This document shows, piece after piece, positions 1 to 53,052 of a stretch of DNA of 53,052 nucleotides. The DNA is taken from assembly GCA_016787345.1 (NCBI GenBank), contig JAEUUU010000097.1, forward strand, positions 1-53,052. Reading direction: 5' to 3'. The notes beneath the pieces were generated by a model that saw only the letters and a list, made by a program, of their open reading frames with translations, searched no databases and was not told the origin of the DNA. Numbering within the stretch: position 1 is the stretch's first letter; each line of letters opens with the position of its first letter. Source of the DNA: Saprospiraceae bacterium. Lineage in GTDB: Bacteria > Bacteroidota > Bacteroidia > Chitinophagales > Saprospiraceae. Position numbers and translations under genes: made by a program.

Positions 1-111
1 CCCGACGAACGGCCGCCGCAACAACCCGACCAGGGCGGAGAGAAAAACCGCGATAACCGCCGCCGCGACAAACGCCGGTTCAAAGGAAAAGGTCCCAACA
101 AAAAAGACTAA
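1..111 (+). CDS. C-terminal tail of an unidentified basic protein (5' truncated)
   Basis: The first frame is open from base 1 to a TAA at 109-111 and gives 36 residues rich in Arg, Lys, Gln, Asp and Asn, ending FKGKGPNKKD. Such basic, low-complexity tails are common on RNA-binding proteins such as DEAD-box helicases, but no domain is visible here and the family cannot be named. Only 15 nt separate its stop from the lpdA ATG, so the two genes may be co-transcribed. Confidence 0.55.
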   Translation, partial: PDERPPQQPDQGGEKNRDNRRRDKRRFKGKGPNKKD

Positions 112-126
112 TCAACACACCGATAT

Positions 127-1533
127 ATGAAATACGACGTCATCGTCATCGGCTCGGGCCCCGGCGGCTATGTTGCCGCTATTCGCTGCGCCCAACTCGG
201 CCTGCGCACCGCTATCATCGAACGTTACCCCAATCTGGGCGGCACCTGCCTCAACGTGGGCTGCATCCCGTCCAAAGCACTGCTCGATTCTACCGAACAT
301 TACCACGTCGCCCACGAACGTTTTAAAACCCACGGCATCGATGTCACCGGTCTGTCGGTCAACTGGCCGCAAATGGTGCAGCGCAAAAACGGCGTCGTGC
401 TCGAAAACAACAAAGGCGTCGAGTTCCTGATGAAAAAGAACAAGATCGAAGTGTACCACGGGCATGGCTCTTTTGTCAGCACCAATATGGTGCGCGTAGC
501 CCAGAACGACGGCACGATGATCGATCTGGAAACCGACCGAACTATCATTGCAACGGGCTCCAAACCCATTGTGCCCGCCAATTTCAATTACGACAAAAAA
601 CGCGTCATCACCAGTACCGAAGCGCTCAACCTCGACAAGGTGCCCGGCTCCATGCTGGTGATCGGGGGCGGCGTGATCGGCCTCGAACTGGGCAGCGTGT
701 ACGCCCGCCTGGGTACCCAGGTCACCGTGGTGGAGTACCTCGACCGGATTTTGCCCACCATGGATGCCGATTGCAGTCGTGAATTGCAGAAATCGCTCAA
801 AAGCCTGGGTTTCCAATTCCACATGCGCCACGCCGTCACGGCCGTCAAACCCGGTAAAAACGGCGTGAAAGTCACCGCCCAAAGCCGCGACGACGAATCC
901 AAAACGCTCCAACTTGATGTCGATTATTGCCTGGTGGCCATCGGCCGCCGGCCCTATACCGACCATTTGGGACTGGAAAATATCGGCATCGCCCTCGATG
1001 AAAAAGGCCGTATTCCGGTCAACGAACATCTGGAAACCAGCGTACCCGGTATTTATGCCATCGGCGACGTGGTTCGGGGCGCCATGCTCGCCCACAAAGC
1101 GGAAGAAGAAGGCGTGTTTGTGGCCGAAACCATTGTCGGCCAAAAGCCGCATATCCATTACAATCTGATTCCCGGCGTCGTGTACACCTGGCCGGAAGTC
1201 GCCTCGGTAGGCTACACAGAAGAACAACTCAAGGAAGCCGGCACGCCCTACAAATCCGGTAAATTCCCCTTCCGCGCACTCGGGCGCTCACGGGCCAGCA
1301 TGGACCTCGACGGTATGGCCAAAGTACTGGCCCACGCCGAAACGGACGAAATACTGGGCGTTCACCTTGTCGGCGCCCGCGCTGCCGACCTGATCGCCGA
1401 GGCCGTCGCCCTCATGGAGTTCCGCGCCTCCGCCGAAGATGCCGCCCGCATGAGTCACGCCCACCCGACCTACGCCGAAGCCTTCAAGGAAGCGGCGCTG
1501 GCGGCAACGGGTAATCGGGCGATACATATGTAG
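127..1533 (+). CDS. lpdA: Dihydrolipoyl dehydrogenase (E3)
   Basis: A 468-residue flavoprotein disulfide reductase of normal E3 length. It re-oxidises the dihydrolipoyl groups of 2-oxoacid dehydrogenase complexes and passes electrons through FAD and a redox disulfide to NAD+, in the cytoplasm. The N-terminal FAD fold shows VIGSGPGGY at residues 7-15. The redox pair is Cys41/Cys46 in GGTCLNVGCIPSK. A second Rossmann motif, VIGGGVIGLELG, lies near 178-189. The C-terminal dimer domain carries the active-site HAHPTYAE (His446, Glu451). The ATG at 127 follows the previous stop by 15 nt with no clear Shine-Dalgarno sequence. No E1 or E2 subunit is next to it here, so the complex it serves cannot be told. 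Its 3' end meets a foldback element and a convergent RDD gene. Confidence 0.97.
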   Translation: MKYDVIVIGSGPGGYVAAIRCAQLGLRTAIIERYPNLGGTCLNVGCIPSKALLDSTEHYHVAHERFKTHGIDVTGLSVNWPQMVQRKNGVVLENNKGVEFLMKKNKIEVYHGHGSFVSTNMVRVAQNDGTMIDLETDRTIIATGSKPIVPANFNYDKKRVITSTEALNLDKVPGSMLVIGGGVIGLELGSVYARLGTQVTVVEYLDRILPTMDADCSRELQKSLKSLGFQFHMRHAVTAVKPGKNGVKVTAQSRDDESKTLQLDVDYCLVAIGRRPYTDHLGLENIGIALDEKGRIPVNEHLETSVPGIYAIGDVVRGAMLAHKAEEEGVFVAETIVGQKPHIHYNLIPGVVYTWPEVASVGYTEEQLKEAGTPYKSGKFPFRALGRSRASMDLDGMAKVLAHAETDEILGVHLVGARAADLIAEAVALMEFRASAEDAARMSHAHPTYAEAFKEAALAATGNRAIHM

Positions 1534-1674
1534 TGGTGAATTGGTTATTTGGTGAATTGGTTATCAAAGGGTTATTTCTGCTCTCGGGTTCAGCATTCCT
1601 TTAGGGGATAAATCCTTGAAATACGAACAGAAATAACCCTTTGATAACCAATTCACCAAATAACCAACTCACCA
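1534..1674. repeat. Foldback element 1, 47-bp arms, between lpdA and the RDD gene
   Basis: Arms at 1534-1580 and 1628-1674 are reverse complements at 46 of 47 positions, around a 47-nt spacer. The left arm is itself a tandem array with an 8-bp rhythm: GGTGAATT, GGTTATTT, GGTGAATT, GGTTATCA, ending in the core AAAGGGTTATTTCTG. The element fills the whole gap between the convergent stops of lpdA and the RDD gene. It could act as a bidirectional transcription barrier, but there is no U-tract of the classic kind. The core recurs in the element at 25860-26064. Confidence 0.9.
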
Positions 1675-1679
1675 GCCCA

Positions 1680-2429
1680 TTACCTCGTCAGCACAATATA
1701 ATCTCTCAGCAAGGTTTTGAGGAATTCCAGCCGGTTCAGCGGGCGGGTTTCGATATCGAGCAGGGGCATGAGATGGCTGACCAGGTCTTCGATGACCTCT
1801 TCGTGGGCCTGGTTGGGGAAGCGCTGATACCGGGTGATCGCCGTTTTGATAAAGATCATGTCGCGTTCGTTAAGACGGCGAACTTGCGGATAAACGGGCT
1901 GGTAATTGTCGAGCGTAGCAATGCTCAGGATGTCGTTCAGGCGGAAATTGAAGCGGGAGCCCTGAATTTTTATCACCGTCGTATTGGCGGCCATATCGCC
2001 CAGGCGCTGAGCGCGCGGGGTGGTTTTGACCAGCATGGCGCCGATCACGCCGAAAGAAAAGATCGAATCCACCAGGTGCATGACGGCGCGCAGCAGCACA
2101 TCGCTCCATTCCGGGTCTTTGCCATCGAGCCGGACGACCTTGGTGCTCATGGCCATTTTTCCCAGTGTTTGGCCGATATTCAGGATTTCAAACAGGATGT
2201 TGTAGACGAAAAACAGCAGGAAGATCAGCAGGAAGATGGCGATCTGCCAACCGGTGCTTTCAAAAATTTCGTCGCCGCCGATGGCGCGGGCAACCATGAA
2301 CAGGATAAACCACGTAATCATCACCGCCAGTACATCGAGCAGCCAGCCGATGATGCGCTCACGCAACAGCGCCAGTTCGTATTCAATGGTGACGTTTTGC
2401 GTCGTGGTGATTTCGATGGTTTTTGCCAT
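1680..2429 (-). CDS. RDD family membrane protein
   Basis: A 249-residue protein with the RDD-family layout: a soluble N-terminus, then LLRERIIGWLLDVLAVMITW running into the first membrane helix (about 24-50), a second helix near 60-81, a third near 112-137, and a conserved RLGDMAANTTVI after it. RDD proteins are small inner-membrane proteins proposed to move ions or small solutes; the substrate is unknown in most. The remaining C-terminal 85 residues are soluble and predicted to face the cytoplasm. It is the last gene of a probable minus-strand operon behind dapD (21-nt gap). The family call is firm, the role is not. Confidence 0.88.
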   Translation of the reverse strand: MAKTIEITTTQNVTIEYELALLRERIIGWLLDVLAVMITWFILFMVARAIGGDEIFESTGWQIAIFLLIFLLFFVYNILFEILNIGQTLGKMAMSTKVVRLDGKDPEWSDVLLRAVMHLVDSIFSFGVIGAMLVKTTPRAQRLGDMAANTTVIKIQGSRFNFRLNDILSIATLDNYQPVYPQVRRLNERDMIFIKTAITRYQRFPNQAHEEVIEDLVSHLMPLLDIETRPLNRLEFLKTLLRDYIVLTR

Positions 2430-2450
2430 GGCAGTTCGGGTTGTGAAGGG

Positions 2451-3269
2451 TTAACCGGCGACCTGATATTCCCGCAGGGCATCGTTGAGCGATACCTTCT
2501 TGTCCGTACTTTCTTTTCTTTGACCGATAATAAGCGCGCAGGCTACCTGGTATTCGCCGGCGGGAAACTGTTTGGTATACGAACCCGGAATCACCACCGA
2601 ACGCGCGGGAATCCGCCCTTTCAGAACGACCGGTTCGGGGCCTGTGACGTCGATGATGCGGGTGCTTTGCGTCAGCACGACGTTAGCGCCCAGTACGGCT
2701 TCCCGCTCCACGTGCACGCCTTCCACCACGATACAACGCGAACCGATAAAACAATCGTCTTCGATGATCGTCGGCGTGGCTTGCGGCGGTTCGAGTACGC
2801 CGCCGATACCTACGCCCCCGGCAAGGTGAACGTTGCGGCCGATTTGTGCGCAGGAGCCCACCGTCGCCCAGGTATCCACCATCGTGCCGCTGCCCACCCA
2901 GGCGCCGATATTGACGTAGGAGGGCATCAGAATGGCGCCTTTTTCAATAAAAGAGCCGTAGCGGGCCAGGGCTTGCGGCACCACGCGGACGCCTTTGGCT
3001 GCAAAGCCCGTTTTCAGCGGAATCTTGTCGTGAAACTCGAAAGGGCCGACCTCGATCGTCTCCATGTTCTGAATCGGGAAGTACATTAGCACGGCTTTTT
3101 TGATCCACTCATGCGTTTTCCAGCCCAGTTCTTCATTGGGTTCGGCGACGCGCAGTTCGCCCGCGTCGAGCAGGGCAATGACTTCACGGATGGATTTACG
3201 GGTGTTTTCTTCCTGCAAAAGCGCGCGCTGATCCCAGGCGGCCTCTATGATTTGTTGTAAATTTTTCAT
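2451..3269 (-). CDS. dapD: 2,3,4,5-tetrahydropyridine-2,6-dicarboxylate N-succinyltransferase
   Basis: A 272-residue enzyme, close to the usual 274. It transfers succinyl from succinyl-CoA to tetrahydrodipicolinate in the succinylase branch of lysine and meso-diaminopimelate synthesis, in the cytoplasm. The N-terminus has the typical helical start (NLQQIIEAAWDQR). From about residue 95 there are hexapeptide repeats of a left-handed beta helix (GAILMPSYVNIGAWVGSGTM and so on). GCYVGSR-type loops appear as IEDDCFIGSRCIVVEGV, followed by SYTKQFPAGEY near the end. It lies 25 nt after the permease gene and 21 nt before the RDD gene on the same strand, so it is probably mid-operon. No other dap gene is in the window. 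Confidence 0.96.
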   Translation of the reverse strand: MKNLQQIIEAAWDQRALLQEENTRKSIREVIALLDAGELRVAEPNEELGWKTHEWIKKAVLMYFPIQNMETIEVGPFEFHDKIPLKTGFAAKGVRVVPQALARYGSFIEKGAILMPSYVNIGAWVGSGTMVDTWATVGSCAQIGRNVHLAGGVGIGGVLEPPQATPTIIEDDCFIGSRCIVVEGVHVEREAVLGANVVLTQSTRIIDVTGPEPVVLKGRIPARSVVIPGSYTKQFPAGEYQVACALIIGQRKESTDKKVSLNDALREYQVAG

Positions 3270-3294
3270 AAAACAAGGACAATCGGAAGTATGG

Positions 3295-4056
3295 TTAACT
3301 GGTCATCAGCAACGCGATCAGGTAATCGGCCAACAGAATCAGGATGTCGGAAAATACCACGGCGCGGGTGCTGGCCTGCCCCAGTTCGATACTGCCGCCT
3401 TTGACGAAATAGCCCTGATAACACGATACCGTGGTAAGAATATAGGCAAAAACCACCGATTTTACATACATCATAAACACGTTGTACGGCACGAAGAACG
3501 ACCGCAAGCCTCGGATATAATCGTCGTCGGTAATGAGGCCGGTCGGAACACTGGCCAGGTAGCCACCCAGTACCGCCACAAAGGCCGAAAACGTCACCAG
3601 GAGCGGAATAACGAAAATGGCGGCAACCACCTTGGGCATAATCAGATAAGAGGCCGTATTGACGCCCATAATCTCCATGGCGTCGATGTGTTCTTTTTGC
3701 CGCATCCCGCCGATCTCGGCCGCCATGTTGGAGCCGACTTTACCGGCCAGCACCAGGCAGGTGATGGTGGGCGACAATTCGATCAGCGCAAGGTCGCGGA
3801 CGATGTAGCCGATGTAATACATGGGCACCAACTGGCCGTCGAGCTGGTAGGCGAACTGAATGGCGGCCACGGCGCCGATAAATACGGAGATCAGACAGAC
3901 AATGATCAAAGAGCCGACGCCGATGTCGTTCATTTGCCGCATCGTCTCTTTCCAGTACATGGCGAACTTTTCGGGCCTGCCGATGGCCTGGCGCATCATG
4001 CCCAGGTAGCGGCCGAAGTGGTAAACGTAGTTGTAACGGGCAAGCGTTTCTTCCAT
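3295..4056 (-). CDS. MlaE/YrbE-type ABC transporter permease
   Basis: A 253-residue integral membrane protein of the MlaE (YrbE) family. These permeases work with an ATPase (MlaF) and an MCE-domain protein (MlaD) to move phospholipids between the two membranes. The family signature region is clear: VGSLIIVCLISVFIGAVAA, then RDLALIELSPTITCLVLAGK and VGSNMAAEIGGMRQKEHIDA, then EIMGVNTASYLIMPKVVAA. About five hydrophobic helices follow. It heads a likely operon with dapD and the RDD gene. No MlaF or MlaD homologue is adjacent within the window (the upstream neighbour is divergent), so partners must be encoded elsewhere. The gene symbol is left empty because the orthology group is uncertain. Confidence 0.9.
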   Translation of the reverse strand: MEETLARYNYVYHFGRYLGMMRQAIGRPEKFAMYWKETMRQMNDIGVGSLIIVCLISVFIGAVAAIQFAYQLDGQLVPMYYIGYIVRDLALIELSPTITCLVLAGKVGSNMAAEIGGMRQKEHIDAMEIMGVNTASYLIMPKVVAAIFVIPLLVTFSAFVAVLGGYLASVPTGLITDDDYIRGLRSFFVPYNVFMMYVKSVVFAYILTTVSCYQGYFVKGGSIELGQASTRAVVFSDILILLADYLIALLMTS

Positions 4057-4072
4057 TGGAAACAGAAATTCG

Positions 4073-4140
4073 TTTGGGTCGTCAAAGGTTTGGCTTTTTT
4101 ACAAAACTTTGGGTCGTCCAAACAGTTTTTTACAGCAAAC
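4073..4140. repeat. Imperfect tandem duplication (35 and 33 nt) in a divergent promoter region
   Basis: Units 4073-4107 and 4108-4140 both start TTTGGGTCGTC and both end TTTTTTACA followed by A/G and C-rich AAAC. They differ by a 3-nt indel and a few substitutions. The duplication occupies most of the 99-nt gap between the divergent mlaE-like and SDR genes, so it lies where both promoters must be. On the minus strand 4083-4090 reads AACCTTTG, one change from the TAnnTTTG promoter element. Confidence 0.75.
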
Positions 4141-4155
4141 TAAATATAGTCCCTC

Positions 4156-4863
4156 ATGAACAAAACCGTGGTCGTCACCGGCGGCACCAAAGGCCTGGGC
4201 CGGGCCATCGCCGAAATTTTTGCCCAAAACGGCTTCGAGGTCTGCGTTTGCGCCCGTACGCAAGCCGACCTCGACGAGATGCAGCGCGATTGGGCCCGCC
4301 TTTTTCCCGGCAGCCGCTTGCTGACCTACGCCGCCGACGTGAGCAAAAAAGCCGACGTTTTCGAATTCGCCGCGCACGTGCGCGAACAATGGCCGCGGCT
4401 CGACGTGCTGGTCAACAATGCCGGTATTTTCCTGCCCGGCGCGGTCAGCGAAGAGCGCGAAGGCACCCTCGAAACCCTCCTCGAAACCAATTTGTACAGC
4501 GCCTATCACCTCACGCGCGCCCTGCTGCCTTTGATGACGCCTCAAAAAAGCGGGCATATTTTCAATATGTGCAGCATTGCAAGCATTATCGCTTATCCCG
4601 ACGGCGGCTCGTACTCGATCAGCAAATTCGCCCTCCTGGGCTTTTCCAAAGTGTTACGGGAAGAACTCAAACCCAGGGGAATAAAAGTAACCGCCCTGCT
4701 GCCCGGCGCCACCTGGTCCGATTCGTGGCGCGGTGCGGATTACCCCGAAAACCGGCTTATGCAGGCCGAAGACATTGCCCAAACCCTCTGGGCGGCCTAT
4801 GCACTGTCCGATTCGGCCGTGGTGGAGGAAGTTTTGATCCGGCCGCAACTGGGCGACCTTTAA
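4156..4863 (+). CDS. Short-chain dehydrogenase/reductase (SDR) family oxidoreductase
   Basis: A 235-residue classical SDR of normal length, predicted cytoplasmic and NAD(P)H-dependent. The nucleotide-binding TGGTKGLG is at residues 8-15. The NNAG motif is at 87-90. The catalytic residues fit Ser140 (NMCSIAS) and YSISK, giving Tyr153 and Lys157. FabG-like proteins share this layout, but the substrate cannot be told from sequence. The gene is divergent from the mlaE-like operon, and its stop lies only 2 nt from the stop of the convergent TIGR02757 gene. Confidence 0.92.
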   Translation: MNKTVVVTGGTKGLGRAIAEIFAQNGFEVCVCARTQADLDEMQRDWARLFPGSRLLTYAADVSKKADVFEFAAHVREQWPRLDVLVNNAGIFLPGAVSEEREGTLETLLETNLYSAYHLTRALLPLMTPQKSGHIFNMCSIASIIAYPDGGSYSISKFALLGFSKVLREELKPRGIKVTALLPGATWSDSWRGADYPENRLMQAEDIAQTLWAAYALSDSAVVEEVLIRPQLGDL

Positions 4864-4865
4864 AC

Positions 4866-5654
4866 TCATTTTTCCAGCACCCCCAACCCAAACAACGCAA
4901 AATCGTACCGCACGGGGTCATCCGCATCAAAAGCGCGCAAATTTTCCGTCAGTTCGAGCACGGCTTTCCAGTCGACCTGCGGCCGTTGGAGCAGGCCCAG
5001 TTGGCGGGCGACGCGTTCGACGTGCACGTCGAGCGGAATCAGCAGGCGCGCGGGGCTGATGTGCCGCCAGACACCAAAATCGACGCCCCTGTCGTCGTGC
5101 CGCACCATCCAGCGGAGGAACATATTGAGGCGTTTGCAGGTAGAGCCCCGCTCCGGGGTGGCCACATGTTTGCGGGTGCGCTCGGGTGCGTCGGGATGGT
5201 CGAAAAAATCGCGGTGAAAGCCGATCAGGGCATTTTCAACGGTCGTGTCGCCGGGGCCGATGTGCCGCGTAAAAGCCGTTTCCAAAGAGTTATTTCGGCG
5301 ATAATATTGTTGCAGGTATTCGAGGAACCACAAGGTGTCGGTCGCCTGGAAGGTCCGGTGTTTGAAATCGAGAAAACGCGCCCGGTCCTGCTCCTCGTGG
5401 TTGCGGATAAAATCGTGCGGCGCCCCGTCCATCAGCGCGGCGAGCCGTTCGGCGTTTTGAATGATCGTGCGCCGCTGCCCCCAGGCCAGGGTGGCTGCCC
5501 AAAAACCCATGATCTCGCGGTCCTGCAATTTGGAAAAACGATGCGGCACGGAAATCGGGTCGCCGGGTATAAACGCCGGGGTGTTGAAGCGCTGGACGGC
5601 ATCGTCGAGAAATGCTTTCAGGTCGGAAGCGCCGGGTTGGTAGCGGTATTTCAT
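4866..5654 (-). CDS. TIGR02757 (DUF2400) family protein
   Basis: A 262-residue protein matching the TIGR02757/DUF2400 family known mostly from Bacteroidota and Campylobacterota. Recognisable stretches are PISVPHRFSKLQDREIMGFW, LAWGQRRTIIQNAERL, RKHVATPERGSTCKRLNMFL and WRHISPARLLIPLDVHVERV. The family is uncharacterised; its helix pattern and the LDVHVER region resemble helix-hairpin-helix DNA glycosylases, which is inference. A longer upstream frame exists, but the ATG at 5654 (MKYRYQPG) matches where family similarity begins and lies just after the upstream gene's stop region (7-nt gap). It is likely translated from the same mRNA as the HTH gene at 5662. Confidence 0.85.
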   Translation of the reverse strand: MKYRYQPGASDLKAFLDDAVQRFNTPAFIPGDPISVPHRFSKLQDREIMGFWAATLAWGQRRTIIQNAERLAALMDGAPHDFIRNHEEQDRARFLDFKHRTFQATDTLWFLEYLQQYYRRNNSLETAFTRHIGPGDTTVENALIGFHRDFFDHPDAPERTRKHVATPERGSTCKRLNMFLRWMVRHDDRGVDFGVWRHISPARLLIPLDVHVERVARQLGLLQRPQVDWKAVLELTENLRAFDADDPVRYDFALFGLGVLEK

Positions 5655-5661
5655 AGCGGGT

Positions 5662-6681
5662 TTATTCGTTCTCCTCGATGTAGGCTGTGATCCGGTTTTT
5701 AACGCGTTCAATCTTTTTGGCCAGTCCCTGAAAGAACCAGTCGCGGCTTTTTTCGGCCGACTGGCTGATCGGGTTCGATTTGGCGATAACCGAGTCGAAC
5801 CAGTTGCGGGTGTAGTCGCACAGTTTGGGATCGCTGCTTTTGATGAAATTAGGGTTGCAAAAAGCGGAGTATACCGCCTTGCCGGCATCCGATACGGCCA
5901 GTGCTGTGTTGTTGGTAAAAACCAGTTCGTTGTGGTAAAGGCTAAAAACGCAGGATGACTCGGAAGGGTGGGAGCCCAGTGGAAACTTGCGGCCTGAAGC
6001 GGCCATTTCCTTCATGTGCGCGGCCCAGACGAGTAATTTGTCGCACAATACCAGGGCGTCGGAGGATTTGCTGAAGCCGCCGCTGGTCACGTGGTATTCA
6101 ATCTGGGAGAGGGTGTTGTCGGCGATATTCAGGCTCCAGAGTTCGGTGCTGGGCAAATGCAGGTAGTGGTCGAGTACCGCTTTACTGAGCCGCAGCACCG
6201 GGGGGGTGAGCAACTCGAAATCGAAGGGGCGTTGCCGCAAATAGTGCAGGTTCCAGGTGGTGCGGCCCCAGATGTACAGTTTGAAACAGATCAGTTCGGG
6301 CAGGAAATGATAGGTCATGACCGGGATTTCGGCCGAGGCGTAATAGAGGTGCAAATCAGTCAGCCGGCGCATTTTTTCCAGGTCGGTCACATAGCCCTGC
6401 AAGTAATCGGCAAAGTCGCGAACCTGCTGCGAAAAAGCGTTGAAGTTGCACAGCAGATTGTCGCCCTGGCCGTACACGACGGCATCGAGCGATAAATGGT
6501 AGTGCCGGGCCAGCAGCGCCAGTTCGTCCGGCGTCAGCGGGGTGTCGCCCCGCAGACGCCGGTAAACGGGATCTTTCGTGGTGTCCAGCAAGGCACACAA
6601 GGCGCTTACTGCATCGGCACGGCGCGCGTAACGCGAAAGGATCAGGTCGAATATTTTTTGTTGAAGACTGGCCTCCGGCAT
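5662..6681 (-). CDS. Protein with N-terminal Cro/C1- or BetR-like helix-turn-helix, unknown role
   Basis: A 339-residue soluble protein. Residues about 20-70 (YRRLRGDTPLTPDELALLAR followed by HYHLSLDAVVYGQG) look like a compact helix-turn-helix of the BetR or Cro/C1 kind. The remaining 270 residues are an alpha-helical region with many aromatic residues and no domain I can name. Bacteroidota carry many such proteins annotated only as hypothetical. It could be a transcription factor sensing an unknown ligand through the C-terminal part. It precedes the TIGR02757 gene by 7 nt. Upstream, 6697-6704 on the minus strand reads TACCTTCG, one base off the promoter consensus, 15 nt before ATG. Confidence 0.7.
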   Translation of the reverse strand: MPEASLQQKIFDLILSRYARRADAVSALCALLDTTKDPVYRRLRGDTPLTPDELALLARHYHLSLDAVVYGQGDNLLCNFNAFSQQVRDFADYLQGYVTDLEKMRRLTDLHLYYASAEIPVMTYHFLPELICFKLYIWGRTTWNLHYLRQRPFDFELLTPPVLRLSKAVLDHYLHLPSTELWSLNIADNTLSQIEYHVTSGGFSKSSDALVLCDKLLVWAAHMKEMAASGRKFPLGSHPSESSCVFSLYHNELVFTNNTALAVSDAGKAVYSAFCNPNFIKSSDPKLCDYTRNWFDSVIAKSNPISQSAEKSRDWFFQGLAKKIERVKNRITAYIEENE

Positions 6682-6748
6682 TCGATTTTTTACCGACGAA
6701 GGTAGTGATGCAGCGGGCTCAAAAGCATATCGAATGTCGGATGGAATG

Positions 6749-7189
6749 TCAGGCCGGGTCGCTGTTGTTTGACTTGCTTTTGGCAGGGCGCCGTCGAGCG
6801 GGTTTTTCCGTGGCGGCGGCGGAGCGGGCTGCGCGCTTTTTGGGAGCGGGTTTTTCCGTCGCGGTTTTGGCGGCAGCCGGGGCGGCCGACCACTCTTCCA
6901 GCCAGCGGCGCAGACGGTATTTGGCCATTCGGTAATCGGCGCGGCAAATCAGGCATTCGCCTTCCGCTTTCATCCAGGCAATCTCCATTTCGAAAGCGTT
7001 GTCTTTTTTCGAGCCGTCTTTTCGCGCGGCTTCGCGTTCGAAGTAGTAGGCCGATTTGGCGATCTTCCGATCGGTTTTTGCCTTTTCGAGGGTTGTTTCA
7101 GCCGCCTGGAGGGCCGCATACAGGTCTTCAAACGCGGCGTTTTGCGCCAGCTTGCCTTGCTGGCGGAGTTTTTCAATTTTCTTTTTCAT
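6749..7189 (-). CDS. Small coiled-coil protein with a basic Ala/Lys/Pro tail
   Basis: A 146-residue hypothetical protein. Residues 1-95 are a charged, probably coiled-coil or helical-hairpin region (KKKIEKLRQQGKLAQNAAFE, then ALQAAETTLEKAKTDRK) with one CLIC pair, which could bind metal but is not a known finger. From residue 100 the composition switches to a histone-H1-like tail (KTATEKPAPKKRAARSAAAT). No family is recognised. The tail style matches the much longer one on the YfiT fusion protein at 39319-40848. It is divergent from carA, and an interleaved pair of dyads (7232-7273) lies in the shared upstream region. Confidence 0.65.
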   Translation of the reverse strand: MKKKIEKLRQQGKLAQNAAFEDLYAALQAAETTLEKAKTDRKIAKSAYYFEREAARKDGSKKDNAFEMEIAWMKAEGECLICRADYRMAKYRLRRWLEEWSAAPAAAKTATEKPAPKKRAARSAAATEKPARRRPAKSKSNNSDPA

Positions 7190-7231
7190 AGTTCGGATAC
7201 AGATTTCGGCCGCAAACTTCCTGCTCCCGAT

Positions 7232-7273
7232 CGATCCGGAAAGTTAAGTTTGGTCCGGATCGAAAAACTTAAC
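7232..7273. other. Two interleaved inverted repeats (pseudoknot topology) upstream of carA
   Basis: CGATCCGG at 7232-7239 pairs with CCGGATCG at 7255-7262. GTTAAGTTT at 7243-7251 pairs with AAACTTAAC at 7265-7273. The two stems are interleaved, so as RNA they would form an H-type pseudoknot, or two mutually exclusive hairpins, on either strand. As DNA they could be overlapping operators. The carA promoter proposed below lies downstream, so this would sit outside the carA mRNA but could be in the leader of the minus-strand gene. Confidence 0.6.
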
Positions 7274-7310
7274 ATTGGGAGACCCGACAAAGAATTCATG
7301 ACAAAGCGGG

Positions 7311-7342
7311 TTTGAAAATCGCTGCGCTTTGTCCGACCTTTG
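7311..7342 (+). promoter_or_regulatory. Bacteroidota-type promoter for carA
   Basis: TTTG at 7311-7314, a 20-nt spacer, then GACCTTTG at 7335-7342. This matches the Bacteroidota consensus TTTG-N19/20-TAnnTTTG with one change in the -7 box. The ATG of carA follows 24 nt later. Confidence 0.7.
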
Positions 7343-7366
7343 CGCGATTTTTATCCAGACCACACT

Positions 7367-8449
7367 ATGAGCAAAGCCATTCTCCTTCTCGAAGACGGCT
7401 CGGTTTTTCACGGCCGCGCAGCCGGAAAAACGGGTACTACCACCGGTGAAATTTGCTTTAACACCGGCATGACCGGCTATCAGGAAATTTTTACCGACCC
7501 TTCTTATGCCGGTCAGGTGCTTGTGGCCACCAACGTCCATATCGGCAATTACGGCATCAAAAAAGAGGAGGTGGAAAGCGAGAGCATCAAAATTGCAGGT
7601 TTTGTCTGCCGCAATTTCAACGTGCCGTACAGCCGGGCGCTGGCCGATGAAAGCATCCAGGATTACTTCGAAAGAGAGGGCCTTGTGGCCATTCACGATG
7701 TAGATACCCGCGCCCTGGTACAGCATATCCGCCAGCGCGGCGCGATGAATTGTATCATTTCTTCGGAAATCCACGACATTGACGAACTCAAACGCCGGCT
7801 GGCTGAAACGCCCTCGATGGCTGGTCTGGAACTGTCGAGCCACGTCACTACCCGCGAACCCTACGAAATCGGTCGCCCCGATGCCCGTTACCGGGTGGCG
7901 GTGATGGATTTTGGCGTAAAAAAGAACATTCTCCGCTGCTTCGACCAGCGCGACTGCCTGTTGCGGGTATTTCCTGCCAAAACGAGCTTCGCAGAGGTAA
8001 AAGCCTGGAATCCCGACGGATATTTTCTCTCCAACGGCCCCGGCGACCCCTCGGCCATGCCTTATGCCGTCGAGTTGGCCAAACAAATGCTGGACGATGG
8101 CAAACCTTTGTTCGGTATTTGCCTCGGGCAGCAACTCCTGGCCCAGGCAGCCGGATTGCCCACCTACAAACTGCACCACGGGCATCGGGGGATCAATCAC
8201 CCGGTCAAAAACCTGGTCACCGGCCGCTCCGAAATCACCAGCCAAAACCACGGTTTTGGTGTGCTCGAACAAGCCGTGTACGACTCGCCGAGTATCGTGG
8301 AGGCGACACACATCAACCTGAACGACAATACGGTAGAGGGCATTCGGCTCAAAAACAAGCCGGCATTTTCCGTACAATACCACCCGGAAGCCAGTCCGGG
8401 TCCCCACGACGCGCGCTACCTGTTCGATCAGTTCGTAGCGATGTTCTGA
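7367..8449 (+). CDS. carA: Carbamoyl-phosphate synthase small (glutaminase) subunit
   Basis: A 360-residue class I glutamine amidotransferase subunit. It hydrolyses glutamine and channels ammonia to CarB for carbamoyl phosphate, the precursor of pyrimidines and arginine. The N-terminal CPSase domain starts KAILLLEDGSVFHGRAAG and includes FNTGMTGYQEIFTDPSY. The GATase half has the nucleophile Cys252 in FGICLGQQLL and the partner His339/Glu341 in QYHPEAS. The ATG at 7367 is preferred over an upstream TTG at 7340 because the latter falls inside the predicted -7 box and family similarity starts at MSKAILL. carB is not adjacent. The stop TGA directly abuts the stop of the convergent TerB-like gene with no base between. 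Confidence 0.97.
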   Translation: MSKAILLLEDGSVFHGRAAGKTGTTTGEICFNTGMTGYQEIFTDPSYAGQVLVATNVHIGNYGIKKEEVESESIKIAGFVCRNFNVPYSRALADESIQDYFEREGLVAIHDVDTRALVQHIRQRGAMNCIISSEIHDIDELKRRLAETPSMAGLELSSHVTTREPYEIGRPDARYRVAVMDFGVKKNILRCFDQRDCLLRVFPAKTSFAEVKAWNPDGYFLSNGPGDPSAMPYAVELAKQMLDDGKPLFGICLGQQLLAQAAGLPTYKLHHGHRGINHPVKNLVTGRSEITSQNHGFGVLEQAVYDSPSIVEATHINLNDNTVEGIRLKNKPAFSVQYHPEASPGPHDARYLFDQFVAMF

Positions 8450-8779
8450 TCAGCACATCAGTCGGTCGAACATGTGGAGCATTTCGCGTTCGATCTGTTC
8501 CAGACCGTGGTGCGCCTCGAAAACCGCACGCATATCGGCCAGGATGCGTTCCTTGTCGGCCGGCGTGCTGCAATATTTCCCTTTGAAGGAGAGAATGATG
8601 TCGAGGGTTTCGGCATCGGAGGCATTGAAAAATGCTTCGCGTATCTTGGCGTAGGATTCCGCCGGGAGGGTAGGGGCAATCAATGCCTCCTCGTCGGGCG
8701 TGACGCTGCCGTCGGTATTGGCGGCGTAGAGGAGGGTGAAGGCGTGAAATTCTTCGTATGTCCAATCGGAGACTTGCAT
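8450..8779 (-). CDS. Small TerB-like protein
   Basis: A 109-residue acidic helical protein. The start DWTYEEFHAFTLLYAANTDG followed by SVTPDEEALI and the KIREAFFNASDAE region resembles a TerB-like fold, in which an Asp-Gly turn sits between helices. No signal peptide is seen. TerB-like domains are found with tellurite resistance and DnaJ-type proteins; the role here is unknown. The gene ends with zero spacing from the carA stop. A second TerB-like protein is encoded at 10333-10773 and a third within the DjlA-like protein at 41947-42747. Confidence 0.65.
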   Translation of the reverse strand: MQVSDWTYEEFHAFTLLYAANTDGSVTPDEEALIAPTLPAESYAKIREAFFNASDAETLDIILSFKGKYCSTPADKERILADMRAVFEAHHGLEQIEREMLHMFDRLMC

Positions 8780-8851
8780 GACCGAAATTTTTTGCGTGAA
8801 GATGTAATAAAGGCTGGGGATATTGTCTATCCCGCGGCGCCTGGTTGTCTT

Positions 8852-9622
8852 CTATTTAGCTTTAAAAGCGGCAATTGCTTGTTTGGTAAAATCTGAAAGC
8901 GCCAGCCGGCCGCTGATGGCAGCCCTTTCGTCGAGCAGGGCATCCCAATGCTCGCAACCTTGCCAAAAGATCGTTTTTAGTTCGCCCAGCGCTTCGACGC
9001 TGTACGAGCAAAGGTTTTGGCAAAAGTGTTCGATATACGCGTCGAGTTGCTCCACGCTGTCGAAAACTTCCTGAAACAGGCCTTTTTCTTTTGCCCAGGT
9101 GGCGGTTTGCCATTCGCCGGGGTTGAGCGCCAGTTGGCTGAACGCTGCCAGGCCGACTTTCCGCTCTACGGCCGGACCGATCACGAAGGGCCCGAAGCCC
9201 ACGGCCAGTTCGCTCAGCCGGATACTGGCGTATTGCGAGGCCATGCAAAAATCCGTGCCGGCTGCCAGCCCGACGCCGCCGCCTACTGCTTTGCCATGGA
9301 TACGCCCCACGATGATTTTGGGGCATTTGCGCATGGCGTTGATCACGTTGCCAAAGCCGGAAAAAAAGGTTTTGCCGGTCTCGAAATCGGAGATGGCGGC
9401 CAGTTCGTCAAAACTGGCGCCGGCGCAAAACGTCTTGTGTTCTGCACTGCGCAATACGATGACTCTGACGGCAGGGTTGGCGCCTGCCGCGCCGATATGG
9501 CTGACAAGTCCCGCCAGCAGATGGCTGGGCAAACTGTTGTGGTTGGGGTGATAAAAGGTGATATGCGCTACGCCGGACGGGCTGATTTCCGTGTTGACGG
9601 CGCCTTGCTGGGTGATGTCCAT
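8852..9622 (-). CDS. Enoyl-CoA hydratase/isomerase family protein
   Basis: A 256-residue crotonase-fold protein, close to the family norm. The oxyanion-hole segments are KTFCAGASFDELA and GKAVGGGVGLAAGTDF; FAQPETRLG-type sequence is replaced by IRLSELAVGFGPFVIGPAVE. Crotonase-family members act on acyl-CoA thioesters (hydration, isomerisation, methylglutaconyl-CoA and others), and the exact reaction cannot be assigned. The start at 9622 (MDITQQGAV) is chosen over a more upstream ATG at 9661, because a perfect TACCTTTG promoter box lies at 9647-9654, between the two. The gene stands alone on the minus strand. Confidence 0.88.
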   Translation of the reverse strand: MDITQQGAVNTEISPSGVAHITFYHPNHNSLPSHLLAGLVSHIGAAGANPAVRVIVLRSAEHKTFCAGASFDELAAISDFETGKTFFSGFGNVINAMRKCPKIIVGRIHGKAVGGGVGLAAGTDFCMASQYASIRLSELAVGFGPFVIGPAVERKVGLAAFSQLALNPGEWQTATWAKEKGLFQEVFDSVEQLDAYIEHFCQNLCSYSVEALGELKTIFWQGCEHWDALLDERAAISGRLALSDFTKQAIAAFKAK

Positions 9623-9646
9623 GTGTTTGGTCAGGTTATCGAATAG

Positions 9647-9654
9647 CAAAGGTA
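9647..9654 (-). promoter_or_regulatory. -7 promoter element of the hydratase gene
   Basis: On the minus strand this reads TACCTTTG followed by C, a perfect match to TAnnTTTG, 24 nt before the ATG at 9622. No convincing TTG box is seen 17-23 nt upstream. It decides the start codon of the gene. Confidence 0.55.
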
Positions 9655-9739
9655 AGCACACCCGTGCCTTTGCGGCTTTGACAGGGATATACTGTCGAAA
9701 AAAATGCTGCGCCGGCAGGGCAGGAAATACCTTTCGGGC

Positions 9740-10321
9740 ATGAATCGGATAACAATATTTTTCTCCGCCCTGCTTTTGATCGGCGCTCTGGCGCCGGCCT
9801 GCGATAAAAACGCACCCTCACCCATCGTCCATACTCCTGCCGAGCGCGATACCCTTGTGGTCAATGCACCGGATACGGCAACTGTATTTATACTGGTGCG
9901 CCATGCTGAAAAAGCGGCCACTGGCGGGAACGACCCCGACCTGAGTGCCGATGGCCAGTTGCGGGCTGCCGAACTGGCGCGTATGCTGAAAGAAGCGCCC
10001 GTGGCGGCTGTTTTGGCCAGCAACTACAAGCGCACCCGACAGACTGTCGAGACGGTGGCTGCGGATCATGGCTTGACCGTTCAGTTGTACGATCCCAATG
10101 CCCAGGCGGCATTGTCAAAAATCTGGCCGCAGCAATTTGCCGGTCAGACGGTACTGGTTGTCGGGCATTCGAACACGGTCCCGCAACTGGTCAATTTGCT
10201 GACAGGCACGACCAATTTCGCACAGCTGCCAGACGAGCAGTACGACAATCTTTACATCGTGACGGTGTACCGGCATTCGCCGGCACGGGTGTTGCATTTG
10301 AAGTATGGTAAAGCGACCTGA
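9740..10321 (+). CDS. Histidine phosphatase (SixA/phosphoglycerate-mutase-like) lipoprotein
   Basis: A 193-residue member of the histidine phosphatase superfamily. The start at MNRITIFFSALLLIGALAPA gives a lipoprotein signal with Cys21 as the lipid-carrying residue, so the enzyme is probably anchored in a membrane outside the cytoplasm. The phosphohistidine motif is LVRHAEK (His55), and a second catalytic His lies in VVGHSNTVPQL. The branch without the usual long insertions resembles SixA. The substrate is unknown. An in-frame upstream ATG (9704) would put 12 residues ahead of the signal sequence and is less likely. It is convergent with the TerB-like gene at 10333 (11-nt gap). Confidence 0.85.
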   Translation: MNRITIFFSALLLIGALAPACDKNAPSPIVHTPAERDTLVVNAPDTATVFILVRHAEKAATGGNDPDLSADGQLRAAELARMLKEAPVAAVLASNYKRTRQTVETVAADHGLTVQLYDPNAQAALSKIWPQQFAGQTVLVVGHSNTVPQLVNLLTGTTNFAQLPDEQYDNLYIVTVYRHSPARVLHLKYGKAT

Positions 10322-10332
10322 TGCCGGTCGGC

Positions 10333-10773
10333 TTACAACTGGTTTTTTACCACCAGTACGTCCATGGCCCGGAAAGCGTCCTCGTCTTCTACTTTGAGTC
10401 TCGCTTTTAAATACTGAAACACCTTGTGTTCGGTAGGCGTCACGAGGCCGTCGGACAGGATTACGTCGAGGCAGTGGTAAAAAAGTGGCAGCCGGGTTTG
10501 TTCGCGTATAGCGCCCACCGAGGCATCAATCAGGGCTTTAGGGCTTCCGGCGCGTTCGAAGTATTTGCCTACGGAAGTGAGCAGGGTATCCGGGTCGTAT
10601 CCCTGAAAAATATTCCGGCTTCTGATGGTGGTGTGAAACACGGCATTTTCAGGCATGCCGTCGAGTTCGTTGGCGCGCAGGCAAGCGGTGAGGATGGCGG
10701 CGCAGGCCTCTGCCTCGTCGGTGATCTGAAAATGAGCGGGGTTGGAGGAGGATACTTCCGGGGAGTTTTTCAT
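10333..10773 (-). CDS. TerB-like protein
   Basis: A 146-residue soluble helical protein. The C-terminal half (PLFYHCLDVILSDGLVTPTE, then KVFQYLKARLKVEDEDAF) is typical of TerB-family proteins in Bacteroidota, with the acidic SDG turn. The start at 10773 (MKNSPEV) is preferred over an upstream ATG at 10878, because the latter overlaps the divergent membrane-protein gene and its promoter. TerB-like domains may bind metal or work with membrane-associated complexes; the function is not known. It is divergent from the polytopic membrane gene at 10852. Confidence 0.75.
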   Translation of the reverse strand: MKNSPEVSSSNPAHFQITDEAEACAAILTACLRANELDGMPENAVFHTTIRSRNIFQGYDPDTLLTSVGKYFERAGSPKALIDASVGAIREQTRLPLFYHCLDVILSDGLVTPTEHKVFQYLKARLKVEDEDAFRAMDVLVVKNQL

Positions 10774-10796
10774 GACCGGCAAATGATGGCAACAAA

Positions 10797-10829
10797 ATTG
10801 GGTAGAACACGCAAAGGTGTCCATTTTTG
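10797..10829 (+). promoter_or_regulatory. Candidate promoter of the membrane-protein gene
   Basis: ATTG at 10797-10800, a 21-nt spacer, then CATTTTTG at 10822-10829 (one mismatch to TAnnTTTG), 22 nt before ATG. Confidence 0.4.
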
Positions 10830-10851
10830 CGCTTCTTCCATAAGGAGCCAC

Positions 10852-11865
10852 ATGTATAAGATCGAAAACCTCAAGCAATTCAATTTCCGGCTGACCTCGC
10901 TCTGGGCATTGAGCGAAATGGGCGGTAGTTTGTTGTCAGCGCTCAAGCTGCCCTTTGCCGGCATGTTGCTGGCGGTGTGCAGCGTCCTGATTCTCTCCCT
11001 GTTTTATCAGGCCAACCGGGAACACGACCGGCCGGTAGCCGTAGCGTTTCTGGTGGTGGTGGCGGTCAAACTGGCCTGCAATCCGCTGTCGTCTCCGCTG
11101 GCTTTTTTAGCGCTTTTTTTTCAGACAGGCTGTTGCATGATGGTGTTTCGGTATGTCCGCCCGTTCGAACGCGCAACTTTGGTTGCTGGTGTTCTTTGTC
11201 TTGCGCATACCTGCGCCCAGATTTTGTTGTTAAAAGAAGAGCACCTCGACTTCTGGACCTTAAAAACTGCTTTTTTACCCACAGTCATGCTGGATCGCAT
11301 GATTATCGACTTTGTGAAAAGCAACATCCTGCTGGAAATTGCCTACTTCCTTTTCTTCCTTGTTGTGGGTTGGCTGACCGGGCGGCTGGCAGCCCATTTG
11401 CCTGGCCGGATCGACCACGAAACCGAATATTTGCAAACGCTGGACGCATTGCCAAAGCCGGTTTTGACCGAGAAACAGCAGAAAAAACTCGAAAAAAAGA
11501 AGAACAAAAAGGAAAGCTACGGTTTCCCACGTTTTTTGGTCATCGCCGCCTTTGTGGTTTTGGTATTGGGCAATTGGGCCAGCGCCCTCAAATTGTTTCA
11601 AATTGCCTTGTTGTGGCTGATCGTGTTTACCGATTTTTTCCAGCGGCAGGTAGTGCCCCGGGTGCTGTTTGCGCTCCATTCCAGATTTTATCCCGAACAC
11701 CTGGACAGTCTTCAAAACAAAGCCAGTTTCGGCAATATGAGCGGCAGGATCAAATCGGCCTGGTTGCTGGCAAAAACGGAAAAGCGTTTCCTGTATAAAG
11801 TACAAAGGTTCGTGCCGCTGGTTTTTGCGCTTTGTCTGGGCGATTTTGAACAGTTTGAAGAATAG
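10852..11865 (+). CDS. Polytopic inner-membrane protein of unknown function
   Basis: A 337-residue protein with about seven hydrophobic segments, roughly at residues 24-48, 57-75, 80-98, 108-125, 155-178, 222-240 and 245-262. A very basic cytoplasmic loop (KQQKKLEKKKNKKESYGF) lies before the last pair, and a soluble C-terminal tail of about 70 residues follows. I do not recognise the family. The start at 10852 is supported by AAGGAG at 10842-10847, one of the few clear Shine-Dalgarno sequences in this window; an open frame extends upstream to 10426 but would run through the opposite TerB-like gene. It could be a transporter-like or anchoring protein; nothing in the neighbourhood decides this. 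Confidence 0.75.
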   Translation: MYKIENLKQFNFRLTSLWALSEMGGSLLSALKLPFAGMLLAVCSVLILSLFYQANREHDRPVAVAFLVVVAVKLACNPLSSPLAFLALFFQTGCCMMVFRYVRPFERATLVAGVLCLAHTCAQILLLKEEHLDFWTLKTAFLPTVMLDRMIIDFVKSNILLEIAYFLFFLVVGWLTGRLAAHLPGRIDHETEYLQTLDALPKPVLTEKQQKKLEKKKNKKESYGFPRFLVIAAFVVLVLGNWASALKLFQIALLWLIVFTDFFQRQVVPRVLFALHSRFYPEHLDSLQNKASFGNMSGRIKSAWLLAKTEKRFLYKVQRFVPLVFALCLGDFEQFEE

Positions 11866-11884
11866 CGGAATCGCCGTAATCTTG
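11854..11884 (+). promoter_or_regulatory. Promoter of the nitrilase-family gene
   Basis: TTTG at 11854-11857, a 19-nt spacer and TAATCTTG at 11877-11884 (one mismatch to TAnnTTTG), 35 nt before the ATG at 11920. It overlaps the end of the upstream membrane-protein gene. Confidence 0.5.
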
Positions 11885-11919
11885 CCCTTTACTCATGCCC
11901 AACTGAATACCCTTGCCCT

Positions 11920-12690
11920 ATGCGTCTATCCATTGTTCAATCCCGCCTGCACTGGGAGTCTCCGGCCGCCAACCGCGATATGTTCGCGGAAAAGTTGAAA
12001 CCGCTGTCCGGTGGAACCGATTTGATCGTATTGCCGGAAATGTTTACCACCGGCTTTACCATGAATGCTGCCGCCCTGGCAGAGCCGCAGGACGGCCCTA
12101 CGCAGACCTGGATGCAGGAACAGGCCGCCCAAACCGGGGCAGCGCTGGCCGGGAGCTTTATTTGTGTCGAGGAAGGGCGTTATTACAACCGACTTTTGTT
12201 TGTAAAACCCGACGGTAGCGTTGGCATTTACAACAAGCGACACCTTTTTTCGCTGGCCGGAGAGCACCGAACATACAATCCCGGCTGGGAAAACGCGCGG
12301 CTGGAATGGCAGGGCTGGCGCATTCGACCGCTGATTTGTTACGATTTGCGTTTCCCCGTCTGGTGCCGTAATGAAAAAAGTAACCCTTTCGATTTGTTGC
12401 TTTTCGTGGCCAACTGGCCGGTAACCCGTGTGGCGCACTGGTCGGCGTTGTTGAATGCCAGGGCAATTGAAAATCAGGCATTTGTGGCGGGTGTGAATAT
12501 TTTTGGACAGGACGGCGCGGGCCTGAATTATTCCGGCGAGTCGGCCGTCATTGATTTTAGCGGACAAACGCTGGGCCGAATTTCTGATCAGGAAGGCGTT
12601 TTTACCGCCGAACTTTCACTGGACAAATTGCGCAATTACCGCCTGCAATTTCCCTTCCTTGCCGACGCCGATATTTTTCGCCTGCCTTAA
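11920..12690 (+). CDS. Omega-amidase (YafV/Nit2-type carbon-nitrogen hydrolase)
   Basis: A 256-residue nitrilase-superfamily enzyme of normal length. Nit2/YafV omega-amidases hydrolyse 2-oxoglutaramate or 2-oxosuccinamate, damaged transamination products, in the cytoplasm. The catalytic triad is visible: Glu40 in VLPEMFTTGF, Lys106 in YNKRHLF and Cys140 in LICYDLRFPVW. NWPVTRVAHWSALLNARAIE is also typical of this branch. It has its own predicted promoter (11854-11884) and appears monocistronic. Assignment to omega-amidase rather than another C-N hydrolase rests on overall motif similarity. Confidence 0.9.
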   Translation: MRLSIVQSRLHWESPAANRDMFAEKLKPLSGGTDLIVLPEMFTTGFTMNAAALAEPQDGPTQTWMQEQAAQTGAALAGSFICVEEGRYYNRLLFVKPDGSVGIYNKRHLFSLAGEHRTYNPGWENARLEWQGWRIRPLICYDLRFPVWCRNEKSNPFDLLLFVANWPVTRVAHWSALLNARAIENQAFVAGVNIFGQDGAGLNYSGESAVIDFSGQTLGRISDQEGVFTAELSLDKLRNYRLQFPFLADADIFRLP

Positions 12691-12742
12691 GACCAGCTTA
12701 ACAATTTTTGTTTCAAAGGGGTGAAAATTTAAAACCCTTTGT

Positions 12743-12750
12743 TACCTTTG
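12743..12750 (+). promoter_or_regulatory. -7 element and long leader of the first NlpC/P60 gene
   Basis: TACCTTTG followed by C is a perfect TAnnTTTG match. No TTG box lies at the right distance. If used, it gives a leader of about 190 nt before the ATG at 12948. The leader holds a 10-codon open frame at 12805-12837 (MNIPAAASLS then stop), which could be chance. Apart from these, nothing else is visible in the 257-nt gap. Confidence 0.45.
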
Positions 12751-12947
12751 CCCCCGGCTTGCTAATCCACTCAGCCTTTTTCGCGCGGTTCCTTTAATCT
12801 CACCATGAACATACCCGCTGCCGCAAGCCTGTCCTGAACTGCGCAGAACTATGATTCCTAATCAGGTTCTTTCTTAAAACCCACGCACTCCGCCGGCTTC
12901 ATTGCGATGTCCGGTGCAGGCAAAATTGTTCACCAAAGCGTTTCTGA

Positions 12948-13499
12948 ATGAACGACACACTTCCTTCCAGTCGCAGCCCCAGAATTAACCATTTCCGGCT
13001 CCCCTTAGCCCTTCTTCTCTTCTTTGTTTGTTCGGCCTTCCACACCAACCCCTTGCGCGAATCGCGCGCAGAAAGTGCCGAAATGATGCAATTCCGCGAA
13101 TTCATCACCGGCTACGCCCAGAATTTTATCGGTCTCAAATACCGTTATGCCGGCGTTAGCCCGAAAACCGGCTTCGATTGCTCGGGTTTCACCAGTTTCG
13201 TCCTCAATGAATTCGGTGTAAAAACCTCTTCCAGTTCTTCGGCTCAGGCCCGCCAGGGCGAACGCATTTCGCTGAGCGAAGTACTGCCCGGCGACCTCAT
13301 CATTTTTGGCGGTCGCGGCCATATCCAACACGTTGCTATGGTTGTGGAACGCACTGCCGAAGGCATCTTTTGCGTACACAGCACCAGCAGCCGCGGTATC
13401 ATCGTGGAAAATATTCTCACGTCGCGCTACTGGAAACCGAAAATCCTCTACGCCCGTGACGTGATCACGGAGCAAGCCGAAGTAAAAGACTTATTTTAA
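12948..13499 (+). CDS. NlpC/P60 (C40) family peptidoglycan peptidase
   Basis: A 183-residue exported cysteine peptidase. NlpC/P60 enzymes cut peptide stems of peptidoglycan, usually the gamma-D-Glu to diamino acid bond. A hydrophobic segment (LPLALLLFFVCSAF, 18-31) acts as a signal peptide or anchor after a basic start. The catalytic Cys78 is in KTGFDCSGFTSF, with His128 in GHIQHVAMV and the third residue His144 in CVHSTSSRG. It is followed by a hairpin terminator and then by a paralogue, and both end in the shared YWKPKIL-ARDVI block. The two are tandem duplicates with diverged N-termini. Confidence 0.93.
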   Translation: MNDTLPSSRSPRINHFRLPLALLLFFVCSAFHTNPLRESRAESAEMMQFREFITGYAQNFIGLKYRYAGVSPKTGFDCSGFTSFVLNEFGVKTSSSSSAQARQGERISLSEVLPGDLIIFGGRGHIQHVAMVVERTAEGIFCVHSTSSRGIIVENILTSRYWKPKILYARDVITEQAEVKDLF

Positions 13500-13522
13500 C
13501 GTATCGCGTTAATAAATATGCA

Positions 13523-13557
13523 AAAACGGTTGCCACAGCGTTTGTGGCAACCGTTTT
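13523..13557 (+). terminator. Hairpin terminator between the two NlpC/P60 genes
   Basis: AAAACGGTTGCCACA (13523-13537) pairs perfectly with TGTGGCAACCGTTTT (13543-13557) over a 5-nt loop. The A and T runs at the stem base suit termination in either direction. It separates the paralogues into different transcription units, or allows partial read-through. Confidence 0.7.
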
Positions 13558-13587
13558 GCTGTTATTGGGAAAAAACATCACCTACCC

Positions 13588-14103
13588 ATGTATTCCAAGC
13601 GTCTGCTTTCGCTGCTCCTGCTTCCCCTGCTGTTTTCCATCGGTTGTAACCTGCTCAAACCCCGAACCACCCCTACCGCCCCCGCCCCCCGGTCCGGCGC
13701 CGAGGCCGGCGCTTCCCTGCGCCGCGAGGTGGTCAATTATGGCCAGAAATACGTCGGTACCAAGTACCACTACGCCGGCACCAACCCACAAACCGGCTTC
13801 GATTGCTCGGGTTTTACCAGTTTTGTACTGAAACAATACAACATAAAAGTTTCGCCGGCTTCCTCCAAACAAGCCACCGAAGGCCGCCCTGTGCCGCTCG
13901 AACGCGCACAGCCCGGCGACCTGATCTTTTTCGGCGACAGCCCCAAAAAAATTCAGCACGTGGCCTTGCTCGTGCGCCGCTCCAGCGACGGGCTCACCTG
14001 CGTACACAGCACCACCAGCCGCGGCGTGGTGGTGGAAAACGTGAGCAAATCGACGTACTGGAAACCGAAAATCCTGTTTGCACGGGATGTGATCAGCAAG
14101 TGA
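13588..14103 (+). CDS. NlpC/P60 (C40) family lipoprotein peptidase
   Basis: A 171-residue paralogue of the preceding gene, made as a lipoprotein: the signal sequence ends LLFSIGC with Cys20 as the lipid-attachment residue. A Pro/Ala linker (residues 25-45) leads to the catalytic domain with Cys73 in QTGFDCSGFTSF, His124 in KIQHVALLV and His140 in CVHSTTSRG. The two enzymes share most of the catalytic domain but differ in anchoring: one membrane-lipidated, the other with a Sec signal or N-terminal anchor. It probably trims cell-wall peptides at a membrane surface. The 3' end faces a perfect foldback element and a convergent giant gene. Confidence 0.94.
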   Translation: MYSKRLLSLLLLPLLFSIGCNLLKPRTTPTAPAPRSGAEAGASLRREVVNYGQKYVGTKYHYAGTNPQTGFDCSGFTSFVLKQYNIKVSPASSKQATEGRPVPLERAQPGDLIFFGDSPKKIQHVALLVRRSSDGLTCVHSTTSRGVVVENVSKSTYWKPKILFARDVISK

Positions 14104-14139
14104 ATGGTCGGAGAAGGGATGGGGTGGACAGGAGGCGTT

Positions 14140-14220
14140 TTTTTATTAGACAGGATTTACAAGATCAACAGGATAAAGTATAGAAATCCTGTTGATCTTG
14201 TAAATCCTGTCTAATAAAAA
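14140..14220. repeat. Foldback element 2, perfect 35-bp arms
   Basis: Arms 14140-14174 and 14186-14220 are perfect reverse complements over 35 bp, with an 11-nt loop. Inside the arm the sequence has a 9-bp rhythm: ACAGGATTT, ACAAGATCA, ACAGGATAA. It fills the gap between two convergent stops (14103 and 14233). The T-rich outer ends allow it to work as a bidirectional terminator. Confidence 0.92.
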
Positions 14221-14232
14221 TCCAATCCCCCC

Positions 14233-17200
14233 TCACTCCTTCACCCACCGCGCCAGCTCGTACCGCCCCTGCGCGCTTTCCACCCAAATGGCATACAAAC
14301 CCGCCGGCAAATCTGTCACCGCCCAGGGAATGCGATTGTCACCGGCCTGCAAACGAATCTGCCGGCTATCGACGATGCGGCCGGTGGCGTCGAGCAGTGT
14401 CAAGCGGGCATCGCCTTCGGCGCGACTGCCGATCTGCACGGTGATCTGGGTGCTGGCCGGGGAAGGATACACTCTGATTTTACCCAAAGAACCGGCTTCG
14501 GCCGGGGCCGCGCTGACGGGATTCAGGGCCGTGCCTTCGGCGGAGAGCATAAAATCGATCGGGGCGTAGTTGCCGGAACTCGACAAGGGGAATACCCGGA
14601 AATAGTACGTCGTATTACCTTCCAGACCGGTCAGGGTCAGCGTGTTGTTGTCGATTTCGACGGGATTGCACCAAATGGACGTGAAGCCGCCGCATGCGCC
14701 CTCGAACACTTGCGCGCCGAGACTGGAAAAAAGATAGTCGATCGGACTAATGTCTTCATAATCAATAGTTATGGTCACATTGCCGCCATCGGAATCGGTT
14801 GTGAATTGGTACCACACGTCGTAGGGACGGGATATGCCATCGGCCGTCGGTGCGTCGTACGGCGGGCAAAGCGGCTCCGCAGAACCGGTGGCGCCGGTCG
14901 TGGTTTGCGGTCCCGGATTGGTGAACACGCCGGGTGTCGGGGTGATGGAAACAGCCTGGTCGCAGTGGTCGTTGGGTGGCGGTGCCGGGGCGGCGGACAT
15001 GCAAATTTCAAACTCGGAAGAAGTGCCCAATCCCCGGGAATACACCCGCAGCCAGTATTTGTTGCCCGGTTCGAGTCCGGAGATGTCTTCCACGTTTTCC
15101 GCCAGGAAAAAACATTCGATTGGAACGAGGTTGCCGCAAGCGCCGCCGAATACCTGCATTTGCACCCCATCGCCGAAATGCCGCCACATCTCGAAGATGA
15201 CTGCCGTGCGGTCGGCCGGCACGACAAAACTGAACCACACATCGTCGTCTTCGTAGCCGTAGCAGTTCAGGCCGTCGGCGTAATTACCCGTGGCAAGCGC
15301 GGTATTGACGATAAAACTCACACAACTACCGTCTTCGGGCAGGGGCGGGAATACCAGAGCCTGCTCGCAGAGGTCGTTGACAACGGGCAGCGGCAGTTTA
15401 AGACTCAGATCAAAAAACGCGTATTCAAATTGTTGTTGCGTATATAAACGCAGGTAGTACACGGTTCCCGGCATCAGACTGTCGATGTGCCCGTCGCCGT
15501 CGTCGTAGCAGCCCAGGAATTCGAGACTGCCGCAATCGCCCTGATACAGTTCCATGATGAGGCCGTAATCGTTGAAGGCATCATCGACGTCGATGTTGAA
15601 CACCACGCGCTCATGGTTGTCGGGCAGGGTGAAAGTGTACCAAACATCGTCGTCGGCCCAGCCGTTGCAGGCCAATGCCGCCTGGCCGCCAGCGGCCAGC
15701 GTGGTGCCGGAAAGGGTCACCCAGGCGCCGTTTTCGGGCAGCGGCGGGAAGGCCGCGGCGCCCGGACATTCGTCGTTGGCCGGCGGAGGCGGCGCCACCC
15801 GGAGGCAAATCTGGATGCTGGTGACCTCGTTCGGCTCCCAGCTGTATGCTTTCAGGTAATAGGTTTCTCCCGGTATCAGGTCGGGGATAACATTGACCCC
15901 GTCGGTATGGCAGCTGTGTAAAACCAGGTTATTGCAGTCTCCGCTGTAAATACTCACCGCCTCAAATGGCGAGCCGGATACATTGACCCAGTTGATCAGC
16001 ATGGTGTTTGTGTTGGGCGGCACGATAAAACTGTACCACACATCGTCGTCCACTACGCCGAAACAATCATCATCGTAATCGCCCGTGGCGTTTTTCGTGT
16101 CGGCGATCACAGATGCGCAGCTGCCGTCGGTCGGGATGGCCGGGAAGGGTATGGCATTGATGCAGAGATCGTTGGGCGGCGGGGGCGGCAGGGTGCGCAG
16201 ACAAATGTCGAACACCGGCTGGGCAATGGTGCTGTTGGTAAAAGCCCGGATGAAATAGGTGTCGCCCGGGATCAGGTTGTTAAAGATCAGAGGGGTATTT
16301 TGACTGAAACAACCCAGCGCGACCTGGCTGCCGCAGTTGCCGCCGATCAGTTCGAAAGCTTCCTGGCCGTTGCTTAATGCGCTGGAAATCAATTCAACTT
16401 TCAGATCGGTCACGTTGGCCGGCACGACGAAGGAGAACCAGACATCATCCTGCGGATTGATGCCGCAATTGTTGTTTCCTGCGCTGGTCGCCCAGCGGGC
16501 ATCCACCGACACCGTGGCGCAAGCGCCATTGGCCGGGATGGCCGGGAATGGCTGTGCGTTGGCACAAGCGTCGTTGGGCGGCGGGGGCGGGGGGAGTTTC
16601 AGGCAAAAATTGAACTGCGCATTCACCCCCTCATCTTTTGTAAAAACACGGGCAAAGTAAGTTTGACCCGGTACGAGGTCTTTCAACAAGCCCGCTCCGT
16701 CGTCGTAGTTTTCGTGAAAAGGCAGATTAAACCCGCATTCATCATAAAAATACAACACGAGTTGGCTGTTGCCGCCGAGCACTTCGGTTTCGTACAGCAA
16801 ACGGGTGGTATTGGCGGGCACGATAAACGAGTACCAAAGGTCGTCGTCGGCATGCCAGGGCGCCTGCTCATCCTGAAAACCAGGCAGGGGAGGAGACTGG
16901 TTGCCGGTCGCGCCGGCGGTATTGACCAAAACGGTGGCGCAGCTGCCGTCGGCCGGGATGGCAGGGAAGGCTGCTGCCTGGAAACAATGCTCGTTGTCGG
17001 CCGTGGAAACACTCGGCACGGCCGCCACGCAAATACCGCCGATATTGCCCGAAACTTTATCCAAATAGTCCCAAAAACGCAGGTAATACGTGCCGGGTGG
17101 CAGGGCGGAGTAGGGTAGTTGGGGCATCAGGTTATTCGGGTTGAGGTCGTCTTTACACGCCAACTGGATCAAATTGTCGCAATCCGTTGCGTAATACAAA

Positions 17201-19206
17201 GCCAGGGCGCCGTCGGTGATGCCATTCGGGCCGGTTCCGGCGGCTGTAGAAATGAGCACGTCGGCTTTGTAAGTCAGTTCAAATTTGAACCAGACGTCGC
17301 CTGTGCTGTAATCGCCGCAGCCCGGAGCGGGCAGTCCGGGGGTAGCGCTGGCGGTTTCCCAACTCAGCGGGCCGGAGAAAGAGCAACTTTGGCCTTCCTG
17401 CGCAGGCAGTAAAATGGCGCCGCAGGGTTCGTCGTTGACCGGCGGCAATACCGCGCGGAGGCAAATCTGGTATTGTGCGCCGTCGTCGTTGTCGGGCGTG
17501 CAGGTTTTCATTAAATAAGTGGCGCCCGGTGTAAGGTTCGGGATAATGCCTTGCGATTCGACAAAACAGGCCAGCGAAGTGAGCGGGTCGCAGTTGCCGG
17601 CATAAATACGCACCCCTTGTTCGACCGGGTTGCCGTTTACCGAACATTCAAAAGCCAGTTGGGTGATGCCGGGCGGAACGGTGAAGGTATACCATACGTC
17701 GTCGTCGCCGATTGCGCCGCAATTGGTCGTTGGCGGTCCGGTGGCGCCGATGGTATTCACGTCCACCGAAGCGCAACTGCCGTCGGCCGTAATGGCCGGA
17801 AAGGGCAGGGCGGTGATGCAGTTGTCGTTCGGCACCAGCGAAGCGGTCGGCAGGGCCGCCACACAAATGCCGCCGATGCTACCCGAAACCTTGTCCTGAT
17901 AATCCCAAAAACGGATAAAATAAAGACCTGCGGGCAAGGCATTCAGTTGAATCTGCGGCATATTTCCCGGCCCCGAATCGTCGTCGCAGGTGATTTGTGT
18001 AAATGTCCCCGAGCAGCTGTCGGCCGCGTACAACAGCATGGCGCCGTCAGTAATCACGCCTGCCGCCGTGCTGATGAATAGGTCGGACGCCTCGCCGAGT
18101 TCGAAAGAAAACCACACGTCGCCGGTGCTGTAACTGCCACAACCCGGATTGGCGAAACCTGCCGAAGTAGTCGCGTTGGCCCAGTTGACAGGCATGTTGG
18201 GTGTGCAGACGGCGCCGGCGTTTACCGGTAGCGGAATGGCGGAACAGGGTTCGTCGTTGGCGACGGGTTGGGCCGAGGCCGGTTGAGCGGCCACACAAAT
18301 GCCGCCAAAATTGGCCGAAGTGCGGTCGCTGACGTCCCAGAATCGGATATAATACTGGCCCGGCAACAACGCGATGGCACTGATAAAGGGCATCGATTGA
18401 AAAGTCTGGTCGTTGTTGCAAATCAGCAGACTCAGTGCGCCGACGCAATTTGAACCGCTGTACAGGGCCATGGCGCCGTCGGTAATGCCGTCTGGCCCAA
18501 CGCCCGGCAGCGTATTGATCACTATGTCGGAAGTATCGTCGAGTTCGAATGAGAACCACACATCTCCGGTGGCATATCCGCCGCAGCCGGGCGGAGCGAT
18601 GGAGGCCGTCGCGCTGGCGTAGAGCCAGGAATAGGACTGTGCAGGTGTACAACTGTCGGCCGAAATCACCGTCAGCGGACTGGCATTACAGGGGTCGTCG
18701 TTGGAGGTGTTGAGCGGTACCGGTTCCGTGGCGACGCAAATGCCGCCGATTACCCCGGAGGTTTTGTCGGCATAGTCCCAGAACCGGATAAAATAAGTAC
18801 CCGGCGCCTGGGCGCCCAGTGCAATTTGCGGCATGCTGCCGGGGCCACTGTCGTCGTTGCACTGCAGCAGGAAATAGGTGCCGGCGCATGGATCGCCGTA
18901 ATACAGTTCCATAGCGCCGTCGGTGATGGCGCCGGGGCCGTTGCCGGCCAAAGTGGTGATAAAGATATTGGAAGCGGTGTCGAGGGTGAATTTGAACCAG
19001 ACGTCGCCGGTGGAATAGTTGCCGCAAAAAGGCTGGGCAAAGCCGGGTGTGGCGGTGGCATCCTGCCAGTTCAGCGCCTGATCGGGTACGCAGGAGGCGC
19101 CGTTGAGCAAGGGCAACTGGATTGCTCCGCAGGGGTTGTCGTTGACGGGCTGGGCCAGCAATTGGGCGGCAGAAAGCCACAGCAGCAGGCATAGGAGTTG
19201 TTTCAT
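14233..19206 (-). CDS. Giant secreted protein, 11 repeats and T9SS type A sorting domain
   Basis: A 1657-residue exported protein. Residues 1-18 (KQLLCLLLWLSAAQLLAQ) are a signal peptide. Eleven repeats of about 115-155 residues follow, each opening with a VNDxPC or PNDxC motif and often DGSC. Two subtypes alternate: type A (repeats 1, 2, 3 and 5) has YSTGDVWFKFEL and ends YFIRFWDYxDKxSG-IGGICVA; type B (repeats 4 and 6-11) has DDDVWYSFIVP and ends with an ICLR-like strand, joined by PPPPPND linkers. These look like beta-sandwich modules, related in style to pre-peptidase C-terminal domains. The last about 85 residues (IRVYPSPASTQITVQ onward) are a T9SS type A sorting domain, so the protein should be on the cell surface or released. 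The function could be adhesion or binding; no catalytic motif is seen. Confidence 0.9.
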   Translation of the reverse strand: MKQLLCLLLWLSAAQLLAQPVNDNPCGAIQLPLLNGASCVPDQALNWQDATATPGFAQPFCGNYSTGDVWFKFTLDTASNIFITTLAGNGPGAITDGAMELYYGDPCAGTYFLLQCNDDSGPGSMPQIALGAQAPGTYFIRFWDYADKTSGVIGGICVATEPVPLNTSNDDPCNASPLTVISADSCTPAQSYSWLYASATASIAPPGCGGYATGDVWFSFELDDTSDIVINTLPGVGPDGITDGAMALYSGSNCVGALSLLICNNDQTFQSMPFISAIALLPGQYYIRFWDVSDRTSANFGGICVAAQPASAQPVANDEPCSAIPLPVNAGAVCTPNMPVNWANATTSAGFANPGCGSYSTGDVWFSFELGEASDLFISTAAGVITDGAMLLYAADSCSGTFTQITCDDDSGPGNMPQIQLNALPAGLYFIRFWDYQDKVSGSIGGICVAALPTASLVPNDNCITALPFPAITADGSCASVDVNTIGATGPPTTNCGAIGDDDVWYTFTVPPGITQLAFECSVNGNPVEQGVRIYAGNCDPLTSLACFVESQGIIPNLTPGATYLMKTCTPDNDDGAQYQICLRAVLPPVNDEPCGAILLPAQEGQSCSFSGPLSWETASATPGLPAPGCGDYSTGDVWFKFELTYKADVLISTAAGTGPNGITDGALALYYATDCDNLIQLACKDDLNPNNLMPQLPYSALPPGTYYLRFWDYLDKVSGNIGGICVAAVPSVSTADNEHCFQAAAFPAIPADGSCATVLVNTAGATGNQSPPLPGFQDEQAPWHADDDLWYSFIVPANTTRLLYETEVLGGNSQLVLYFYDECGFNLPFHENYDDGAGLLKDLVPGQTYFARVFTKDEGVNAQFNFCLKLPPPPPPNDACANAQPFPAIPANGACATVSVDARWATSAGNNNCGINPQDDVWFSFVVPANVTDLKVELISSALSNGQEAFELIGGNCGSQVALGCFSQNTPLIFNNLIPGDTYFIRAFTNSTIAQPVFDICLRTLPPPPPNDLCINAIPFPAIPTDGSCASVIADTKNATGDYDDDCFGVVDDDVWYSFIVPPNTNTMLINWVNVSGSPFEAVSIYSGDCNNLVLHSCHTDGVNVIPDLIPGETYYLKAYSWEPNEVTSIQICLRVAPPPPANDECPGAAAFPPLPENGAWVTLSGTTLAAGGQAALACNGWADDDVWYTFTLPDNHERVVFNIDVDDAFNDYGLIMELYQGDCGSLEFLGCYDDGDGHIDSLMPGTVYYLRLYTQQQFEYAFFDLSLKLPLPVVNDLCEQALVFPPLPEDGSCVSFIVNTALATGNYADGLNCYGYEDDDVWFSFVVPADRTAVIFEMWRHFGDGVQMQVFGGACGNLVPIECFFLAENVEDISGLEPGNKYWLRVYSRGLGTSSEFEICMSAAPAPPPNDHCDQAVSITPTPGVFTNPGPQTTTGATGSAEPLCPPYDAPTADGISRPYDVWYQFTTDSDGGNVTITIDYEDISPIDYLFSSLGAQVFEGACGGFTSIWCNPVEIDNNTLTLTGLEGNTTYYFRVFPLSSSGNYAPIDFMLSAEGTALNPVSAAPAEAGSLGKIRVYPSPASTQITVQIGSRAEGDARLTLLDATGRIVDSRQIRLQAGDNRIPWAVTDLPAGLYAIWVESAQGRYELARWVKE

Positions 19207-19226
19207 CGGTCAGCAGATCAATTTGT

Positions 19227-19260
19227 AAAAGATACCTGCAAAACTCCTCCCTTCTGCAAA
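19227..19260 (-). promoter_or_regulatory. Candidate promoter of the giant T9SS gene
   Basis: On the minus strand TTTG (19257-19260), a 22-nt spacer and TATCTTTT (19227-19234) resemble TTG-N17-23-TAnnTTTG with one mismatch, 20 nt before the ATG. The rest of the 253-nt gap to sdhC (19261-19459) shows only AT-rich sequence and no clear sdh promoter. Confidence 0.4.
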
Positions 19261-19459
19261 GGACAATGTTTCTGCCTTGTTCAAAAAGGGTAAAAAAGTG
19301 TAAAATTCGACTTGCAGCCTCCCCTCAACTAAATGTCATAATCTTGAACCCGTATAAATAAGCAACTTCCATCCCCCCAATTTTTAACTAAAATTTGTAT
19401 GCTGCGTTTCGCCCATTAGTTTTACGGCCGCAAAACGCAAACCCAGATTTTAGGATACC

Positions 19460-20143
19460 ATGAATTGGTTTACCCGTTTTCTTACGTCCTCGCTCGGTCA
19501 GAAGTTCATTATGTCGCTGACCGGTATCTTCCTGATGCTTTTTCTCATCGTGCACCTGCTCGGCAACCTTCAGTTGTTGAAAGACGATGGCGGCGAAGCG
19601 TTTAACAGTTATGCGTATTTCATGACGCACAACCCCCTCATCAAAACCGTTTCCTACACGCTTTATGCATCCATTCTGTTGCATGCCATCCAGGGCATCC
19701 TGCTCTGGCAGCGCAACAAGGCTGCGCGGGGCAACGTCCGCTACGCCGTTCAGCACACGCGTTCGAGCGAGCGCCCAGCCCGCAATATGGCCTGGATCGG
19801 GATCATCATTTTTATTTTCCTCGTACTGCACATGTACCAGTTCTGGTTCCAGATGCACTGGGGCAAAGTGCCTTTTGTGGAATATGATTCACTCGACCAT
19901 CCGGTGAAAGACCTCTACACCCTCGTCGCCGCATCGTATGAAAATATCGGCTACGTGGTGTTCTACGTGGTCTGCATGGTTGTGGTGGCAGCCCACCTCT
20001 GGCACGGCTTCTGGTCGTCGCTCCAGACCCTGGGCATCAACCACCGCAAATACAACGGCCTAATTCATTTCATCGGTGCGGCTTATGCCATCGGTGTACC
20101 GTTCCTTTTTGCCGTCATTCCGGTCTGGATGTACGTTTTTTAG
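19460..20143 (+). CDS. sdhC: Succinate dehydrogenase cytochrome b subunit
   Basis: A 227-residue membrane anchor of the b558-type single-subunit family (SdhC of Bacteroidota), which binds haem and menaquinone and holds SdhAB at the inner membrane. Five hydrophobic helices are visible, starting with FIMSLTGIFLMLFLIVHLLG (17-36) and LYASILLHAIQGILLW. Conserved His residues lie in the helices (VHLLGN, LHAIQG, LHMYQF and AHLWHGFWSS) and fit haem axial ligands. It begins the sdh cluster. A strong foldback repeat separates it from sdhA by 139 nt, which may set the ratio of anchor to catalytic subunits. Confidence 0.95.
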   Translation: MNWFTRFLTSSLGQKFIMSLTGIFLMLFLIVHLLGNLQLLKDDGGEAFNSYAYFMTHNPLIKTVSYTLYASILLHAIQGILLWQRNKAARGNVRYAVQHTRSSERPARNMAWIGIIIFIFLVLHMYQFWFQMHWGKVPFVEYDSLDHPVKDLYTLVAASYENIGYVVFYVVCMVVVAAHLWHGFWSSLQTLGINHRKYNGLIHFIGAAYAIGVPFLFAVIPVWMYVF

Positions 20144-20249
20144 GGTTTATGAGGGTTGATAAGGGTTTATGAGGGTTTATAAAAAGGGTTGTTCCCTCCC
20201 TCAATTTTATCAACCTAATAAACTTTATCAACCCTCAACCTCATCAACC
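20143..20249. repeat. Foldback element 3 inside the sdhC-sdhA interval
   Basis: The left arm (20143-20184) is four near-identical 10-bp units: AGGGTTTATG, AGGGTTGATA, AGGGTTTATG, AGGGTTTATA. The right arm (20205-20249) is an imperfect reverse complement built from TTTATCAACC-like units. The junction AAAAAGGGTTGTTCC resembles the core AAAGGGTTATTTCTG of element 1. Unlike most of the other elements it lies inside an operon, between two genes on the same strand. Confidence 0.85.
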
Positions 20250-20282
20250 ACTCCATTTACAAACACATCAACATCCGCATAT

Positions 20283-22210
<1,928 letters not shown>

Positions 22211-22214
<4 letters not shown>

Positions 22215-22699
22215 TGATCCCGCGCGAGGAAGCCATCAAACGCATCTGTGACTTTCTCACCCAAATCGGAATTCCCTTCCAAAAAGCCCCGATCGAAGGC
22301 AGGAGTTTTTTACCCGGCCTGAAAATCGACCAAGGTTCTTTGACAATTGATGTAGACAAACTCGAATACCCAGGCGATATCCTGCACGAAGCCGGGCATA
22401 TCGCCTTGTTCGACCCACTGAAGCGGCCTTTTCTCAATCAGGAAATGCTCGACACGCAGCCTTCGGAACAAAGCGAAGAAATCGGGGTGCAACTCTGGTC
22501 GTACTTCGCCGCCGAAGCTTGCGGTGTACCGGCAGAAATGGTGTTTCACGACGGCGGCTACCACACGCAGAACAAATGGATAATCGACAATTTCCGCAAA
22601 CGGATTTTTGTCGGAATGCCGCTGCTGGTCTGGATGCGCATCGCGGACCCCGTTCCGAAAGGCGAATATCCTGTGATTAGAAACTGGCTACGCCAATAA
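22211..22699 (+). CDS. HExxH-motif protein, possibly an IrrE/ImmA-like zinc peptidase
   Basis: A 162-residue soluble protein. HEAGH at residues 59-63 is a zinc-peptidase signature, and [18 protein letters not shown] downstream resembles the ExxA-FAA helix of IrrE/ImmA-type (M78) peptidases that supplies the third zinc ligand. The family itself is not recognised, and there is no helix-turn-helix. The ATG overlaps the sdhA stop by 4 bases (ATGA; a second Met follows directly), so it is translationally coupled to sdhA. Its role with succinate dehydrogenase is unknown; an assembly or maturation function is only a guess. Codon composition is intermediate. Confidence 0.7.
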
Positions 22700-22708
22700 A
22701 CGATACAC

Positions 22709-22945
22709 ATGGATACTGCCAACCTGCTCAACGGCGCCGGCGTCAGCCTGATTTTGGCCGCGTTTTTCCTCCAGACCTTCCGCATCGTGTCGGGAGAAAG
22801 CCGGGTGTACTACGGGCTCAACCTGGCCGGCGGCATTTTGGCCACCTGCGGCGCCTGGATGATCGGCGCCTGGCCTTTTGTAGTGCTGGAAGTAACCTGG
22901 ACGGCAGTAGCGGTAATCGGTTTGTTGAAGTCATTTAAAACCTGA
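22709..22945 (+). CDS. CBU_0592-type small membrane protein
   Basis: A 78-residue protein with about three hydrophobic helices: GAGVSLILAAFFLQTF (9-24), YGLNLAGGILATCGAWM (35-51) and FVVLEVTWTAVAVIGLL (57-73). The pattern, with GLNL-GG and EVTWTAVAVIGL, matches the CBU_0592 family of small bacterial membrane proteins of unknown function. It begins 9 nt after the HExxH gene and ends 8 nt before the next one, so it belongs to the same transcription unit between sdhA and sdhB. Confidence 0.8.
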   Translation: MDTANLLNGAGVSLILAAFFLQTFRIVSGESRVYYGLNLAGGILATCGAWMIGAWPFVVLEVTWTAVAVIGLLKSFKT

Positions 22946-22953
22946 GAGTACCC

Positions 22954-23574
22954 ATGAAAACACTTGTCATCAACCTGTTTTTATGCCTGTTCCTGATCGG
23001 AAAAAGTTTTGGTCAGCAAAATATACTGGAAAATGCGTCTTTTGAAACAGATCAAACCGGTTGCGGTCAAGTACCGACTGACTGGTATGATTGTAGCGAT
23101 TCGCCTGTAAATAATTCACCGGTAGATATTCAACCTGGCTGCTATGGAGTTTACAAACCAGCGGCTGATGGTTATAATTATCTCAGCATGGTTGTGCGTG
23201 ATGATGGAACAAAAGAATCAATAGGCCAATTTCTTCCTGAAAATCTGCTGAAGGATAGTTTTTACATATTGACCATTTCAGTTTGTCGTTCGGAAGTGTT
23301 TTTAGGTTATTCTAAATTAATAGGAAAAGAGATTCAATTGAGTACGCCGGTTGTGCTTAATATTTGGGGTGGGAATCAATCTTGTGATCACAAACAATTA
23401 TTGGCTAGGACGGAACTTGTCACCCAAATGGACTGGACACAATACGAATTTGATCTGTTGCCTGAAACTGATATTTCAGAGTTTATTATCGAAGCCTGTT
23501 TTAATGAAAGTTCAAGGATTTATTACAACGGAAACATTCTTATAGACAATATTATTCTGACCAAAATACCTTGA
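22954..23574 (+). CDS. AT-rich secreted protein of unknown function
   Basis: A 206-residue exported protein: residues 1-20 ([19 protein letters not shown]) form a signal peptide ending before QQ. The mature part begins [15 protein letters not shown] and ends with IDNIILTKI; this ENASFE to DNI framing is like carbohydrate-binding-type beta-sandwich modules found in many Bacteroidota surface proteins, but no sorting domain is present. Base composition is strikingly different: a sample 60-nt line is about one-third G+C, while a comparable line of sdhA is about 70%. It therefore looks like a recent arrival in the sdh cluster. No function can be given. Confidence 0.72.
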
Positions 23575-23599
23575 TAATAAAATAGTTAAGCAAATTATC

Positions 23600-24349
23600 A
23601 TGAGACTCACGCTCAAAATCTGGCGCCAAGGCGGCAAGTACAAAGGCGAATTCGTCACGTATCAACTCGACAACGTCAACGAACACATGTCGTTCCTTGA
23701 AATGCTCGACGTGCTCAACGAACAACTCGTCGCCCGCCGCGAAGAACCCGTCGCCTTCGAACACGACTGCCGCGAAGGCATCTGCGGCACCTGCTCGCTG
23801 GTGATCGACGGCCGTGCGCACGGCCCCATGAAAGGAACAACGACCTGCCAGGTGCACATGCGCCATTATAAAGACGGCGAGACCATCGTGATCGAGCCAT
23901 TCCGCGCCCAGGCGTTCCCGGTGATCAAAGACCTCGTGGTCGATCGCTCGGCCTTCGACCGGATCATCCAGTCGGGCGGCTACGTGAACGTCAATACCGG
24001 CCAGGCGCAGGATGCCAACAGCATTCCGATTGAAAAAGACCAGGCTTCCCGTTCTTTCGACGCTGCCGCCTGCATTGGTTGCGGCGCTTGTGTGGCGGCT
24101 TGTCCCAACGCTTCGGCCATGCTGTTTACCTCGGCCAAAGTGAGCCACCTGGCCCTGCTGCCCCAGGGCGCCGTCGAGCGCCGGCAACGTGTACTTTCCA
24201 TGGTCGCCCAGATGGACAAGGAAGGATTCGGCCGTTGCTCCAACGTAAAAGCCTGCGAAGCCGAGTGCCCGAAAGAAATCTCGGTGGAGAACATCGCCCG
24301 CATGAACCGCGAGTATCTGGCGGCGACGTTTGCTTCGGAAAAGGTGTGA
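23600..24349 (+). CDS. sdhB: Succinate dehydrogenase/fumarate reductase iron-sulfur subunit
   Basis: A 249-residue iron-sulfur protein linking SdhA to SdhC. The [2Fe-2S] ligands are Cys57, Cys62, Cys65 and Cys83 ([13 protein letters not shown] and TTCQ). The ferredoxin-like part has [13 protein letters not shown] (Cys158, 161, 164, 168) and [14 protein letters not shown] (Cys213, 219, 223), which hold the remaining two clusters. It is separated from sdhA by three genes (about 1.4 kb), which is unusual, and is followed by a strong terminator at 24381-24417. All subunits of a Bacteroidota complex II are thus present. Confidence 0.97.
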
Positions 24350-24380
24350 AATAACCGCCCTTTGGCGTTGTAAAAAAATA

Positions 24381-24417
24381 AAACGCCGGCCTTTGCAATT
24401 AGCAGGGGCCGGCGTTT
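24381..24417. terminator. Bidirectional terminator after sdhB
   Basis: AAACGCCGGCC (24381-24391) pairs with GGCCGGCGTTT (24407-24417) over a 15-nt loop. T-rich sequence follows on the plus strand, and the A-rich 24372-24383 provides a U-tract for the minus-strand trpS transcript. Confidence 0.85.
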
Positions 24418-24437
24418 ATTATTTCAGCGATGTAAGT

Positions 24438-25445
24438 TCACCCTCTCAACCCCGGCAACCCCGTCAATTCCCGTACTTCCCGCAAAGTTTGCTGGGCTGT
24501 TTTGCGGATTTCCGCGCTGCTGGCCTGGATTTGGGCTTTGACGGCTTTCTTATCGGCATTCAGCTCCTGATAGCGCTCGCGCAGGGGATTGACCAGCCCG
24601 ACGACGGCGTTGGCCACGGCCTCTTTCAGGTCGCTGTAGCGCAGGGCGCCGGCTTCATAGTCGGCCATCAGGGCGCTGTGGGCGTCGAGGTGACCGCAGG
24701 CGCGCAGGAGTTCGAACAGGTTTTGCACACCGGGGCTCATTTGGCCGGCTGGCGTGTCGCCCGTGTCGGTTACGGCCGATTTGATTTGTTTGCGCACGCG
24801 GTCTTCTTCGCCGAAAAGGTTGATGTAGTGTTTTTCGCCCAGGCTTTTGCTCATCTTGCGGGTCGGATCGGCCGGCGAGAGGATTTTGGGCGTTTCGGTA
24901 AAGAGCGGTTCCGGCGCGACGAAGTATTCCTTGCCGAACTGGTAATTGAACCGCTGTGCGATGTTGCGCGAAAGTTCAAGGTGTTGTTCCTGGTCTTTGC
25001 CCACCGGTACGTAATCGGCGCGGTAAATCAGGATGTCGGCCGCCTGCAGAACCGGGTAGTAGAACAGTCCGGCGCCGACAAAGGCCTCTTTGCCGGAGTT
25101 GTCTTCCAGTTGTTGCGATTTGTCTTTAAACTGCGTCATCCGGCTCAGTTCGCCGTAGGAAGTGACGCAGCCCAGTATCCAACCCAGTTCGACGTGTTCG
25201 GGTACGAGGCTCTGGATAAAGAGATTTTCCGGTTTGACGCCGCAGGCCAGCAGGTAAAACGCCATTTTCCAGGTATTCTCCCGGAGTTGATCGGGCTTGT
25301 AGGGCATCGTCATGGAATGGTAGTCCACGACCCCATAGAAGCAGCGATACTCTTGTTGCAAGCGCACCCAGTTTTGCACCGCCCCGAAGTAGTTGCCGAG
25401 ATGGAGGTCGCCGGTTGGCTGAATGCCGGAGAGAACGGTTTTCAT
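24438..25445 (-). CDS. trpS: Tryptophan--tRNA ligase
   Basis: A 335-residue class I aminoacyl-tRNA synthetase that charges tRNA-Trp. The HIGH-type motif is PTGDLHLGNYFG (residues 10-21), and the KMSKS loop is RKMSKSLG near residue 196. The ADILIYRADYVPVGKDQEQH stretch is typical of TrpRS. Length and motifs are normal. It lies 13 nt after the ridA-like gene on the same strand, probably co-transcribed, and shares the bidirectional terminator with sdhB. Confidence 0.96.
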   Translation of the reverse strand: MKTVLSGIQPTGDLHLGNYFGAVQNWVRLQQEYRCFYGVVDYHSMTMPYKPDQLRENTWKMAFYLLACGVKPENLFIQSLVPEHVELGWILGCVTSYGELSRMTQFKDKSQQLEDNSGKEAFVGAGLFYYPVLQAADILIYRADYVPVGKDQEQHLELSRNIAQRFNYQFGKEYFVAPEPLFTETPKILSPADPTRKMSKSLGEKHYINLFGEEDRVRKQIKSAVTDTGDTPAGQMSPGVQNLFELLRACGHLDAHSALMADYEAGALRYSDLKEAVANAVVGLVNPLRERYQELNADKKAVKAQIQASSAEIRKTAQQTLREVRELTGLPGLRG

Positions 25446-25458
25446 GGAAAAAGAAAGT

Positions 25459-25845
25459 TTATTGATTTAAAGCCGCGATAACGGATATTTCGATATTGAC
25501 AAATTTGGGCAACTCGGCCACTTGTACGAGTTCGCGGGCGGGGGCCAGCTCGGGTGGAAAGTACTGGGCATAAACAGCATTGATCCGGCCAAACTGGTTC
25601 ATGTCTTTTACGAAGACGCTCACTTTCAGCACGTTTTCCATGCCGGAGCCGGCCGCTTCGAGTATAGCCTTGACGTTGTTGAGCACCCGGTGCGTTTCGG
25701 TCTCGATGTCGTCGAGTTCCAGTTCGCCCGTGATCGGGTCAAGCGCGATCTGGCCCGACACGTACAGCACGTTGCCATGAGCAACCGCCTGGTTGTACGG
25801 ACCGATGGGCATGGGAGCGTTGGGGGTGTTGTGGATGGTGCGCAT
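25459..25845 (-). CDS. ridA: RidA (YjgF/UK114) family reactive-intermediate deaminase
   Basis: A 128-residue protein of normal RidA length. RidA hydrolyses reactive enamine/imine intermediates, such as 2-aminoacrylate made by PLP enzymes, and works as a trimer in the cytoplasm. The signature stretches are PMPIGPYNQAVAHGNVLYVS, GQIALDPITGEL and a C-terminal ARELVQVAELPKFVNIEISV that contains the substrate-binding Arg and a glutamate. The ATG at 25845 (MRTIHNTPNAP) is chosen because an earlier ATG at 25896 would encode part of the adjacent foldback repeat. It is followed by trpS. Confidence 0.92.
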   Translation of the reverse strand: MRTIHNTPNAPMPIGPYNQAVAHGNVLYVSGQIALDPITGELELDDIETETHRVLNNVKAILEAAGSGMENVLKVSVFVKDMNQFGRINAVYAQYFPPELAPARELVQVAELPKFVNIEISVIAALNQ

Positions 25846-25859
25846 GGATGGTGGTTGTT

Positions 25860-26064
25860 GAGGATTTGAGGATGCGAGGATTCGAGGATTTGACAATGGT
25901 TTATTTCCGCGCTCAGCGGTTGGTGAATTGGTGAGGTGGTGATTTGGTTAGAAAAGGAGAAATCAACGCTCTCGAAAACAAATACAATCACCTGCAAATT
26001 ACCCTTTCGGGCGCAGAAATAAACCTTTTGTCAAATCCTCAAATCCTCGCATCCTCAAATCCTC
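25860..26064. repeat. Foldback element 4, about 50-bp arms
   Basis: Arms 25860-25911 and 26010-26064 are reverse complements with a few mismatches and small gaps. The left arm shows an 8-bp rhythm: GAGGATTT, GAGGATGC, GAGGATTC, GAGGATTT. The inner ends carry AATGGTTTATTTCCGCG and its partner CGCAGAAATAAACCTTTTG, closely matching the core of element 1. The spacer also contains GGTGAATTGGTGAGGTGG, the word that builds the arm of element 1. It lies between two minus-strand units (ridA and rpmF). Confidence 0.85.
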
Positions 26065-26078
26065 ATTTACATAAACAG

Positions 26079-26114
26079 AAAAAGCCCCAATCGATCCCGG
26101 GATCGGGATTGGAG
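26079..26114 (-). terminator. Rho-independent terminator of yceD-rpmF
   Basis: On the minus strand CTCCAATCCCGATCCC pairs with GGGATCGATTGGGG (small bulge), directly followed by CTTTTTC. It lies 32 nt after the rpmF stop. Confidence 0.8.
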
Positions 26115-26146
26115 CCTCCTCAAAAATGGGACAAACCTTTGGCCGC

Positions 26147-26353
26147 TCAGGCCTCGGCCGCGTCGCCTGACGCCTCGCCCGAGATCAGAATCTGACCGCG
26201 GTAGTAGAGATTGCCTTCTACCATGTAGGCATGGTGGAAAAGGTGTTTCTCGCCGGTGGTCGGGCAAGTGGCGATTTGCGGGGCATCAATCTTGTAGTGC
26301 GTGCGGCGAGCGCGTTTGCGCCGTTTGGAGTGCCGCCATTTAGGATTGGGCAT
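26147..26353 (-). CDS. rpmF: 50S ribosomal protein L32
   Basis: A 68-residue basic ribosomal protein. The N-terminus MPNPKWRHSKRRKRARRTH is diagnostic for L32, followed by ATCPTTGEKHLFHHA, which keeps only one Cys of the zinc-ribbon seen in some L32s, so this is a zinc-independent form. The acidic-alanine tail (SGEASGDAAEA) is a lineage-specific extension. It follows the DUF177 gene by 17 nt, the standard yceD-rpmF pairing. Confidence 0.96.
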   Translation of the reverse strand: MPNPKWRHSKRRKRARRTHYKIDAPQIATCPTTGEKHLFHHAYMVEGNLYYRGQILISGEASGDAAEA

Positions 26354-26370
26354 GGCTCAGTATTTTCTGC

Positions 26371-26898
26371 TCAATTATTATTTTTAAAATCTTTCAGGGC
26401 GTCCCAAACGGAATCACCCTCTTGTTTTTCCGTATCTTCTTCCCTTTGCAAGCGCTGCAATACGTCGAAATTGCAGGGCGGCCGGGGATCTGACTGGCAA
26501 TCGTAGGTGTTGGTAATGGGCAGCGCGAGAATCGTGAATTCGTAGAGGTATTGACCCACATTGAATTCCGAAGTTTCGCGCGGTACAAAAACCACCTCGT
26601 CTTCTTCTTCACCTTCCGCTTCGCCGTATTTGACCAACAACTGACGTGAATCAGCCACGGGCAATTGTATTTGGGCGGTGCAACGGTCGCATTCTGCCTG
26701 AATGTACCCGTCCAGATCAAAATCCAGTACAAGCATATCCGGGCGTTTGTCCAGGGTCAGGTCGATCTTTATCGCACCTTCGCCAACCGGTGAAGACTCG
26801 AAGTGGCGGAAGAAATCGCGATCCAGCTCGTAGTGAAAACGATGTATTCCTGTTTTTAACCCCTGTACGGGGATGGAATACGCTAAAAGCGGGTCCAT
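26371..26898 (-). CDS. DUF177 (YceD) family protein
   Basis: A 175-residue acidic protein of the DUF177/YceD family, almost always next to rpmF and linked to 23S rRNA or ribosome accumulation. The conserved zinc-like core is ECDRCTAQIQLPV with a partner at the C-terminal DCQSDPRPPCNFDVLQRL. The start at 26898 (MDPLLAYSIPVQGL) is chosen because the perfect TACCTTTG box at 26926-26933 lies upstream of it and inside any longer frame (an in-frame ATG exists at 27030). It heads the operon with rpmF. Confidence 0.88.
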   Translation of the reverse strand: MDPLLAYSIPVQGLKTGIHRFHYELDRDFFRHFESSPVGEGAIKIDLTLDKRPDMLVLDFDLDGYIQAECDRCTAQIQLPVADSRQLLVKYGEAEGEEEDEVVFVPRETSEFNVGQYLYEFTILALPITNTYDCQSDPRPPCNFDVLQRLQREEDTEKQEGDSVWDALKDFKNNN

Positions 26899-26925
26899 AG
26901 CCACTTCGTTTTGAAAATTGGGCTG

Positions 26926-26954
26926 CAAAGGTAAGCGAAAGACCGGGAAACAAA
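26926..26954 (-). promoter_or_regulatory. Promoter of yceD-rpmF
   Basis: On the minus strand TTTG (26951-26954), a 17-nt spacer and TACCTTTG (26926-26933), then C. This is a full match to TTG-N17-23-TAnnTTTG, 27 nt before ATG. The rest of the 337-nt gap to the next gene (26955-27235) shows no other element I can support. Confidence 0.7.
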
Positions 26955-27235
26955 AATGTTCGATTAAAAAAAATCCGACAGCCGGCCGTGCGCCCGGAAA
27001 ATGGCACGGTTGTTGGCTAGGCCCTTCCATCTTTCCCGTATAGTCCGCTGCCGGCCATCCTGATTTCTTTCAAAAGCCGGAAGCAACCATAATCCTGATT
27101 CGACACCCCGGCGCCTGCCGGGCGTGGATGGGCTATTCCTTACTCCTACTCTCTGCACCCATTTCCAGTGAAAACATGACGTCCGGTCGCTCCGGGCCTA
27201 ATCACCATTTGTTTCATCACTCACCCGCATTCAAC

Positions 27236-30200
27236 ATGCAACAACTCATTACAATCCCGACCCAATTGCCCCTCCGGTTCAAGGGTTTGATTCGGATGGC
27301 CCTTTTCCCGGTCTTAATGGCCGTTTTGTTCACTGCCGCCACGGCTTTTTTGCCCGGCCCCGACGGGCGTGCCGGACGGGCTGCTTCATTGGCTTCGGCC
27401 GATACCCTGCTGGTCAAAATTTGCGACGGCGACTTTTACCTTTTTGGAGACGACACGCTCACCGTCGGTGGTATTTACACCGATACGATCTTCGACAGCG
27501 ACACCTTTACGCTGCAATCAGTCGAGTTGAATGTCTTGCCCCTGTCGTTCCAGACCATCAGCGCGCGTATTTGCGAGGGCAGCCAGTATATATTCGGCGG
27601 CGATACGCTGACGGAAAGCGGTACTTACACCGACACCCTCAGCAATGAAAACGGCTGCGACTCGATCCTGACGCTCAAACTGGCCGTTCAGGCTTATTTT
27701 GACGACACTCTGCAGGCTGTAATCTGTCCGGGCGATTCGTATGTGTTTGGCCACGATACCCTGGAAGATGCCGGTATTTACACCGATTCGCTGACGGCTG
27801 TCGGTGGTTGCGATTCCATCGTCACCCTGATACTCGACTTTGCCCCGGTCGACGACGTGCAGATCGAGGCTACAATTTGTGCCAACGAGTTTTATGTGTT
27901 CGGCGGCGATACGCTCACGGCCGAAGGCAGTTATGTCGATACGTTGACCAATACTTTCGGCTGCGACTCGGTCGTAACGCTGAAATTGAGCGTGCTGCCC
28001 CTGGCGTTCAGCGCCCAGGAAGCGACGATTTGCGCCAACGATACCTATGATTTTAATGGACAGATACTACAAGATGCCGGTGTGTATACCGATACTTTGA
28101 CGGCTGAAAACGGTTGCGACTCGCTGGTCAGCCTGACCCTCAGCGTTTTGCCGGTTGCTGAAACGCCCCTTTTCGATACCCTTTGCGCTTTCCAGACCTA
28201 CGATTTCAACGGTCAGATTCTGGATGAAACCGGCGTGTATACCGACACCCTGACGGCCGAAAACGGTTGCGACTCGATCGTGACACTCCATCTTTTTGTT
28301 TACCCCGAATTGATCAGCGTGTCATCTGCCACGGTGTGCGAAGGTCAGTCTTATGATTTCTTCGGTCAAAATCTCGACACTGCCGGCACCTATTCCGTTC
28401 TGCTGACGGCCGAAAACGGTTGCGATTCGGTGGTGCTGCTCAATCTGTCGGTCGTACAACCTGCCGATACGGCTTTCAGCGCCACGATTTGCGCTAATGA
28501 AACCTACAATTTCAACGGCGAGTTGTTAAGCCAACCCGGTATATATTCCGATACGTTGAGCACCGTAAACGGCTGCGATTCGCTCATTACCCTGACGCTC
28601 GAAGTGCTGCCAGTGGCAGCCAGTTCGCTCAACGCCACGATCTGCGCCAGTGAAACCTTCGTGTTCGGCGGCGATACCCTGGCCATCGGGGGCGTGTACG
28701 TGGATACGCTGACGGCCGAAAACGGCTGCGACTCGCTGGTTACGCTCAACCTGGAAGTGCTGCCCTTGTCGTCGAGCGACACCAGCGCCACGATCTGCGA
28801 CGGCGATGTATTTGAATTTGCCGGACAAATGCTGACGGAGAGCGGAATTTATAACGACACACTTACGGCTGCCAACGGTTGCGATTCGATCCGGACGCTG
28901 ATTCTGGTCGTATTCCCCCTGCAAAATGTCACCCTGAACGCCCAGATCTGCCAGGGCAACACTTATTTGTTCAATAACCAGACGCTGACCGAAAGCGGCA
29001 CGTATACCGCCGTTTACCCCGACGTACGCGGTTGCGACAGCACGACGGTATTGCTCCTGGAAGTATTGCCGCCCCTGGCCAGTTCATTTTCCGCGACCAT
29101 CTGTGCAGGCGAAACCTACTCCTTCAACGGACTCGATCTCGGTACTACCGGCGCTTACCAGGCATTCTACAGCACCGATTCCGGTTGTGATTCGATCGTA
29201 ACGCTCGTCCTGACGGTATTGCCGGCTAATACCACGACCCTCGATGCGGCTATTTGCCCCGGCGAGACCTATGAATTTGAAGGACAAACACTCGGCACTG
29301 CCGGCGTGTATACCGCTGTTTACACCGATGCTGCCGGCTGCGACAGCACCCTTGTCCTTAACCTGGAGGTGCTCCCGACCTCGGGCAGCACGGTTGCCGC
29401 GACGATTTGCGCCAACGAAACCTACAATTTCAACGGTCAGATACTCAACCAAAGCGGTGTGTATACCGCCCAACTGACGGCTGTCAATGGCTGCGACAGC
29501 ACCGTGACCCTGAATTTGATCGTGTTGCCGCTGGCGTTTGGTACGCAGAATGCGACGATTTGCGCCAATGAAACCTACAATTTCAATGGCCAGGTGCTGA
29601 GCCAAACCGGCCTTTACACCGCCATTCTCACCGCTGCCAACGGTTGTGACAGTATTGCAACACTCAATCTGACGGTGCTGCCGACCCAGCAGGGCTCGCT
29701 GAATGCCAGCATTTGCGAAGGCGACAGTTATTTGTACAACGGGGTGTCGTACAACCAGGCGGGCTCGTTCAGTTTCATGTACACGGCTGCCAATGGCTGC
29801 GACAGTCTTTTTACCCTGAATCTCAACGTGTTGCCCAATCCGGTCACCTCGCTGAGTTTCACGATCTGCGCCGGCAACTCGCTCAATTACAACGGAACGG
29901 CGCTCAATGAAAGCGGAACGTATCCTTTCAGTTTCACCTCGGCCGCGGGTTGCGACTCCACGGTTATCGTAAACCTCAGCGTGATTCCGAGTCCGTCGAC
30001 AACCCTGACCTACACGATCTGCGAGGGAACTACGCTGGTGTACGAAGGCGATACGCTTACCCAAACCGGTGTATACGAATATTACTTTGTCGGTTCAACC
30101 GGCTGCGACTCCACAGTGACCATCAGCCTGACCATTCAGCCGGAAGTAACTACCACGTTGGAGGCCACCATTTGCGAAGGAACGAGTTACTCGTTCGATG

Positions 30201-31081
30201 GAGAAGCCCTGACAGCCTCGGGCACCTACACGGCGATTCTCAACGGCCCCAACGGCTGCGATTCCACGGTTGTGTTGCAACTTACGGTGACGCCGGCGCC
30301 GCTGACCGCGATCAATGCCAGTATTTGCGCGGGGGATTCCTATGCGTTCAACGGTCAGAACCTCACGCAAGCGGGCATTTACACCGCCAATCTGAGCACC
30401 CCGGCGGGTTGCGACTCCACCGTTGTGCTGACCCTCAACATCCTGCAACCGGCCAATACCACTGTACAGGCGACCATCTGCGAGGGCGAGTCTTATTCGT
30501 TCCTGGGGCTGACCTTGACGCAATCGGGTGTGTACACCGGCACATTTGTGGCCACGAACGGTTGTGATTCCACGGTTACGTTGTTGCTCACCGTCAATTC
30601 TGTTCCCTTCAACATTATCCTTCAAAGCGGCACATTCACCGTGCAGGCGGGCAATGCGACGTTCCAGTGGATCAATTGCGATACCGGCCAACCCGTGCCG
30701 GGCGCTACGGGATCCACCTTTACGCCCGATGTAACCGGCAACTACTCGGTTTCCGTCACGCTGAACGGCTGCACAACGGAATCGGATTGTTTCTACGTGG
30801 AAGTCGTTTCGGACGAAGAACCCGGCTGGGCGAAGGGCTGGACCCTGGCGCCAAACCCGGCCCGCGACCTTGCCCTGATCCGCTTGTCGGCTCCAGCCGC
30901 ATCCGAACTCGAAGTGGTTCTGTTCGACCTCAACGGCCGCCTACTGCAGCGCAACGTGCTGCCGCAAGGCGCCACGGAACTCGGTCTCGATCTGGCCGAC
31001 CTGCCCTCGGGCGTGCTGCTCGTGCGCCTGTCGGACGGAGCGAAAACAGATACGCGGCGATTGGTAAAAGCCGAAAATTGA
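27236..31081 (+). CDS. Secreted protein of 21 two-cysteine repeats with T9SS sorting domain
   Basis: A 1281-residue surface protein. The start at 27236 gives an N-terminus with a basic patch and the hydrophobic MALFPVLMAVLFTAATAF as signal; in-frame ATGs at 27128 and 27176 would only add residues ahead of it. Twenty-one repeats of about 47-51 residues follow (from 27416), with the consensus ATICANETYNFNGQ, L-SGVYTDTLTAENGCDS, VTLNLSVLP. Each has two cysteines (TIC and GCDS), probably a disulfide within each beta-sandwich-like unit. Repeat 6 reads DTLC instead of ATIC. An Ig-like segment (TFTVQAGNATFQWINCDT) comes next, and the last about 80 residues (WTLAPNPARDLALIRLS onward) form a T9SS type A sorting domain. 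It is probably an adhesin or filament-like surface protein; no enzyme motif is seen. Confidence 0.9.
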   Translation: MQQLITIPTQLPLRFKGLIRMALFPVLMAVLFTAATAFLPGPDGRAGRAASLASADTLLVKICDGDFYLFGDDTLTVGGIYTDTIFDSDTFTLQSVELNVLPLSFQTISARICEGSQYIFGGDTLTESGTYTDTLSNENGCDSILTLKLAVQAYFDDTLQAVICPGDSYVFGHDTLEDAGIYTDSLTAVGGCDSIVTLILDFAPVDDVQIEATICANEFYVFGGDTLTAEGSYVDTLTNTFGCDSVVTLKLSVLPLAFSAQEATICANDTYDFNGQILQDAGVYTDTLTAENGCDSLVSLTLSVLPVAETPLFDTLCAFQTYDFNGQILDETGVYTDTLTAENGCDSIVTLHLFVYPELISVSSATVCEGQSYDFFGQNLDTAGTYSVLLTAENGCDSVVLLNLSVVQPADTAFSATICANETYNFNGELLSQPGIYSDTLSTVNGCDSLITLTLEVLPVAASSLNATICASETFVFGGDTLAIGGVYVDTLTAENGCDSLVTLNLEVLPLSSSDTSATICDGDVFEFAGQMLTESGIYNDTLTAANGCDSIRTLILVVFPLQNVTLNAQICQGNTYLFNNQTLTESGTYTAVYPDVRGCDSTTVLLLEVLPPLASSFSATICAGETYSFNGLDLGTTGAYQAFYSTDSGCDSIVTLVLTVLPANTTTLDAAICPGETYEFEGQTLGTAGVYTAVYTDAAGCDSTLVLNLEVLPTSGSTVAATICANETYNFNGQILNQSGVYTAQLTAVNGCDSTVTLNLIVLPLAFGTQNATICANETYNFNGQVLSQTGLYTAILTAANGCDSIATLNLTVLPTQQGSLNASICEGDSYLYNGVSYNQAGSFSFMYTAANGCDSLFTLNLNVLPNPVTSLSFTICAGNSLNYNGTALNESGTYPFSFTSAAGCDSTVIVNLSVIPSPSTTLTYTICEGTTLVYEGDTLTQTGVYEYYFVGSTGCDSTVTISLTIQPEVTTTLEATICEGTSYSFDGEALTASGTYTAILNGPNGCDSTVVLQLTVTPAPLTAINASICAGDSYAFNGQNLTQAGIYTANLSTPAGCDSTVVLTLNILQPANTTVQATICEGESYSFLGLTLTQSGVYTGTFVATNGCDSTVTLLLTVNSVPFNIILQSGTFTVQAGNATFQWINCDTGQPVPGATGSTFTPDVTGNYSVSVTLNGCTTESDCFYVEVVSDEEPGWAKGWTLAPNPARDLALIRLSAPAASELEVVLFDLNGRLLQRNVLPQGATELGLDLADLPSGVLLVRLSDGAKTDTRRLVKAEN
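27416..30606 (+). repeat. 21-unit coding repeat array
   Basis: Direct repeats of about 141-153 nt encoding the two-cysteine module. Units 14 and 15 (around 29400-29690) are the most alike, sharing the 14-residue start ATICANETYNFNGQ. This suggests recent unit duplication or gene conversion. Confidence 0.85.
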
Positions 31082-31092
31082 ACTGGAAAAAG

Positions 31093-31132
31093 ATTTTGAA
31101 CCTGTAGGTGTCTGATCTTACAGGTTCAAAAT
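31093..31132. repeat. Hairpin after the 21-repeat gene
   Basis: ATTTTGAACCTGTA (31093-31106) pairs perfectly with TACAGGTTCAAAAT (31119-31132), 12-nt loop. It begins 11 nt after the stop and may act as a terminator despite the weak U-tract. Confidence 0.75.
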
Positions 31133-31204
31133 AATGACACACGAAGGTGCAAAGCGTGCAAAAAAAGGGAGCGCCCTGGCATACTTTGCACCTTCGCGTG
31201 CATT
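31133..31204. repeat. Foldback element 5
   Basis: Arms 31133-31159 and 31179-31204 pair around CGAAGGTGCAAAG with flanking mismatches. The arm shows a 9-bp rhythm (TGCAAAGCG, TGCAAAAAA). It directly follows the hairpin at 31093-31132, and both sit between the convergent stops of the 21-repeat gene and the outer-membrane protein gene. Confidence 0.75.
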
Positions 31205-31243
31205 ATTTCAATGTTTGTGAGCGGCGCTGAAAATGAAACCTGC

Positions 31244-31915
31244 TCAAAACGACATGCGGTATCCTGCCGCGAATTGTGCCGAGCGATTATACGACCGGAC
31301 ACGGCCCAAATCGATACCGTTTTCATCCGTAGCGGCCAGGTTGGCAATGGGCAGAACACCGTAAATGTAGCGGCCGGAGAAAAACAGACCATTGTCGAAG
31401 CGCCATTCGAGGCCGCCGGCGAGGCCCAGGTCAAAGTTCTCATAAGTATTGCCGTCTTTTAAATCGGAGCGGCCACCGTCGAATTTGAGCCAGGCGGCAT
31501 TGAGCAAACCGGGCTCGACGCCGGCTTGTACCGACAGCCCTTTCCAGAGCCGATAGTCGGCCAACAGGGGTAAATTGAAATACCGCAACTGAATGGTAAA
31601 ATCGAGCGGCTGATCGACCAGAATCGATGAGAAATCAGTCTTAAACCCCTTTTGCGCATACATGATACCGCCGAGGAAAGAAAGGCGCTCGTTGATTGGT
31701 ACGCGCACTTCCGCTCCTGCATGAAAACTGCCGAGTGTACGGTAGTAGGCGTCCGGTACAAAATCGGAGCCATTGACACGTAAGGATTTGTCCAGAATGA
31801 CTTCGACGTTGCTCAGTGTGAAACCGACCCGGACACCGGCCGAAAAGGATTGGGCTGCAATGGAAGCCTGAAAAAGCAGGAAAACTGCGAGGAATAGCAT
31901 GTTTTTGTAGCGCAT
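31244..31915 (-). CDS. Outer-membrane beta-barrel (porin-like) protein
   Basis: A 223-residue exported protein. Signal peptide MRYKNMLFLAVFLLFQASIA ends before AQS. The mature part alternates hydrophobic and polar residues in strands (FSAGVRVGFTLSNVEV, SFHAGAEVRVPI, LSFLGGIMYAQKGFKTDF, FNLPLLADYRL) and ends in an aromatic residue (AAGYRMSF), as expected for an outer-membrane barrel of the PorT/opacity-like class in Bacteroidota. The precise family and cargo are unknown. The 119-nt gap upstream carries the terminator of the SusC/D transcript, so it has its own promoter that I could not locate. Confidence 0.82.
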   Translation of the reverse strand: MRYKNMLFLAVFLLFQASIAAQSFSAGVRVGFTLSNVEVILDKSLRVNGSDFVPDAYYRTLGSFHAGAEVRVPINERLSFLGGIMYAQKGFKTDFSSILVDQPLDFTIQLRYFNLPLLADYRLWKGLSVQAGVEPGLLNAAWLKFDGGRSDLKDGNTYENFDLGLAGGLEWRFDNGLFFSGRYIYGVLPIANLAATDENGIDLGRVRSYNRSAQFAAGYRMSF

Positions 31916-31971
31916 GGTGTGTCGTTTTTACAGAATAGACGCCACAATACGCTGCCGGGTTGGATACGGCC

Positions 31972-32006
31972 AATAAAAGAGCCGCCCCACAACTGCAGGG
32001 CGGCTC
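31972..32006 (-). terminator. Terminator of the susC-susD transcript
   Basis: On the minus strand GAGCCGCCC (31998-32006) pairs with GGGCGGCTC (31979-31987) and is followed by TTTTATTG. It is 28 nt past the SusD stop. Confidence 0.85.
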
Positions 32007-32034
32007 GAAGGTATTCTCGTTTTGTCGACTGGTA

Positions 32035-33378
32035 TTAATACCCCTGGTTTTGCGAAAGATTGGGGTTGGCCGCAATTTCGCGGGCAGGAATCGGGTACAC
32101 CAGTTTGGGATCGTCGTACGGCAGGCCGTCGACTGTTCCTTTCAGGCGTTTCACGTCGTGCAGTTTATGGCCTTCGTGAGCAAGTTCGAGGCGGCGTTCG
32201 AGCAGGATGTCGTCGAGCGTCACGCCCGATTTGGCGGGCAAGCCGGCACGGGTGTGGGTGGCGTTGTAATCGTCGTCGACCGGGGCGCCGACCGAGGTGC
32301 CGAGGCGTTGGTTGCATTCGGCGCGGATCAGGTACATTTCAGCCAGGCGAATGTTCGGGATATTGCGGTATTGGTCGCGCCATTTGCCGGCACGGATGGC
32401 GCCGTTACCATCATAGTGGAACAACAGGCGGGCGTCGTTCGGATCGTAGAGGTCGAGGTGTTTTTGCTCGATCTCGATATCGCCGTCGCGGCCGCCGAAT
32501 TCGGGGATGGAATAGTAGGTCACCATGTCGTTGGTGCCATCCTGCGTCGAGATCTGGTTGGCGAAGATGTCTTCGGAGGTATTGTCGTCGTTGTTGAATT
32601 CCGAAGCGTAGTCCGAGACCAGGGAATACACGTCGGCGCCGATTACGTCGTTGGCGTGATCGCGGGCGTGGTCGTATTCGCCTTTTTGCAGGTGGACGCG
32701 GGCCAGCATAGCGGCGGCGGCATATTTGTTGGCCAGGTTGCCGTTTTCCTCGGGTAATTTATCAAAAGCAGCGGCAAGATCGGTTACAACCTGTGCATAC
32801 ACGTCTTCCACCGAAGCGCGGGACACAAAGCTCGCATCGTCGATTTCGCGGGTCGGGCGCAGCATCAGCGGAATACCCGGTTGTGTGTTGTTGCCGCCGG
32901 CCTCATAGGGCTTGGCGAAAAAGCGCACCAGTTCGAAATGGCATACGGCCCGGATGAACAAAGCTTCGCCTTCCACCTGATCGCGGTCGTCGGCTTTGAC
33001 GACAGACAAGGCGCTCAGCACGTTGTTGGCGATGTTGATGGCATTATAGCCGGCATTCCACATGGCTTCGGCCTCGGGATTTTCGGCGATCATCGTGTGA
33101 TTGAACACTTCGCGCGGGCCGTTGAAGGTGCCCACCCAGCGGATTTCTCCGTCGGCGCCGGCGAGTTCGGCGTCGCGCATGGTGTAGCCGCCCCAGAAGG
33201 CATAATTGCCCAGGGCGTCGTAGGCGCCCAGCAGAACGGATTTGACGTTGGCATCGGTCGAAAGCGCGAGTTCTTCGCTGATGCTTTGAGCCGGCTCGAG
33301 ATCGAGCTTTTTATCGCAGGCGCTGACGATCAGCACGGCGGCGACAAGGGCAAGGGAATATTTTATAAAACGTAGCAT
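32035..33378 (-). CDS. SusD/RagB family nutrient-binding outer-membrane lipoprotein
   Basis: A 447-residue surface lipoprotein. The signal sequence ends ALVAAVLIVSAC with Cys21 lipidated. The body has the SusD layout of TPR-like helices: GAYDALGNYAFWGGYTMRD, LFIRAVCHFELVRFFAKPY and the C-terminal RLAEMYLIRAECNQRLGTSV with RLELAHEGHKLHDVKR. SusD proteins cap the SusC barrel and bind substrate (glycans, peptides or others). It follows SusC by 54 nt and shares a transcript ending at the terminator above. No glycoside hydrolase or peptidase is adjacent, so the ligand is unknown. Confidence 0.95.
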   Translation of the reverse strand: MLRFIKYSLALVAAVLIVSACDKKLDLEPAQSISEELALSTDANVKSVLLGAYDALGNYAFWGGYTMRDAELAGADGEIRWVGTFNGPREVFNHTMIAENPEAEAMWNAGYNAINIANNVLSALSVVKADDRDQVEGEALFIRAVCHFELVRFFAKPYEAGGNNTQPGIPLMLRPTREIDDASFVSRASVEDVYAQVVTDLAAAFDKLPEENGNLANKYAAAAMLARVHLQKGEYDHARDHANDVIGADVYSLVSDYASEFNNDDNTSEDIFANQISTQDGTNDMVTYYSIPEFGGRDGDIEIEQKHLDLYDPNDARLLFHYDGNGAIRAGKWRDQYRNIPNIRLAEMYLIRAECNQRLGTSVGAPVDDDYNATHTRAGLPAKSGVTLDDILLERRLELAHEGHKLHDVKRLKGTVDGLPYDDPKLVYPIPAREIAANPNLSQNQGY

Positions 33379-33432
33379 TTTTTTTGATTTAATTGTCCAA
33401 AAAAGCAGCCGGCAGGCTGCAAAAAGAGAGCA

Positions 33433-36400
33433 TTAGAAGCCTGCTTTCAAGCCGAATACAATGTTGCGCGGTTGCGGAGCGGCATAAAAATCGACCCCGT
33501 ACACGATATTGCTGGCGAGGAAGTCGGTCGTGACCTCGGGATCCCAGCCGTCGTATTTGGTGAAAGTGAGCAGGTTGGTCCCCGTGGCGTAGAGGCGCAG
33601 GTCGCGAACGCCCGAGTTTTTGAACCAGCGGCTCGGGAAGTCGTATGACAGGGTTACGGCTTTGACGCGCAGGTAAGAGCCGTCGCTCAGGAAGCGGCTG
33701 CTGCGGCTTTGGTCGCCGTTGCTATAGCCGAGGCGCGCTTCGGGCACGTCGGTCACGTCGCCCGGGTTTTGCCAGCGGTCGAGCTGGTCGCGGGTCTGGT
33801 TGTCGAACCAGCAGGCATTGCAGGACATAAAGCTGCCGGCAGCGTTGTGGATCTGGTTGCCCCACTGGCCTTGCAGGCGGATGTCGAGCGTCAGGCCGGC
33901 GTAGCTAAATGTGTTGCTCATGCCAGCGATCAGGTCGGGCAGCGGCGAGCCGAGTTCGATAAAATTGGCTTCCGAATAATCGTTGGTGGTGGCATTCGGA
34001 TCGACGATATTGCCCTGGTCGTCGGTTGCGTTGACGTACCAGAGGGCGTCGCCGTTGGCCGGGTCGACGCCGGCGTATTCCGCGCCGTAGAACACGCCGA
34101 TCGGCGCGCCGACTTTCACCACGTTCATGTAGCGCGAGCTCCCGTCGTCGATGAGGGTCTGACCTCCTGCGAGTGCAATCACTTCGTTTTGGTTGGCGGC
34201 GAGGTTGACGGAGGTAGTCCAGGAGAACTTACCGACGATGTTGTTCGAGTTCAGCACCAGTTCCACGCCGCGGTTTTGCAGTTCACCGATATTCTGGATC
34301 TGCGTCGTGAATCCGGAAGTCGAAGGCACCGGGACGTTGAGCAGCAGGTCGGTCGTATTTTTCTGATACACATCAAATTCACCGGTGAGGCGGTTGTTGA
34401 AGAAACCGAAGTCGATACCCAGGTTCCATTCGGCGGATTTTTCCCAGGTCAGGTTGGGGTTGGGTATTTGTTCGGGCGTCAGGGCGCTGTTGTCGTTGTA
34501 GGCGCCTGCCTGATAGAGGCCGAGGGAGGCGAAGTTGCCGATGCCGGCGTTGCCGCTCAGGCCCCAGGAGGCGCGCAGTTTGAGGAAACTGAACGTCTTG
34601 TTATTCTGCAGGAAGCCTTCTTCGCTAAGCACCCAGCCGGCAGAAACGGCGGGGAAGAAAGCGTAACGTTCGTTTTTTCCGAAGCGCGACGAGCCGTCGA
34701 TACGCGACGATACGTTGAACAGGTACTTGCGTTTGTAGTCGTAGCTGGCGCGGCCGAAGTACGACAGGATGTTGTACTCCGTGAGCGTCGAGGTGCCGTT
34801 GGTGATGAGGGCGGCACTGGCCAGGGTTTTGAATTCGTCGCTGGGGAATTGCTCGCCTTCTACAAGGGTGTACACGGTTTTGCTGTTGTAAAATTCGCTG
34901 CCCAGGTCGATACCCAGGTTGTGGGTTTCATCGAAGGAGCGGTCCCAGTGCAGTACGGCGTTCAGGTTGTAGTCGTTGTTCTGGTTCCAGGCCGAGAAGC
35001 CGTAGCCCCGGCTGTCGTTGCCGTTGTCGGTGCGTTCGCCGAAGAAGGCGTCGTCGTTGACGGTGTAAATGTTGGTAGCGCCTTCGAGGCGAAGGTTGAG
35101 GTTTTCGGTAAAGTCGTACTGGCCATAGGCCGAAGCCAGGGTACGCAGGGTTTTGACATGACGGTAGCCGTCTTCCACATCGATCAGGCCGTTGTAATAG
35201 GTCGTAACCGGGCGGTCGTACAAAATGCCTTCTTCGTCGCGGGTAGGCGTGATGGGCGCCATGGCCACCAGCTGCATGGGTGTGGAGAAGGCGTTGTCGT
35301 CGGAGGTTTGTTCGGTAAAGGTGCGGGCTAGATTCACATTGGCGCCAATGCGCAGGCGTTCGGTGGCGTCGAAGTCGAGGTTGATACGGCCGCCAGACTT
35401 TTCGAGTTCGTTAGACACCAGAATTCCTTGTGTTTTGCCGTAGTTGGCGCTGGCGTAGTAGCGAATATTGTCTTTGCCGCCGCTGAAAGAAAGGGAGGCA
35501 TTGTTGATGGAGCCGGTGCGCAGGGCTTCGTCCTGCCAGTCGGTCTGGTCGATGCGTTCTTCCCAGTTGGTATGGCCGTCGTAGCGGCGGAATCGGGAGT
35601 AGACGAATTCCGTCCAGGAGTTCGGATCGTCATAAGCGACGCCTTCCAGGTCGTCGGAGTTGTTGGCCGCCTCGGTGAAAAGTTCGATGAATTCGGCCGC
35701 GTTGAGGAATTCGCGTTTGTTGGTCGCCTGGGTAATCCCGCTTTGCACGTCGAGTTCGATGCGCGGGCGGCCCGAGCGGCCGGATTTGGTGGTGATCAGG
35801 ATAACGCCGTTGGAGCCCCGGGAGCCGTAGATGGCTTTGGCGGAAGCGTCTTTGAGCACGTCGATAGAGGCCACGTCGTTGAAGTTGAAGTCGGCCAGCG
35901 GGTTGAGCGGCGCGCCGCTGGTGTTTTGGGCGTCTTTGGTGAGCGGAATACCGTCGACCACGATGAGCGGTTCGGTGTCGGCATTGATGGAGCCCACGCC
36001 GCGCACCCGCATACGCATGGCGCCGCCGAGTTTGCCGTTGACGCTTTCCACGTACACGCCGGCTGCTTGTCCCTGGAGGCCTTGTTCGAAGGAAACGACC
36101 GGCAGGGATTGCAGCTTTTCGCCGCCTACTTTGGCGATGTTTCCGGTGAGGGTCGACTTGATTTGTTTCCCGTAACCGATCACGACAACTTCGTCGATCA
36201 GTTGGGCGCTGGGCTCGAGCGAGGCATCCAATCGGGCGCCATCAGCATTGAGTTCAGTGGTTTTGTAACCGGTATAGCTGAACACCAACGTCGCGCCGGC
36301 CGCGGGCACGCTGATGGTGTAATCGCCATCAATGTTGGTCGTGGTACCGGTAGTGGTGCCTTTGACCAGCACTGTAGCGCCGATAAGGGCTTCGCCGGTC

Positions 36401-36492
36401 GACTGGTCGGTTACGCGCCCGCTTACGCTGCGTTGCGCCCAGAGGGCAACAGACAGGCAAAGCAAGCTTAGTGTAAACACTAATCGCTTCAT
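33433..36492 (-). CDS. SusC/RagA family TonB-linked outer-membrane transporter
   Basis: A 1019-residue TonB-dependent barrel. Signal peptide 1-19 (KRLVFTLSLLCLSVALWA) is followed by a carboxypeptidase-regulatory-like domain (SVSGRVTDQSTGEALIGATV, 22-105). DEVVVIGYGKQIKSTLTG leads into the plug (about 115-230), with the SusC signature LIVVDGIPL and SRGSNGVILITTKSGR. The rest is the 22-strand barrel, ending NIVFGLKAGF. It imports ligands captured by the SusD partner, driven by TonB-ExbBD. Only 42 nt separate it from the upstream same-strand gene, and no clear promoter is seen, so it may be read from the CBS-fusion gene promoter at 38514. Confidence 0.96.
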   Translation of the reverse strand: MKRLVFTLSLLCLSVALWAQRSVSGRVTDQSTGEALIGATVLVKGTTTGTTTNIDGDYTISVPAAGATLVFSYTGYKTTELNADGARLDASLEPSAQLIDEVVVIGYGKQIKSTLTGNIAKVGGEKLQSLPVVSFEQGLQGQAAGVYVESVNGKLGGAMRMRVRGVGSINADTEPLIVVDGIPLTKDAQNTSGAPLNPLADFNFNDVASIDVLKDASAKAIYGSRGSNGVILITTKSGRSGRPRIELDVQSGITQATNKREFLNAAEFIELFTEAANNSDDLEGVAYDDPNSWTEFVYSRFRRYDGHTNWEERIDQTDWQDEALRTGSINNASLSFSGGKDNIRYYASANYGKTQGILVSNELEKSGGRINLDFDATERLRIGANVNLARTFTEQTSDDNAFSTPMQLVAMAPITPTRDEEGILYDRPVTTYYNGLIDVEDGYRHVKTLRTLASAYGQYDFTENLNLRLEGATNIYTVNDDAFFGERTDNGNDSRGYGFSAWNQNNDYNLNAVLHWDRSFDETHNLGIDLGSEFYNSKTVYTLVEGEQFPSDEFKTLASAALITNGTSTLTEYNILSYFGRASYDYKRKYLFNVSSRIDGSSRFGKNERYAFFPAVSAGWVLSEEGFLQNNKTFSFLKLRASWGLSGNAGIGNFASLGLYQAGAYNDNSALTPEQIPNPNLTWEKSAEWNLGIDFGFFNNRLTGEFDVYQKNTTDLLLNVPVPSTSGFTTQIQNIGELQNRGVELVLNSNNIVGKFSWTTSVNLAANQNEVIALAGGQTLIDDGSSRYMNVVKVGAPIGVFYGAEYAGVDPANGDALWYVNATDDQGNIVDPNATTNDYSEANFIELGSPLPDLIAGMSNTFSYAGLTLDIRLQGQWGNQIHNAAGSFMSCNACWFDNQTRDQLDRWQNPGDVTDVPEARLGYSNGDQSRSSRFLSDGSYLRVKAVTLSYDFPSRWFKNSGVRDLRLYATGTNLLTFTKYDGWDPEVTTDFLASNIVYGVDFYAAPQPRNIVFGLKAGF

Positions 36493-36534
36493 ACAGAAAT
36501 AAATTTGAGTTGGTTAATAATGTCGGATTAGAAC

Positions 36535-38472
36535 TTATTTCTCAAGGCGTTCCATCAAACGCCCGGTAATGCGAAGGAAATCCATTTCTGTGATGATTCC
36601 TACCAGGTCTTTGCCTTTCACCACCGGCAAACAGCCTATTTTATTCACCCGCATTCGTTCCATGGCCTCCATGATCGGCGTGTCGGGGGTAGCGGTGATT
36701 GGTTTTTCAATCATGAGGTCATTGACGGTGGTAGGCGGTACGTTTTCCTGCAGGTGAATCATTTTGCTTTGACGGGTAAAATGGCGCAGCAGCATACGCG
36801 ACGACACCAGCCCGACCAATTCGCCTTTGTTGTTTTCCACCGGCATGTACCGGATACGGCGCCAGTCCATAATCTCGGCAACCAGTTCGACCAGGTCTTC
36901 TTTCTGAACGGTAAAAAGGTCGGTCGACATAAACTCTTCCACTTTCAGGCGGCTGGGTTTCCAGTTTTCCAGGTCGGCAGCGGTGGGTTCTTTCCAGGTA
37001 TGCACGGGTTTGTTGTCTTTTTGATTTTTGATAATGGCGGCAGTCACGCAGGTTACGGCTTCGTCGTTGGTCACTTCTTTCGACAGTGCGGTGAAAGAGC
37101 GCAGGGCCCAGCGAGCGCCGGTGACGTGGTCTTTGGCGCGCGCTTCGATGATGTCGAGGTATTTGTTAATATCGGTGCTGCGCACTTTGCGGTGTTTCAG
37201 ACCTTCCTTGGCCAGGGGGAGCAGCACTTTCAGGATGAGTTCGGTTGCGGATATTTTTTTGTCTTTAAACCAGGTAAAAGTGGTGTCGATACCGAATTTG
37301 GCTGCTTTCAGGAAATTGTCGCGGGCGTCCACAAAGTCCATTTGTTTGGTAATATCCTCGTGGTGCAATCCCATTCCGACCATGGCGCCCAGCCAGAAGG
37401 CGGCATTGGCCGTGGCGTCAACAGGCGTGGGACCAGCGGGTATGACGCGGTTTTCGATACGCAGGTGCGGTTTGCCATTCGGCGAAATGCCATAACAGGG
37501 CCGGTTCCAGCGATACACAGTCGAGTTGTGGATTTGCAAGGCACGCAATTTGGGCACTTTGCCCTCGGCGATCATGGCCATGGAATCTTCCTCGATGGCG
37601 CCGGCCAGGAGCACCCGGAAGCGGCTGATGTCCTCTCTGTATATTTGTGTAATATCACCCTGAAGCCAGCCCGAGCCGAAATTGACGCGGGGCAGGCGCT
37701 CGCGCATGTGATCGTTGGTGGTGCGGGTGTCCAAGCTTTGCTGGAACAAGGCGATACGGGTCTCGTGCCAGAGCCGCCGGCCGAACACCAGCGGGGAATT
37801 GGCAGAGATCGCAATCGTCGGGCCGGCCAGTACCTGCGCGATGTTGTACATTTTCACGAATTCCTTGGGTGATACCTGCAAATGCACCTGAAAACTGGTG
37901 TTGCAGGCTTCCAGGAGCGGCGAGTCGTGTTTGACCAGCAGTTCGTCGACGCCCTCGACCCGAAGCTCGAAGGACGTGCCCAGCAAGTGTTTTTGAATAG
38001 CGGCCATCAGCGCGAAGTAGCGATCCTTCGGCGTGAGGTTGTGCATCTCCAGGTCGTGTTTGCGCAGGGTCGGCAGAATGCCGCACAGGATAATGCTGGC
38101 GTCGAATTCGTCGAGGTATTTTTGTATAATATTAAGATATCCAAGATTTTCCGCTTCCATCTGGCTGAGGCAATCCCCGACAAATTCGCGTGGCGATAAG
38201 TTGGTTTCCAGATTGAATTTGGCGAGTTCGGTGACGCACCAGGGGTATTTGTCGCCCATCCGCTCAAGCACCTCCATATTGATTGTCGCAGGTTTGAGGG
38301 TCTGCTTGTTCACCAGGGCCATTTCCTGTTCCGCACCGATACGCGTGATATCATTCTCAAACCAGTTGTTGTTCAGCATGTATTCGAACGCCTGAACGTC
38401 TTCCAGAAGGGCCCGCACAAAGCGCTGCATCTCGTTTTGAGTTTCGACAGTATTTACTTTTTGAAATCCCAT
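36535..38472 (-). CDS. GCS2-like carboxylate-amine ligase fused to two CBS domains
   Basis: A 645-residue cytoplasmic fusion. Residues about 40-470 match the glutamate-cysteine ligase family 2 (YbdK/COG2170-type) fold: RIGAEQEMALVNKQTLKPAT, FNLETNLSPREF, FQVHLQVSPKEF, GPTIAISANSPLVFGRRLWH and LRIENRVIPAGPTPVDATAN. Family members make gamma-glutamyl or similar amide bonds with ATP. The last 145 residues hold two CBS domains (EEFMSTDLFTVQKEDLVELV and VNDLMIEKPITATPDTPIME), which usually bind adenosyl ligands and regulate the partner. The substrate is not known, and true glutathione synthesis should not be assumed. The start at 38472 follows a promoter at 38514-38545. Confidence 0.88.
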   Translation of the reverse strand: MGFQKVNTVETQNEMQRFVRALLEDVQAFEYMLNNNWFENDITRIGAEQEMALVNKQTLKPATINMEVLERMGDKYPWCVTELAKFNLETNLSPREFVGDCLSQMEAENLGYLNIIQKYLDEFDASIILCGILPTLRKHDLEMHNLTPKDRYFALMAAIQKHLLGTSFELRVEGVDELLVKHDSPLLEACNTSFQVHLQVSPKEFVKMYNIAQVLAGPTIAISANSPLVFGRRLWHETRIALFQQSLDTRTTNDHMRERLPRVNFGSGWLQGDITQIYREDISRFRVLLAGAIEEDSMAMIAEGKVPKLRALQIHNSTVYRWNRPCYGISPNGKPHLRIENRVIPAGPTPVDATANAAFWLGAMVGMGLHHEDITKQMDFVDARDNFLKAAKFGIDTTFTWFKDKKISATELILKVLLPLAKEGLKHRKVRSTDINKYLDIIEARAKDHVTGARWALRSFTALSKEVTNDEAVTCVTAAIIKNQKDNKPVHTWKEPTAADLENWKPSRLKVEEFMSTDLFTVQKEDLVELVAEIMDWRRIRYMPVENNKGELVGLVSSRMLLRHFTRQSKMIHLQENVPPTTVNDLMIEKPITATPDTPIMEAMERMRVNKIGCLPVVKGKDLVGIITEMDFLRITGRLMERLEK

Positions 38473-38513
38473 ATTGATGAAACCGGAGGGTCTTGGTTCG
38501 GATTCCGGCGGGG

Positions 38514-38545
38514 CAATATTATTTCTTTTGGATTAGAGAAGCAAA
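38514..38545 (-). promoter_or_regulatory. Promoter of the GCS2-CBS gene
   Basis: On the minus strand TTTG (38542-38545), a 20-nt spacer, then TAATATTG (38514-38521), one mismatch to TAnnTTTG, 41 nt before ATG. Confidence 0.55.
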
Positions 38546-38640
38546 AGATGTTTTTTGGCGAAAGCAGCCTTCGGAGCCCTAAAATTATTTCTCGAATAGA
38601 GACTATAAAATATTTGCACAAAAACTCTTTACCTTGCCGC

Positions 38641-39246
38641 ATGAATTTGACGACGGCTATTTTGCATTTGCAAAAAGACCCCGCACTCAAAACCGTTTTA
38701 GAGACTACCCGACTACCGGATCACTCCCCGTCCGGAAATGTCTATTTTGATCTTTTGGATTCAATTGTCTCCCAACAACTAAGTGGAAAAGCGGCTGCAA
38801 CAATATTCAATCGTTTCTGTGATCTCTTCCCGGAAAGGTATCCTCACCCCGATATACTAGCGGTAATAGACCATGACTTGCTTCGCAGTGCGGGATTATC
38901 CAATCAAAAGGCAACTTATTTGCGCAATGTTGCGTTGTATGCGAAGGAAAACGAAATGGGCGCCCACAACTGGCCAAATAAAAGCGACAAAGAGATTATT
39001 GATGAACTCACCAGCATTAAAGGAGTTGGCCAATGGACTGTTGAAATGATTCTCATTTTTACCCTGGGACGACCTGATATATTCCCCGTAGACGATCTGG
39101 GGATACAACAAGCAATGGTCCGCTTATTTTCTCTTTCCGAACAGGGTCGCCAACTCAAACTTCGTATGATAGAAATCGCAGAGCCCTGGCGCCCCTACCG
39201 AAGCCTCGCCACCCGCTACCTTTGGCGATGGAAAGACACTGTTTGA
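38641..39246 (+). CDS. AlkA-type DNA-3-methyladenine glycosylase (HhH-GPD)
   Basis: A 201-residue base-excision repair glycosylase that removes alkylated purines. The helix-hairpin-helix is LTSIKGVGQWTVEMILIF (123-140), followed by GRPDIFPVDDLGIQQAM with the catalytic Asp152. DLLDSIVSQQLSGKAAATIF is the usual N-terminal core. It is the short form without AlkA's N-terminal extra domain. The start at 38641 is chosen because similarity begins there; TACCTTGC at 38630-38637 lies just ahead of it, a near match to the promoter box, which may mean a leaderless mRNA. The gene is AT-rich compared with its neighbours. Confidence 0.9.
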   Translation: MNLTTAILHLQKDPALKTVLETTRLPDHSPSGNVYFDLLDSIVSQQLSGKAAATIFNRFCDLFPERYPHPDILAVIDHDLLRSAGLSNQKATYLRNVALYAKENEMGAHNWPNKSDKEIIDELTSIKGVGQWTVEMILIFTLGRPDIFPVDDLGIQQAMVRLFSLSEQGRQLKLRMIEIAEPWRPYRSLATRYLWRWKDTV

Positions 39247-39318
39247 ATTTTTTCACCTGTCGAATATTCCACTAAAATTGTATCAAAATTCTATTTTCCA
39301 CCTTAATTTATTAGCGTA

Positions 39319-40848
39319 ATGAGAACACTGCAGGAACTAAAATACCCCATAGGTCAATTTACATACGGCCAGTCATATACATTTGATGAAACCAGAAAAA
39401 ACATCAAATCTATTGCACGTACTCCGAAACAACTAAAAAAACTATTGAAAAAGGCCAATAACACCCAATTGGAGTCATCATACAGAAAAGGAGGGTGGAC
39501 TATAAGGCAAATAGTAAATCATCTAGTTGATAGCCATGTAAATGCTTATGTTCGCATGAAGCTGGCTGTTACTGAAAATGCACCGATTATAAAGCCTTAT
39601 GAAGAAAAATTATGGGCAAATACAGAAGACGGCAAAAGCGGCTCTGTAAAATCAGCAATAAAATTATTGTCTGCCCTGCATCGTCGATGGGTAGAATTTA
39701 TGGAATCCCTGTCAGAAGAAGAACTGGAGCGCGTCTATTTTCACCCGGCCAATCAACGACATGTTCCATTGACCGAATCTATCGCCCTCTATTCCTGGCA
39801 TTGTCGTCACCATCTTGCACATATCCGGATTGCCCTGAATCAGGAGGTCGAAACAAAAGAGGACGACAAACCGGGCCAGTCGACTGCCAAAGCCCGCAAA
39901 GGAAGAAAACCCGCACAACGCACGGCCGCTGCGACGGAAAAAGCAGCCCAGCCTGCTACTGAATCAAAACCGGCAAAAGGCCCGGCCCCGGATGAAAAAC
40001 CTCGCCGCACCCGCCGTACCAAAGCCGAAATGGAAGCCGTTCGCGCCGCAGAAGCCGCCAAACCGAAACTGACCCGCGCCGAAATTCTCGCCAAAGCCCG
40101 CGCCGCTCGTCAAGCTAAATCTGCCGACAAACCTGCCCCGGCAGCAAAGGCAACCAAACCCGCCAAGGCAGCCAAGCCGGCCAAGGCCGAAGGGCCGAAA
40201 CTGACCCGCGCTGAAATTCTCGCCAAAGCCCGCGCCGCCCGCCAGGCCAAATCTGCCGACAAACCCGCCAAGGCAACCAAACCCGCCAAAGCAGCCAAGC
40301 CAGCCAAGGCCGAAGGCCCGAAACTGACCCGCGCTGAAATACTCGCCAAAGCCCGCGCCGCCCGCCAGGCTAAATCTGCCGACAAACCCGCCAAGGCAAC
40401 CAAACCGGCCAAGGCCGCCAAGCCAGCCAAAGCCGACGGACCGAAACTGAGTCGCGCCGAGATTCTCGCCAAAGCCCGCGCTGCCCGTCAGGCCAAATCT
40501 GCCGACAAACCCGCAACGGCTGCCAAAACCTCCAAACCGGCCAAGACAGCCAAACCGGCAAAACCCGAAGGCCCGAAACTGACCCGCGCCGAAATTCTCG
40601 CCAAAGCCCGCGCCGCCCGTCAGGCAAAATCCGCCGACAAACCCGCAACGGCTAAAAAGGCCGCCAAAGCCGAAGGCCCGAAACTGAGTCGCGCCGAAAT
40701 TCTCGCCAAAGCCCGCGCCGCCCGTCAAGCCAAAGCAGCCGACAAACCTGCACCGGCTAAAAAAGCGGCAAAAGCCGACGGACCCAAACTGAGTCGCGCC
40801 GAAATCCTTGAAAAAGCGCGCGCTGCCCGTCAGGCTAAGAAGAAATAA
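39319..40848 (+). CDS. YfiT/BstA-type DinB-fold protein fused to a histone-H1-like repeat tail
   Basis: A 509-residue two-part protein. Residues 1-172 are a YfiT-type DinB-superfamily domain (putative metal-dependent thiol transferase): YRKGGWTIRQIVNHLVDSH, YSWHCRHHLAHIRIAL, with metal ligands fitting His68, His161 and His165. That family is normally about 170-180 residues long. From about residue 175 the protein changes to a Lys/Ala/Pro-rich tail of about 330 residues, with one degenerate unit (RRTKAEMEAVRAAEAAK) and seven repeats of KLTRAEILAKARAARQAK. The tail resembles bacterial histone-H1-like proteins and is probably DNA- or RNA-binding. The base composition jumps at the same place: about 35% G+C in a sampled line of the N-terminal part against 68% in the tail. 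No known family has this architecture that I can name. Confidence 0.85.
   Translation: MRTLQELKYPIGQFTYGQSYTFDETRKNIKSIARTPKQLKKLLKKANNTQLESSYRKGGWTIRQIVNHLVDSHVNAYVRMKLAVTENAPIIKPYEEKLWANTEDGKSGSVKSAIKLLSALHRRWVEFMESLSEEELERVYFHPANQRHVPLTESIALYSWHCRHHLAHIRIALNQEVETKEDDKPGQSTAKARKGRKPAQRTAAATEKAAQPATESKPAKGPAPDEKPRRTRRTKAEMEAVRAAEAAKPKLTRAEILAKARAARQAKSADKPAPAAKATKPAKAAKPAKAEGPKLTRAEILAKARAARQAKSADKPAKATKPAKAAKPAKAEGPKLTRAEILAKARAARQAKSADKPAKATKPAKAAKPAKADGPKLSRAEILAKARAARQAKSADKPATAAKTSKPAKTAKPAKPEGPKLTRAEILAKARAARQAKSADKPATAKKAAKAEGPKLSRAEILAKARAARQAKAADKPAPAKKAAKADGPKLSRAEILEKARAARQAKKK
40066..40848 (+). repeat. Seven tandem coding repeats of 105-132 nt
   Basis: Units begin at 40066, 40198, 40321, 40444, 40576, 40681 and 40786, giving periods of 132, 123, 123, 132, 105 and 105 nt. 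Each starts with a codon string for KL(T/S)RAEILAKARAARQAK and ends in an AKP-rich linker of varying length. Units 2 and 3 differ at few positions, suggesting recent expansion. Confidence 0.9.
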
Positions 40849-40873
40849 CAGGAGCCTTTTTTGTCATTATTAT

Positions 40874-40917
40874 AAACTGAGCCATTTCGATTACCGAATG
40901 GCTCAGTTTTATTTTTA
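40874..40917 (+). terminator. Rho-independent terminator after the YfiT fusion gene
   Basis: AAACTGAGCCATT (40874-40886) pairs with AATGGCTCAGTTT (40897-40909), 10-nt loop, followed by TATTTTTA. Confidence 0.88.
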
Positions 40918-40944
40918 GAAGAGATCAATTGCCGGCGTCGTTGT

Positions 40945-40952
40945 TACATTTG
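40945..40952 (+). promoter_or_regulatory. -7 element of the aspartoacylase-like gene
   Basis: TACATTTG followed by CC matches TAnnTTTG perfectly, 26 nt before ATG. No TTG box lies at the usual spacing. Confidence 0.5.
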
Positions 40953-40978
40953 CCGAATCACTTCCCGAGCTTCCATCT

Positions 40979-41938
40979 ATGCCCTCTTCACCACGCATAA
41001 TCGGCCAGTTTGGCGGCCATACTCCCGGCGCTTTAATCCTGGCATTCGGCGCCATTCATGGCAACGAGCCGGCCGGAGTCAGGGCGCTGGAAGAGGTGTT
41101 CCGATTGTTGGAATACCATGCCGTCAATGATCCAGGGTTTGATTTTCAGGGCAAAATCGTCGGTGTTCTGGGCAACCGCTGGGCATACGCAGCACAAAAA
41201 CGCTTTATTGAAAAAGACCTCAACCGGCAATGGACGCCCGAAAACATCGCGCGCATCAGCGGAGTGGATCCTATGAATTTGCACGCCGAAGACCGCGAGA
41301 TTGGCGAATTGCTGAACGTCATTAAAGAAGAGGTGGATGCCAGCCGGCCCGAAGCGCTGATCCTGCTTGATCTGCACACCACCTCCGCAGGTGGGGGGAT
41401 ATTTTCGCTACCGGCACAAGACGAAGCAAGCCTCCGCCTGGCCAAAGAACTGGCGGCCCCGGTGGTTCTGGGACTTGCCGACGGCATCCAGGGCACTTTG
41501 CTGCATTTTGCCGCCGATCGCGCTTTTTCCGAAATTCAGGCTATGCCGAAATACGTTATGGGGGTCGCTTTTGAAGCCGGGCAACACAATGATCCCGAAT
41601 CGGTCAACCGCTCGGTAGCGGTGCTTGTCAACTGCCTGCGCGCAACCGGCTGCATCGATCCCGAAGCGCTTCGAACTTCCGACGAAAATTTGCTCAACGA
41701 TTACGCCGCGGCCCTGCCGAAAGTGACCCGACTGCGGTATGCGCATACGATTCGCCCCATCGACCAGTTCCGGATGCGCCCGGGCTATGTCAATTTTCAA
41801 CCGATCCAACGCAGCGAACATTTGGCCGACGACGTGCGCGGCCCTATTTACGCCCCCGACAACGGCCTGATCCTCATGCCCTTGTATCAAAACCAGGGTT
41901 CCGACGGCTTTTTTATCGTGCAGGAAATGTTCGTCTGA
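40979..41938 (+). CDS. Succinylglutamate desuccinylase/aspartoacylase family hydrolase
   Basis: A 319-residue zinc carboxypeptidase-fold protein of the AstE/AspA family, which cleaves N-acyl groups from amino acids. The metal-binding motif is AIHGNEPAG (His and Glu), the third ligand lies in LLDLHTTSAGGG, and NRWAYAAQKRFIEKDLNRQW is the family's substrate loop. There is no signal peptide, so it is cytoplasmic. Neighbours give no pathway. The convergent DjlA-like gene ends 8 nt after its stop. Confidence 0.88.
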   Translation: MPSSPRIIGQFGGHTPGALILAFGAIHGNEPAGVRALEEVFRLLEYHAVNDPGFDFQGKIVGVLGNRWAYAAQKRFIEKDLNRQWTPENIARISGVDPMNLHAEDREIGELLNVIKEEVDASRPEALILLDLHTTSAGGGIFSLPAQDEASLRLAKELAAPVVLGLADGIQGTLLHFAADRAFSEIQAMPKYVMGVAFEAGQHNDPESVNRSVAVLVNCLRATGCIDPEALRTSDENLLNDYAAALPKVTRLRYAHTIRPIDQFRMRPGYVNFQPIQRSEHLADDVRGPIYAPDNGLILMPLYQNQGSDGFFIVQEMFV

Positions 41939-41946
41939 ACGAGGGC

Positions 41947-42747
41947 CTACTTCCTCGCTTCCATGATTTTTTCGTACGCCTCATTGATCTGCTGAAACTT
42001 CTCCTTGGCATGGCGAAGCGCATCCGGAGAGGCATTGCGCGCGGCTACCTGATCGGGGTGCCACTGAAAGGCCAGCGAGCGAAACTTCTTTTTGATCGCA
42101 TCGAGCGATTCGCTCGGTTGAGCGCCCAGAATGGCGTAATAAGGATCGAGCGGCGACCAGCGCTGATCGGTTCCGGGGGGCATTTGGTAATAACGGCTTT
42201 TGATCCGGTCGAACTGCAACCGGCCAATGTGAAATATGCCCGACGCCCGCAGCAGCAACTCCTCTTCGCGCGGGTGCAAACCGCCGTCGGCTGCCGACAT
42301 GCTGAACAGCAAATCCATCATGTTCAGCACGTAGTGCCGCTCTTTTTCAAAATCGCGGTAAAATGCCCGGGCATAGGCATCGAAGGGTTCGGGAGAGTCT
42401 TTGACCTGATTCCAGATACGGATCGAATATGCCCGGTTGGCATCCGTGAGCCGAAACTGATAACGCATCAGGCGCTCCATGTGGTTGATTTCCGAACGAT
42501 TGACCGTGCCGTCGGCCTTGGCCAATTTTGCACACAGGGCGATCACGTGGCGTAAAAACTCGCCCTGACGCCGTTGAAAAGCCTTGTACTGCGCTTCTCC
42601 CGCCTCCTGTTCAAGGGGCCTGTCGATCAAAGCATAACCCAAAATGGAGCCAATAACAAACCCCAGAATGGCGCCAAACGGCATTCCTATGCTATCGCCC
42701 ACAAAAAGGCCGATCAGACCCAGTATGACTTTTCCCTTGTGCTGCAC
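41947..42747 (-). CDS. DjlA-like co-chaperone (membrane anchor, TerB-like and J domains)
   Basis: A 266-residue protein with the DjlA plan. The N-terminal Gly-rich hydrophobic stretch (GKVILGLIGLFVGDSIGMPF and GAILGFVIGSILGYALI, 5-42) is the membrane anchor. Residues 60-180 are a TerB-like helical domain (LAKADGTVNRSEINHMERLM, LLFSMSAADGGLHPREEELL). The C-terminal J domain (DPYYAILGAQPSESLDAIKK to AYEKIMEARK) has the HPD motif in FQWHPDQV, which stimulates DnaK's ATPase. It probably recruits DnaK at the inner membrane. A perfect -7 box lies at 42790-42797. Confidence 0.9.
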   Translation of the reverse strand: MQHKGKVILGLIGLFVGDSIGMPFGAILGFVIGSILGYALIDRPLEQEAGEAQYKAFQRRQGEFLRHVIALCAKLAKADGTVNRSEINHMERLMRYQFRLTDANRAYSIRIWNQVKDSPEPFDAYARAFYRDFEKERHYVLNMMDLLFSMSAADGGLHPREEELLLRASGIFHIGRLQFDRIKSRYYQMPPGTDQRWSPLDPYYAILGAQPSESLDAIKKKFRSLAFQWHPDQVAARNASPDALRHAKEKFQQINEAYEKIMEARK

Positions 42748-42789
42748 GTGTATTGTTTCGCGACTTCAGAACAAATTGGTTTGGCCCTG

Positions 42790-42797
42790 CAAAATTA
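42790..42797 (-). promoter_or_regulatory. -7 element of the DjlA-like gene
   Basis: On the minus strand TAATTTTG followed by C, a perfect TAnnTTTG match 42 nt before ATG; no TTG box at 17-23 nt. Confidence 0.45.
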
Positions 42798-42837
42798 GGC
42801 TTTTTGGCTGTTTGCACCAGACTCCGGAAACAAACTG

Positions 42838-44487
42838 CTACGACAAGGGCAACTCCACATCGGTGAAATCAAAACTTTGAACATCAAAAAGCCCCAAATC
42901 CGTCATTTTTAATGCAGGAATGACCGGCAGGGCCAGAAAAGAAAGGGTCATAAACGGCGCCCGGAGCACACATCCCAGCGCTGATTTGACCCAGGCATCA
43001 ATTGCCGCGTAGTCTTGCGCCAACTGCTCGCCGGGCCGGTCGCTCATCAACCCGGCAATGGGCAAAGGCAAAATGCGGACATCCCCCTGGCCGTCGGCAG
43101 CGCTGACACCGCCCCTTGACTCGATAATGGCATTGACGGCGGCGCAAATCGCCGTGTCGTCGCAACCCACGGCCACGATATTGTGCGAATCGTGGGCTAC
43201 ACTCGACGCCAGCGCGCCGCATTGCAGACCAAAACCGCGCACAAACCCGACAGCAACGGGCGCCCGCTCGGCGTAGCGGTTCAATACGACAATTTTTAAA
43301 ACATCCTGCGAGTGCCAGGGAACCAAACAGCCGTTTTGAACGTGCGCGCGGCCCTCGGCAGCATCGGTGACGATCTCGCCGTCGCGCACCTGAATAAGAC
43401 GGACCAGTCCTGTGTCGTGTTTTGCTGTTAAATGAAAATCAGCCGCTTGCCTCGGCTTTGCCAAAAAACGGTTGGGCGTGGCCACGGGCAAATAAGGCAG
43501 CCGTACCGCACCGCCCGACGCGACCAATTCACCATTGATCCAGGTGTTGACGACTTCAAAATTTTTCAGGTCGCGCACCTGTATAAAATCGGCGGGGTCG
43601 CCTTCGCGCAACTGTCCGACCGGCAAACCGTAGTGCTCGACCGGGTTGTGGCAAGCCGCCCGCAACACGTCGAACACCTCGCAGCCTTTGGCGACGGCAC
43701 GGGCGGCCAACTGGTTGATATGCCCCTTCAAGAGGTCGTCGGGGTGTTTGTCGTCGCTGCAAAACATCACCTGGGCCGGAAACTCGTTGATCAGCGGCCA
43801 CAAAGCTTCAAAATTGCGCGCGGCGCTGCCTTCCCGAATCAGGATTCGGACGCCCAGCCGGGCCTTTTCGAGCGCCTCTTCATACGTAAAACACTCATGG
43901 TCGGTGGTGATGCCGGCTTCGAAATAACGCCGGGCCTCCTCTCCCCGAAGCCCCGGCGCGTGGCCGTCGACCGGTTTGCCCAGGCGTTTTGCGGCTTCTA
44001 TTTTGGCCAAAACCTGCGGATCGCCGTGCAAAACGCCGGGGAAATTCATCATTTCGGACAAATAACCGATATCGGGCCGGCGCAACAAATCTTCCACCGC
44101 CGCCGCGTCGAGGGTGGCCCCGGCGGTTTCAAAACCGGTGGCCGGTACGCAGGAAGGCGCGCCGAAACAAAACTTGAGCGGCGCCCGCCGGGCATCGTCG
44201 AGCATAAATTCCACCCCGGCCGAGCCGAGCACATTGGCGATCTCGTGCGGATCGGAGACCGTGGCTACCGTGCCGTGCACCACCGCCATACGGGCAAATT
44301 CGGAGGGCGGCAACATGCTGCTTTCGACGTGCACGTGCGCATCGACAAAACCGGGGAGAACAAAACCGGCTTCAGGCGGCACATCCTCAACCTCGCGGAT
44401 ACGCCGGATGACGCCGTTTTCACAGCGGATTTCGGCCGGGTAAATCCGGCGGGTATGAAGATCGACTAAATGAGCGATGATCGTCAT
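42838..44487 (-). CDS. ade: Adenine deaminase
   Basis: A 549-residue amidohydrolase of the Ade family, converting adenine to hypoxanthine plus ammonia for purine salvage, with a binuclear metal site. Visible motifs: LPGFVDAHVHVESSMLPPSE (metal His residues), GTVATVSDPHEIANVLG, MNFPGVLHGDPQVL, KPVDGHAPGL, ITTDHECFTYEEA, MFCSDDKHPDDLL and the C-terminal SVAHDSHNIVAVGCDDTAI. Length is normal. It is divergent from the SH3-amidase gene, with 110 nt between them, in which I find no convincing promoter on either side. Confidence 0.95.
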   Translation of the reverse strand: MTIIAHLVDLHTRRIYPAEIRCENGVIRRIREVEDVPPEAGFVLPGFVDAHVHVESSMLPPSEFARMAVVHGTVATVSDPHEIANVLGSAGVEFMLDDARRAPLKFCFGAPSCVPATGFETAGATLDAAAVEDLLRRPDIGYLSEMMNFPGVLHGDPQVLAKIEAAKRLGKPVDGHAPGLRGEEARRYFEAGITTDHECFTYEEALEKARLGVRILIREGSAARNFEALWPLINEFPAQVMFCSDDKHPDDLLKGHINQLAARAVAKGCEVFDVLRAACHNPVEHYGLPVGQLREGDPADFIQVRDLKNFEVVNTWINGELVASGGAVRLPYLPVATPNRFLAKPRQAADFHLTAKHDTGLVRLIQVRDGEIVTDAAEGRAHVQNGCLVPWHSQDVLKIVVLNRYAERAPVAVGFVRGFGLQCGALASSVAHDSHNIVAVGCDDTAICAAVNAIIESRGGVSAADGQGDVRILPLPIAGLMSDRPGEQLAQDYAAIDAWVKSALGCVLRAPFMTLSFLALPVIPALKMTDLGLFDVQSFDFTDVELPLS

Positions 44488-44597
44488 GGCGCAGCATGCC
44501 GCCTTTGAGCGCGGCGGGGTAAAAATACGGGAACATAATTTGCCGTTTTTTCCAACCTTCGCATCCTGAACTTTTCTTTAACCCGCCTCACCCATTT

Positions 44598-45587
44598 ATG
44601 GAATCCAAAAACGGTTTTACCCTTTTCAGCATTGAAGAATTCGAGCAGTGGATCGCAACCAAACAAGTGACCCGCACGGTTCTTTACCTGCAGGAACACC
44701 ACACTTATGCGCCCAGTTATGCCAATTTTACGGGCAAAAACCATTTTGCCCTGCTGACGGGCATGAAAAACTACCACGTCAATTACAACGGCTGGGCCGA
44801 CATCGGGCAGCATTTCACCACGTTCCCCGACGGTAAGATCGGTACCGGGCGCAGCTTGGAAATGTCGCCTGCTTGCATCAAAGGCCGCAACGCCGAAGCC
44901 ATCTGCATCGAAAACCTGGGCAATTTCGACGATGGCAAAGACGATATGAGCGCCGCGCAACGCGAAACCATCGTACGCGCCACGGCCGCCCTCGCCCGCC
45001 GTTTTGGCGTACCGGCCGATGTCAACTATATTGTTTACCACCACTGGTTCGACCTCAATACCGGCGCTCGTACGGAAGGTGCAAGCGGGGTGGTAAAGTC
45101 GTGCCCCGGCACCAATTTCTTCGGCGGCAACAAGGTCAAAAACGCCAAAATGAATTTTCTGCCCCTGGTCATTCAAGCCCTGGGAGGCAATTTCGGGCAG
45201 CAACTGAGCGGTGTGTTGAAATTCGGATACGTCACCGCCAACTCCCTGAACATTCGAAAAGGCCCCGGCACGGGCTTCGCCAGAACCGGCGCTACCGGCC
45301 TGGGCGCCATCCTGCGCATTTATAAAGTGAGCGGCAACTGGTACAAAATTGCCAAAAACCGCGAAGAATGGGTTTCCGCTACGTACGTGAAAAACGTGAC
45401 CCGCGCAGCCGTGTTCGATACCGAAGAATTGAACGTGCGCTCGGGTCCCGGCGTCAATTTCAGCATTGTCGGTTCCTATCGGGTGGGTGAAGAATTGTTT
45501 ATCCACGAAGAAAAAGGTACCTGGGCCAAAATCGGTGTCGACGAACGCTGGGTGTCCAAACGTTTCCTGAAAATCTTTAACCCATGA
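44598..45587 (+). CDS. N-acetylmuramoyl-L-alanine amidase-like protein with two SH3 domains
   Basis: A 329-residue protein. The first about 200 residues look like an amidase_2/PGRP-type domain: VLYLQEHHTYAPSYANF (candidate zinc ligand His34 or His35), ICIENLGNFDDGKDD, YIVYHHWFDLNTG and SCPGTNFFGG. Two bacterial SH3-type domains follow (TANSLNIRKGPGTGFARTGA, about 215-270, and TEELNVRSGPGVNFSIVGSY, about 275-329), which usually bind cell wall peptides. No signal peptide or membrane helix is visible, so export would need another route, as with phage endolysins or a T6SS-type effector. No phage genes surround it. Its stop overlaps the next ATG by 4 bases. Confidence 0.85.
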   Translation: MESKNGFTLFSIEEFEQWIATKQVTRTVLYLQEHHTYAPSYANFTGKNHFALLTGMKNYHVNYNGWADIGQHFTTFPDGKIGTGRSLEMSPACIKGRNAEAICIENLGNFDDGKDDMSAAQRETIVRATAALARRFGVPADVNYIVYHHWFDLNTGARTEGASGVVKSCPGTNFFGGNKVKNAKMNFLPLVIQALGGNFGQQLSGVLKFGYVTANSLNIRKGPGTGFARTGATGLGAILRIYKVSGNWYKIAKNREEWVSATYVKNVTRAAVFDTEELNVRSGPGVNFSIVGSYRVGEELFIHEEKGTWAKIGVDERWVSKRFLKIFNP

Positions 45588-46273
45588 CGCCTCCCCCGCT
45601 GCTTCTGCTGCACGGCGCCCTGGGCAGCGCCGAGCAATTTGCCGAACTGATGCCCATGCTGCCCGACGACCGCTCGGTCTGGGCGCTCAACCTGCCCGGC
45701 CACGGCGGGCTGCCGCTCGGCGAGCCTTTTTCGATGCCCCTTTTTGCCGAAGCAATCCTCGCTTTTATGAACCGTGAAGAATGGGAGGAAGCCGATATTT
45801 TCGGGTACAGTATGGGCGGTTATGCCGCTTTGCAATTCGCGCTGCTCCATCCGGAACGGGTGCGCGGCATCGTGACGCTGGGCACCAAGTTCGACTGGAC
45901 GCCCGAATCGGCCGAGCGGGAAAAGGGCATGCTCGACCCGGCAAAAATCGAGGCCAAGGTGCCGCAATTCGCCGCGGCGCTGGCCGAACGCCACGCGCCG
46001 GCCGACTGGAAAACCCTGTTGCAGTACACGGCCGACCTTTTGCACGGACTGGGCAACGGGCAGGCGCTGACGCAGGCCGATTTTGCCCGCATCGAAGCCC
46101 CTGTGGTGATTATGCGCGGCGAACTCGACCACATGGTCGGCGAAGCGGAGTCGCGGCAGGTGGCCGAATGGCTGCCCGACGGGATGTACGAAACCCTGGA
46201 AGGAACGAAACATCCGTGGGAGCAGGTAGAATTGGAAAAACTGTTTGCAACTTTGATGAAAATAATTCGGTAG
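45584..46273 (+). CDS. Alpha/beta hydrolase (MenH-like)
   Basis: A 229-residue alpha/beta-hydrolase fold enzyme. LLLLHGALGSAEQF forms the oxyanion loop; the nucleophile Ser76 is in FGYSMGGYAAL; Asp in MRGELDHMVG and His210 in EGTKHPWEQV complete the triad. Length and the LPGHGG motif are like MenH (menaquinone synthesis) and related C-C or ester hydrolases, but no men gene is nearby, so the substrate is open. It overlaps the amidase gene by ATGA, so the two are translationally coupled. Confidence 0.88.
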   Translation: MTPPPLLLLHGALGSAEQFAELMPMLPDDRSVWALNLPGHGGLPLGEPFSMPLFAEAILAFMNREEWEEADIFGYSMGGYAALQFALLHPERVRGIVTLGTKFDWTPESAEREKGMLDPAKIEAKVPQFAAALAERHAPADWKTLLQYTADLLHGLGNGQALTQADFARIEAPVVIMRGELDHMVGEAESRQVAEWLPDGMYETLEGTKHPWEQVELEKLFATLMKIIR

Positions 46274-46337
46274 CCCTGTAACCTCCGAAGGCAGTATCGT
46301 TGTCCAGTAAGCACTAAACCTCCCAAAGCCATTCCGA

Positions 46338-46910
46338 ATGGCCGCAATACTTAGTGACGAAATACTGATCCAACAAGCCCTGGCTGGCCGTCAAAGCGCC
46401 TTTGCCATGCTGGTCAAACGCTACGAACAGTACGCGTTCACCCTGGCGCTGCGCTTTGTCAAAAACCGGGAAGACGCCCATGAAGTAGCCCAGGACAGCT
46501 TCCTGCGGGCCTTCCGATACCTGCCTGATTTTCGCGGCGACGCCAAATTTTCGACGTGGTTGTACAAAATCGTTTTTTCGACCTCGCTCAACCACCTGCG
46601 CAAACAGAACCCCGACATCCGCTCGCTCGACGACGAAGAACGCCCCGTAAAAATCAAGGATGAAGGCAGCCCCGACGCCGCATTTGCCCTCGAAAAAGGC
46701 GAACGCAGCGCCATGATCCAGCGCGCCATCGGCATGCTTTCGCCCGACGACGCCGGTATTATCACCCTGTTTTACCTCTACGAACAAAGCCTCGAAGAAA
46801 TCACCCAGATCATGGACCTCACCATGACCAATGCCAAAACCAAACTAAGTCGGGCCCGGCAACGTTTAAAGTCCATCATGGAAGAAAAATTTGCCGCCGA
46901 ATTGTATTGA
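46338..46910 (+). CDS. ECF-type RNA polymerase sigma factor
   Basis: A 190-residue sigma-70 family factor with only regions 2 and 4. Region 2: YEQYAFTLALRFVKNREDAH, EVAQDSFLRAFRYLP and FSTWLYKIVFSTSLNHLRK (about 30-95). Region 4: LSPDDAGIITLFYLYEQSLE, then EITQIMDLTMTNAKTKLSRA (about 135-185), with the helix-turn-helix. It lies 18 nt upstream of a membrane protein that is a likely anti-sigma partner. Its target regulon cannot be read from the window; no SusC/D or extracytoplasmic transporter gene is immediately linked. Confidence 0.93.
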   Translation: MAAILSDEILIQQALAGRQSAFAMLVKRYEQYAFTLALRFVKNREDAHEVAQDSFLRAFRYLPDFRGDAKFSTWLYKIVFSTSLNHLRKQNPDIRSLDDEERPVKIKDEGSPDAAFALEKGERSAMIQRAIGMLSPDDAGIITLFYLYEQSLEEITQIMDLTMTNAKTKLSRARQRLKSIMEEKFAAELY

Positions 46911-46928
46911 CCTGAAATCACAGCCGCC

Positions 46929-47450
46929 ATGGATAATCATTTTTTACTCACCGACGACCATCTCTGGGACTTTGCCGACGGACTGCTTTCCGCCGAGGAA
47001 AACCTTCGCGTGGAAGCTTACCTGCGCCAACACCCGGAATGGCAGGCAAAACTCGACGCCCTGCTCGCCGAAAAACGGGCCTGGGCCAGTCTCCCGCCTG
47101 AAAGCCCGAATGCCGGTTTTGCCGATCGCGTCATGGCGGCCTGGACGACCGAGCAGTTGCAAACCCGCCCTAAAACATCGTCCGGCAAAAGCGACTGGAT
47201 CGTTTTCGCCGTGGCCGGCGCCTTTGGTTTGCTCATCCTGTTGCCGTTGATCGCCCTGGTCGTCACTGCCGCGGGAAGTCCCGGCCTTCCGACAAGCGAC
47301 ATTCAGCTGCCCGATACGGATCTGATCGGCCAAACCCTGAACCAGCCCGGCCTCCAGCTGGCCGCTTTTCTCGGCCTGGCTTTTGGCCTGCTGATGCTGG
47401 TAGACAAATACCTGCATCAGCGGCGGATGTTGCACCAGATGACCGCTTGA
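46929..47450 (+). CDS. Candidate membrane anti-sigma factor
   Basis: A 173-residue protein. The start DDHLWDFADGLLSAEENLRV, followed by EAYLRQHPEWQAKLDALLAE, matches the anti-sigma N-terminal domain pattern, but the His/Cys zinc ligands of ZAS-type anti-sigmas are absent. Two membrane helices follow: WIVFAVAGAFGLLILLPLIA (about 97-116) and LQLAAFLGLAFGLLMLVDKY (about 141-160). This suits a membrane-tethered anti-sigma for the ECF factor 18 nt upstream. Position and N-terminal pattern support the role; binding is inferred. Confidence 0.75.
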   Translation: MDNHFLLTDDHLWDFADGLLSAEENLRVEAYLRQHPEWQAKLDALLAEKRAWASLPPESPNAGFADRVMAAWTTEQLQTRPKTSSGKSDWIVFAVAGAFGLLILLPLIALVVTAAGSPGLPTSDIQLPDTDLIGQTLNQPGLQLAAFLGLAFGLLMLVDKYLHQRRMLHQMTA

Positions 47451-47478
47451 AAACAGCCCTCATTTCGGTTGTCTACTC

Positions 47479-47486
47479 TACTTTTG
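47479..47486 (+). promoter_or_regulatory. -7 element directly before the TonB-domain gene
   Basis: TACTTTTG followed by CC matches TAnnTTTG perfectly, only 4 nt before the ATG at 47491. Transcription would start at or next to the ATG, so a leaderless mRNA is implied. Confidence 0.5.
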
Positions 47487-47490
47487 CCGC

Positions 47491-47943
47491 ATGGAAAAAT
47501 CCAAAAAGTCGAAAGATTTCCTGCAACAGCCGGTTTATCCCGGCGGCGATAAGGCCCTCACGGAATTTATTTATAAAAACCTGAAATACCCCGATACTGC
47601 CCTCGAAGCCGGTATCGAGGGTGTCGTAATGGTTGAATACGACATCGACAACAAGGGCAAAGTGGTCGACACGCGGGTCATCAGCGGACTGGGGCATGGC
47701 TGCGACGAAGAAGCCTGCCGCGTGCTGCGGCTGCTGAAATTCGACGTGGGGAAAAACCGGGGTGTCCGCGTCGTTTTTCATAAAAAAGCGCGCATTCGTT
47801 TTGCAAAACCTGTAAAACAACCCGCGGCGCCCGCTCCGCAAACCGGTTTTCAGGCCAACTATATCGTCACGCCCGCCGAACCCGCTGCCGAACCCGCCGC
47901 CCCTGCTTCCACTACTTATACTTATACAATCACACTGGGGTAA
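47491..47943 (+). CDS. TonB C-terminal domain protein without membrane anchor
   Basis: A 150-residue protein. Residues about 12-108 are a TonB C-terminal domain: QPVYPGGDKALTEFIYKNLK, YPDTALEAGIEGVVMVEYDI, VISGLGHGCDEEACRVLRLL and RVVFHKKARIRF. TonB transmits energy to outer-membrane receptors, but this form lacks the N-terminal membrane helix and any signal peptide, and instead has a C-terminal Ala/Pro/Glu tail (AAEPAAPASTTYTYT). It may be a stand-alone domain with a different job or a reduced paralogue. A perfect -7 box sits 4 nt before ATG. Confidence 0.82.
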   Translation: MEKSKKSKDFLQQPVYPGGDKALTEFIYKNLKYPDTALEAGIEGVVMVEYDIDNKGKVVDTRVISGLGHGCDEEACRVLRLLKFDVGKNRGVRVVFHKKARIRFAKPVKQPAAPAPQTGFQANYIVTPAEPAAEPAAPASTTYTYTITLG

Positions 47944-48004
47944 CGCGAGGCAGCGCTTGCGGCACATAACAGGTCTTGCTTCGTACATCAATATCCAAAC
48001 GATT

Positions 48005-51000
48005 ATGCGCCTGTTCGCCGCCCTTTTACTTGTTCTGGCCTGTGTTGCAGGCCGTGCCCAATCCGCCCAGTACACCCAGGTTCCGCTCAATACCATCGAT
48101 GTCAATGCTGGCATACCGGTCGCTCCGACCGAAATGGTGCGGCACAATGGCGCTTTGTTTGCCATTATTATCAAGCCCAACTCATCGGAAACCGGCTGGC
48201 TTTGGCGTTCCGACGACGACGGCGACACCTGGACGCGGGTGAATGCAGTGCCCGATCAGGACCAGACGGATACGAAGATTCTTGAATTACTCTCCACCGG
48301 CAACAGCCTTTTCCTGTTTACCTACTACTCCAAACTGGGTTTTGGCCAGTCCTATATTCAGGAAATCAAAGGGTACCGCTCGACAGACGGCGGCGCGACG
48401 TTCACGGAGGTTTTTGCCTATACCGACGACCATTTTTTCGGCGATAATTTCATAACACTGGGTGGGCTGGATGAAGCTAACGGCCGTTTGTATTGTTATT
48501 TCTCCGAAGAAATCAGCGACAATTCCCGCCTGTTTATCTCCGAAAACAACGGGACCACCTGGGATGAAGTGTACCACGAACTGGGCGAGATCAGGAGCAT
48601 GACGGGCCAAAACGGCGTGTACTATATCAGGAGCGAACAAGCCGTTTACTGGGCCGGCGACCAGTGGTTGAGCGATGCCGCCTCCAGTGGCTGGGCCAAT
48701 GGTTCGGGCTCGGAATGGATCGAATACGCAGCAAGCGGCAACAACCTTTATTTCTGCAACGAAAAAGGCCTGGTGATCACCAGCGGCCTGTTCCTGAACA
48801 ACATCACAAGCTACCAACTGCCCTTCCCGCTCAGCGCCGCCAAAGTGTACAACGGCTACTGGCTTTTCAATTCCAACGGCCGTTTTTTCAGGGCGCCGCT
48901 ACAGTCGCCCCTCGACCTGACCGATGCCGGTTATATTCCGATGAAAACCTACGACAATGTCAGTATCTCGCATTTCAGAGGCCGCTTTGTTGCCGATGGC
49001 GCCCGCTTGTTCTGGTTCAACCAGACGCCGCTCGAATCCAGCGACGGCGGACTGAGTTGGGAACTTTCCCCGGCGGGGTTTCCGCAGCGCGGCGGCCGGA
49101 TAAAAAACCTGAACAACGAGCTCTGGCTCTTCCGCGACGTAATTTTCAGATCGAACGACGGACAAAACTGGGCGCTCTATCGCGACCCGGCCGGCCTGGG
49201 TGAAGACGACTATTACTGGGATAATATCCTGGCTGTACAAGGCAGCCTTTTTATCCACCAGTATGATTATTATGATAATGCGCAACGAAAAGTAATGCGG
49301 TCCAGCGACGGCGGCGACAACTGGCAGGTCGTTTGGCAGGGCGCCGAACGGCCCGCGCTGCATCCGAATACCAACAACACCCGCTTGCACCTGAGCCTGA
49401 ACCCTTTGTTCGTGGGCACCCCTGGCACGAGCCTGTTGTACAGCGACGACCTGGGCGACACCTGGAACCCCGTACCGGGCGCCAGCAACTTTACCAGTCT
49501 GGCGGCAAAGGGCGATTCCATCTTTTATTTTGACAACCAAAAGATCAATTACACCTATGACCTGGGCCAGAACTGGCAAACGACGCCCATCAACACAAGT
49601 TTTCAGTACGGCAGTACCCTGATGGCTTTCCCCAACGGCCAGGTATTGCTGATCAACAACAGTACCCATATCGGCTACGTCAGCCTCGACGGCGGGCAGC
49701 AATTCGCCGAAATGTTCGACCTGCAAAACTTCGGCACGCAGATCTATGCCAGCCGGTTCGACCGCATCGACAGTCTGTTGATCGGCTGGGGCGCGAGAGG
49801 AACTTTTATTTCAAACAACTGCGGACTGAACTGGATCTGGTTTTCCGAAGGCCCCTGGTACGATTGTCAGACCCATGCCATTCACGACGGCTATTTGTAC
49901 GCGGGCAGCCGGGGCGAACAATCCCTGCAATCCTACGACGAGCCCGGCCTGCGGACGCCGCTGCAGCCCCTGCTCGATCAGCTGAATCTGGTCAGCCAAG
50001 CCGGTGGCGTGGCCAGCGGCACGGTGTTTTACGACATTCCGGGCGACTGTACGCCGGGTTTCAGCGACCCGGTGCGCCCCAACGAGGTTTTTGTTTTTCA
50101 ACCGGGCAATTTCGCAGCCAATTCCGATCTCACCGGGCGAATCAGCCGCATTTTGCCGGAAGGCAACTATTCCATGCAGTACGGCACGCCGCTTTACCAC
50201 GACGCCGGCTGTTTCAATCCGCCCAATGTGAGCATCACCGCGGGCAACCAAAGCCCCTTCGTACTCGGCTTCAAACCCAACCAGCAGGTAAAAGACCTCG
50301 CCGTGGTGCTCACGGGCACCGGCGTGCGCCCCGGCTACCCAACGCACCTGACACTAACGGTCAAAAACATCGGCACGCAGCTTGTTCCTTCAGGTACGAC
50401 CTTGAGTTTCAACTATCCCGATTACCCCTTTGAACTCACCGGCGCCGAACCCGCGCCCAGCAGCCAGACGGCCGGCCTGCTCAGCTACAACCTGCCTGCG
50501 TTGCCGCCCTACACGCAATTGACTTTCAAAATACACCTGCTTCTGGCGGCCGACCCAAACCTGACCGGACAGACCTTTTACCTGAGCGCCGGCCTGAGCA
50601 ACCTGTCCGGCGACCCGACCCCGGTCAATAATTCAGCCACCTTCCCGGCCTTCATAACCAATAGTTTCGACCCCAACGACAAGACCGCTTACACCAGTTT
50701 CCCGACCGGTGAGCTGTCTTATTACGAAAAAGAACTCCGCTACCTCATCCGTTTCCAAAACACGGGCACCGACACGGCGTTCCGGGTCGTCGTCGTCGAT
50801 ACCCTTTCAACCCTGCTCGACTGGTCGACCCTGCAAACCCTGTCGGCCAGCCATCCGTACCGGCTCGTGATGAGCGATCCGGGCGTTGCTTCCTGGCGCT
50901 TCGACGATATCATGCTGCCCGACAGTAACCGAAACGAGGCGGCATCGCATGGTTTTGTTTATTTTAGTATCAAAGCCAAAGAGGAAGTCAGGCTGGGCGA

Positions 51001-51379
51001 TACCCTGCTCAACCGGGCGGCTATTTATTTCGACTTCAATGATCCGGTGATAACCAACCAAACCTTTACAAAGGTGGTACGCCGGGCCAAATACCGCGAC
51101 GATCAAACGAATTCGGCAGCGGCGCTTTCCGCCTCGGTTTATCCCAACCCGGTTGAGACGCAACTCAACTGGCAAATGACCTTGCGTGAGGCATCCCGGC
51201 TCGACGCCCGGATTACCGACGCAAACGGGCGTTTGATCCGGCGCCTGCAACACGACGAGCTCCTTGCTGCCGGCGAACACCGTTTTTCGGAAAACATTGC
51301 CGAACTGCCCTCCGGCGTGTACTGGCTGACGATAGAGGTGGGTGGATCAGAGCGCATGATCGCGTTTAGCAAACAGTAA
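48005..51379 (+). CDS. T9SS-secreted protein with Asp-box (BNR) propeller repeats
   Basis: A 1124-residue exported protein with signal peptide MRLFAALLLVLACVAGRAQ; an in-frame ATG at 47957 is less likely, since it only adds residues ahead of the signal. The first about 640 residues hold about ten Asp-box motifs (SDDDGDTWTRV, STDGGATFTEV, SSDGGLSWEL, SSDGGDNWQVVW, SLDGGQQFAEM), as in sialidase- or sortilin-like beta-propellers; no catalytic Arg triad is evident. The middle has a region framed by NSFDPNDKTAY and AIYFDFNDPVITNQTF, typical of the DUF11-like (DUF7619) block in Bacteroidota surface proteins. The last 80 residues (SASVYPNPVETQLNWQM) are a T9SS type A sorting domain. Its function is unknown; ligand binding is likely. 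Confidence 0.88.
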   Translation: MRLFAALLLVLACVAGRAQSAQYTQVPLNTIDVNAGIPVAPTEMVRHNGALFAIIIKPNSSETGWLWRSDDDGDTWTRVNAVPDQDQTDTKILELLSTGNSLFLFTYYSKLGFGQSYIQEIKGYRSTDGGATFTEVFAYTDDHFFGDNFITLGGLDEANGRLYCYFSEEISDNSRLFISENNGTTWDEVYHELGEIRSMTGQNGVYYIRSEQAVYWAGDQWLSDAASSGWANGSGSEWIEYAASGNNLYFCNEKGLVITSGLFLNNITSYQLPFPLSAAKVYNGYWLFNSNGRFFRAPLQSPLDLTDAGYIPMKTYDNVSISHFRGRFVADGARLFWFNQTPLESSDGGLSWELSPAGFPQRGGRIKNLNNELWLFRDVIFRSNDGQNWALYRDPAGLGEDDYYWDNILAVQGSLFIHQYDYYDNAQRKVMRSSDGGDNWQVVWQGAERPALHPNTNNTRLHLSLNPLFVGTPGTSLLYSDDLGDTWNPVPGASNFTSLAAKGDSIFYFDNQKINYTYDLGQNWQTTPINTSFQYGSTLMAFPNGQVLLINNSTHIGYVSLDGGQQFAEMFDLQNFGTQIYASRFDRIDSLLIGWGARGTFISNNCGLNWIWFSEGPWYDCQTHAIHDGYLYAGSRGEQSLQSYDEPGLRTPLQPLLDQLNLVSQAGGVASGTVFYDIPGDCTPGFSDPVRPNEVFVFQPGNFAANSDLTGRISRILPEGNYSMQYGTPLYHDAGCFNPPNVSITAGNQSPFVLGFKPNQQVKDLAVVLTGTGVRPGYPTHLTLTVKNIGTQLVPSGTTLSFNYPDYPFELTGAEPAPSSQTAGLLSYNLPALPPYTQLTFKIHLLLAADPNLTGQTFYLSAGLSNLSGDPTPVNNSATFPAFITNSFDPNDKTAYTSFPTGELSYYEKELRYLIRFQNTGTDTAFRVVVVDTLSTLLDWSTLQTLSASHPYRLVMSDPGVASWRFDDIMLPDSNRNEAASHGFVYFSIKAKEEVRLGDTLLNRAAIYFDFNDPVITNQTFTKVVRRAKYRDDQTNSAAALSASVYPNPVETQLNWQMTLREASRLDARITDANGRLIRRLQHDELLAAGEHRFSENIAELPSGVYWLTIEVGGSERMIAFSKQ

Positions 51380-51387
51380 CCCCTTTT

Positions 51388-51395
51388 TACCTTTG
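51388..51395 (+). promoter_or_regulatory. -7 element before a 22-codon ORF
   Basis: TACCTTTG followed by C is a perfect TAnnTTTG box 5 nt before an ATG at 51401. Confidence 0.4.
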
Positions 51396-51400
51396 CGGGT

Positions 51401-51469
51401 ATGCAAACGGAATACCCATCGCCCGATGGCCGCTATGTCGCACCCGGCCGGGTTTATTTCAATCCGTAA
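51401..51469 (+). CDS. Possible 22-residue ORF or remnant of a lost gene
   Basis: ATG to TAA encodes MQTEYPSPDGRYVAPGRVYF plus NP. It follows a perfect promoter -7 box by 5 nt and overlaps the 3' end of the convergent glycosyltransferase gene by 16 nt. SPDGRY-like strings occur in propeller proteins, but 22 codons are too few to assign. It may be the stump of a gene whose rest was deleted, a real small protein, or chance. Confidence 0.25.
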   Translation: MQTEYPSPDGRYVAPGRVYFNP

Positions 51470-52992
51470 AATGCCTTGACTTCCTTTACCCGCGCCGCCC
51501 AAAATGCGGGCATGTTCGACCGGGGCGCCCGACACAGCCACACGCCGGCGCCGCGTTCGCGCGCCATGGGATGGCTGACTTCCCCGACTTTTTGAATATC
51601 GGAAAACTGGGCGGCGACGTCTTCACCGAGTTCGTCATTCACATAAATCAAGTTATGTACACCAGGCGCCAGCGTGTCGGGCGCCCAAAGGCGGTACGAA
51701 TCGGAAAAACTGGCAAGTCGAGGCCGGATGGCTGGAAGACTCAGATGATCCACAGCCCCGGCCTGGCCGTAGTTTTCACAATAAACAAGGGTACGCTCCG
51801 GTTCGCCGGCCCGGAGGAAAGCTGTATCGACCATTGTCGCCAGTTCCTGCCAGCCCAGCATGTCGGCGTAGTCTTGCGGCAGTTCGTGCAGTTCGCCGTC
51901 TTCCCAGCGCACCACCGCGTCGATACCGGCATCGTAGGTCAGCCATCGGAAGTATCCGGCAAGTCTTTCCGGTGGCCAAAGCGGTATGCCCGTCGGCGCC
52001 AGCGGCAAAGCGAGCAGTACGACGACGAGGGCCAGCGCGATCCGCGACCAGGCTTTTTGCAAATACCGCTCCCACCAAACTGCTCCGGCCGCCATGAGCA
52101 AGGGGTACAGCCCCAGGGTGTAATAGCTTTTACCATTCAGGGCAAGAAAGATCGCCAGCACAGCCAGGAAATGCCAACCCAGCAGCCGGAAAGGCAGTGT
52201 CGCTTTGGACCGAAGTAAAAACATCAGTCCGGCCAGCCACAACAGCGCCCCGCCGGGTCCCTGCATCAGTATTTGGTCGAGAAGAAAGTTCAGGGGTTTT
52301 ACATGGACAAGTTGGCTGGCTGCCAGTTCGCGCATATGTCGCACTACCGGGAAGTTATACTGCCATTGCCACCACAGGTTGGGCAGCAACACCAGCAGCG
52401 CCAACCCCGCGGCCTGCCAGGGTTGCGGGCGCAGCAATGCCTTGCGATGCGGCGTCAGTAGCATGGCCAGCGGCAATCCGGCTGCCCAAAAAACGATGCT
52501 GTACTTGTTGAGCATACCGAGACCGGCCGTAATGCCGATCGCCCACCACCAGCGGGACTGGCCGGTTTGCAGCCATTTGAATACCCACCACGACAACAGG
52601 GTCCAGAACAACACATCGAACGGAACCGGCATCAACATGCCGAAAGCGCGCAGCCAGGCGATCGAACCAAGCATGGCCAAGCCATTGACGACATGGGCAA
52701 AACGACCGCCGCCGAGCTCGCGGACGACCAAACCGGTCAGCAAGATCAGCCCTCCGCCGGCCAGCGCCGGAAACACCCGCGTGGCCGGCAGCGAATCGCC
52801 CAGCCAATGCTGCGACAGCCATGATACGGCGCCGATGAAAGGTCCGTTGGACCAAAAGCCCCAATCCAGATGACGGCCGAGCGCGAGGTATAGAAATTCG
52901 TCGCGGTGAAAACCCAGGTTGTCGGCAGTAGCCAGGTGTAGCAATACGTGTATCGCGGCAAAAAAAAGGGCGATGCGAGGGAGCGGGCGCAT
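51454..52992 (-). CDS. Glycosyltransferase family 39 (ArnT/PMT-like) membrane protein
   Basis: A 512-residue polytopic protein. It begins with a hydrophobic helix and then the GT39/ArnT-type motif FHRDEFLYLALGRHLDWGFW, whose Asp-Glu pair is the catalytic site, and GPFIGAVSWLSQHWLGD. About ten further membrane helices run to residue 345, followed by a soluble periplasmic domain (GEDGELHELPQDYADMLGW region to the end). Such enzymes move a sugar from a polyprenyl-phosphate carrier to lipid or protein. The acceptor is unknown. A TACCCTTG box at 53013-53020 (minus strand, one mismatch) lies 20 nt before the ATG. The gene is convergent with the T9SS propeller gene. Confidence 0.85.
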   Translation of the reverse strand: MRPLPRIALFFAAIHVLLHLATADNLGFHRDEFLYLALGRHLDWGFWSNGPFIGAVSWLSQHWLGDSLPATRVFPALAGGGLILLTGLVVRELGGGRFAHVVNGLAMLGSIAWLRAFGMLMPVPFDVLFWTLLSWWVFKWLQTGQSRWWWAIGITAGLGMLNKYSIVFWAAGLPLAMLLTPHRKALLRPQPWQAAGLALLVLLPNLWWQWQYNFPVVRHMRELAASQLVHVKPLNFLLDQILMQGPGGALLWLAGLMFLLRSKATLPFRLLGWHFLAVLAIFLALNGKSYYTLGLYPLLMAAGAVWWERYLQKAWSRIALALVVVLLALPLAPTGIPLWPPERLAGYFRWLTYDAGIDAVVRWEDGELHELPQDYADMLGWQELATMVDTAFLRAGEPERTLVYCENYGQAGAVDHLSLPAIRPRLASFSDSYRLWAPDTLAPGVHNLIYVNDELGEDVAAQFSDIQKVGEVSHPMARERGAGVWLCRAPRSNMPAFWAARVKEVKAFYGLK

Positions 52993-53052
52993 AGTGGGGA
53001 CGTATAAAAGAACAAGGGTAAGGTAAACCCGGATTATAAAAGCCCGTTCCCA

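What the first reader, a model, noticed from the sequence alone, without database searches (positions are those of the whole stretch)
39319..40848. Enzyme domain fused to an H1-like repeat tail at a sharp composition break
A YfiT/DinB-type domain of standard length (metal triad His68, His161, His165) joins a 330-residue KLTRAEILAKARAARQAK repeat tail. Sampled lines change from about 35% to about 68% G+C right at the domain border near base 39845. An AT-rich segment starting near 38.5 kb (including the AlkA glycosylase) therefore seems to end inside a reading frame, as if imported DNA had been joined in frame to a resident nucleic-acid-binding tail. It may tether a thiol- or alkylation-linked enzyme to DNA, next to an alkylation-repair gene.
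Basis: partly seen in the sequence, partly recalled or inferred. Interest (0 to 1): 0.75.

Follow-up and report, generated by a model that had tools for sequence, protein, structure and literature searches.

The report
Thiol-transferase-like enzyme with histone-like tail
In one genus of uncultured Bacteroidota, a small enzyme of the bacillithiol-transferase family carries a long, flexible, DNA-binding-like tail that related genera lack, so it may be an enzyme kept on the chromosome rather than a piece of recently imported DNA.

Summary
The fusion is real: a 172-residue YfiT/BstA domain (39319-39834) plus a 337-residue Lys/Ala/Pro tail with seven KL(T/S)RAEIL(A/E)KARAARQAK units. The composition step is real but gentler than stated (90-base bins 0.36-0.48, then 0.52-0.67); +0.140 of its +0.217 follows from the tail's amino acids. 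In-frame import fails: the tail is attached in 31 of 32 genus loci found (the other is cut by a contig end), all four neighbouring genes stand in the same order in 14, and the nearest relatives on the tree lack the tail. What stands out is how the tail evolves: basic throughout the genus, but with motifs that switch between AT-hook-like and H1-like units under purifying selection, on a domain that is itself more basic (mean net charge +7.3 against -4.4 in other genera of the family). I read it as a YfiT/BstA-type metal-dependent thiol transferase held on DNA, or another polyanion, by an HMGA/H1-like tail. Anatomy and conservation are shown; DNA binding and the reaction are inferred. AlkA lies next door in 21 of 30 loci that could be judged, so the alkylation link is only suggestive. 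New variant of a known kind.

The parts
39319..39834 (+). YfiT/BstA (DinB-superfamily) enzyme domain, residues 1-172; His68, His161, His165
39835..40848 (+). Lys/Ala/Pro-rich tail, residues 173-509, plus stop codon
39901..39912 (+). AT-hook-like GRKP core near the junction (residues 195-198, in KGRKPA)
   Evidence: non-canonical core, single copy in this tail
40003..40056 (+). RRTRRTKAEMEAVRAAEA segment; the RRT-type motif is found in 14 of 30 genus tails
40063..40839 (+). seven H1-like units PKL(T/S)RAEIL(A/E)KARAARQAK on linkers, many with KPAK; predicted as separate short helices
38641..39246 (+). AlkA-like HhH-GPD DNA glycosylase gene, 72 bases upstream of the fusion gene
36535..38472 (-). 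divergent gene: GCS2 (glutamate-cysteine ligase family 2) with CBS domains; frequent neighbour in the genus
40979..41938 (+). AstE/AspA-like deacylase gene; frequent downstream neighbour in the genus

Best explanation
A YfiT/BstA-type metal-dependent thiol S-transferase that one Saprospiraceae genus keeps on nucleic acid, most likely chromosomal DNA, through a C-terminal tail that behaves like HMGA/H1 tails: many short basic units (AT-hook-like GR(K/R)P/GPKP cores and/or 16-residue basic helices) on flexible linkers. Multivalent weak binding, not one fixed sequence, is what is conserved. The enzyme domain is intact and more basic than its relatives. Inferred job: conjugating or hydrolysing electrophiles close to DNA, with bacillithiol as likely co-substrate. 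Shown: the fusion, its conservation in the genus, its single clade, motif turnover, purifying selection, the domain's charge difference, the intact metal triad, a BshC gene. Inferred: DNA as the ligand, the reaction, the protective role.
For: Enzyme: NF009807 211.9 bits over a 160 cut-off; model matches B. subtilis YfiT 1rxq, TM 0.93 on the target, rmsd 1.4; metal triad in 123 of 123 aligned orthologues; bshC in the own genome, 429 bits against a cut-off of 265.8. Tail: net +18.7 per 100 aa, 7% bulky hydrophobic residues; modelled as a domain (pLDDT block means 83-98 over residues 1-180), then eight short helices joined by linkers mostly under 50. Conserved property, changing sequence: 62 RG(RP/RKP/PKP/RRP) cores in 17 of 30 tails against 0.33 expected in shuffles, and 63 H1-like units in 15 of 30 against 0.00; with looser cores, 31 of 31 tails hold a hook-like core or an H1-like unit, with at least 9 changes of type on the tree. 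Selection: tail pN/pS 0.17-0.57 in 9 of 9 species comparisons; H1-like units 0.24 outside the search pattern. Domain net charge +4 to +11 in 31 genus loci, -15 to +7 (mean -4.4) in 34 loci of other genera of the family, about 7 per 100 aa apart, against 0.3 (median) to 1.5 (mean) per 100 aa for sampled ORFs. Tree: tailed sequences on one side of a branch (SH-aLRT 91), nearest two untailed. Precedent: M. xanthus CarD still functions when its HMGA-like tail is replaced by human HMGA, H1 or the H1 C-terminus (passages of PMC8156234), the kind of exchange seen here across species.
Against: No binding or activity data. The window's own tail has one non-canonical AT-hook-like core; canonical RGRP occurs in only 4 of 31 tails. 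Basic disordered tails also bind RNA and polyphosphate. A basic domain does not need a tail: two untailed loci of genus g42 reach +4.2 and +4.8 per 100 aa (L194, L198), and one class-level untailed domain has net +6 (L221). The window domain's charge is not extreme: 12.6% of 516 genus ORFs are as basic or more. Tail and charge lie on one stem branch, so their association is one event. Pfam finds no settled DNA-binding domain in six tails scanned: some hits exceed their whole-protein cut-offs (DUF4165, HLH, RBR), but with no stretch passing alone. A B. [quoted passage not shown]
Confidence: 0.56

Rival explanations
1. The tail targets polyphosphate (or another storage-granule surface) rather than DNA, as the H1-like protein AlgP associates with polyP granules and PhaF is thought to tie PHA granules to the nucleoid.
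For: AlgP has an H1-like KPAA tail and associates with polyP granules (PMC9239181, passages); the window tail is similarly K/A/P-rich.
Against: No KPAA in the window tail; hook-like cores, which point to the DNA minor groove, occur in 17 of 30 tails by the stricter pattern and 23 of 31 by the looser one. AlgP is itself described as DNA-binding.
Confidence: 0.15
2. The tail binds RNA or ribosomes and localises the enzyme there.
For: Basic low-complexity tails can bind RNA (general knowledge); one relative's tail (L095) gives a Pfam 'RBR' RNA-binding-region hit of 34.8 bits, cut-off 24.
Against: AT-hook cores are a DNA minor-groove motif (PMC11354804 passages); the RBR hit has no stretch passing alone and was seen in 1 of 6 tails scanned.
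Confidence: 0.12
3. The tail is a low-complexity expansion with no specific function (repeat slippage tolerated at a C-terminus).
For: Copy number changes fast: three H1-like units in the tail piece of G025, whose domain is 98% identical, seven here; complete tails run from 132 to 449 aa. Tails are less constrained than domains.
Against: pN/pS below 1 in 9 of 9 species comparisons (0.17-0.57) and among repeat units; tail present in all 31 genus loci whose contig runs past codon 174; more basic domain in the same genus.
Confidence: 0.12
4. One reading: imported AT-rich DNA joined recently in frame to a resident tail.
For: Only 1 of 229 sampled own ORFs has a lower GC3 than the domain; part of the step (+0.077) is synonymous.
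Against: Fusion and gene order are shared in the genus, as is AlkA's low GC3; no other copy of the tail found in the own genome; the window domain sits inside the tailed group on the tree.
Confidence: 0.03

Closest known systems
YfiT/BstA bacillithiol transferases (S-transferase-like, formerly DinB/YfiT, superfamily)
   Same: Domain, length, fold, His triad; family cut-off passed
   Different: In 34 same-family loci of other genera the median is 6 residues after the domain; here 337 residues of basic tail follow and the domain is more basic
CarD of Myxococcus xanthus
   Same: Structured domain plus intrinsically disordered HMGA-like basic tail, replaceable by H1 (PMC8156234, passages)
   Different: CarD is a transcription factor that binds RNA polymerase and keeps reduced function without its tail; here the head is an unrelated metal-dependent enzyme domain
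AlgP and PhaF of Pseudomonas
   Same: K/A/P-rich disordered C-terminal repeats, H1-like, linked to nucleoid or granules (PMC9239181, passages)
   Different: KPAA repeats, absent here; different heads
ClbS (colibactin self-resistance protein; DinB-like fold solved with dsDNA, 7mtl)
   Same: DinB-type fold crystallised with DNA (title) that detoxifies colibactin by ring opening (PMC10693628, passages)
   Different: Weak fold match only (E 0.22); ClbS lacks the metal motif

Membership tests
YfiT/BstA bacillithiol transferase (NF009807) | Sequence model above curated cut-off | tested here: met
   211.9 bits vs 160
YfiT/BstA bacillithiol transferase (NF009807) | Four-helix-bundle DinB/YfiT fold | tested here: met
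   model vs 1rxq TM 0.93 on the target
YfiT/BstA bacillithiol transferase (NF009807) | Metal-binding His triad | tested here: met
   H68/H161/H165 in 31 of 31 genus, 34 of 34 family and 58 of 58 other sequences
YfiT/BstA bacillithiol transferase (NF009807) | Host makes bacillithiol | tested here: inconclusive
   bshC above cut-off in the own genome; bshA and bshB not searched
YfiT/BstA bacillithiol transferase (NF009807) | Bacillithiol transfer activity | not testable with these tools
   -
HMGA/AT-hook protein | GRP core flanked by basic residues | tested here: inconclusive
   window: one GRKP; genus: GRP in 6, RGRP in 4, GRKP in 9, GPKP in 7 of 31 tails
AlgP/PhaF H1-like tail | Tandem KPAA repeats | tested here: not met
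   0 KPAA in the window tail
AlgP/PhaF H1-like tail | Disordered, K/A/P-rich basic C-terminus | tested here: met
   A 0.31, K 0.20, P 0.09; linkers mostly pLDDT <50, but repeat units predicted helical
DNA-binding protein | Binds DNA | not testable with these tools
   -

The most novel reading that the evidence does not exclude
A chromosome-tethered detoxifying enzyme: a bacillithiol S-transferase held on DNA so that electrophiles are quenched where they would alkylate bases, next to (in most judged loci of the genus) the glycosylase that removes such bases. Evolution here repeats the CarD tail-swap experiment, exchanging HMGA-like and H1-like tails on one enzyme because only multivalent basic disorder matters, while the enzyme's own surface turned basic to fit.
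Probability: 0.3. Interest if true: 0.75.

Novelty: new variant of a known kind. Interest (0 to 1): 0.52.

Why it matters
DinB/YfiT enzymes are numerous and their role remains poorly understood (PMC10693628 passages). A genus in which one of them is consistently fitted with a nucleic-acid-type tail, and has a more basic domain, offers a direct handle on where such an enzyme works. It also gives a natural series for asking which property of H1/HMGA-like tails is selected, since motif type changes among species while positive charge persists.

Tried and rejected
Recent in-frame import: rejected. Tail as a resident module used by other proteins: no other match in the own genome up to E 10; HMMER may suppress such biased sequence, so a charge-based scan of 220 sampled own ORFs was added: two hits, the window gene and an 812-codon frame (L130) that I take, by judgement and not by a test, for a spurious frame. 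Same layout elsewhere: in 198 class genomes, the 64 non-own matches all end at query residue 169-183, and the four with the longest open frames end 3-11 residues after the aligned domain. In one search (166 of 248 family genomes match; match list cut) the four longest listed frames outside the genus (G248, G558, G488, G433) have 2, 8, 79 and 6 residues after the domain; the 79 of L174 are not Lys-rich. Short Lys-rich ends (26-39 aa) occur in order family f3 as their own clade: read as parallel, not ancestral. L115 (G053, family f18) has a 29-residue K/E-rich end. Three other DinB-type loci of the genus with long frames show no such tail. PDB sequence search with the tail: 0 hits at E 0.01. Pfam hits in the tails judged low-complexity noise. 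Literature: searches listed nothing that by title or abstract start describes a tailed YfiT/BstA; that is the extent of my claim that none is in print, and the library holds only open-licence papers. The long reverse-strand frame over the tail I take for a repeat artefact, by judgement.

Results against my reading: 9 of 30 judged loci lack AlkA upstream and 2 could not be judged; the window has little AT-hook signal; untailed domains can be as basic (L194, L198; L221); 6 of 36 genus genomes showed no orthologous domain, three of these (G013, G030, G033) with only a tail piece at or near a contig edge; 9 of 32 tails are cut by contig ends and one (L108) holds a run of N, so motif types and the count of 9 changes are approximate; the tree is a quick search without bootstrap. 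Controls have limits: the genus ORF sample includes the fusion genes and their neighbours; the looser hook cores were not shuffled; pN/pS values are uncorrected proportions, and one locus (L107) serves in two of the nine comparisons. Dropped rows: L102 (tail cut at 2 aa) from the motif, charge-test and tree sets; L163 and some others from the structure alignment; L031/L032 duplicate G025/G017 and were left out of the 'other' group though still in it. After checking against the calls I lowered the main confidence from 0.58 to 0.56 because of the basic untailed domains, and raised the no-function rival by 0.02.

Full report
WHAT IS THERE. The frame 39319-40848 encodes 509 residues. Residues 1-172 are a complete YfiT-family domain: Pfam DinB_2 E 5.9e-20, NCBIfam NF009807 211.9 bits against a cut-off of 160, B. 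subtilis YfiT 1rxq E 5.2e-45 by sequence and TM 0.93 on the target by predicted fold. His68, His161 and His165 are present in 123 of 123 aligned orthologues (31 genus, 34 same-family, 58 other). The remaining 337 residues are 31% Ala, 20% Lys, 9% Pro, 9% Arg and hold seven KL(T/S)RAEIL(A/E)KARAARQAK units, many KPAK linkers, one KGRKPA near the junction and one RRTRRTKAEMEA segment. The model shows a confident domain, then eight short helices separated by linkers mostly under pLDDT 50.

COMPOSITION. Domain GC is 0.405, tail 0.622; in 90-base bins the rise starts in the last third of the domain. Re-encoding the tail with the domain's own codon choices predicts +0.140 of the +0.217 difference; +0.077 is synonymous. 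In 29 of 29 genus loci with at least 100 aa of tail the sign is the same, mean +0.116, of which +0.105 is expected from amino acids. The domain's GC3 of 0.349 is still remarkable in this genome (1 of 229 sampled ORFs lower; AlkA 7 of 229). AlkA's GC3 is below both the GCS and the AspA gene in 13 of 13 loci that hold all four genes; the YfiT domain's is below GCS in 12 and below AspA in 11 of 13 (values). I read this as a long-standing local feature, not a fresh junction.

RELATIVES. Of 36 same-genus genomes, 30 hold the orthologous domain; one more genus member, G372, appeared (locus L182), giving 32 loci with the window. Tails follow in 31 of 32. The other, G025, ends at codon 174 at a contig end, with a 173-aa tail piece on a second contig beside the AspA gene. 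The 23 complete tails have 132-449 residues. Three further genus genomes show only a tail piece at or near a contig edge, two of them beside AspA. AlkA lies upstream on the same strand in 21 loci, is absent in 9 with at least 4 kb of upstream sequence, and cannot be judged in 2. GCS(-)/AlkA/YfiT-tail/AspA is complete and in the same order in 14 of 32 loci (13, L182).

OUTSIDE THE GENUS. In 34 same-family loci of other genera (26 best matches plus 8 taken mostly for long frames) the median length after the domain is 6 residues; one has 79, not Lys-rich (L174). In the class search the 64 non-own matches in 198 genomes all end at query residue 169-183, and the four longest frames end 3-11 residues after the aligned domain. 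On a 90-row quick tree the 31 genus sequences form one side of a branch (SH-aLRT 91) beside two untailed sequences of one other genus (L158, L162; joint branch 83); five sequences of another order family with 26-39-residue Lys-rich ends form a separate clade (97). Most simply, the long tail arose once, on the stem of this genus, and short basic ends arose in parallel elsewhere.

THE TAIL EVOLVES IN A TELLING WAY. Among 30 tails (L102 left out, L182 not included) there are 62 RG(RP/RKP/PKP/RRP) cores in 17 tails (0.33 expected in composition-preserving shuffles), 63 H1-like units in 15 (0.00), 24 RRT-type motifs in 14 (0.07) and 20 SPERMAEIRA-type motifs in 9 (0.00); one tail (L106) has none of the motifs by these patterns. 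With L182 and looser cores, which were not shuffled, 31 of 31 tails hold a hook-like core or an H1-like unit: 15 hook only, 8 H1 only, 8 both, with at least 9 changes of type on the tree; contig-cut tails may inflate this. Despite the turnover, net charge is positive in 30 of 30 (+7.5 to +21.3 per 100 aa). Tail pN/pS is 0.17-0.57 in nine species comparisons, against 0.04-0.12 for the domain; among repeat copies it is 0.14 pooled, 0.24 for the H1-like unit when only residues outside the search pattern are counted.

THE DOMAIN DIFFERS TOO. Net charge of the domain is +4 to +11 (mean 7.3) in 31 genus loci, -15 to +7 (mean -4.4) in 34 same-family loci and -16 to +5 (mean -4.3) in 61 others (Mann-Whitney 1.5e-11 for the first two, not corrected for relatedness). 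The largest contributors include positions 111, 115, 18, 44, 41, 45, 30, 87, 26 and 40. A sample of ORFs shows a small general shift (median -0.43 against -0.72, mean +0.45 against -1.09 per 100 aa; 516 and 284 ORFs). Against this: all members share one stem, so it is one event; 12.6% of genus ORFs are as basic as the window's domain; and a basic domain occurs without a tail in genus g42 (L194, L198) and in L221.

MECHANISM. Inference: the tail gives multivalent, sequence-tolerant binding to nucleic acid, most likely DNA, and the enzyme acts there. Precedents, each seen in passages: CarD still functions with its HMGA-like tail replaced by human HMGA or H1, and partly without it (PMC8156234); AlgP's tail is needed for even spacing of polyP granules and PhaF's is thought to tie PHA granules to the nucleoid (PMC9239181); most AT-hooks have a GRP core with basic flanks, and AT-hook-like variants carry extra residues (PMC11354804). 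B. subtilis BstA-H are described as bacillithiol transferases with metal-dependent activity, but a strain lacking all eight grew normally under the tested stressors (PMC5815605, abstract and passages). ClbS, a DinB-like protein solved with dsDNA (7mtl, title listed), detoxifies colibactin (PMC10693628, passages), so action of this fold near DNA has a parallel. Own-genome bshC passes its cut-off; bshA and bshB were not searched.

VERDICT. Real feature, wrong origin story, sensible functional hunch. Interest 0.52; new variant of a known kind. The AlkA link is suggestive only.

Noticed in passing
window 40874-40916: Inverted repeat AAACTGAGCCATT/AATGGCTCAGTTT followed by a T-rich run just after the fusion gene, terminator-like by eye.
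   Followed up: no
L102 / L118 (G025 contigs C264 and C349): In the nearest relative (domain 98% identical) the assembly breaks at the domain-tail junction, domain on one contig and a three-unit tail piece on another beside AspA.
   Followed up: partly
L113, L114, L179, L180, L181: Another family of the order has short (26-39 aa) Lys-rich ends on the same enzyme, a parallel case of the same trend.
   Followed up: partly
window 36535-38472 (-): GCS2 (glutamate-cysteine ligase family 2) gene with two CBS stretches beside a thiol-transferase-type gene, a frequent neighbour in the genus.
   Followed up: no
window 41947-42747 (-): TerB plus DnaJ domain protein next to an adenine-deaminase-like gene; both also sit near this locus in several relatives.
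   Followed up: no
L194, L198 (genus g42): Untailed YfiT domains as basic as those of the tailed genus.
   Followed up: no
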